Shown: piece by piece, positions 1 to 37,082 of the stretch
How the letters are laid out: every line of letters begins with the position of its first letter
Numbering within the stretch: the stretch's first letter is position 1
Origin: Spirochaetaceae bacterium
Lineage (GTDB): Bacteria; Spirochaetota; Spirochaetia; DSM-27196; SLAA01
Direction: 5' to 3'
DNA: 37,082 nucleotides
NCBI GenBank assembly: GCA_003552985.1
Contig: PUPD01000009.1
Location: 1-37,082 of the forward strand
The notes under the pieces: generated by a model
Databases searched by the model: none
The model's input: the letters and a program-made list of their open reading frames with translations, nothing else
What the model was told of the DNA's origin: nothing
Made by a program: the position numbers and the translations under genes

Positions 1-52
1 CCACATGCCGCGCCGGAGCTGCGTGCGCACCACCGATCACGAGCGCCCTCAT
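1..52 (-). CDS. Partial ORF running off the left edge, MRALVIGGAHAAPARHV..., faintly like the N-terminus of a Rossmann-fold epimerase/oxidoreductase
   Basis: ATG at 52 (minus); MRALVIGGA resembles a Rossmann start, but the glycine motif is not intact. Confidence 0.2.
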   Translation of the reverse strand, partial: MRALVIGGAHAAPARHV

Positions 53-89
53 AGGCCTCTCTGAAGCGAATCCGCACTCTACGCGGGCC

Positions 90-860
90 TCACCGGCGAG
101 CCGGCGCGGTTGCCTGCGGCCATATTTCGCTCCCACCCCACGCTCTGACCGGCATCATCCCCTCGAGCAGCCCCGCGGGAGTCTTACGCGTGGTTTTGGG
201 ATTGGTAAAGTCAGGCCCATCCGGCCATCGTTCGGTATTGTAGTACAAGACGCCGCCAAGCCCGCTTCGATGCCGTAACATCCCTTCCTGTAACTCCGGT
301 GGCACGATTCCTCGCATTCGTGGAGGCACGTACTTGTGCAGCAATCCCCGCTGCCATTGATCAATAACCTCGGGTATGCCGTCTTGTAGAATCACATCAA
401 CGTTGCGCAACCCCGCATCGTATTCGCGCTCAAACTTATCTACGAGCTCTGAAGTCTCAACACGTTGAAACTCCATGGTTACACCGGGATACATTTCGTT
501 GAACTCGTCGACCACTTGTGCCACGCGCGAAGTGGTCGCCCAAACGATCACACGACCTTCTTCCTGTGCACGACTATAAACTTCCATCCAATACGGATTC
601 CGTTCATACTCGCCGAGTTCAGCCTCTCGCAGCCACTCGTCAACGTCGTCTGGCAATTGCCTGCGCGCGAGATACTCCGCTTCCTGCTCGGTCACCGGTG
701 CGGCCAGAACATTCAAGGGCTGAACTACCTCCAACATTTCCCTTTCAACGGGCCCGTCTGCTTCCGCTACCGCATCGGCCTCGGGGCTACAACCGATGAC
801 GGCGAGGACCGCGACAAGCAACGCGCTACCCACCCACTTAGGTGGCTTTGTTCTCCTCAT
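90..860 (-). pseudogene. ABC transporter extracellular substrate-binding lipoprotein, C-terminally truncated/frameshifted
   Basis: Start MRRTKPPKWVGSALL at 860 with aggaggtg SD; lipobox-like LAVIGCS; VIVWATTSRVAQVVDEFNEMYPGVTMEFQRVETSELVDKFEREYDAGLRNVDVILQDG is typical of SBPs; sequence becomes non-homologous-looking after LYYNTERWPDGPDFTNPK and stops early. Confidence 0.6.
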
Positions 861-1164
861 TTCTGACACCTCCTGCCTAATGCTTAGTGGCCGGTCCAAT
901 GGTGTACCAAGGTCCGTTCCTTTTGCTGTTACGATCTCGTGTCCCCCGGCAGCATGTAACACGGCCGCACAGCAAAAGCGAAATGAGTATCTTGCTATAC
1001 GCTAATTGTACCCGCCACTTCATCTGCGCCGTAGCTTACCATGATTGTAAGTGATCGCGCAAGAGGTTTTTTTATTGAATTTGTTCTTTACTGTTTATTA
1101 TAACCTGTGTTTCGGCGCTCAAACTGTTTGCATTATTTTCATTTTTGTTGTAACCTGATAATCG

Positions 1165-1962
1165 ATGATGCCAGTAGAGCGAAAGATCAAAATCGCCGAT
1201 ATCATAGAGGCCAAGGGGTTCGCATCGGTGCAGGAACTCTCGTCGCTGATCAGCGCATCGCCGATGACGATTCGGCGAGATCTGGCAGAAATGGAGAGGC
1301 AGTCCGGTGTTAAGCGCGTGCGCGGGGGCGCCGTGTCGATCAAGCGAAGCAATGAAAACCCCTTTAGAACCCGATTTGCGCTCGACTCAGAAGAGAAAGG
1401 ACGGATTGGCCGTAAGGCTGCATCGCTAATCGAACCTGGCGACGTCGTGTGCCTTGGTTCGGGAACAACGGTTGCACATATGGCACCGGTTATCGCCAGC
1501 ATGGTGGGAATCACAGTCGTTACCTCTTCGTTTCAGGTCGTCCAGGACCTTGCCCACCAGCGCGAACTGCTCCTCGTATTCCTTGGCGGAATCGTCCAGG
1601 AAGGCAATTATTCCACTGTGGGGCCTTCCGTTGAGGCCCAGCTCATGCAACACCATTTTCACAAGACATTCATCGGAGCGAGCGGCGTCTTGCCACACAG
1701 CGGCGTTTACAACAGCGATGTACTGGTCGCTTCGTTAGAGAAGGTTGCCATCCAGAGAAGCGAGAAGGTATTCGTGCTTGCCGACCATACAAAGTTCGGA
1801 AGAGGTGAGTTGATACAAGTCATCTCTTGTGACAGGCTCGCAGGACTGATCACCGATACGGCGCGGCTCTCGACGGACCTGACCGAGCAGCTCGAGACAT
1901 CGCGGGTACCGATCATCGATGCAACTGGCGACAGTTTGATTGGGCCGAATATGGCCGATTGA
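1165..1962 (+). CDS. DeoR-family transcriptional regulator
   Basis: N-terminal HTH ERKIKIADIIEAKGFASVQELSSLISASPMTIRRDLAEMERQSGVKRVRGGAV and C-terminal DeoRC sugar-phosphate sensor-type sequence. Confidence 0.92.
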   Translation: MMPVERKIKIADIIEAKGFASVQELSSLISASPMTIRRDLAEMERQSGVKRVRGGAVSIKRSNENPFRTRFALDSEEKGRIGRKAASLIEPGDVVCLGSGTTVAHMAPVIASMVGITVVTSSFQVVQDLAHQRELLLVFLGGIVQEGNYSTVGPSVEAQLMQHHFHKTFIGASGVLPHSGVYNSDVLVASLEKVAIQRSEKVFVLADHTKFGRGELIQVISCDRLAGLITDTARLSTDLTEQLETSRVPIIDATGDSLIGPNMAD

Positions 1963-2147
1963 AGCCGGCTGCACACTGTTGCAGATAGGGCGGAATTCGA
2001 AGAGCAGGCACCCCGGCAACACGAGAAGTGGTTACTTCGAATAGGGTGCCTTTGTCGCAGACGAGGTAAATGGGGTTGAAGTGCGCGAGAATTGGGGGGT
2101 CGAACGTGCGGAGCAATTGGCTCGCATTGGAAGGGGATGTTGCTAGA

Positions 2148-2951
2148 ATGGAAGCTGCTGTGTGCATTGACACATTGTTTCCGGGATTGCCTGCTCACCA
2201 AAAGATTGAACAAGTCGCCGTCGCAGGCATAGAGCAGATTGAGTTCTGGGGATGGCGTGACAAGGACATTCCAGCTCTGGAGAGGGCTATGCGCCAGCAC
2301 GGTGTTCGGGTTTCGAACTTCAGTGCGCACCGTCGAGGAAGCCCGGTCATGTCGAATGAGCACCCAACAGTCTTGGCTGACATTCGAGAGGCGGTCGATG
2401 TGGCCACGAGTATAGGGTGCACTACGTTGATGCTACTTTCGAATGAGCTAAGTCACGACGGGAAAGTTGTGGACAGCTTCTCGGAAGTCTCGTCGGAAGA
2501 TAAGTGTGGTGCACTGTGTGAGCTTCTGACGAACGCGTTACAGCTAGTGCCGGACCATATGTCACTTGTGATTGAGCCACTCAACACCAAGATAGATCAT
2601 CCGGGAAACTTCTTGACGTCGATGGAACAGGCGGTTGACATCATTAGCCGTGTAGCAAGCCCACGGGCGGCCGTATTAGCCGACTTATATCATCTCGGGG
2701 TGATGGATGAAGACTTGATCGGTATTGTGGAGCACTACACGCAGCATATCGGCTATGTACACATAGCCGATATACCTGGACGCGGAGAGCCGGGAACCGG
2801 CGATATTAACTGGGATAGTCTCTTAAGACGCCTGTCAGCTGCGGGATACACGGGAACGGTCGGCTTTGAATACATTCCGAAACAACCGAGCGCGATATCG
2901 CTTAGCGCGGTCCAAGAACTCTGGAAACGCTGTGTGCAGGAACTTCCCTAA
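2148..2951 (+). CDS. TIM-barrel sugar isomerase/epimerase (hydroxypyruvate isomerase-like)
   Basis: ATG at 2148 preceded by a purine-rich SD; LVIEPLNTKIDHPGNFLTSMEQAVDIISRVASPRAAVLADLYHLGVMDEDL and HIGYVHIADIPGRGEPGTGDINWDSLLRRL are characteristic of AP_endonuc_2/Hyi family. Confidence 0.88.
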   Translation: MEAAVCIDTLFPGLPAHQKIEQVAVAGIEQIEFWGWRDKDIPALERAMRQHGVRVSNFSAHRRGSPVMSNEHPTVLADIREAVDVATSIGCTTLMLLSNELSHDGKVVDSFSEVSSEDKCGALCELLTNALQLVPDHMSLVIEPLNTKIDHPGNFLTSMEQAVDIISRVASPRAAVLADLYHLGVMDEDLIGIVEHYTQHIGYVHIADIPGRGEPGTGDINWDSLLRRLSAAGYTGTVGFEYIPKQPSAISLSAVQELWKRCVQELP

Positions 2952-3025
2952 GCTGCTGTTACCATTCGCTTTCCCGCTGCGCGCAGTAGTCGTTGCAGGG
3001 CCGATCAAGGGGAGGAAATGCTACA

Positions 3026-3781
3026 TTGGTCAACGATGATTTTCGCGTGATTCAAGAGAGCTTACCACCAAAGACAGTTTTTCCGAAAGAGATGCCGCGT
3101 TACCCTAACGTGTGGTTTTTCGTGGATGAAAAGCTCACTTTGCGCGGCCGATACATGCATGCCGTGCACCTGGTAGTATACCTGCTCGAAACCCACTTAC
3201 AGATGTGTGACACTTTTGTCCAAGGAATACACAACCATCAGCTATATCATTTGCTCGCCGAGCCGGGCGAAGGCTCGGACTTCCAAGCTCGTATCGGACC
3301 ACTACACCACTACCATGACAATCGATCACCCGAGCTTTCGCATAGCCATCAAATTCACGCTCGCTTCTATCCATCCGCGCTTATCCGCGCCAAGATGTGC
3401 ACAATAGAATGTAACCTGTTAGGGCGCGCGAGAACGGTTTTCGCATTACCGGCGAGCGTGCATTACGAAGTGGCGACGGAGGAACCGACGCACCCGTACG
3501 TCGATACTTGCACATTGTGCGGAATCACAGGTGAGTATGACATTCCTATCAACAGGTCCGGCGAAGACTACTGCGTCCAAATTCACGACCCGCTCGGCGT
3601 CGAGTATCTTTTGTACGGAACGATCCGTGGCAGTCGTCTTCCGGAAGATAAGGCTCAGTCATTCAGCGGTTTGTCCGGAATAAAGACCGAAGAAGGCCGT
3701 TGGAGCGTACAGAGTGTGGCGAGCACAATGCAAGATCCCAAACTTTTCGGCTTCGTTGCCATTACACCTGATGATACGTAA
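3026..3781 (+). CDS. Conserved-looking hypothetical protein, His/Cys-rich, unknown family
   Basis: Long ORF (2993..3781) in an operon-like position between two sugar isomerases; plausible TTG start at 3026 with ggggagg SD; no recognised motif. Confidence 0.6.
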   Translation: MVNDDFRVIQESLPPKTVFPKEMPRYPNVWFFVDEKLTLRGRYMHAVHLVVYLLETHLQMCDTFVQGIHNHQLYHLLAEPGEGSDFQARIGPLHHYHDNRSPELSHSHQIHARFYPSALIRAKMCTIECNLLGRARTVFALPASVHYEVATEEPTHPYVDTCTLCGITGEYDIPINRSGEDYCVQIHDPLGVEYLLYGTIRGSRLPEDKAQSFSGLSGIKTEEGRWSVQSVASTMQDPKLFGFVAITPDDT

Positions 3782-3900
3782 GCGCACATCGCCTGACGAC
3801 TGTTGGCACCATGCGGTTGGACGTGGTGGCAGAAAGTCGGACGATTGGATAGGCGGCCTCTCGGAAGGAATGCTTGCATGGGTATAGGGAGAGGACAAGA

Positions 3901-4899
3901 ATGAGAATTCAGAATATCGGTATCACATGCAGCCTCCCTGCCGGTCTCGACTTATTCTCGCGTATGGAGAGCCTCCTTGAGCGCGTGTGGGACGCAGGGT
4001 TTCGGCTGGTAGAGATCCATCCGCATCCGTTCGCGATAATAGTCGACGGGCGAATACGGCCGCGGCAGTTAGACCGACTCCGCTCGCTTCTCTCTCAATT
4101 CGATTTCCAATATACGATTCACGGACTCAACCGGTTGAACCTTGCCTATGACCGGCGCCACGACCTGTGTGTGCAAATCATGCGATGCCAGATAGAGATT
4201 TGTCGTGCCGTCGGTGCAACCTGTTTGGTATACCACAGCGGTCTTCAGGCTCTAGACGCGGTCAAGAATGGGGTTGCTTCGACCCTTCCGTCGGATGAAG
4301 AGCTCATTGCGGGAGAACAGAGAGAGGTCAGAGCTCTGCGTGTCCTCGCTCCCGCGGCGGCGGATGCGGGGGTCGTGATAGGTATTGAGAACGGCGACCC
4401 ACACCTTTGGGAGCACGAGATAATTCGCCGTTTCGGATATTCCCGTCAAGATTTGCTTAAGTTCCATAAGCGTCTCCACCCCTCATCGATTGCTAACCAG
4501 CTCGAACACGTGGACCACCCATCGGTTGGGATGACGCTCGATATCGCACACCTTCACATCGCGGCAAGCGATATGCGGTTCGACTATCTACAGGCGGTGG
4601 AGTTGGCTGCACCGTGGGTGGTACACTTGCATGCCAATGACAATTTCGGCCGACTGGACACCGGTGTCAGCTCAGAGGCTGAACGATGGGCGTTCGGAGA
4701 AGCCGATTGCCACATGCCTCCCGGCTGGGGTTGTATCCCCTATAAGGATGTCTTTGAGCGCCTCTCCTCGTACACAGGCGATCTCATTCTCGAAATCAAA
4801 CCCGGTTTCGCCGATTACATCGGCGAGAGTTTGGAAACAATGCTTAGCATTGTGAATCCCTCGTCCCAAGCTTCTCCTATTCCCCGGCGCGGCACCTGA
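3901..4899 (+). CDS. TIM-barrel sugar phosphate isomerase/epimerase family protein
   Basis: MRIQNIGITCSLPAGLDLFSRM start; VIGIENGDPH, VGMTLDIAHLHIAASDMRFDYLQAVELAAPWVVHLHANDNFGRLDTG typical of AP_endonuc_2 family. Confidence 0.85.
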   Translation: MRIQNIGITCSLPAGLDLFSRMESLLERVWDAGFRLVEIHPHPFAIIVDGRIRPRQLDRLRSLLSQFDFQYTIHGLNRLNLAYDRRHDLCVQIMRCQIEICRAVGATCLVYHSGLQALDAVKNGVASTLPSDEELIAGEQREVRALRVLAPAAADAGVVIGIENGDPHLWEHEIIRRFGYSRQDLLKFHKRLHPSSIANQLEHVDHPSVGMTLDIAHLHIAASDMRFDYLQAVELAAPWVVHLHANDNFGRLDTGVSSEAERWAFGEADCHMPPGWGCIPYKDVFERLSSYTGDLILEIKPGFADYIGESLETMLSIVNPSSQASPIPRRGT

Positions 4900-5045
4900 A
4901 AGGGCGACCGCGAGCAACTATCTTCGGGTCCACCTCATCGGTTCGAACAGAACCACGGCGGAAACAGCGAAGAGAGCTTTTTATTCGATTCACAATACCC
5001 GCATAAGAGGCTACCCTAAGAACCAGTCAGAATGCCGTAGCAACG

Positions 5046-6356
5046 ATGCTGGAGGTGGATTACGTGGCCGACAAGTACGCGCGAGTTATCGAGCTGTTTC
5101 GCTCCGTTCACGACCAGCTGGAAAGCTGGGACGACGCCCGCTTTCAGAAGGAGGAGGTCTCTTACAAGCTCGCTGCGGTGAAGAAGTTCGCAGAGCTTCT
5201 CGGTAAGGAGACATTCTCGGACTTGCTGACACGTAAGTCGTTCGACGAGATTCTCGATCGGGCCCGCAAAGTCGGTGCGTCCTCGGGATTGTTGTACAAC
5301 TCGGCGCCGTGTCCGGGGACTACGCGGTTGGGCAGATTGAGGAGACGAAGGATCTCATCGCCTCGAAGTTCCCGCCGTTAGCTGATGCATTCGACGGGTG
5401 GTCCGGCTCTCCCTTGAGTAGACATCAGGATGGATCGCTTTTCCGAGCCATTTTCGACCGCGATTGGCGAGCGAAGCTACTCGTCCATGGGCTCGATGCG
5501 GTGAGTGAGGAATCGGAGGCTCCCTTTACTCGTAAGAGCTTCTCGCTACTGCAAATACTCGCCGACGACCCGACGGCGGACACATGCCGCTCGATTCAGA
5601 ACGAGTTCGAGCAACATGTGAAGCAGCCTTTTCAGCGGCTGTTCCGCCAGGCTGCGGATCAGCTTCCGGACGCCGTGCGCACCGCAATGGAGCACGAGCG
5701 CAATCTCTTCTCCCGGATCCCGAAGAACGATTTTGGGAAGGGTGGGGCGCACCCGTACTACTGGGGCGCGCTCTATCCGAAAGGCGGCAAACGAACCGAC
5801 GATCCGCAGCTCTCACTGTGGATCGACAGCGAACGGCGGCGCGCACGAACGATCCCTGCGTGATAATTATCGATGAGATTAACCGTGCGAACCTTGCGCG
5901 TGTTTTCGGCGAGCTCATGTACCTCCTCGAGTACCGCGACGACTCGGTGCTCTTACCAAGTGGGCAGCAGTTTCGCGTCCCGGACAACGTGCGGATCATC
6001 GGTACGATGAACACCGCCGACCGCTCGATCGCGCTCGTCGATCACGCCCTACGCCGCCGGTTCGCCTTTTTGCGCTTGGCCCCCGATTACGAGTTATTGC
6101 GAAGGTACCACCAGTCGCGCGGCCGAACCGTAGACGGCCTCATCGGCACACTCGGGAATATCAACGAAGCGATCGGAGACGACGACTACGCTATCGGCAT
6201 CTCGTTCTTTCTCGTCGACGACCTTCCCGCGCACATTGAGCTGATCTGGAAAACCGAGATCGTGCCGTACCTGGAGGAGTACTTCTTCGACCAACCGGAG
6301 ACGGCTCGCGGTTATGCGTGGGACCGCGTCGCCGACATCCTTACGGGCCTCTGGTG
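5046..6356 (+). pseudogene. mcrB: McrB-like AAA+ restriction subunit, disrupted: frameshift near 5310-5345 and loss of the Walker A region at about 5835-5855
   Basis: N-terminal domain in two frames (5046..5381, 5309..5863; YYWGALYPKGGKRTDDPQLSLWIDSE) followed in a third frame by Walker B VIIIDEINRANLARVFGELMYLLEYRDDS and sensor GTMNTADRSIALVDHALRRRFAF; no GxxGxGK[TS] anywhere between. Confidence 0.85.
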
Positions 6357-6358
6357 AT

Positions 6359-7579
6359 ATGTACGGATCGGAGAATACACTGGAGCTGCCCGAGCAGGCC
6401 GAGCAGAGATTCGCTGACGGTACGCTTGCCACATCGATCGTGAAAGAGCTCAACTCCGCGTACGGCGTCCGGTATAGCTACGACTTGGACGAAGACAATT
6501 CGCTCGTCGTAAGCCTCAACCCTGGGCCGGTGGTCGGCGTGGCGCGCCTTACCGACGGCACGGTGGTACGATTCGCCCCGAAAGTCCCGGTGGCGAACGT
6601 ATTCGCGATGTGGGATATCGCCCAGGGAAACAGCATGAAGCTCGACTGGTCGCGGTACGCCGACGTCGACTCAGTCGACGGCATGTACGACACGCTCGCA
6701 CGGCAGTTCATCCTACGGATTCGCGAACGTTCCGTTCGCGGACTGCACCGCACCTACGAGGAGCGGCACGGGCGCCCGGCGGCGTTGCGTGGCCGCATTA
6801 ATGTCGCCGAGAGCATTCGCCGTCCCTGGCAGCCCGAGCTCGCCTGCCGCTACGATGAGCATGAGGCCGACAATCTTTTGAACCGTTTGCTTCTCTGGGC
6901 GCTCTACTCCGTTATCCGCTCAGCGGCGCTTCTCAGGAACGACACCCGAACGATGGCAGCCGCCGTGTTCCGCACGCTTGCCGGCAGGGTGTCGCTTGTG
7001 GAATACCGCCCGAGCGACTACCGCGACATCGACTACACCCGCCTCACCCAGCCCTACGAACCGCTTCACGCCATGGCGCGCTTCTTCGTCGAACACACCG
7101 CCCCCGAGCTCCCCGGCGAAGCACGGCGAAGAGCGGTACCCTTCCGACTGTTGATGCCTGAGCTCTTCGAAGGATTCGTAGCCGAGTGGCTGCGTCTCAA
7201 CGCACCGCCCGACACATCGGTACGCACGCAGCAATCGGTCAAGCTCGAGCACTCCGTCATGCACAACCGGCCGGTCTATAGCTTGAGCGCCGACATTGTT
7301 CTCCGGTCGGCGGGACCCGATCCGCGCCCCTTCGCCGTCCTCGACACCAAGTACAAGGCCGGCGGTAAGCTGGACGAAAGCGACATCAACCAGGTACACA
7401 CCTACGCCACGCAACTCGGCGTCACCGACGCGTGGCTCGTCTACCCTGAACCGCTCGCCGAGCCGCTCGACATTACGATGCAGAGTGCCGTGCACATTCG
7501 AAGCGTGACGTTCGATATCGGGGAGGATTTGGAGACGGCGGGACGACGGTTTCTTGTGGGGATTGGGGTGGGGGAGTAG
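6359..7579 (+). CDS. mcrC: McrC-like 5-methylcytosine-specific restriction component (PD-(D/E)XK nuclease)
   Basis: VVRFAPKVPVANVFAMWDIAQG N-terminal pattern; PAALRGRINVAESIRRPW; nuclease core FAVLDTKYKAGGKLDESDINQVHTYATQLG; directly downstream of mcrB. Confidence 0.88.
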   Translation: MYGSENTLELPEQAEQRFADGTLATSIVKELNSAYGVRYSYDLDEDNSLVVSLNPGPVVGVARLTDGTVVRFAPKVPVANVFAMWDIAQGNSMKLDWSRYADVDSVDGMYDTLARQFILRIRERSVRGLHRTYEERHGRPAALRGRINVAESIRRPWQPELACRYDEHEADNLLNRLLLWALYSVIRSAALLRNDTRTMAAAVFRTLAGRVSLVEYRPSDYRDIDYTRLTQPYEPLHAMARFFVEHTAPELPGEARRRAVPFRLLMPELFEGFVAEWLRLNAPPDTSVRTQQSVKLEHSVMHNRPVYSLSADIVLRSAGPDPRPFAVLDTKYKAGGKLDESDINQVHTYATQLGVTDAWLVYPEPLAEPLDITMQSAVHIRSVTFDIGEDLETAGRRFLVGIGVGE

Positions 7580-7773
7580 GGGGACCACCGGTCATGAGAG
7601 TTCCGCAACGCGCTGTTTGCGGGCGGCAGGCGGCGGTTACGTGCGCCGGCATGCTGAAACCTCGTTGAGCGAGACCAAGACAGCGCGCCGTTATCGCAAG
7701 CGAAGTGTTGCCCGCTTGACAGCTGAGCAGAAAAGGTATGAAAAGTTTACATAAAGCGACTGGGTGAATCGGC

Positions 7774-7947
7774 GTGGAATTCGAGTTGGACGAAGCGAAA
7801 ACCGAGGATGAAGCGCGATACGTCGTCGTAGGAAAGATCGCCGGCGTGCACTGGTCGGCCGTCATCACCTATCGAGAGGAGCGTATCCGGATCATCTCGG
7901 TACGCCGCTCAAGGCGTGAGGAGATCGAGATCTATGAAGGCGCGTGA
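7774..7947 (+). CDS. brnT: BrnT-family toxin, internally shortened (57 aa)
   Basis: GTG start; VEFELDEAKT (BrnT N-terminus) joined directly to EDEARYVVVGKIAGVHWSAVITYREERIRIISVRRSRREEIEIYEGA (BrnT C-terminal half); overlaps brnA. Confidence 0.75.
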   Translation: MEFELDEAKTEDEARYVVVGKIAGVHWSAVITYREERIRIISVRRSRREEIEIYEGA

Positions 7948-8161
7948 ATCCGAAGAAAAGTTCGATTGTGGTGAGGAGATCACCTCGGAACTCGATCTGG
8001 AGCAGGCACGACGCAGGAACCAGGAGCCGCGTCGGTTCGACGTGGACTTTCCTCAGTGGATGATCGAATCGTTGGATCAAGAGGCGAAGCGTCTGGGGAT
8101 CACTCGCCAGTCGATTATCAAGGTCTGGATCGCGGAGATGTTGGATCGTCGGGTGTCTTAG
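7934..8161 (+). CDS. brnA: BrnA-family antitoxin (ribbon-helix-helix)
   Basis: MKARESEEKFDCGEEITSELDLEQARRRNQEPRRFDVDFPQWMIESLDQEAKRLGITRQSIIKVWIAEMLDRRVS; start overlaps the brnT 3' end as in BrnTA operons. Confidence 0.85.
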   Translation: MKARESEEKFDCGEEITSELDLEQARRRNQEPRRFDVDFPQWMIESLDQEAKRLGITRQSIIKVWIAEMLDRRVS

Positions 8162-8263
8162 GGCGCACTCGAAGCCCGGATTCAAATCAACGACCGGTGG
8201 CGGATATGCTTTCGCTGGGACGATGGCGACGTTCACGACGTCGAACTGGTCGTTTATCACTAA
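8162..8263 (+). pseudogene. higB: 3' remnant of HigB/RelE-type toxin
   Basis: Frame beginning at the base after the brnA stop encodes GALEARIQINDRWRICFRWDDGDVHDVELVVYH*, the conserved HigB C-terminus; no N-terminal part present. Confidence 0.8.
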
Positions 8264-8268
8264 CGCGG

Positions 8269-8522
8269 AGTATTGACATAACGCGATTACCACACGTGCA
8301 TCCCGGTGAAGTGCTCAGGGAAGATTTCCTTGTTCCGATGGGAATAACTGCGTATCGGCCGGCCAAAGATACCGGATTACTGCAGACACAGCGCTTTGAT
8401 TGGGGAAGTATTTCGGCGTATCCCCAAAATTCCGGCTCGGACTCCAGGACGATTAGAGAATTGAGGATGAACGGGACGCAATAGGGCCGGAACTCGAGGC
8501 GATTCGCACGATCAAAGCATAA
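8269..8522 (+). pseudogene. higA: HigA-type antitoxin remnant with internal deletion and in-frame stops
   Basis: ITRLPHVHPGEVLREDFLVPMGITAYRPAKDTG, then in another frame ITADTAL*LGKYFGVSPKFRLGLQDD*RIEDERDAIGPELEAIRTIKA*; the intervening HTH stretch is missing. Confidence 0.82.
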
Positions 8523-9061
8523 CCGCACAACAGAACAAGCGCGAGACCCCGAACTTGCGGGACTTTGCTCCGCTCGCCGTTTACGCGCAGCGTTTGGCGT
8601 CCGAACCATGGCGAAGATCGTTTCCTGGAGCATCGCTCGTAGGCATGAGCCGCGGCGCGAACAGGTGCGGCTCGCGAACTTAGTCGAGGACCTTGAGCGT
8701 AGAGGACCTAAAGCTGACGGCGAACGGAGTACGGCGCATATGCTTGGAACAGCTTCGATTGGGATTCAATGTTCGGGAAACGTTTTGCGATTGATTGAGC
8801 CTGTCTATGGTCGGTGGCTGCCGTAACGGGCAGCGCAAGGCCGGAGGCGGAAATCCTGTCGCGGCGCAGCCGCAACAGATTGGGAGCCGGAGGCCGACCC
8901 CGCGGCGCGGTCACGATCAGCATCGTGGACGCGGGGCGGGGATGCGCCCAATCTTTCCATCGCTTGAACAGAGTGAGCGCGCGCGCATCGGGCGCTGGTA
9001 TGCCGAAACCTATGACCCGCGTAGGTGTAGTACTTGCACAGTAAAGTGGAGCGTGCGGGGT

Positions 9062-10231
9062 TCAAGGCCTCATAACAGGCCATCCCGCTTTGAGAAATGT
9101 CGGGATCGGGACGGTAGACATGAGTTTTATGTTTTCCCACACACCGTCTACCTCGTCGAGGAAGCGAAACATACGGGTTACCGGATTGCGATCGAACAGG
9201 CGGACGAAGACGTGTTCTGCCAGATCACCGCGATCAAGCAGTACCTGCAGTAGTATGGAGTCGAAGCGATGATACCTTGGTGGTGTCACGGGCAGATCAA
9301 ATGGCCCACCGGTGCGTCGAAGCGAGTCGGTAATTGCCTCGGCGTCCCACTGCATGCGCATGAACGCGTAACCGGTTGACGCTTTGACCCGGCCTCCGAG
9401 CGTTCCGATGCGAAGGATGTGAGCACCGCCACGCCGTTCGAACGGCTGGTCCGTCATGGGAATTATGCACGCCTCTTCAGCAGCCACCTCGTATTCGGTG
9501 ATACCGAGAACCCCTTGAATGTAGTCGGCAATTCGCCGATCATACTCCTCCGGAGGCAGGGTTTCAGGACTGAACAGTGTGTACTCCACTAGGGCTTCGC
9601 GCGGGCTCCAAGGCAGCAGATAGAAGAAACGCATAACACCGTGCTGGGGGGTGCGGAAATCGAACATGCGCGCGACATCCGTGTTGAACACGTCTGTATT
9701 GGTGCGGATTTCCACTCCCTTGAAATGCTGCTTCAGATTCCGGTATCGAGATTCGTTAACCACCAGATTCTGATATTTCCAACGACTGTCGAACACCCAT
9801 TTTCCCGCGTATACAACATCGTCGACCAGCACCTCCGCTCCGGAGTCGGTGTCTTTGACAGAGTCTACGCGCGCAGTCAGAAACTCAACATTAGGACAGC
9901 GTGACAGGCGCTCCTTCACGAAGCGATAGAAGTCTTCGGAACGCAGCATCTGATAGCGATACGGTTCTATCGGCAGCATCAGATCCTTGCCGTCTCCGAT
10001 AATCCGCAGTTTATCCCAGCTTGCGTGCGCCACCGAATCGTACGGAGTGGGTCCTTTTACCCAGTAACACCATGTCCGGTCGTTATCACGCTTTTCTTCC
10101 TCGTCGATAATGAGCATGGAGGACTGGTCGAAACCTGCCGCGACTAAGTGATAGGCAAGACTCAGAGCGGCACCTCCGCCTCCGGCAAAGAGAAAGTCAT
10201 ACCGTCGGGGACCATCCCTTCCAATCGACAT
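9062..10231 (-). CDS. Lycopene cyclase family protein (CrtY/CrtL-b-like)
   Basis: YDFLFAGGGGAALSLAYHLVAAG dinucleotide motif; DNDRTWCYW; QHFKGVEIRT; EALVEYTLFSPE; GGRVKASTGYAF; typical lycopene beta-cyclase signatures. Confidence 0.85.
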   Translation of the reverse strand: MSIGRDGPRRYDFLFAGGGGAALSLAYHLVAAGFDQSSMLIIDEEEKRDNDRTWCYWVKGPTPYDSVAHASWDKLRIIGDGKDLMLPIEPYRYQMLRSEDFYRFVKERLSRCPNVEFLTARVDSVKDTDSGAEVLVDDVVYAGKWVFDSRWKYQNLVVNESRYRNLKQHFKGVEIRTNTDVFNTDVARMFDFRTPQHGVMRFFYLLPWSPREALVEYTLFSPETLPPEEYDRRIADYIQGVLGITEYEVAAEEACIIPMTDQPFERRGGAHILRIGTLGGRVKASTGYAFMRMQWDAEAITDSLRRTGGPFDLPVTPPRYHRFDSILLQVLLDRGDLAEHVFVRLFDRNPVTRMFRFLDEVDGVWENIKLMSTVPIPTFLKAGWPVMRP

Positions 10232-10419
10232 GTAGCTAAGGTACCGCCCCGAAGCCCGCGTGGCAACGGATTAGCGTGTAGGAATGACGAGTTATCTTCG
10301 ATCGCAACCGCGAACGCGCTATCGAGGGCGAGATTTCACGAAAACGGAGCGACGACCGAGGTTATGAACGACAGTTGATAAAACGCTAACCGTTTAAGCT
10401 GGTTGTGCCTTATTGGTAC

Positions 10420-11079
10420 TCAAGGATATATCTCGCCTGAAAACCAAGTAGAAGCCTCCACCCACTCACCACGAGTCGCGCCCCCACCTTGATTAACTTT
10501 GAAGTGCCTGTCATAAACTGTTTCAGTCCAGCGAAAAGGACCCCGACCTCTCCTTATTGTTCGCTTTCTCCATCTGTAACCATAAGCCACAGCATAGTGT
10601 CGAAGCCAACCTATACCAATAATTGCCGGTGTCTTCCGATCTCTAATGGAATTCCTGACTTTTTGTCTGAACTCAGTTCGACTTCTACCGGTGTTACTAT
10701 AGTATACTTCTACTTTTGCGCTCGTCCTTCTGGACAAATACCTCTGTGCTCGATCCATTCTTCTGGGAAGAGTAGCTCCTTGTCCTCGTGGCACGCAAAA
10801 GGTCCCCACATAATCTCGTATTTCCCGGATCATGTTGCGGACACCTTCATCCATATTCCGAGGAGCTATCGCATTAGCACCGGTTCCACCATTTTCCCGA
10901 TAAATGTCCCCTCTGCCTCTCCAGTATGGATTTCCCTGTTCAGCCTGTATGTCTGCCCAGCCGAAGAGTATACCCCACGCAACTGGACCACAACCAACGG
11001 CACAACCGTTGTAATGAAACTGATGATACCTTGGCTGATCGTTATAAGTTCCTGCAGCCCAATAAACGGTCCAACTCAT
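10420..11079 (-). CDS. Papain/C39-like cysteine protease-fold protein
   Basis: NGCAVGCGPVAWGILFGWAD (Cys), PAIIGIGWLRHYAVAYGYR (His161), YDRHFKVNQGG (Asn196): Cys-His-Asn order of papain-like peptidases; no signal peptide. Confidence 0.65.
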   Translation of the reverse strand: MSWTVYWAAGTYNDQPRYHQFHYNGCAVGCGPVAWGILFGWADIQAEQGNPYWRGRGDIYRENGGTGANAIAPRNMDEGVRNMIREIRDYVGTFCVPRGQGATLPRRMDRAQRYLSRRTSAKVEVYYSNTGRSRTEFRQKVRNSIRDRKTPAIIGIGWLRHYAVAYGYRWRKRTIRRGRGPFRWTETVYDRHFKVNQGGGATRGEWVEASTWFSGEIYP

Positions 11080-11081
11080 AA

Positions 11082-12203
11082 CTATTCCTCCTCGCTTAAA
11101 TCGATTCTAGGAAATTCTGTTGGTGTAGTCCGATTCACAACGAACAGCTCAACCTTTTCCTGACAGTCTTTGCCGTAATACAACGTCACAGTAAGATCGC
11201 TCTCCCGATCGAACGGTAACTCTCGCGTAGCGATTTCAATGACCGAAAATCCCCCGGGTCTTTTTGCGACTCTAACTCTGACATAATCAACTGCTTCCCC
11301 GCTCAATTGAAAAGTGAACTCTCGTTCCAACGACACTAGATTGAAAACGTCACCTGCAATAATGCCTTCACCCATTTCCTCCAACATTGATTGCTTCTTC
11401 CATACTTCTGAGGTACTTCTCCTTAAATCATCAAGAAGTGGCTTAAACGAATTTTTGAACTCTTCTTTGACCTGTTTCCAAACGCAAGTTGTGAACGATA
11501 TATCCAGAGGTTTCGGGCCTCTTCTTATTGTTCTTCCTGCGCGTATTCTATGCGTGTCGTCTAGTTGACGGGTTTGTAAATCCCTGATCTCTGTAATGGA
11601 GGAACTAATTCCTCTATCGGATTCAATAAGATCTTCAGGTAAACCCTTCAGTACAGATGGCATTTCACCTAAATGGTTTACCTCATCAAGATTAGCATCT
11701 TCTCCTAAATATGCCATTGAATTTATTTTATAAATTGTTTCAAGAGTCTTTTTTTCGCGCGCAGCATCTTGCTCAAGGATCAAACTTGGCGGCAGCTTCT
11801 CAAAGCTCCAATGAGATATCGGAAAATCATGATCATTAGTTGCAACCATAATGAAACCTTGAATATTGTTGTTAACCAAAAAGGCGAGTTCATCATTCAA
11901 AAAATCTCTTGATGCATTCGGTGTGGAATAAATGGGGTTATGCCCGGTCTCAGAGAAGAGATTGAATTTTTTCACATTCTGGACCAGATCATATCTGTTA
12001 TCAACATTCTCTCTGGTCGCCTTTAGTACCTGGAATTCATAATACGCAACTCCTTCTATATCCGGTCTGTATATCTCGCAGACATCGTCACCCAAATATA
12101 AATCTGCTGTGTTAATGCCTATTTCACTGCCACGAATGGACTCTAAGTGTTCGGCTGCAATCCGTCGAAATCTTAGAGGTACATCTCTTTGCTTACGCTT
12201 CAT
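11082..12203 (-). CDS. Hypothetical protein (373 aa), unknown family, no signal peptide
   Basis: Long ORF whose stop lies 2 bp from the next gene's start (11082 vs 11079), consistent with co-transcription; no recognisable domain. Confidence 0.75.
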   Translation of the reverse strand: MKRKQRDVPLRFRRIAAEHLESIRGSEIGINTADLYLGDDVCEIYRPDIEGVAYYEFQVLKATRENVDNRYDLVQNVKKFNLFSETGHNPIYSTPNASRDFLNDELAFLVNNNIQGFIMVATNDHDFPISHWSFEKLPPSLILEQDAAREKKTLETIYKINSMAYLGEDANLDEVNHLGEMPSVLKGLPEDLIESDRGISSSITEIRDLQTRQLDDTHRIRAGRTIRRGPKPLDISFTTCVWKQVKEEFKNSFKPLLDDLRRSTSEVWKKQSMLEEMGEGIIAGDVFNLVSLEREFTFQLSGEAVDYVRVRVAKRPGGFSVIEIATRELPFDRESDLTVTLYYGKDCQEKVELFVVNRTTPTEFPRIDLSEEE

Positions 12204-12393
12204 TTTTGACTCCTTCTCTCAAATTCCATCAAACCGGAATTGCCTGATCACAATTTATCTGCGGCCTGAGCAGGGCTGGTGGGGGCGGCTGCAGTCGCTG
12301 CGGGTGCGTCGGCTGCAACCCTTTGCTAGACGATCGTGTTGGAGAGGGAGCAGACTTAATGTGCCCCCTCATCTAACCTTTACGAACTCAACC

Positions 12394-14628
12394 TCAGAGG
12401 TTCTCGGCGTCCGCCTCGATCTGATCAAGAACGGATTGGTTAACACCTCGCTTCTTCAGGTTCTGGACAAGTGTACGCAGCTCTTTCTTGGCATCAGCCT
12501 TTTCGCCCATAGCCAGCATCAGATTGGCCCTCGTGCGGCATAACTCATGGTAGCCGATGTTTGTAAATGTAGTCTCGTCGCGCTTCTGCTGTTCAGCCGC
12601 ACGAGCAGTAAGAGCTAGAGCATCCGTCGGTGAAGAGGAGCGCGTTTTTGCCAGCTTTCCCTTCTCAATGTGAAAGAACGGTCGTTCAAGATTATGGGCT
12701 AACACCAAGCAAATTTGCGCTCCGGCGGCTGTTTGCTGGTAGCGATCAGCTACGGCCTCGAGAGTATCCATTCCCTTCTTGAGGAAGGCTGAACTTGATC
12801 CGCCAAGATAGAGGGACATACCAGTCTCATAGCTGAAGAAGTCCTGGGCAATACGCTCCTCATCTCGCGAGAAGGGCCGGCCGACGCGTACGCGATGGAT
12901 GTTTGAGGGAATCAAGACATCACCGACGCCCTGATACACCGCTCGTACCAAGTACTCACCGGGTTCGTCGAAGTTAAAACCAGAGCCACCATAGCTAAGG
13001 AAGACATGTTCACTGTAACGATCTGGCCCCTGAGTGGCCTCGCTTCTGGGCTGCAGGGTCTGAATGTCAGGAGTACCGAGTTTGCAAAAAACGGGAGCAT
13101 GTTCCGCGATCCGACCGTCAGGGCGTTGGATGTAGACAATAACTCCGCCATACTCGGGATTGAGTCGAGTATCCAGGTCAAGGGGTAGATCACTGAGACA
13201 GTTTCTCAGTCTAAACTCAACTACAACCGGCTCCATGAACTCAAAGAATTCTTTGGACCGTAGCAGAAACTCGATAGGTGCGTCGCCCACTAGTTGAGCA
13301 AATGCTCCTGAAGAATCCTCCAGATGTCCGCCTGAAGCCCAAGGATCACCGCCCATAATGACCGATGCGCGGTCTCCGTGGCGAAGATGAATCAATTCCT
13401 CGTTATCGAAACGGAATCTGAAATTGCTCCAAAAGCTTCCAGCTCCGTTGCGATTGTCGTATCGCCATGGATAGTTCATCCAAGACAGGCTGTCGGGTCG
13501 GTTCTTATTCCAGGAATGCAACAAGTTGAACGCATGGCCGGCTTCGTGTACCCAAGTATACAGGTAGTCACGCATTGCTCCGGCTTGATTCTGGTTTGCT
13601 GGTACTCCCTCTACAAGGTTGTTAAACCACACGTGGTTACGAAAAACGGCAAATCCTTGGCGATCTGGTGGTTCGCCTGCACCTCCATATGCTGCAGCGG
13701 CGTCGAACATGATTCCGGCTACACCTGCGCTTTCGAATCTTCCCGCCAGCAATCCCCACATCTGCCACTTTGGCCATGTACCAGGATATTGACTGAAATG
13801 CGTTTCCATAGCGTCATGCAACTCAGCGACCGACCAACTACTGAATTCAGGCGCACTATCATCAATGATGGTGCGGTCGGGACGAATTGATGCAGATATG
13901 CCTGCTTCCCGAAATGACTCCTCGATCGTCAGAACTCGTTGGGGGAGATCAGCCGGCCGAGTATTATGCCAATGCGTGTCGTAACTCGGAAGAACTGGCT
14001 CTGAATTGACTGACTGACAGACATCAACCTCAAGGGTCATGTCACGGACGCAGTCGGATTTTCTGGCGCAGCTGTAGCTTGAAGTGTCACCACCGGCTTC
14101 TGTAAAAGTGACCTCCGCAGGCCCAGCAGGCGTGGAGGCTCCCCAACGGATTCGTACCCTAATGTTGGTTGTTGGATGGACACCCTTCCAGAACCGGACC
14201 GTACCGGTTATATCCACGTGACACCGTGACCAGTTTGCCTGCGGCCTATCCACAATCCACGATTCCCGGTATACCCTCCACATGATGGGCGGTCTACCCG
14301 GTAAAGCAAATCGATACACTTGGTAGAAATCACCGCTGATGCGATCTATGACAGGCGAATTTACATAGCGCGGGTCAATATCCATCCGTAAGTCCAGGGC
14401 ATAGCGCCCGGCGGTCGGTACCGTCATTTCGCCTTCGTAGCGACCACTGACTGGTCCTAAGCGCAGACAGCGCCACCAGTCCGGGGGCCGCGGGATAGGT
14501 TCTGGGTCGGGTAGAGGCCAGGGGAAGGGTTCGGGTCTTGGAAAGGGACCTGGAAATGGCTCCGGTATCGGCCGGGGGAACGGACCAGGGATAGGTTCTG
14601 GATTAGGTGTGAGTTCTGTGTCACTCAT
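12394..14628 (-). CDS. Metzincin-like zinc metalloprotease with N-terminal proline-rich repeats and alpha-helical C-terminal region
   Basis: WVHEAGHAFNLLHSW (HExxHxxNxxH) followed by SLSWMNYPW (Met-turn-like); N-terminus PNPEPIPGPFPRPIPEPFPGPFPRPEPFPWPLPDPEPIPRPP; lacks a signal peptide. Confidence 0.85.
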   Translation of the reverse strand: MSDTELTPNPEPIPGPFPRPIPEPFPGPFPRPEPFPWPLPDPEPIPRPPDWWRCLRLGPVSGRYEGEMTVPTAGRYALDLRMDIDPRYVNSPVIDRISGDFYQVYRFALPGRPPIMWRVYRESWIVDRPQANWSRCHVDITGTVRFWKGVHPTTNIRVRIRWGASTPAGPAEVTFTEAGGDTSSYSCARKSDCVRDMTLEVDVCQSVNSEPVLPSYDTHWHNTRPADLPQRVLTIEESFREAGISASIRPDRTIIDDSAPEFSSWSVAELHDAMETHFSQYPGTWPKWQMWGLLAGRFESAGVAGIMFDAAAAYGGAGEPPDRQGFAVFRNHVWFNNLVEGVPANQNQAGAMRDYLYTWVHEAGHAFNLLHSWNKNRPDSLSWMNYPWRYDNRNGAGSFWSNFRFRFDNEELIHLRHGDRASVIMGGDPWASGGHLEDSSGAFAQLVGDAPIEFLLRSKEFFEFMEPVVVEFRLRNCLSDLPLDLDTRLNPEYGGVIVYIQRPDGRIAEHAPVFCKLGTPDIQTLQPRSEATQGPDRYSEHVFLSYGGSGFNFDEPGEYLVRAVYQGVGDVLIPSNIHRVRVGRPFSRDEERIAQDFFSYETGMSLYLGGSSSAFLKKGMDTLEAVADRYQQTAAGAQICLVLAHNLERPFFHIEKGKLAKTRSSSPTDALALTARAAEQQKRDETTFTNIGYHELCRTRANLMLAMGEKADAKKELRTLVQNLKKRGVNQSVLDQIEADAENL
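13516..13548 (-). other. Zinc-binding HEAGHAFNLLH motif
   Basis: Reverse complement CAC GAA GCC GGC CAT GCG TTC AAC TTG TTG CAT. Confidence 0.85.
14478..14607 (-). repeat. Short proline-rich tandem repeat region (PxP / PFPxP) within the metalloprotease N-terminus
   Basis: Translated PEPIPGPFPRPIPEPFPGPFPRPEPFPWPLPDPEPIPRP; approximate bounds. Confidence 0.75.
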
Positions 14629-14780
14629 TTTAGAAGCTCCTTACTAATTGAGTTTGGGTCTTACTGTCGTGTTGATTGCAGGGCTCATAGATACGCTGCC
14701 TTGATACGCATCACCTCCCTTTAAAGAGTTTCGCCGACGCATCGATTGAGCCGATGCACCGATTGAGTTATTGAATGGGC

Positions 14781-15080
14781 TCACATGTAACCGAACGGCT
14801 CATCAGAAACGACATACTCGATCCTGCCGTTAACTACTGAAATGCCGAGGTGAGTATCAGCAGAGATTTCAAAGGGAATGGTGATCGCAATATCGCGTGT
14901 CTGTATCATAATCTCAATAACAACTTGACCGGCTTCTACCGTGGTCTTGAGCGCCTCGGCTTTTCCTAACAGCAGCTTCGTGCTTACGTCCTCTTTGCGA
15001 AAGACTTCTTCGCCGTTAATTCGTAGACTTACGGTGTCATTCGCAAAACCTTCTTGAAAGTCGATAGATAGAGTCACCAT
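14781..15080 (-). CDS. Small (99 aa) beta-rich protein of unknown function
   Basis: MVTLSIDFQEGFANDTVSLRINGEEVFRKEDVSTKLLLG...EPFGYM; ATG at 15080 with strong SD aaggaggagat; first gene of the minus-strand cluster. Confidence 0.75.
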   Translation of the reverse strand: MVTLSIDFQEGFANDTVSLRINGEEVFRKEDVSTKLLLGKAEALKTTVEAGQVVIEIMIQTRDIAITIPFEISADTHLGISVVNGRIEYVVSDEPFGYM

Positions 15081-16624
15081 ATCTCCTCCTTCAGTCTTAA
15101 TAGGCGAGGGTGCTTTAGTGACGCTTTCCCTAAAGCCTACCAACAGAACGACACACAGCGCCACCAAACCCAATGAGGTGGTCGGTCCTTTCAGTGATAA
15201 TGGCGTCAGGCCCGGTGATTCTGCCTGCCCTTTTTGCGACGGTCGAGGCAACGTGTGCCGACGACAAACGCGCTAATAGGAATCGGGAGACAATCTATTG
15301 GCTCGTCGGCGCTTACGATACCCTGTACCCTGTACAGCGGCTGCGCAGAGCAGCATGGCGACACGCGCACCTTCGGCCATGAGCGTACCCGTGTGAACGT
15401 CGGGCGCTCCCGTGAGCCTGCGGCGTCACTCCCATGTCATCGCCCACCGACAAGGGCTCACCGTTCAGTGATAAGTGCGCAATCGTCGTCTCGAGTGTTC
15501 CAAAGCTCCAACCAGGCATGGAGCTGCCGATCGGCGTCAGCTCAATACGAAAAAAACTGGTATACCCGAATCTGTGTCCGTGACGACTGAGCGAAGCTTC
15601 AACTCAGGATGTACCAAGATAGGTATGAACTGCAGGCGCAGCGGTTGCTCGTTCACCACGCCGGTCTTGGAGAGCGTGCCGGTATCCCCGGGGATCAGCC
15701 GTGACGTCCCTCATAGTTCACAGATGACGGCTTCACTCCGATGAGATTGATTACACCCGCACTCCGGATCTCGGGGCCTTCGCCTGCAGTCCGAGTCGCA
15801 GGGTGGTGCTGTCTTTCTGGTCTGCTTGAGTCGACGTTGCGGGCACTAGATCTGCGATGATAGTTGGGATATATACGGTGTCTGCTTTCCGCTCGATTGT
15901 CACTCTTAGCTTAGGGGCGAAATCACGGGCCGTCCGGTATCAACAGTAATCGGTGTTGCCCGGCCGGTGGAGCGAGGCTGGAGGCCTGAGACGGTGCATG
16001 TCGCGCGCTCCGCCGAGACACCGGCCGAAACTCGGATGCTTGCGAGAGTGCGGTCCTGCCGGCGGCTATTCGTGCTCACACTCTGGGCTACCGTAACACC
16101 GGCCACGCGCCAGAGCCGGCGCCGGCGAACCGCACCGATTGCATCCGCACCTGGTGCGATCCGCTGGTTCGCGCTCGATGGCCTTTTAGATTTTACTACC
16201 GTTTTCGCGCGACTGGGGGAAAATATCTAGGATCCGCTACGTTTTCCGGCGATGCGAGCCTGTACCACTGTACAAAAGTCTATCTGTTTGGGAGGCGCTA
16301 CTGCCACTAACGAGCGCGGCGGAGGCCGTCTGATCTTGATCCGATCTGGAAGGATGCGCTTGGTTTCGGGCAGACGAAAGGATCGAGCTCGTACACCTTC
16401 GCAAGTATACGGGCCACGCACGTTCGCGGAATCTGCAAAGTGATCTGCTTTTCTCCGCGTCACGATCTCACAATTCTTTTCCTCGCCGGCTGGGAGCGGT
16501 ATGTGGCCAGAGTCATCCATGCCGGATACGGCAGGGTGAGAAGCGGGTGAGAAGCGTTCCGATTGCAGTAGTCCGAGTAGGTGGTCTGAAAGAGCATATC
16601 TTCCCGAGCTGCAGCAGCATGATA

Positions 16625-17812
16625 TCAGCCGGACGGATCGGCTTCCGGACGGCCAAAGCCCTTCGTTGATCGTCTCGGCAGAGTCCTCGCCGACAACGGA
16701 GTCCCCATAAACCCCGCCGAGCCTACTCGGTAGTAGGCGCGCCGCCCCCTCGTCCCCTGCTCTGCGATCGCAGCACCGTGATTTGAGTGTTTCGCTTTCA
16801 CGATCTGGTATTTGATACCGGCGGCGATCCGTTCCGCCTCGCTCATACCGACGACTGAAACCTGCCGATCGGTAAACGCCGTCCAAGGCACGAGATATCT
16901 TTGGAAGTTTTTCTTAAAAGGCCCGGGGCGCACAATACTCATCACGGCAAAACCCCCTGATGCATGGCGACATAAAGAATGAAGATAGCTGCCGATGCAG
17001 TCCCTTACGGTATAAATGTGAGGCACGTTGGTCCGCAGATTGACGTTGACTGGAAGCCGTTTCGGTGTGTACCGTTAACCGCGTTTTCCAGATCCAGCTT
17101 ATCAATCACCGGTCTCCGGCCGGCAGTCAACAACAATCGCTTGGCCTCAACAGTCTCTCACTCTTCGGTCCCCAATATCACGCTTCCGTCATCTCTTATA
17201 CTCACAGACGTGATAGAGCGGATGTTGTACACGGCAATGTCCTCCTTGTGAAAGGGATCCTCAAGGAGCTCACCGGCAAAAAAATCGGCAAAGGGAAGCA
17301 GATGCGTATCCATCTGTAGGATTGTTGTCCGACAACCGAGCCGTGAAAAAGCTTGTGCCATTTCAGCGCCAGTTGCGCCACCACCGATACCAAGCATGCT
17401 CTTGGGAATAGCATCAAGGTGAAAAAGTCCTCATTGGTCAGTCGATTGTCAATCGCATCAAGGCCGAGTAGCGGCGGTCTAGCGGGGCGCTCGCCGGTAC
17501 AGATGAGGATTCACTTAGCACCGATGTGCCGCTCGTCCACCTCGACGGTGCGAGAATCGCCAAAACAAGCTTCTCCGTTGACATTATAACTTCGCCGAGG
17601 TACTTCTCAGATTCGGCAACACCGGTCTTTAGCTTATCCTGAATCAACGAGCAACGATTTGTCACCTGCGGCTCACGCGCAAAACAGGCCGTGGCTAGTT
17701 GATCTCGTACTGAGCGCGATTGGATCAATCCTATCCGTTTCCCATTGCCGATAGCCGCGCAGATCATACTGTCTATCCCACTTCCCCGGCTTTTGCCGCC
17801 CATGGTTCACCG
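16625..17812 (-). pseudogene. Pyridine nucleotide-disulfide oxidoreductase (MerA/Lpd-like) pseudogene, multiple frameshifts
   Basis: Fragments in different frames: MLGIGGGATGAEMAQAFSRLGCRTTILQMDTHLLPFAD (NAD-binding), AKRLLLTAGRRPVIDKLDLENA, and dimerisation-domain VPWTAFTDRQVSVVGMSEAERIAAGIKYQIVKAKHSNHGAAIAEQGTRG. Confidence 0.78.
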
Positions 17813-17858
17813 TCCACAGTTGTCTGCAGCAACTTTGTGTTGTAATCTATTGACTATC

Positions 17859-18386
17859 ATGAAGTATATCAAAGCTTTCCTTGTAGGCGCAGTGTTCGGC
17901 GCCGGAATGCTACTGAACGGCGGAGTCGTGTATGCCGAAGAGTTCAGCACGGCGCGGGACCACGATTTCACTTTCGAGTGGCGAGTCGACGGTGACGAGC
18001 TGGAAGCCCGCATCTCCGCACCAACCACCGGGTACGTCTCTATCGGTTTCGAACCGAGGAGGATGATGCAGGACGCCGAGATTGTTATCGGCTACGTGGT
18101 GAACGGCGAGCTGTACATCCGCCACGACTACGGCATCTCGGCTACCGCTCATAGAGCGATAGAGGATCTCGGAGGTGTAAGCCGCGTTACCGGCATTGAC
18201 GGAACGCTGGAAGACGGCGTTACTACGCTTCATTTCCGGCTGCCGTTGTCCAGCGGCGGCCGGTTCGACCGGCCGCTTACGCCCGGAGAAGAGACGAGAA
18301 TTATCTGGGCGTACGGTCCCGACGGGGCGAACAGTTTCGGCGACTACCACAGAGGAACTCGCGGTTCGTTTACCGTGGAGCTATAG
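17859..18386 (+). CDS. Secreted DOMON-domain protein
   Basis: Signal peptide MKYIKAFLVGAVFGAGMLLNGGVVYA; FEWRVDGDELEARISAPTTGYVSIGFEPRRMMQDAEIVIGYV typical of DOMON domains. Confidence 0.8.
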   Translation: MKYIKAFLVGAVFGAGMLLNGGVVYAEEFSTARDHDFTFEWRVDGDELEARISAPTTGYVSIGFEPRRMMQDAEIVIGYVVNGELYIRHDYGISATAHRAIEDLGGVSRVTGIDGTLEDGVTTLHFRLPLSSGGRFDRPLTPGEETRIIWAYGPDGANSFGDYHRGTRGSFTVEL

Positions 18387-18480
18387 GGCTGAGCTGGAGC
18401 CTCCGGAATCCGGAGCGGCTTGATAGGGTGCAGTCGGCTCAGGTTGATCACGCCGGAGGGCTCATGCGTATAGTTCCGCT

Positions 18481-18909
18481 ATGAAAAGAACAACGAAGAA
18501 TATGAACTACGAGATACAGAAGAGCGATGACGAATGGAAGCGCCAGCTCTCCCCGGAAGAGTATCGTGTGTTGCGTCGGGCAGGGACCGAGCGTGCCTTT
18601 ACCGGCAAATACCATGACAGTAAGGACGATGGAGTCTATGTCTGTGCGGGATGCGGGAATCCGCTCTTCGACTCGAACACCAAATACGATTCCGGAACTG
18701 GATGGCCGAGCTACTATGAACCCATTGCCCCGGATGCAGTCGTCGAATATGAGGACCGGAGCATGTTATTTGTGCGCACCGAGGTATGCTGCAGCAAGTG
18801 TGGGGGACACTTGGGGCACGTGTTTACCGATGGCCCACAGCCCACCGGATTGCGCTATTGTATGAACTCGGCGGCCGTGCGTCTGAAACCGCGCGGAGAA
18901 CAGGGTTAG
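18481..18909 (+). CDS. msrB: Peptide-methionine (R)-S-oxide reductase MsrB
   Basis: [63 protein letters not shown] (zinc CxxC pairs and catalytic Cys). Confidence 0.95.
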
Positions 18910-20310
18910 ATGGATTCCAGCATGCGAAACAGTGAAGCGGTACCCCGGGCTGTGCAGATTGCTAGGGACGCGTTTGTGTCCCAGCAATCGGTGTCAGAGA
19001 CCCAAAAAGGACCGGATGCTCTGAGGCGCCTTTCGAGAGCCGTCAGGGAGCATGAGAACGAGATTGTGAGCGCCCTGCAGGCCGATTTCGGAAAACCTGA
19101 ACTAGAGTCGTTAGCCTCCGAGTTGTCAGTGTTTTATCAGGAGGTGCGCGAGCTTAAGAGATGTCTCAAGCGGTTTTTTCGTCCGCAAAGGCGTCCCACG
19201 CCCCAAGCGTTCTTCCGGTCGACAAGTACGGTGTACCGCGAACCATTCGGCACGGTCTTAGTGATTGCACCATGGAATTACCCGTTCCAGCTGTCTGTTG
19301 TGCCGGTTGCGGGTGCTCTGGCTGCCGGGAACAGCGTAGTTCTGAAACCATCGGAGCTCGCCTCGAACGTGGCAGGGGTTCTGGAAAAAATCCTGCATTC
19401 AGCCTTTCCGGAAGGGCTCGCGCGAGTCGTACAGGGAGATAAGCAGGTTGTACAAGAGCTTCTGAGCCATCGTTTTGATCACATTTTCTACACCGGTAAT
19501 TCCGTAGTGGGAAAAACGATTATGAAGTCCGCCGCCGAACAGCTGACCCCAGTTACCCTGGAGCTTGGTGGCAAAAACCCTGCGGTCGTAACGGCCAAAG
19601 CTGACATGCGGGTGGCGGCTCAACGGATTGCTTGGGGGAAAGCCTTTAATGCCGGTCAGACCTGTGTTGCGCCTGATTACGTGCTTGTGGATGGAGCTGT
19701 TCACGATGAGTTCGTAGGGGAGTTGAGAGCCGCCTTTGTCCGGATGTATGGAGAGAAGCCACTGAACAGCGCGGATATGGCTCGAATCATCAACGATCGT
19801 CACTTCAATCGGTTGAAAGCGCTTCTCGACGGTACCCAGGGAGTAATATGGGGCGGCTCGTGTGACCCGCGCACCCGGGCGATTTCCCCGGCGGTCGTGA
19901 CCGATCTCTCTTGGGACGATCAACTCATGAAGGAAGAGATCTTCGGTCCGCTGTTACCCATTCTTCGTTACCAGTCGCGCCGGGAGCTTGTCGAACGGGT
20001 GAATAGCCGGTCCCGCCCGCTTGCCGTTTACGTGTTCAGCACCAGCAATACTGAAGCGAGGCAGCTGTTCGCCGATCTGCCCAGTGGCGGCGGATGCATA
20101 AACGATGTAGTCCTGCAGGTAGCCTCATCATCCCTCCCGTTCGGCGGGGTGGGTGAGAGCGGATTCGGCCGATATCGTGGACTCTACAGCCTCAGAGCGT
20201 TTACCTACGAGCGGGCACTCGTGAACCACCGAATATGGCCCGAGTTACGGCTTCGGTATCCGCCTTACGAAGGTAAGCTTAGGCTAATGAGATGGCTGCT
20301 CGGTAGTTAG
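18910..20310 (+). CDS. Aldehyde dehydrogenase, ALDH3-like
   Basis: FGTVLVIAPWNYPFQLSVVPVAGALAAGNSVVLKPSE, FYTGNSVVGKTIMKSAAEQLTPVTLELGGKNPAVV, FNAGQTCVAPDYVLV. Confidence 0.93.
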   Translation: MDSSMRNSEAVPRAVQIARDAFVSQQSVSETQKGPDALRRLSRAVREHENEIVSALQADFGKPELESLASELSVFYQEVRELKRCLKRFFRPQRRPTPQAFFRSTSTVYREPFGTVLVIAPWNYPFQLSVVPVAGALAAGNSVVLKPSELASNVAGVLEKILHSAFPEGLARVVQGDKQVVQELLSHRFDHIFYTGNSVVGKTIMKSAAEQLTPVTLELGGKNPAVVTAKADMRVAAQRIAWGKAFNAGQTCVAPDYVLVDGAVHDEFVGELRAAFVRMYGEKPLNSADMARIINDRHFNRLKALLDGTQGVIWGGSCDPRTRAISPAVVTDLSWDDQLMKEEIFGPLLPILRYQSRRELVERVNSRSRPLAVYVFSTSNTEARQLFADLPSGGGCINDVVLQVASSSLPFGGVGESGFGRYRGLYSLRAFTYERALVNHRIWPELRLRYPPYEGKLRLMRWLLGS

Positions 20311-21097
20311 GGCTTGCTGAAAAAGCGTCGGTTTGAGACTACGCCGATCACGAGCACCGTATCATGCGGCGCAGGATAGCTTCGACTCACGCCGGTGACT
20401 GCTCCGTTGCCGCAGTATTAGCACGCTTCGCCATCACCCGCGATAGTGAGAACGCTCGCTTCGCTCGGCCTAAGGCACGCTCGATCGGTATGTGCGCACG
20501 CTCATCGGCGAGTATCTGGTGTGTCTCGTCGGCACTCGGATCCTTTTTCGGCCGCCCGTGGCGACGGCGAAATGCTTCCACCGCTTTCGGCAGGTCCTCG
20601 CTTTCCTGCGCGCTGCCGCTCGCACTTTCGTCGTGATCATCCTCGGGGTCGTTTGACCGCGTCGAAGCTTGCTCGATGAGCAGCTCATTGATCTTAGACA
20701 CTACCGAATCACTGAGCCGTTTTCGAAAGTGTACCATCATCGAGGGGTCAAACCGCTGCTCTTCTCGGTACGCCTCCCAACCGAGAAGGTATTGGAGATA
20801 GGGATTCTCACGGATCTGCTTGAAGGTCTCCTGATCGGTCAAACCAAGCTTCTCCTTGAGGATGAGGCTTGCTAGCTTTGCAAGGCGCACCCACCGATTG
20901 TCGCTTCTGAGCTTTCCACCGAAGGCGAGGTGAAAGCTTTCGCACCGCTTCCTGCTCGCGCCGGCGTTCGCGGTACATCGGCCCTCCAATCTGCACGGGT
21001 TTTTGCCGATTTTGGCTGTTTCCCGTGCATCCCAATGACCGATACTAGCATTGAAGTCATTAGCATGTATAGGGTTAAGAGCTATTCAGCAAGCCCT
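20309..21097 (-). mobile_element. IS1182-family-like element, internally deleted, with 13-bp terminal inverted repeats
   Basis: AGGGCTTGCTGAA at 20309..20321 and TTCAGCAAGCCCT at 21085..21097; contains IS1182-type transposase fragments. Confidence 0.82.
20387..20978 (-). pseudogene. IS1182-type transposase remnant (N- and C-terminal segments; DDE core missing; frameshift)
   Basis: MYRERRREQEA... (frame 1), GGKLRSDNRWVRLAKL|ASLILKEKLGLTDQETFKQIRENPYLQYLLGWEAY...FDPSMMVHFRKRLSD, then C-terminal-like IERALGRAKRAFSLSRVMAKRANTAAT. Confidence 0.82.
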
Positions 21098-21172
21098 GAT
21101 TGTCGCCTGAACAGCCTGCTTCCTTATGGGTGTGGTACGCACCTAATATTGGAGCGCGCTTGCCTTCATACA

Positions 21173-22696
21173 TTAACCGGTGTCGTTGTTTCCTCGGTTA
21201 ACGAATGCCATTTTCACCTGCCCCCGGAGCTTGAGAAGTAACGGAAGTGCGACCGACAAAACAGACAGAAGAATAAACGCCGTAGAAACAGGACTTGCAA
21301 AGATGAATCGCCAATCATCTTGATACGTTAGTAGAGCGCGATTCAGATTCTGTTCCGCCATCGGTCCCAGTATCAGTCCTAGTATCATGGGGGGCGCCGG
21401 AAAGTCGTACTTCCGCATGAAGTATCCTATTACCCCGAAAAGAAGAGCCGTCATGGCATCGTTCAAGTTATTGGCGAGAGTATAGGCGCCGAGGAAACAC
21501 GCAATTATGATCATCGGCAGCAGAATTTGTTTAGGAGTATTGAGCACCCTCGGCCATAGCTTGGTCCCCGCCAACCCAAGAACGAGAACCAGGAATTGCA
21601 TGACAATAAAGGCGGCAAAGAGAGTCTGCACGACAGGGAGGTGCTCAATAAAGAGCATCGGCCCCGGCCGCAGTCCAATCAACATCAAGGCCCCCAGCAT
21701 CACGGCGGTAACCGCGTCTCCGGGTATGCCCAAGGTAAGGAGTGGTATCAACGCACCGCCAACAGTTCCGTTGTTGGCAGATTCGGGAGCCGCTATCCCT
21801 TCGGGAACCCCGGTGCCCCACTCGTCCTTATTCTTGTGAAACCTCTTAATAAGATCGTAGGCGACGAAGCAGGCGATGGCCCCGCCCGCTCCGGGAATGA
21901 TGCCGATCATAGTTCCGAGCACTGCACCAACAGTCATTGGCAGTAATATCCGCTTGAAGTCTCTTCCGGAAGGGATAACGTTCCTGATGATCTGTCGTTT
22001 GACTTTCTCTCCTCTGCGGGCTTTCGTCAGGTCAACGAAGACCTGGGAAAACGCGAAAAGACCCACCAGAACCGGGAGAAGAGACAGACCGGCCATCAGG
22101 AACCTTGTATTGAAGGTAAACCGGTTTACGCCCCAGATATCGTCGACACCTATAGTAGCGATGAACATCCCGAGAAAACCGACAATCAGACCTTTGAGCG
22201 TATTCTTGCTTGTAGCACTGGCTATGATAGTCAGCCCAAATATTGCAAGGGCGAAAAACTCCGGCGCCCGGAACTCGAGCGCAACTCTGGCGAGCTGGGG
22301 CGAAACAAAAATCAGTGCCGCTCCGCTGACAAGGCCACCAAAAACAGATGCGATAACCGCCAAGCCCAGCGCTCTACCAGCCTCACCCTTCTGAGCCATT
22401 GGATAGCCGTCAAGAACGGTAGCCGCAGCCGACGGGTGCCCGGGCGCCCGCAATAGTACGGCGGAAATGGAACCGCCATACATGGCGCCCGTAAACATCG
22501 CTGCCAAGGTCACCAGCGCCGCACCGAACTCAAGGTGATAGATGAGGGGAAGCAGCAAAATGATTCCCATCGACCCGGTCATGCCCGGGATCGCTCCAAG
22601 AATAATGCCGCCTACAAGCCCGATCATCATCACGAGCATTGTCGATGGTTCTACGGCATACGCCAGACCGTCAAGAATACCTGAAAAAGCCTCCAT
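21173..22696 (-). CDS. tctA: Tripartite tricarboxylate transporter permease, TctA family
   Basis: GGIILGAIPGMTGSMGIILLLPLIYHLEFGAALVTLAAMFTGAMYGGSISAVLLRAPGHPSAAATVLDGYPMAQKGEAGRALG. Confidence 0.95.
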   Translation of the reverse strand: MEAFSGILDGLAYAVEPSTMLVMMIGLVGGIILGAIPGMTGSMGIILLLPLIYHLEFGAALVTLAAMFTGAMYGGSISAVLLRAPGHPSAAATVLDGYPMAQKGEAGRALGLAVIASVFGGLVSGAALIFVSPQLARVALEFRAPEFFALAIFGLTIIASATSKNTLKGLIVGFLGMFIATIGVDDIWGVNRFTFNTRFLMAGLSLLPVLVGLFAFSQVFVDLTKARRGEKVKRQIIRNVIPSGRDFKRILLPMTVGAVLGTMIGIIPGAGGAIACFVAYDLIKRFHKNKDEWGTGVPEGIAAPESANNGTVGGALIPLLTLGIPGDAVTAVMLGALMLIGLRPGPMLFIEHLPVVQTLFAAFIVMQFLVLVLGLAGTKLWPRVLNTPKQILLPMIIIACFLGAYTLANNLNDAMTALLFGVIGYFMRKYDFPAPPMILGLILGPMAEQNLNRALLTYQDDWRFIFASPVSTAFILLSVLSVALPLLLKLRGQVKMAFVNRGNNDTG

Positions 22697-22712
22697 CGGT
22701 GACTCCCTTCAT

Positions 22713-23186
22713 TTAGAAAAGGCGGAAACGGGGCAGAAGGACCAAAAGATAGTTATTGAATAACACGTATATGACTGCCGTCGCGACGACGCTGATAACA
22801 CCCATTTTAACCCATTGGCGCAGTCCGAAAATGCGCATCAACGCGAACAAGAAGAAGGGGGTAAGCAGGATAAACCCGAGAACAGCGACTAATCTTATAT
22901 AGATAGCTACACATACTACCAGTACTGCTATGTTCCGCAACTCGCCATGTTCGAACTGCTCCGCGCTCTCCGATTGCGAGGGCTTTTCGCGGTACTGTCT
23001 GTACTGATAGTAGCCGTGCCCCGCGAGGATAGCGCCCAGCACCAGCAGCACGGTGAGAATCATTTTGGGCCAGTCGCCCGCACCCAGACCTCTCTCAACA
23101 TCCCTCAGTCTATCGGCGATGGAGTACCCTATAGTTGAGAACGCGACAAGACACAGGCCGATGAAAAAGTCAGCTTTGGGGTGCAT
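22713..23186 (-). CDS. tctB: Tripartite tricarboxylate transporter small membrane subunit, TctB family
   Basis: ~157 aa, four predicted TM segments, located between TctC and TctA genes. Confidence 0.85.
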   Translation of the reverse strand: MHPKADFFIGLCLVAFSTIGYSIADRLRDVERGLGAGDWPKMILTVLLVLGAILAGHGYYQYRQYREKPSQSESAEQFEHGELRNIAVLVVCVAIYIRLVAVLGFILLTPFFLFALMRIFGLRQWVKMGVISVVATAVIYVLFNNYLLVLLPRFRLF

Positions 23187-23209
23187 TATACCACCTTGTT
23201 GTTTTCAGA

Positions 23210-23238
23210 TAAGAGGGGGACATAATCCCCCCCTCTTA
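23210..23238 (-). terminator. Intergenic stem-loop between tctC and tctB (possible attenuator or 3'-end stabiliser)
   Basis: Perfect 10-bp inverted repeat TAAGAGGGGG / CCCCCTCTTA with a 9-nt loop. Confidence 0.7.
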
Positions 23239-23262
23239 CCGCTTTTCTATCTATCGGTAATT

Positions 23263-24249
23263 CTAGTGGTACCTGTCACCGATACCATGTTCCCTTATGA
23301 TTTGCTCAAACATCTCGTCTTCTTCGATATTCGCGCGTCCATATTCTTCAGATCCCGCGTAAGTCGGAATAACGATCATTTCGTAGAACCTTTCTTGCAC
23401 ACGAGAATCTTCAAGACACGCCTTCAAGATATCATGAAGCCGTTCTACGATTGCCGGCGGCGTGTCTTGGTGAGTTACTACACCCCTGAACTGCGAGTAG
23501 ACTATATCGAATCCTTGTTCCTGCGCGGTGGGGATATCGGGAAGCTGTTCAAGCCTGTCCGGAGACAAAGTTGCCAGAGATCGTAGTTGTCCCGCCTCAA
23601 TATTCGACAATCCTTCCGGAGGAATATTCATGCTTATCTCGGTGTCACCGGCAAGCAGTCCAGCTGCGGCAGGCCCGCCGCCGCCGAACGGTACGTACGT
23701 GACTTCGGTATCGGTTGCTAGCTGAAAGAGTATCGACGATAGATGCCCGCCGCCTCCTGTCCCTGCGTGGCCCCAACTTATCTCACCTGGGCGCTGTTGC
23801 GCGTCATCCACAAAATCCTGAACAGTCTCGTACGGAGACTCATCCCGGACTAGAACATAGGTGTAGTTGGAGATCAGCTTGATGACCGGTGCGAAATCCC
23901 GCACGGAATAATCCACCTCAGATACATGGGTCTTGATAGTCTGAGCACCCGCCCAGGTAAGGATGTCGTAGCCATCCGGCCTAGCGACGGACATGTACTC
24001 AGCAGTACCGACAGCACCGGCAGCACCCGGCACGTTCCTGATCAACAACGGCTGTCCGCCGGAATAATCCGGAAAGACCTCCGCGAGAGTCCGAAACACG
24101 ATGTCGGAGCCCCCGCCGGCTCCCCATGGAACCCAGGCAGTTATCGGTCGCGACGGAAACGCCGCAGGATCCTCCTCAACACCTGCCGCGAACACAAAAC
24201 TGCTGGTCAGCAATAAGGCGCCAATTACCATTACCACGATCTTTTTCAT
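23263..24249 (-). CDS. tctC: Tripartite tricarboxylate transporter substrate-binding protein (TctC/Bug family)
   Basis: Start MKKIVVMVIGALLLTSSFVFA at 24249; PITAWVPWGAGGGSDIVFRTLA, VRNVPGAAGAVGTAEYMSVARPDGYDIL typical of Bug receptors. Confidence 0.93.
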   Translation of the reverse strand: MKKIVVMVIGALLLTSSFVFAAGVEEDPAAFPSRPITAWVPWGAGGGSDIVFRTLAEVFPDYSGGQPLLIRNVPGAAGAVGTAEYMSVARPDGYDILTWAGAQTIKTHVSEVDYSVRDFAPVIKLISNYTYVLVRDESPYETVQDFVDDAQQRPGEISWGHAGTGGGGHLSSILFQLATDTEVTYVPFGGGGPAAAGLLAGDTEISMNIPPEGLSNIEAGQLRSLATLSPDRLEQLPDIPTAQEQGFDIVYSQFRGVVTHQDTPPAIVERLHDILKACLEDSRVQERFYEMIVIPTYAGSEEYGRANIEEDEMFEQIIREHGIGDRYH

Positions 24250-24267
24250 AGCAGGAACTCCTTTTAA

Positions 24268-24315
24268 TAACAATAAAAGTTATTTGAATTATAACAGCTT
24301 CGGCCATGGTGTCAA
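24268..24315 (-). promoter_or_regulatory. tctC promoter (TTGACA-N16-TATAAT, minus strand) with candidate operator overlapping the predicted start site
   Basis: -35 at 24310..24315, -10 at 24288..24293; operator core TAACTTTTATTGTTA at 24268..24282. Confidence 0.65.
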
Positions 24316-24784
24316 TTAAATTTTTCGAAGGATTTGAGTCCAAAAAAGAATCCGAGGAAAAAAAATTTTTTGAAATGTCTCAGCTCGAACAATCGCTACC
24401 GCTCGATCCCTGACGGGGCGTCGGATCTTGGCGAAGGACGCGGGGTGCGTTTTACCGCTTCGACTTCTGCGTTGTCCGGCTCAGCGATGATGGCAATAAC
24501 TCTGATCTCCCCCTCGCTCTTACGACTGACGAATTGATTGCCCATATGTCGCCGAATTGTTAACCGACGCGGAAGGTGTCGTGTGCGCGTCTCATGGTTT
24601 GGTTCGCGTCGAGAGTGGATGTGTAGTTGCCGGGGACGAGGCAGCCGGCCGGATCGTCGTTGAGGGGAAGGGCAGCTGGTTCTTGAAAGCAGCCGTTATA
24701 GTCTGAGACGCGGGACACGTGCCGCCCGGGTACCGGCATTCTCGCTGGTGCAAGCGGGATTTGCGATAGGTGCTTTATCACGGA

Positions 24785-26026
24785 TCAGTTGGCGGTGAGA
24801 TACGCCCGGAATGCCGGAAGAAACAGCTCACTGGCTCCACCGATCACGTCGCCATCAAACGAAGTGTCCATGAACTCCACGTGCAGTCGCGCGCCTGCGA
24901 ACGGCGAGACGGCGCGCTTCACCTTTTCAACAACCAGATCATATACGGTGCAGTGACAAAGCAGAGGCCCATAGATCACGATTCTGTCCGGGAGAAAGGT
25001 AGTCTGTAGGAGAGCGATAGCTTGGACGATTGCCTGGACTGCCGTTTTCACGGAGGTGTATTCCTCTACGCTGCATTCGAGAAAGTGTTTCTTGAACTCC
25101 AGTTCATCCTCTGGCACCTCTTCGTTCGTTCGACGAAAGTCGGGGATCAATGCCCACAACGCGGCGACCGTCTCCAGACAACCGACGGCTCCGCAAGTAC
25201 AGATCTTGCCGGAATCGGGGTAGAAGCCAACGTGACCAATTTCGCAGAAGCTGCCGAACGAAGTCTTGACTGTGACTCCATCGTACGCGTACGCAGCACC
25301 AATACCGTATCCCCAATGGAACAAAAGAGTCCCGCCGGACGCGTATGCCGGGTTCCTAAGCATCAAGTGCTGCAGCCCGGCATCAAGCGCGCGATTCACC
25401 ACCAGCGGAAGGTTGAACTGGGTCTCGATCGTAGCGAATGTCAGGTCTCGAATATATGGCCAACGTGCAGCAAAGTACCAGATCTTAGTGTGGGCATTGA
25501 CGTATCCCGGTACCGTAATGCTCACTCCGAGAATCCTGCTGTCTCGCGGCCGTTTCGCGATGAGAGATTCCACGAGTTGGGAAGTAGCGGTCAGAAACCC
25601 TTCGTTATCAGTTCCTGACGATAGCGGCCAAGACTCCTGCATGAACAGGACTCCGTCACTGCCGAGGAGTACCGCCTTCAGCTCAGTTGACACAACGTAC
25701 AGGGCAACCACACAGAGGCGGTGGTGATTAGCATACAGGCAAACCTCGGGGCGCCCCTGCACCCCAAAGTTGCGGCGGCCACGCTCCTTAACCAATCGAT
25801 CGGTAACCAATTGCTGCACCATTTCCGATACGGTGCTTGGGCGCATACCGGTCTGCGCGATCAACTCCTTGCGAGTCACACCTGGCGCTAGGCAAATGAG
25901 GTGGAAGATCTGGGCCTTTTTCTGATCCTTGAGCCGAAATCGGGTTCCTTCATGTACCTGATCAATACCGGGGAGTATAGGCATCACGGAGCACCTCAAT
26001 CCGGCTCTATCCACGTAAGGAGACAC
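24785..26026 (-). CDS. ROK-family transcriptional regulator
   Basis: N-terminal wHTH GVTRKELIAQTGMRPSTVSEMVQQLVTDRLVKERGRRNFGVQGRPEV; ROK C-terminal EIGHVGFYPDSGKICTCGAVGCLETVAA (zinc motif). Confidence 0.9.
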   Translation of the reverse strand: MSPYVDRAGLRCSVMPILPGIDQVHEGTRFRLKDQKKAQIFHLICLAPGVTRKELIAQTGMRPSTVSEMVQQLVTDRLVKERGRRNFGVQGRPEVCLYANHHRLCVVALYVVSTELKAVLLGSDGVLFMQESWPLSSGTDNEGFLTATSQLVESLIAKRPRDSRILGVSITVPGYVNAHTKIWYFAARWPYIRDLTFATIETQFNLPLVVNRALDAGLQHLMLRNPAYASGGTLLFHWGYGIGAAYAYDGVTVKTSFGSFCEIGHVGFYPDSGKICTCGAVGCLETVAALWALIPDFRRTNEEVPEDELEFKKHFLECSVEEYTSVKTAVQAIVQAIALLQTTFLPDRIVIYGPLLCHCTVYDLVVEKVKRAVSPFAGARLHVEFMDTSFDGDVIGGASELFLPAFRAYLTAN

Positions 26027-26184
26027 TGGTACGCAGTCGCCGTGTCACACGTGTTCTAAAGCTGTATAGTCGCAGTATTGAGCTCAACTGTCCACCGTCG
26101 TTAGATCTCTTATCGACGTTGCCGGGTCCGAGGATGGCATCGCCGGTCGTTTCTTGAAGACTAACAAAGCTCGCTTTAGATTAT

Positions 26185-26238
26185 AAACATATATTGTTAA
26201 AAAGTCTCGTTGACAGGTAGAATTTCCCGTCCTATACT
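26185..26238 (+). promoter_or_regulatory. Promoter of the LarA-like gene (TTGACA-N17-TATACT) preceded by a candidate operator
   Basis: -35 at 26210..26215, -10 at 26233..26238; near-palindrome AAACATATATTGTTA at 26185..26199. Confidence 0.65.
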
Positions 26239-26284
26239 GCTTCAACGTCTCGGGAGCAAGACAGCGGGTCAACACCGGGACAAA

Positions 26285-27565
26285 ATGAGCATAATGAGCA
26301 GTATTGACGATCTGCTTAATACTATTCCGATTCCCCTTATGGCCCGAGTGGATCAGCGCTTCGACCGCCCGGTCGTTCCGGACCTAGAAAAGGTGATCAG
26401 ACGACAGCTACGGGGCAAAGGGCTGCTCGACTCAGTTCAGCGTGGAGCTCGGGTAGCGGTGGCTGTCGGCAGCAGGGGAATAGCCAACCTGCCCGAAGTT
26501 ACACGGAGTGTCGTTGAAGAGCTTCGGCAGGCCGGCGCGCTGCCGTTCATTGTACCGGCCATGGGTAGTCATGGGGGCGCTACCGCGCAAGGGCAGAAGG
26601 CCTTGCTAGAGCACCTCGGAATTACGGAGACGTACGTCGGAGCACCAATCCACTCCAGCATGGATGTCGTACAGGTGGCCGTTTCACCGAGGTTTGGAAT
26701 GCCGGTTTACATGGACGCGCAGGCATATTCGGCCGATGCAATACTCATCATCAACCGAATAAAAGCGCATCCCGCATATACGGGAACCTTTGAGAGCGGC
26801 CTTGTGAAAATGCTCGCCGTTGGCCTCGGGAAACAGAAGGCTGCGGAGGTGTGTCACAACGTCGGCGCGGAGCGGATCGGCGAGTTTGTGGCCGATATCG
26901 GGCTGGAACTCCTGCGCCATATCAACCTGATCGGATCCGTGGGCTTGGTAGAGAACGCGTTTCACGAGACGGCGCTCGTGGAGATTCTCGGACCTGAAGA
27001 AATCGAGGCGCATGAACCAACGCTGTTGGCTAGAGCCAGGAGCCTCGCAGCACGTTTCTACATCGAAGAGTTCGAGGTTCTGATTATTGACGAAATCGGC
27101 AAGAACATTAGCGGCGCCGGTTTTGACACTAGCATCGTGGGACGTTACAGCTCGCCCTATCTCACCGGCGGTCCGAAAATCCGGCGTGTCGCTGTTCTGG
27201 ACATCACCGCGAAGTCCGGCGGCTACGGCGGAGGGCTGGGCATGGTTGATTTCACCACCCGGAGGGCATTCCACAAGTTTGACCCTGAGCAGACGTATCC
27301 CAATACGCTGACGTCGACGTTTACGGCGGGAGTGAAGATCCCCATGGTTCTGAAGAACGACAAGCAGGCTGTTCAGGCCTGCATCAAGACATGCAATTTG
27401 GCTGACATCCGGGATGCACGCGTTGTTCGCATTAAGAACACGCTGTGCATGCAATCAATTGAGGTTTCCGAAAACCTGCTTATGACGGTACGATCGCACG
27501 CGAATATGCAGGTTACCGAGGGGCCTCGGCAGATGGCCTTTAACAAGCAAGGGAATTTGTTTTGA
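26285..27565 (+). CDS. LarA/DUF2088-family protein (nickel-pincer-dependent racemase/epimerase-like)
   Basis: MGSHGGATAQGQ, DAILIINRIKAHPAYTGTFESGLVKMLAVGLGKQKAAEVCHN are typical of the LarA-like N-terminal domain. Confidence 0.8.
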   Translation: MSIMSSIDDLLNTIPIPLMARVDQRFDRPVVPDLEKVIRRQLRGKGLLDSVQRGARVAVAVGSRGIANLPEVTRSVVEELRQAGALPFIVPAMGSHGGATAQGQKALLEHLGITETYVGAPIHSSMDVVQVAVSPRFGMPVYMDAQAYSADAILIINRIKAHPAYTGTFESGLVKMLAVGLGKQKAAEVCHNVGAERIGEFVADIGLELLRHINLIGSVGLVENAFHETALVEILGPEEIEAHEPTLLARARSLAARFYIEEFEVLIIDEIGKNISGAGFDTSIVGRYSSPYLTGGPKIRRVAVLDITAKSGGYGGGLGMVDFTTRRAFHKFDPEQTYPNTLTSTFTAGVKIPMVLKNDKQAVQACIKTCNLADIRDARVVRIKNTLCMQSIEVSENLLMTVRSHANMQVTEGPRQMAFNKQGNLF

Positions 27566-27605
27566 CAAGACCGCCGGGACACCCCCTTGTCGTACCTTAG
27601 ATGCC

Positions 27606-29036
27606 GTGGAGGGCACCATTGTGAAGCACTTCCTGAACGAAGATTTCTTGCTCCAGAACGAAGCCGCGAAGATCCTGTATCACGACTATGCCGAGACGAT
27701 GCCGATTTTCGATTATCACAACCACCTCATTCCCGGTCAGATCGCCGAGGACATTAACTTCGAAAACCTGTCGCAAATCTGGTTCGACGGCGACCATTAC
27801 AAATGGCGTCTAATGCGCGCCCTTGGGATTGACGAAGAGCTCATCACGGGCAGCGCCACAGACTACGAGAAGTATCAGGCCTGGGCCCGAACCGTTCCTT
27901 ATACACTGGGCAACTGCTTCTATCACTGGACACACATGGAACTGAAGAACCCGTTCGGTATCACCAACAGACTGTTCGGCCCGGATACTGCCCCGGAGAT
28001 TTGGGAAGAGACGAAGTCGATGTTACAGCAGGAAGACTTCTCGGTATGCAATATCATTCGCCGGATGAATGTGAGGGTGATGTGCACAACAGATGATCCT
28101 GTCGACTCTCTCGATCAGCATGCCCTAATAAGGGAGCGTCACCCGGATTTCCTTGTCGTTCCCACGTTTCGCCCGGACAAAGCGCTGGCTGTGGAGTCTG
28201 TGGAGCAATGGAACGCCTACCGCGTGAAGCTGGAAGCCGCGGCGGGAATGAAGATCGGCAGTTTCGAGGATTTCGTCCACGCGCTGGACATTCGCCATCA
28301 GTTCTTCTATTCCATGGGCAGTCGCGCAACCGACCATGCCCTGCTGTCCCCCTACGCCGAAGAATACACTCGTGACGAAGTCGAGCGAATCGTTGCTATG
28401 CTCCTGAACAACGAGGCGCTTTCAACCAAACAGGCCTTGCAGTTCAAGACCGCAGCGCTGTACGAGATCGGCCGTATGAATAACCGGCGTGGGTGCATCA
28501 TGCAACTCCACATGGGAGCTATGCGAAACACGAATACGCGGCGCTTCAGAGAGCTTGGTCCGGACACTGGATTCAACTCCATGGCTGACTACGTCATAGC
28601 CGAGCCGTTGGCAAGGTTCCTTGACCTGCTGGACCAAACTGACGAGCTACCGAAGACGATCCTCTATACACTGAATCAGAACCAGAACGACATCCTCGCG
28701 GCGATGACCGGAAACTTTATGGACAGCAGAACGCGGGGCAAGCTCCAGTTTGGAGCTCCGTGGTGGTTCAACGATCAGAAAGACGGTATCGAACGTCATC
28801 TTCTATCGATAGCAAATATGGGATTGATGGCGGTTTATATCGGTATGCTTACCGACTCCCGCTGGGTGTTCTCGTTTATTCGCCACGAGTATTACCGTCG
28901 CATACTCTGCAACCTAATTGGTAAATGGATCACCGATGGGGAGTTCCCTCGCGACATGCCGCACGTCGGTAGCATCGTGCAGGACATCTGCTACAACAAC
29001 GCCGCGGAGTATTTCGGAATTCAGCCGCCCGAATAG
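27606..29036 (+). CDS. uxaC: Glucuronate isomerase
   Basis: PIFDYHNHLIPGQIAEDINFENLSQIWFDGDHYKWRLMRALGI, CTTDDPVDSL, MQLHMGAMRNTN; full-length. Confidence 0.95.
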   Translation: MEGTIVKHFLNEDFLLQNEAAKILYHDYAETMPIFDYHNHLIPGQIAEDINFENLSQIWFDGDHYKWRLMRALGIDEELITGSATDYEKYQAWARTVPYTLGNCFYHWTHMELKNPFGITNRLFGPDTAPEIWEETKSMLQQEDFSVCNIIRRMNVRVMCTTDDPVDSLDQHALIRERHPDFLVVPTFRPDKALAVESVEQWNAYRVKLEAAAGMKIGSFEDFVHALDIRHQFFYSMGSRATDHALLSPYAEEYTRDEVERIVAMLLNNEALSTKQALQFKTAALYEIGRMNNRRGCIMQLHMGAMRNTNTRRFRELGPDTGFNSMADYVIAEPLARFLDLLDQTDELPKTILYTLNQNQNDILAAMTGNFMDSRTRGKLQFGAPWWFNDQKDGIERHLLSIANMGLMAVYIGMLTDSRWVFSFIRHEYYRRILCNLIGKWITDGEFPRDMPHVGSIVQDICYNNAAEYFGIQPPE

Positions 29037-29183
29037 GCAACAGTACAATCAGGCCCGGGAGCCGCACTCCCGGGAAGTCAAGCTGCCGTGGAACGGAATG
29101 GCGGTGCGCATCGACCATTCGGAGGCGGTTGCCCGCGTGCCTCGACGGCCGGCACACGCGTGTAGCAAGAGTCGCCGGCGCAT

Positions 29184-30344
29184 TTAGAAGCTCAAAGGAT
29201 ACCGGCCGAGCTGATGGGCGCCGTCAAACATCGCTACCACGTTTTCAGGAGGAACCTCCGGCTGGACATTGTGCACGGAGCACAGGACGTACCCGCCGCC
29301 CCTACCCAGATCAGCGATACGGCGGCGCACTTCGTTGCGTACATCCTCTGGCGTCCCGTAGGGAAGCACCCTATGGGTATCGATGCCGCCCCAGAACGCA
29401 ATACGGTCGCCGAACTCTTCCTTCAGCCTGGCCGTGTCGCCCATGCCGGCGGCAGACACCTGGATTGGGTTGAGCGCTTCTATGCCGATTTCGATCAGGT
29501 CGTTGATAATCGGGTAGACCGCTCCATCTGTATGATAAAACCTGCGCGCCCGGGTCCGAGCCTTGAAGAAATCGAACATGCGGCGCTGAATTGGTTTGAT
29601 GAGCTCCCGATACATCTGCGGGGAGATAATCGTGCGGTCGTTCATCCCTAGGTCATCGGTACTTACCATGACGATGTCGATGTTCTCGCCAACTTCCTCA
29701 AGGGCCCGCTCGGCAATTCGCAACCTAATGTCTAGGTATCGGTTCATAAGCGCCACAGCGAACTCGGGATTGCCGGCAAGATCCACGTAGAAGTTTTCCC
29801 ACCCGCGAAGCTCGGCACACCGTAAAAAAAAGGCGCAGTTGACCTGAAGAACAACCGCGTAGTCCGTTCGGCGATATAGGGCTTCAGCTCGCTCCCTGAG
29901 CCCGCGGTAGCGACCGGGGTCATCCGGGTCGGGCCAGTCGTAACGCCTGAGTCCCTCAACAGTATCGATGTCTGCCATGGGAGACTCCACCAGGTCGTAG
30001 TAGTAACCACCACTTGGTCGGCTCCGGACTAGTCCAAACTCATCCCGATAGCCGTCCTCTCCAACGGGCTGGTCTTTCCACCCATCCGGAGCACCCAGAT
30101 CAAGCCTGCGAAAATCTACATGGAACCGTTCGAGCACGTCCTCGTCAACCAAAGCGCTCTGCGAAGACTTGGCTGAAATCCGTACCGGACGTTCCGGCAG
30201 CCCCAGGTGACGGACCAGGTTCTCATACGCGCGAATGGTAATACCGTCGCCTCCAGCCTGGGCGAGATCGATTGGAACCCGATCCGGCTCAGCAAGGCTC
30301 AGCGTCGTTAGTACGCGTTCCCGGGATGTCATTTCGTGTTTCAA
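29184..30344 (-). CDS. Uroporphyrinogen decarboxylase (URO-D) superfamily protein, paralog 1
   Basis: MTSRERVLTTLSLAEPDRVPIDLAQAG; VSTDDLGMNDRTIISPQMYRELIKPIQRRMFDFFKAR; FYHTDGAVYPIINDLIEIGIEALNPIQVSAAGM. Confidence 0.88.
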   Translation of the reverse strand: MKHEMTSRERVLTTLSLAEPDRVPIDLAQAGGDGITIRAYENLVRHLGLPERPVRISAKSSQSALVDEDVLERFHVDFRRLDLGAPDGWKDQPVGEDGYRDEFGLVRSRPSGGYYYDLVESPMADIDTVEGLRRYDWPDPDDPGRYRGLRERAEALYRRTDYAVVLQVNCAFFLRCAELRGWENFYVDLAGNPEFAVALMNRYLDIRLRIAERALEEVGENIDIVMVSTDDLGMNDRTIISPQMYRELIKPIQRRMFDFFKARTRARRFYHTDGAVYPIINDLIEIGIEALNPIQVSAAGMGDTARLKEEFGDRIAFWGGIDTHRVLPYGTPEDVRNEVRRRIADLGRGGGYVLCSVHNVQPEVPPENVVAMFDGAHQLGRYPLSF

Positions 30345-30377
30345 TGCCTTTCATCTCCCTTCACGAAGCAAGCTCGT

Positions 30378-31127
30378 TCATGCGGGTGCGGACTGCAGCA
30401 GTGGAGCGGCGCCGCGGTCGAGAAACAGAGTGCAGTTCCGATGGTGCTGCAGAATTGACGCGGGGCACTGCGGGGTCACGGGCCCCTCTACCGCACATTG
30501 GACCGCGTTCGCTTTTCTCTCATCAGGCACCGTAACAACCAATTGCTTGCTCTTGAGTATCTGTTGGATCGACATCGATATCGCCGTGCGAGGAACTTCC
30601 TCCAGGCTAGTGAACCACCCTTCTCCTAACTGCTGTTTCCGGCATTCTTCATCAAGTGTCACCAGAATGTACGGTGCTGTAATCTCAAAGTCGGCCGGTG
30701 GATCGTTGAACGCCAGATGCGCATTCTCACCTATACCGATAAACGCTACGTCTACAGTGACCTCCTGCATTAGTTCGTTCAGCCGCCTGCACTCTTCGTC
30801 GGGAGGAAGCAAGTCGGGTCGGACAAAGTCAAAACTTCCCAGCTCCGGAAGCTTATCCACGAAACGCTCCTTGAGGTAGCGACAGAAGCTTGCTGGATGC
30901 TCCATCGGCAATCCGACGTACTCGTCGAGATGGAAACAATGAACCCGGGACCAATCCATATCAGCCTGGAGGAGATTTTCGAGAAGGTGGAACTGGCTTG
31001 CACCGGTAGCAAGTATGATATATGCCTGTCCATTCTGCTGTATCGCAAGCTCAATCCCCTGCACGCCGCTTGCAGCCGCTGCCTCACCCATGCGCTGGGT
31101 TGAACCGTGCACCTTGATTTTCACAGC
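30378..31127 (-). CDS. Glucosamine-6-phosphate deaminase-like (NagB/6-phosphogluconolactonase fold)
   Basis: YIILATGASQFHLLENLLQADMDWSRVHCFHLDEYVGLPMEHPASFCRYLKERF and VAFIGIGENAHLAFNDPPADF; GTG start at 31127 with ggagag SD favoured over the upstream ORF start. Confidence 0.85.
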   Translation of the reverse strand, partial: AVKIKVHGSTQRMGEAAAASGVQGIELAIQQNGQAYIILATGASQFHLLENLLQADMDWSRVHCFHLDEYVGLPMEHPASFCRYLKERFVDKLPELGSFDFVRPDLLPPDEECRRLNELMQEVTVDVAFIGIGENAHLAFNDPPADFEITAPYILVTLDEECRKQQLGEGWFTSLEEVPRTAISMSIQQILKSKQLVVTVPDERKANAVQCAVEGPVTPQCPASILQHHRNCTLFLDRGAAPLLQSAPA

Positions 31128-31166
31128 ATCTCTCCACTCATCGCAGCATGCTGCCGTCTTCCTTAG

Positions 31167-31217
31167 TAACATACAATGTTATTATTGGAAGTATACCACG
31201 GCCGGTACGCTTGTCAA
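31167..31217 (-). promoter_or_regulatory. Promoter of the nagB-like gene (TTGACA-N16-TATACT, minus strand) with candidate operator overlapping the predicted start site
   Basis: -35 at 31212..31217, -10 at 31190..31195; operator TAACATACAATGTTA at 31167..31181 (perfect 6-bp arms, 3-nt spacer). Confidence 0.68.
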
Positions 31218-31301
31218 GTTGGCCCTAGACCTGCGAAACCGGTTGCACCGGTGCTACGGCAGCACGTGTTGACAACGTCCCGATTGCGACAGCGCCCTTT
31301 C

Positions 31302-32447
31302 TTACCGGTATTCATCAATAGCGCTGAACATCGCCTCTACGTTTTCGGGTGGCACATCAGCCTGGATGTTGTGGACCGCCGCGAATACGTATCCGCCACC
31401 AGGCAGCCAAACATCGAGTCTGCGTCGAACCTCGTCGCGCACGTCGCTGGCGCTCCCTCTGGGCAAGACCTCCTGCGTGTCGACTCCGCCGCCCCAAAAA
31501 CAGAGGTCGCGGCCGTACTCCCGTTTAAGAACCTCCGGACTCATTCCGTTGGCGCTCACCTGGACCGGGTTCAGGGCATCCACGCCGATTTCGATCAGAT
31601 CCGGGATGAACTCAACCACACTCCCACACGAGTGGAAAAAAACCTTGACCTGGGGCGCGCGGCGTCGGATCTCGGCAAACAGCCTCGATTGCAACGGTTT
31701 GATCCTCTCTCGATACATCTCCGGTGCAATGAATGGTCCGCGTTGCGTGCCGAGGTCATCCGCTTCCGTGACTACGTCAAGGAGGTCTCCGATTTCTCCC
31801 AGAATGTTGTCGTAAAAGGAGATCTTGTTTTGCAAAATACGTTCGCTCAACTCAGCGATTAACCTGGGCTCGTCGTAAAGACGCGTGAAGTAGTCCTCAA
31901 ACCCTAATAGCGCAGTACCTTCGTGAAGGATCCCGCGTCCGATGGACTGGCTTAGGATGACGGGGTAGCCCGCTTCGCGCAACGCCTCACACTGCTCACG
32001 AAGTCCGTATGCCCGTGCCGGATCATCGCCGCGCGGTAGCGGCCAGCTGAGAATCTCGGCAGCATCCTTGTCTTTCAGTGGGTGGTGAAACAGGTCATAG
32101 TACAATCCACCGTTGCATGGCCGACGCGAGCCGATGCCGGCCTCATCGAAAAAGAACTCGTATTCCCCCTCAGTCGTTACTGCCGGCTTAAACGTAGACG
32201 AACCACGCGGCTTGACCCCTCGCGTGTCGACGCGCAGCATCTCTAAAAGGTCAGTATGCGGCCGTACCGACTGCGCTGTGAAACTGAGAATTTCAGGTTC
32301 GACCTCGCATAAACCCATAAAGGTTCGCAGACGCAGATAGGCCCCACGGGTGATGGTGCTGGTAGCCGTTGCTCCCAGATCGACCGGTAGCCTGTCCGGT
32401 TCGCGACGTTCAAGGGCAGTCAGCAGCCGCTCTCTTGGAGTCATCAT
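31302..32447 (-). CDS. Uroporphyrinogen decarboxylase (URO-D) superfamily protein, paralog 2
   Basis: MMTPRERLLTALERREPDRLPVDLGATATSTITRGAYLRL; EADDLGTQRGPFIAPEMYRERIKPLQSRLFAEIR; FFHSCGSVVEFIPDLIEIGVDALNPVQVSANGM. Confidence 0.88.
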   Translation of the reverse strand: MMTPRERLLTALERREPDRLPVDLGATATSTITRGAYLRLRTFMGLCEVEPEILSFTAQSVRPHTDLLEMLRVDTRGVKPRGSSTFKPAVTTEGEYEFFFDEAGIGSRRPCNGGLYYDLFHHPLKDKDAAEILSWPLPRGDDPARAYGLREQCEALREAGYPVILSQSIGRGILHEGTALLGFEDYFTRLYDEPRLIAELSERILQNKISFYDNILGEIGDLLDVVTEADDLGTQRGPFIAPEMYRERIKPLQSRLFAEIRRRAPQVKVFFHSCGSVVEFIPDLIEIGVDALNPVQVSANGMSPEVLKREYGRDLCFWGGGVDTQEVLPRGSASDVRDEVRRRLDVWLPGGGYVFAAVHNIQADVPPENVEAMFSAIDEYR

Positions 32448-32702
32448 TTCGCTCCTCCCCACGTAGTGCATAGCTTGAGCTACTAAGGCACAGGACCCTA
32501 TTTTAAGCCAAAACCTCACCGCCACAGAGAGTCCCGGCGTGCAAGCCGACCGATCTCGGGCGAACTGCAGGGGCCCGCATCCGGCCGCGCAGCATACAGC
32601 CGGACTGCCTGTCGCCACAATAAAAATGAGTGAAACCGGGGAACATAATAGCACCGAAACCAATAGCATTGAAACTTAAATTTCATCTATAATCAGTCTC
32701 TT

Positions 32703-33908
32703 ATGTCTGAGTCGCTGTATTCGGAGGCGAAAGACGTTTCACGGTCGCCTACGTTCATCGCGTTTGCCGTCGCTGCGTTTCTCTCCGGTGCAAACCTTCG
32801 GCTCTTCGACGCGTTGCTTCCGGGCGTTGCGGGGGACTTCGATGTTACGGTCGCGTCGGCTGCCATTGTCGTTACCATGTTCACGTTAGCCTACGGGTTG
32901 TTCCAAATCGTACATGGCCCGCTTGGGGACCGAATCGGCAAAGTTCGAGTGGCAGCCATAGCCACCTTATGCGCATCGGCTGCGTCGATGGGCTCCGCTC
33001 TTGCTCCTACACTGGAGTCTTTGGCGCTATTAAGATTTCTGACCGGAGTCGGCGTTTCCGCGGTGATCCCGCTGGCTCTGGCATGGATTGGTGACAATTG
33101 CACCTACGAGAAGCGCCAACTCACTCTCGGAAAGTTCGTGGGGTTTCTGTTGCTCGGACAGGTTCTCGGCCCCGCAATCGGCGGTGTGCTGTCCGAGATA
33201 TTCAGCTGGAGAGAAGTATTCTATGGGCTAGCCGTAGCTTTCTTGCTGGCGGGAATCGCTCTCGCCGTTGGAAGCCGAGCATCGGTCAACGTTCATCGCA
33301 GCTCAACGCAGAACGTGCTCGGTACATATCTGCAGTTGTTTCGCGACCGCTGGGTCCGCACAGTTCTTATTGCAATCTTTCTGGAAGGGATGCTGTTCTT
33401 TGGGTCATTGGCATATATCGGAGCGTACCTTCAGTACCGTTTTGGGCTGTCCTTTGCGCTCACCGGAATGCTGGTAGCATCCTATGGAATCGGTGGCTTT
33501 CTCTACTCGCTGAGTGTACGCCGCCTGCTTTCGCGGCTCAACGAAAGGCAGTTTGTCATCGTGGCGGGCGGTGTCCTGATGGTCTGTTTTCAGGCTTTGG
33601 CCTGGGGGCCAATCTGGCAACTGGCTGCTCCGGTACTGGTCAGTATGGGGTTCGGACTGTACATGATTCACAACACGCTGCAGACCAAAGCAACCGAGAT
33701 GGCCCCTGGCGTTCGGGGGACCGCTATTGCAGTGTTCGCGTTCGCCCTGTTCATGGGCCAGGCTCTAGGAGTTGCGCTGGCGGGGCAAGCCATCAGGGGT
33801 GGGGGGTACTCTTGGACTTTCAGTGGCGTTGGCCTCCTACTCCTAGTGCTCGCGCGTTGGTTTGCGGCACGAATCATCGCACACCCGCTGTCCCAAAGCT
33901 CCCAATAA
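32703..33908 (+). CDS. MFS transporter
   Basis: ~12 hydrophobic segments; VTMFTLAYGLFQIVHGPLGDRIGKVRVAAIATL, RFLTGVGVSAVIPLALAWIGD. Confidence 0.9.
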   Translation: MSESLYSEAKDVSRSPTFIAFAVAAFLSGANLRLFDALLPGVAGDFDVTVASAAIVVTMFTLAYGLFQIVHGPLGDRIGKVRVAAIATLCASAASMGSALAPTLESLALLRFLTGVGVSAVIPLALAWIGDNCTYEKRQLTLGKFVGFLLLGQVLGPAIGGVLSEIFSWREVFYGLAVAFLLAGIALAVGSRASVNVHRSSTQNVLGTYLQLFRDRWVRTVLIAIFLEGMLFFGSLAYIGAYLQYRFGLSFALTGMLVASYGIGGFLYSLSVRRLLSRLNERQFVIVAGGVLMVCFQALAWGPIWQLAAPVLVSMGFGLYMIHNTLQTKATEMAPGVRGTAIAVFAFALFMGQALGVALAGQAIRGGGYSWTFSGVGLLLLVLARWFAARIIAHPLSQSSQ

Positions 33909-34242
33909 TGCGTAGAAGACCTGTTTCGAACTGCAAATGCGCAGGCGCCGCTCGGCATTGCACTCCGGGTACCGCATTTGCCCGAGACCTTTTTGTTGCT
34001 GTGCTCCTGCGAGGGTACAGGTAATGCGCAACGTTTTAGGCGGGCCGGTTCGGACATGAGCTTTGGTCAAGATGATGATGATCGACACCGCTGAGACGAT
34101 TTCGTCAGACGCTGGTCTCATCGATCTCTCACAATGAACGCACGGACCAGCCCTATGAGCGCATGGAATGCCGGGTTCCTTGAACGATTTTTGGGTTTGG
34201 ACCGGGTTATAATTCGGGCGCCGACGATACGTGAATAGAGAG

Positions 34243-34533
34243 TCAGTTGAGGCGGTTCGCGTCGAATACTGACAGCCGTCGCAGCGGCCGGCCGTTCTTA
34301 ACTAACTGTTCGTTTAGGATATCATCGATCCAGCTGAGCGCAGTCATGGCCGCCGGGAACCCGATGGTGGGGATGCTCAGGATCGCAGTTTGGCGAATTT
34401 CCTCGGCGCCGCAACTCGCATCGAGCGTTTTACGGGTATGCGAATGTACCGCGCCTTTACGTCCGGGGCCGATCGCGATTGCGAGGTGTACCAACTCACG
34501 GGTTTTGTCTTCGAGAGGCCCTGAGGCGCGCAC
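34243..34533 (-). CDS. Carboxymuconolactone decarboxylase (CMD) family-like protein, N-terminus uncertain
   Basis: ASGPLEDKTRELVHLAIAIGPGRKGAVHSHTRKTLDASCGAEEIRQTAILSIPTIGFPAAMTALSWIDDIL; homologous-looking sequence extends upstream (FNAAHPEVVRAHQQLGEA) without a clear ATG. Confidence 0.7.
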   Translation of the reverse strand: MRASGPLEDKTRELVHLAIAIGPGRKGAVHSHTRKTLDASCGAEEIRQTAILSIPTIGFPAAMTALSWIDDILNEQLVKNGRPLRRLSVFDANRLN

Positions 34534-35155
34534 CGCCTCACCGAGTTGCTGGTGAGCGCGAACTACCTCGGGGTGCGCAGCGTTGAACGGCCGGCGGGGT
34601 ACCGCAACTTCGTTGTCGGATTCCCCGGAAGAAATGCTCTAACCGGGCCGCTCTGTGCCACCTGACGCTAAACCTACGCAAGCGCGAGAAGAGCTGCAAA
34701 AGAAGCACAGCCGACAAGCGCTTGCTCGCCGGCTGGGATGAGCGCTACCTGGAGAAGGTGCGGTTCGGCCCCTGAGTTCCCAATGCGTGTGCCCTACTTC
34801 CGGCATGCGAATTGTCTGAGCTCTTACCGTCCGAAAGAGCACCGGCTGTCGCGATCACATATGAAGGCAGACGGCGAGACGGTGTCACCACTCGCCCATA
34901 GCATCACGGCTAATTGCACTAAACGGCTGCTGCGCTCCGTTGACAACTCCTCGCAACAGTAGTAATACTATCGCGATCCATTGTGAGGCGCGGCCATGAG
35001 GGCCGGTCGGCTATCCTGCCGCGGACCTCTGCGTCTATGGGCTTCGCTACTCACGGCGATGGAGCTCGCCTACCGCGCGTATGTCGCTGATGGCTCCTAT
35101 CACATAGTGTGCTTTTCTTGACTCAGTGTCTTGCAGCCGCTTGAGGAGTGTGACG

Positions 35156-36376
35156 ATGGAGTTATTGCTCGATGACCCGGTCTTGGGACTTGGCGCAGTT
35201 ATGCTGATCGGTTTCATCGGCGGCCGTCTTGCGGCCTCGGTGAAACTGCCGGCGTTGACCGGATACATAGTCGCGGGGCTGATGCTCGGCCCGAACGTCT
35301 TGGGCACGATTCCGCAGCAATTGCTCGACTCGCTTCGGGATCCGGTGAGCAGTGTCGCGGTGAGTATCATCGCGTTCATGCTCGGCGGAGATCTCACGAT
35401 CGGAACCATCCTGTCGCTCGGGTCAAAGCTCATTAAGTTCGCGATCGTCGATTCGGTCTGGACCTACGCATTGGTTGCGGTCGGCCTGATCGCGATTGCT
35501 TCCCAATCACTCGCCGTTGCGCTGCCGCTCGCGGCGTTGGCGGCCTCTCCGGCGCCAACAGTGGTGGTGCCGATCGTCAAAGAGTTGCATGCGCGCGGGC
35601 CGTTCACCTCGGCGCTGCTGATGACCAGCGCGCTCGAAGATATTACCTGTGTGATTCTCATCTCGATATCGATTGCTGTTGTGGCGCCGATGCTCGCCGG
35701 GGGCGCGTTCTCGGCGAGCGCGGTATGGCTGAGTCTGGTGGAGATCGCAGGGTCGGTAGCGTTCGGTGTGGCGATGGGATTTGTGTTGCGGACGGCCCTG
35801 TTGCGACTATCCGGTAATGCGCAACTGCTGCTTAGCATAACCACGATTCTGCTCGCAACCGGTCTGAGCACCGTGCTCGGACTGTCGTCTTTGATCTCGG
35901 TTCTGACGATCGGTTTCGTCGTGCTTAACTTCGGCCGACATACAACGGAGCTCTTTCGCTCGATTGATACAGTCTCAACGCCGATTATGCTCACGTTCTT
36001 CACGCTGGCGGGGGCGTCGTTGCAGCCGGCTTTGATTCCACAGGCCGGCCTCGCGGTTGTGGTGTATATCGTCGCGCGGATTGTCGCGAAGCTCACCGGC
36101 ACCCGGGCGTATGCAAAACACGTGGGCCTTGAGCGTGACGTGTATCGGGAAATGCCGAAGTGTTTGCTCTCGCAGGCCGGCACGACGCTTGGACTCACCA
36201 TGATCGTGGCTCAACAACTGCCGCAGGTTTCGGACGAAATCCTCACGGTGATGATCTCGGCGGTCATCTTCTTCGAGCTGATTGCGCCGCCCTGGACGAA
36301 GAGCATAATCGTTCGCCTGGGCGAGGCCGACGGCGGCTCGGCACGACGGTCACGAACTGTAAACAGATCTTCATAA
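35156..36376 (+). CDS. CPA2-type cation:proton antiporter
   Basis: MELLLDDPVLGLGAVMLIGFIGGRLAASVKLPALTGYIVAGLMLGPNVLG; multi-TM Na+/H+ exchanger-like protein. Confidence 0.85.
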   Translation: MELLLDDPVLGLGAVMLIGFIGGRLAASVKLPALTGYIVAGLMLGPNVLGTIPQQLLDSLRDPVSSVAVSIIAFMLGGDLTIGTILSLGSKLIKFAIVDSVWTYALVAVGLIAIASQSLAVALPLAALAASPAPTVVVPIVKELHARGPFTSALLMTSALEDITCVILISISIAVVAPMLAGGAFSASAVWLSLVEIAGSVAFGVAMGFVLRTALLRLSGNAQLLLSITTILLATGLSTVLGLSSLISVLTIGFVVLNFGRHTTELFRSIDTVSTPIMLTFFTLAGASLQPALIPQAGLAVVVYIVARIVAKLTGTRAYAKHVGLERDVYREMPKCLLSQAGTTLGLTMIVAQQLPQVSDEILTVMISAVIFFELIAPPWTKSIIVRLGEADGGSARRSRTVNRSS

Positions 36377-36386
36377 GGAGTGACAA

Positions 36387-36896
36387 GTGATCAAACTATC
36401 GGACTATCTGAATGCCGAGACGGTTTTCGAGCTCGGCAACGTATCACGCGCTGAGGCGCTGGCTCGAGTAACCGATCGTACACTGGCGGCCGTGGTCAGT
36501 CTTCAGGAGGGGGACCGTGTTCGTGAGCAGCTCACTCAGGTTGGGGCCGACGCCGAGGTTGATATCGGTGAGCATGTCGTGCTGAGTCATGCGCGCATCG
36601 AAGGTATCGACCGGCTGTCGGTGGGCGCGGGGTTTCGTGCGTCAGCAGCGGCCCGGCTCACGGACCTCCGCCCCGATCAAGGAGCGGGTCAAAGCTCGGC
36701 GGATGCGCCGTCGCCGGCAGCGAACGCACTATTTCTGTTTGCCGCGGTCCCGGAGTCGGCGGCGCGTGAGTATCTCCGATTCCTCGCACGGTTGGCACGG
36801 TGGGCAAACGAAGCGCAGACGCAGGCGGCAATGGTCTCGGGGAGCCTAAAGGAACTGTTGGCTGCAGTGCAGAGCTTTGACGAGGAACGGGCCTAG
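36387..36896 (+). CDS. PTS EIIA (fructose/nitrogen-type, EIIA-2)-like protein
   Basis: VREQLTQVGADAEVDIGEHVVLSHARIEGIDRLSVGAGF resembles the EIIA-2 phosphohistidine region. Confidence 0.7.
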   Translation: MIKLSDYLNAETVFELGNVSRAEALARVTDRTLAAVVSLQEGDRVREQLTQVGADAEVDIGEHVVLSHARIEGIDRLSVGAGFRASAAARLTDLRPDQGAGQSSADAPSPAANALFLFAAVPESAAREYLRFLARLARWANEAQTQAAMVSGSLKELLAAVQSFDEERA

Positions 36897-36916
36897 CGGT
36901 CCGAAAGGGGGAGCAG

Positions 36917-37082
36917 ATGGGGCTGATAGTGATCATACAACTGAAACAAGAGCATCATCTTGACAAGATATCGGCGCTACTCATTGAGCTGGGTGTGTTC
37001 GACGTGAGTATCCTTGAAAGCGAAGGGGTGGAGGAGCGCGCTCAACGGATGCCGGTGTTGAGCAGCATGGGATCGATCTTCG
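36917..37082 (+). CDS. Partial small protein, PII-like or otherwise regulatory (runs off the right edge)
   Basis: MGLIVIIQLKQEHHLDKISALLIELGVFDVSILESEGVEERAQRMPVLSSMGSIF; SD gggggag; operon position. Confidence 0.5.
   Translation, partial: MGLIVIIQLKQEHHLDKISALLIELGVFDVSILESEGVEERAQRMPVLSSMGSIF

What the first reader, a model, noticed from the sequence alone, without database searches (positions are those of the whole stretch)
10420..15080. Four-gene minus-strand cluster combining two unrelated protease folds with two unknown proteins, all apparently cytosolic
Seen: co-oriented genes in the order 99-aa beta-rich protein, proline-repeat metzincin-like protease, 373-aa unknown and C39/papain-like cysteine protease. 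The last two are 2 bp apart. None begins with a recognisable signal peptide. Established: HExxHxxNxxH plus a Met-turn is metzincin-like, and Cys-His-Asn order is papain-like. Inference: this is a functional unit, such as a protease-based effector/immunity, non-classically exported effector or proteolytic defence module. It lies next to a decayed defence patch and matches no operon I know. It is the best candidate here for an undescribed system.
Basis: partly seen in the sequence, partly recalled or inferred. Interest (0 to 1): 0.78.

Follow-up and report, generated by a model that had tools for sequence, protein, structure and literature searches.

The report
Metzincin-like protease with dedicated small partner
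Two of the four neighbouring genes form a rare, uncharacterised pair that recurs across distant bacteria, a zinc protease plus a 99-residue partner that may hold it in check, while the other two genes look like a separate local addition.

Summary
The four minus-strand ORFs are real, but they are not one four-gene unit. Relatives of the 744-aa metzincin-like protein occur in Alpha- and Gammaproteobacteria, Gemmatimonadales and two Actinomycetota lineages. All keep HExxHxxNxxH and a W/F-MNY Met-turn. In 8 of 10 close relatives, and in one relative at about 30% identity, a homologue of the 99-aa protein lies beside it, upstream in most and downstream in three. In whole-genome and plasmid searches the 99-aa family was found once per genome, always next to the protease, and no orphan copy was seen. 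The 373-aa and 219-aa proteins have no homologue in any of these loci and none in the further genomes sampled. Their GC3 (0.38-0.39) differs from that of the pair (0.49-0.53). So the conserved unit is a two-gene cassette; the 373/219 pair is a separate, composition-distinct, apparently translationally coupled module. The 99-aa partner is predicted with high confidence (pLDDT 93.7) to be an 8-stranded beta sandwich with a conserved C-terminal tail. The most likely mechanism is that it is a dedicated inhibitor or antidote, as Inh/AprI is for serralysins, but it is not an Inh family member. Inhibition is inferred, not shown.

The parts
14781..15080 (-). 99-aa partner protein, beta-sandwich, conserved C-terminal tail EPFGYM
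   Evidence: SD at 15085-15090; family in 9 other loci beside the protease; AF2 pLDDT 93.7
15085..15090 (-). Shine-Dalgarno AGGAGG that fixes the 99-aa start
   Evidence: sequence
12394..14628 (-). 744-aa metzincin-like zinc protease: Pro-rich tail, N-terminal beta domain, catalytic region, Ig-like domain, C-terminal helical domain
   Evidence: homologues at 45-56% identity; domain layout from a low-confidence AF2 model
14479..14607 (-). proline-rich N-terminal tail, residues 8-50; length and sequence vary between homologues
   Evidence: alignment A2; pLDDT below 50 for residues 1-53
13516..13548 (-). zinc-binding motif HEAGHAFNLLH, residues 361-371
   Evidence: kept in all homologues covering it
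13471..13482 (-). Met-turn WMNY, residues 383-386
   Evidence: kept as W/F-MNY in all homologues covering it
11082..12203 (-). 373-aa protein of unknown family; separate module with the 219-aa gene
   Evidence: no homologue found; GC3 0.38
10420..11079 (-). 219-aa putative papain/C39-like cysteine protease (C30, H161, N196)
   Evidence: motif only; GC3 0.39; one degenerate Rhizobium fragment resembles its N-terminal part
11085..11093 (-). Shine-Dalgarno of the 219-aa gene inside the 3' end of the 373-aa gene, suggesting translational coupling
   Evidence: sequence

Best explanation
The conserved unit is a two-gene cassette: a metzincin-like zinc endopeptidase without a signal peptide, and a dedicated 99-aa beta-sandwich protein. 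The small protein most likely binds the protease and keeps it inactive inside the producing cell, probably through its conserved C-terminal tail (typically P-[FL]-G-[FY]-x at the very C-terminus), until the protease is released by lysis or an unidentified route. Shown: the pair, its exclusivity in the genomes searched, the conserved active site, the partner's predicted fold and its faster evolution. Inferred: binding, inhibition, the role of the tail, and release. The adjacent 373/219 genes are a second, independent coupled module, possibly a cysteine protease with a propeptide-like or regulatory partner (weak).
For: Partner beside the protease in 8 of 10 close relatives and in one relative at about 30% identity. 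One copy per genome, always adjacent, in 8 genomes or records. No orphan in 378 other genomes of the phylum of G387 or in plasmids. Both gene orders occur, with gaps of 9-152 nt in eight loci. Protein distance matrices agree (Mantel r 0.56, p 0.0005) and the partner diverges faster. dN/dS of the partner is 0.17-0.40, so it is a real gene under purifying selection. Catalytic motif invariant. 8-strand fold, pLDDT 93.7. Precedent: Inh, a 10 kDa eight-stranded protein encoded beside serralysin-type proteases, blocks the active site with a terminal tail (PMC3034196). GC3 separates the two modules.
Against: The Halomonas and Nitriliruptorales relatives have the protease with no partner found in their genomes, so the partner is not strictly required. 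Distant relatives (Embleya, Nonomuraea, Methylobacterium) showed none either. The partner's fold search gives only generic beta-sandwiches with no PDB match at E below 0.001, and it has no Pfam match, Inh included. In Arthrobacter an antisense CBS-domain gene lies between the two. No export system was recognised at these loci. Inhibition itself was not testable.
Confidence: 0.5

Rival explanations
1. The 99-aa protein is a positive partner of the protease: a chaperone, targeting or substrate-recognition subunit, or an activator, rather than an inhibitor.
For: Strict pairing and either gene order are equally expected; the protease carries extra beta and helical domains of binding type; some relatives do without the partner.
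Against: Faster divergence of the partner and its conserved C-terminal tail resemble tail-inserting inhibitors more than structural subunits; this is suggestive only.
Confidence: 0.27
2. The 99-aa protein is the specific substrate or cargo of the protease (a matured small beta protein), the pair acting as a processing system.
For: One dedicated small protein per protease; generic beta-sandwich fold; the Microvirga partner has a possible signal peptide if the earlier ATG is used.
Against: No second processed part: the whole 99 residues fold as one domain with pLDDT near 94 and no cleavable extension is conserved.
Confidence: 0.12
3. All four genes form one functional system, as the first reader proposed (effector/immunity, exported effector or proteolytic defence).
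For: Same strand and adjacency in this one contig.
Against: No 373-aa or 219-aa homologue in any of the metzincin loci; different GC3; a 190-nt gap between the modules; no PADLOC match.
Confidence: 0.06
4. For the second module only (not exclusive with the best explanation): the 373-aa and 219-aa genes are a coupled cysteine protease and its separately encoded propeptide-like inhibitor, as Spi is for streptopain.
For: 2-nt spacing with an internal Shine-Dalgarno, shared GC3 of 0.38-0.39; adjacent protease/inhibitor genes are a known pattern (PMC2873492). A recalled resemblance to fused fungal proteins is a lead only, not tested.
Against: No intact homologue or family match for either protein, so neither protease nor inhibitor identity is supported.
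Confidence: 0.3

Closest known systems
Serralysin/alkaline protease with Inh/AprI inhibitor (Inh, PF02974)
   Same: A metzincin-type zinc protease and an adjacent small (about 10-11 kDa) eight-stranded beta protein; gene order varies between species (PMC3034196).
   Different: No signal peptide on this partner (one possible exception, Microvirga), no type I secretion genes or RTX repeats recognised, no Pfam Inh match, partner predicted as a beta sandwich with a conserved C-terminal rather than N-terminal tail.
Staphopain/staphostatin and Bacteroides Bfp/Bfi pairs
   Same: Protease with an adjacent small all-beta inhibitor gene; staphostatin B controls premature activation in the producing cell's cytoplasm (PMC2873492 and its reference 35).
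   Different: Those proteases are secreted cysteine proteases; no sequence relation found.
Tannerella KLIKK proteases with potempins
   Same: Most protease genes are directly preceded by a gene for a small specific inhibitor, and the pairs vary together (PMC7296668).
   Different: Potempins are lipoproteins; here neither protein has a recognisable signal peptide.
Peptidase M66/M12B (StcE, reprolysin-like) metzincins
   Same: HExxHxxxxxH plus Met-turn; weak Pfam hits, M66 at E 0.13 and Reprolysin_4 at E 5e-5 in one homologue.
   Different: The window protein passes no family cut-off; N at the eighth motif position, no secretion signal, different flanking domains.

Membership tests
Metzincin clan | Zinc motif HExxHxxG/NxxH with third His/Asp ligand | tested here: met
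   Conserved in every homologue that covers it; position 8 is N, not the usual G
Metzincin clan | Met-turn below the zinc site | tested here: met
   W/F-MNY 22-34 residues after the motif's first His in all homologues covering it
Metzincin clan | Metzincin catalytic fold | tested here: inconclusive
   AF2 model has pLDDT below 50 over residues 251-449; fold search uninformative
Inh/AprI inhibitor family (PF02974) | Sequence match to the family | tested here: not met
   No Inh match at E<=1 for the window protein or any of the nine aligned family members
Inh/AprI inhibitor family (PF02974) | Encoded beside a metzincin-type protease | tested here: met
Inh/AprI inhibitor family (PF02974) | Sec signal peptide and periplasmic location | tested here: not met
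   None in the window protein or eight others; Microvirga ambiguous
Inh/AprI inhibitor family (PF02974) | Blocks the active site | not testable with these tools
   needs an enzyme assay or complex structure
C39/papain-like cysteine protease (219 aa) | Sequence match to a C39, C10 or C1 family | tested here: not met
   No Pfam/NCBIfam match even for sub-fragments
C39/papain-like cysteine protease (219 aa) | Cys-His-Asn order with papain-type contexts | tested here: inconclusive
   C30 in GCGPVAW, H161 in LRHYAVAYGY, N196 in KVNQGGG present, but no homologue set to show conservation
Known anti-phage defence systems | Match to a PADLOC model | tested here: not met
   none at E<=1

The most novel reading that the evidence does not exclude
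The cassette is an intracellular protease/antidote system: a cytosolic metzincin held silent by the 99-aa protein and unleashed by a trigger such as infection or loss of the partner, an undescribed toxin-antidote or abortive defence type spread by horizontal transfer.
Probability: 0.12. Interest if true: 0.75.

Novelty: new variant of a known kind. Interest (0 to 1): 0.42.

Why it matters
If the partner is an inhibitor, this is a new metzincin/inhibitor pair with undescribed families on both sides, present without signal peptides in distant bacteria. It raises the question of what a cytosolic or unconventionally exported metzincin is for, and gives a compact, easily tested two-gene system. It also shows how a four-gene guess from one contig can be resolved into two modules by co-occurrence and composition.

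Tried and rejected
Longer TTG-started form of the 99-aa gene with an apparent membrane segment: rejected because of the strong SD at the ATG and because the relatives do not share the extension. Four-gene unit: rejected. The two genome hits of the 219-aa protein are chance matches inside unrelated genes. Shared neighbours among the metzincin loci (S1-domain proteins, CBS proteins) are different housekeeping genes, not a conserved context. AF2 of the protease with nine sequences failed in the catalytic region, and its fold search was uninformative, mostly Ig-like matches. Phage and viral collections: no relatives of the queries tried there. Synteny to date the insertion: close relatives of the flanking genes lie in unrelated neighbourhoods, so no empty site could be shown. 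Promoter and terminator scans were at or below chance level.

Full report
What is there. One search confirms four minus-strand ORFs: 99 aa (14781-15080), 744 aa (12394-14628), 373 aa (11082-12203) and 219 aa (10420-11079). The 99-aa start is fixed by AAGGAGGAG just before ATG 15080. The 373/219 genes are 2 nt apart, with the second gene's Shine-Dalgarno inside the end of the first. None of the four has an N-terminal hydrophobic stretch typical of a signal peptide. None matches a Pfam, NCBIfam, PHROG or PADLOC model convincingly.

The protease has relatives. tblastn against plasmids found near-full-length homologues in Rhizobium (53%) and Arthrobacter (49%, interrupted reading frame in that record) and distant ones (28-30%) in Nonomuraea, Embleya and Methylobacterium. 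The genome scan added Microvirga, Chromatiaceae, Ectothiorhodospiraceae, Halomonas, Nitriliruptorales and three Gemmatimonadales at 45-57%. It is rare. Apart from genomes already known to carry it, 2 of about 157 genomes of the Gemmatimonadota class had a match (one only to the C-terminal domains), and 0 of about 198 genomes of the Microvirga order. Among 118 relatives of the window's own genome the only hit was to the low-complexity proline tail. Every homologue that covers the site keeps HExxHxxNxxH and a W/F-MNY Met-turn, so an active zinc protease of metzincin type is the natural reading. The fold itself could not be modelled well.

The 99-aa protein is its partner. A homologue lies beside the protease in Rhizobium, Arthrobacter, Microvirga, Chromatiaceae, Ectothiorhodospiraceae and three Gemmatimonadales, and beside a far more divergent Gemmatimonadota protease, 9 nt downstream. 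It is upstream in seven loci, the window included, and downstream in three. Searching whole genomes or records with the family profile found exactly one copy in each of eight, always at the protease locus. A further 378 genomes of the phylum of G387 held no orphan copy. Distances within the two families agree (Mantel r 0.56, p 0.0005); that agreement is expected of co-inheritance and does not prove contact. The partner is under purifying selection but changes faster than the protease. Exceptions: the Halomonas and Nitriliruptorales genomes have the protease but no partner was found in them.

The other two genes are separate. No homologue of the 373-aa or 219-aa protein was found in any protease locus, in 295 other genomes of the window's own phylum, in phages or in viral contigs. 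The 219-aa protein was also absent from 247 genomes of the phylum of the Nitriliruptorales relative (that empty result had no positive control) and from 249 of the phylum of the Microvirga relative, where two weak hits were chance. The 219-aa protein has a degenerate match beside IS630 remnants in a Rhizobium plasmid. Their third-position GC (0.38, 0.39) differs from the pair (0.49, 0.53) and from the other window genes measured (0.58-0.78). The simplest reading is two modules of different origin side by side. The papain/C39 identity of the 219-aa protein rests on motif reading alone.

How it probably works. The partner is predicted with high confidence to be an eight-stranded beta sandwich (pLDDT 93.7), with only generic structural analogues in PDB and in viral proteins. 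All members end at the same place with a short, similar tail (FGYM, LGFL, IGFL and the like). Known bacterial proteases often come with a small beta inhibitor encoded next door: Inh with serralysins, where an eight-stranded protein inserts a terminal tail into the active site (PMC3034196), staphostatins (PMC2873492) and potempins (PMC7296668). By analogy the 99-aa protein most likely restrains its protease in the producing cell. This is inference. An activating or targeting subunit is the main rival and is not excluded.

What it is not. It is not a member of the Inh family by sequence or location, not a known defence system, and not a conserved four-gene operon. It works, probably, like a protease/inhibitor pair. 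I rate it a new variant of a known kind, of moderate interest because both proteins lack family descriptions and the protease appears to lack a classical export route.

Origin of the contig. The window is a whole contig of a metagenome-assembled genome. Its lycopene cyclase is 78-79% identical to those of another family of the same order, while the genome's own genus carries a different copy at about 50%. Its msrB-aldehyde dehydrogenase pair is likewise closest to, and syntenic with, a genome of that other family. The contig may be mis-binned, or these genes were transferred. This does not affect the cassette analysis but bears on any host assignment.

Noticed in passing
window 9062-10231 and 18481-20310: The lycopene cyclase and the msrB-aldehyde dehydrogenase pair are closest to another family of the same order (78-79% and 62%, the latter syntenic), while the MAG's own genus is at or below about 50%. 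The contig may be mis-binned or its genes transferred.
   Followed up: partly
   Followed up: partly
window 35046-35106: Fluoride riboswitch above Rfam's gathering score, just upstream of a 416-aa ORF at 35126.
   Followed up: no
L003 625-8511 (Rhizobium plasmid pRL9b4): The protease/partner pair lies beside a LodA_N-type protein and a BNR plus ferritin-like (PF12902) protein, a context not seen in the other loci.
   Followed up: partly
L006 5131-5950 (Embleya): The distant Embleya homologue has an extra N-terminal region that looks hemopexin-like by eye; not confirmed by a search.
   Followed up: no
L009 12266-12350 (Microvirga): An earlier in-frame ATG would give the 99-aa partner a signal-peptide-like N-terminus; start choice unresolved.
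   Followed up: partly
L030 335-2379 (Gemmatimonadota class): A separate HEIGHAFNLHH metalloprotease gene is followed by a secreted-looking protein matching only the Ig/helical C-terminal domains, so these domains may also occur as a split, apparently exported version.
   Followed up: no
L008 4770-5387 (Rhizobium plasmid): Degenerate fragment resembling residues 16-80 of the 219-aa protein beside IS630-like transposase remnants.
   Followed up: partly
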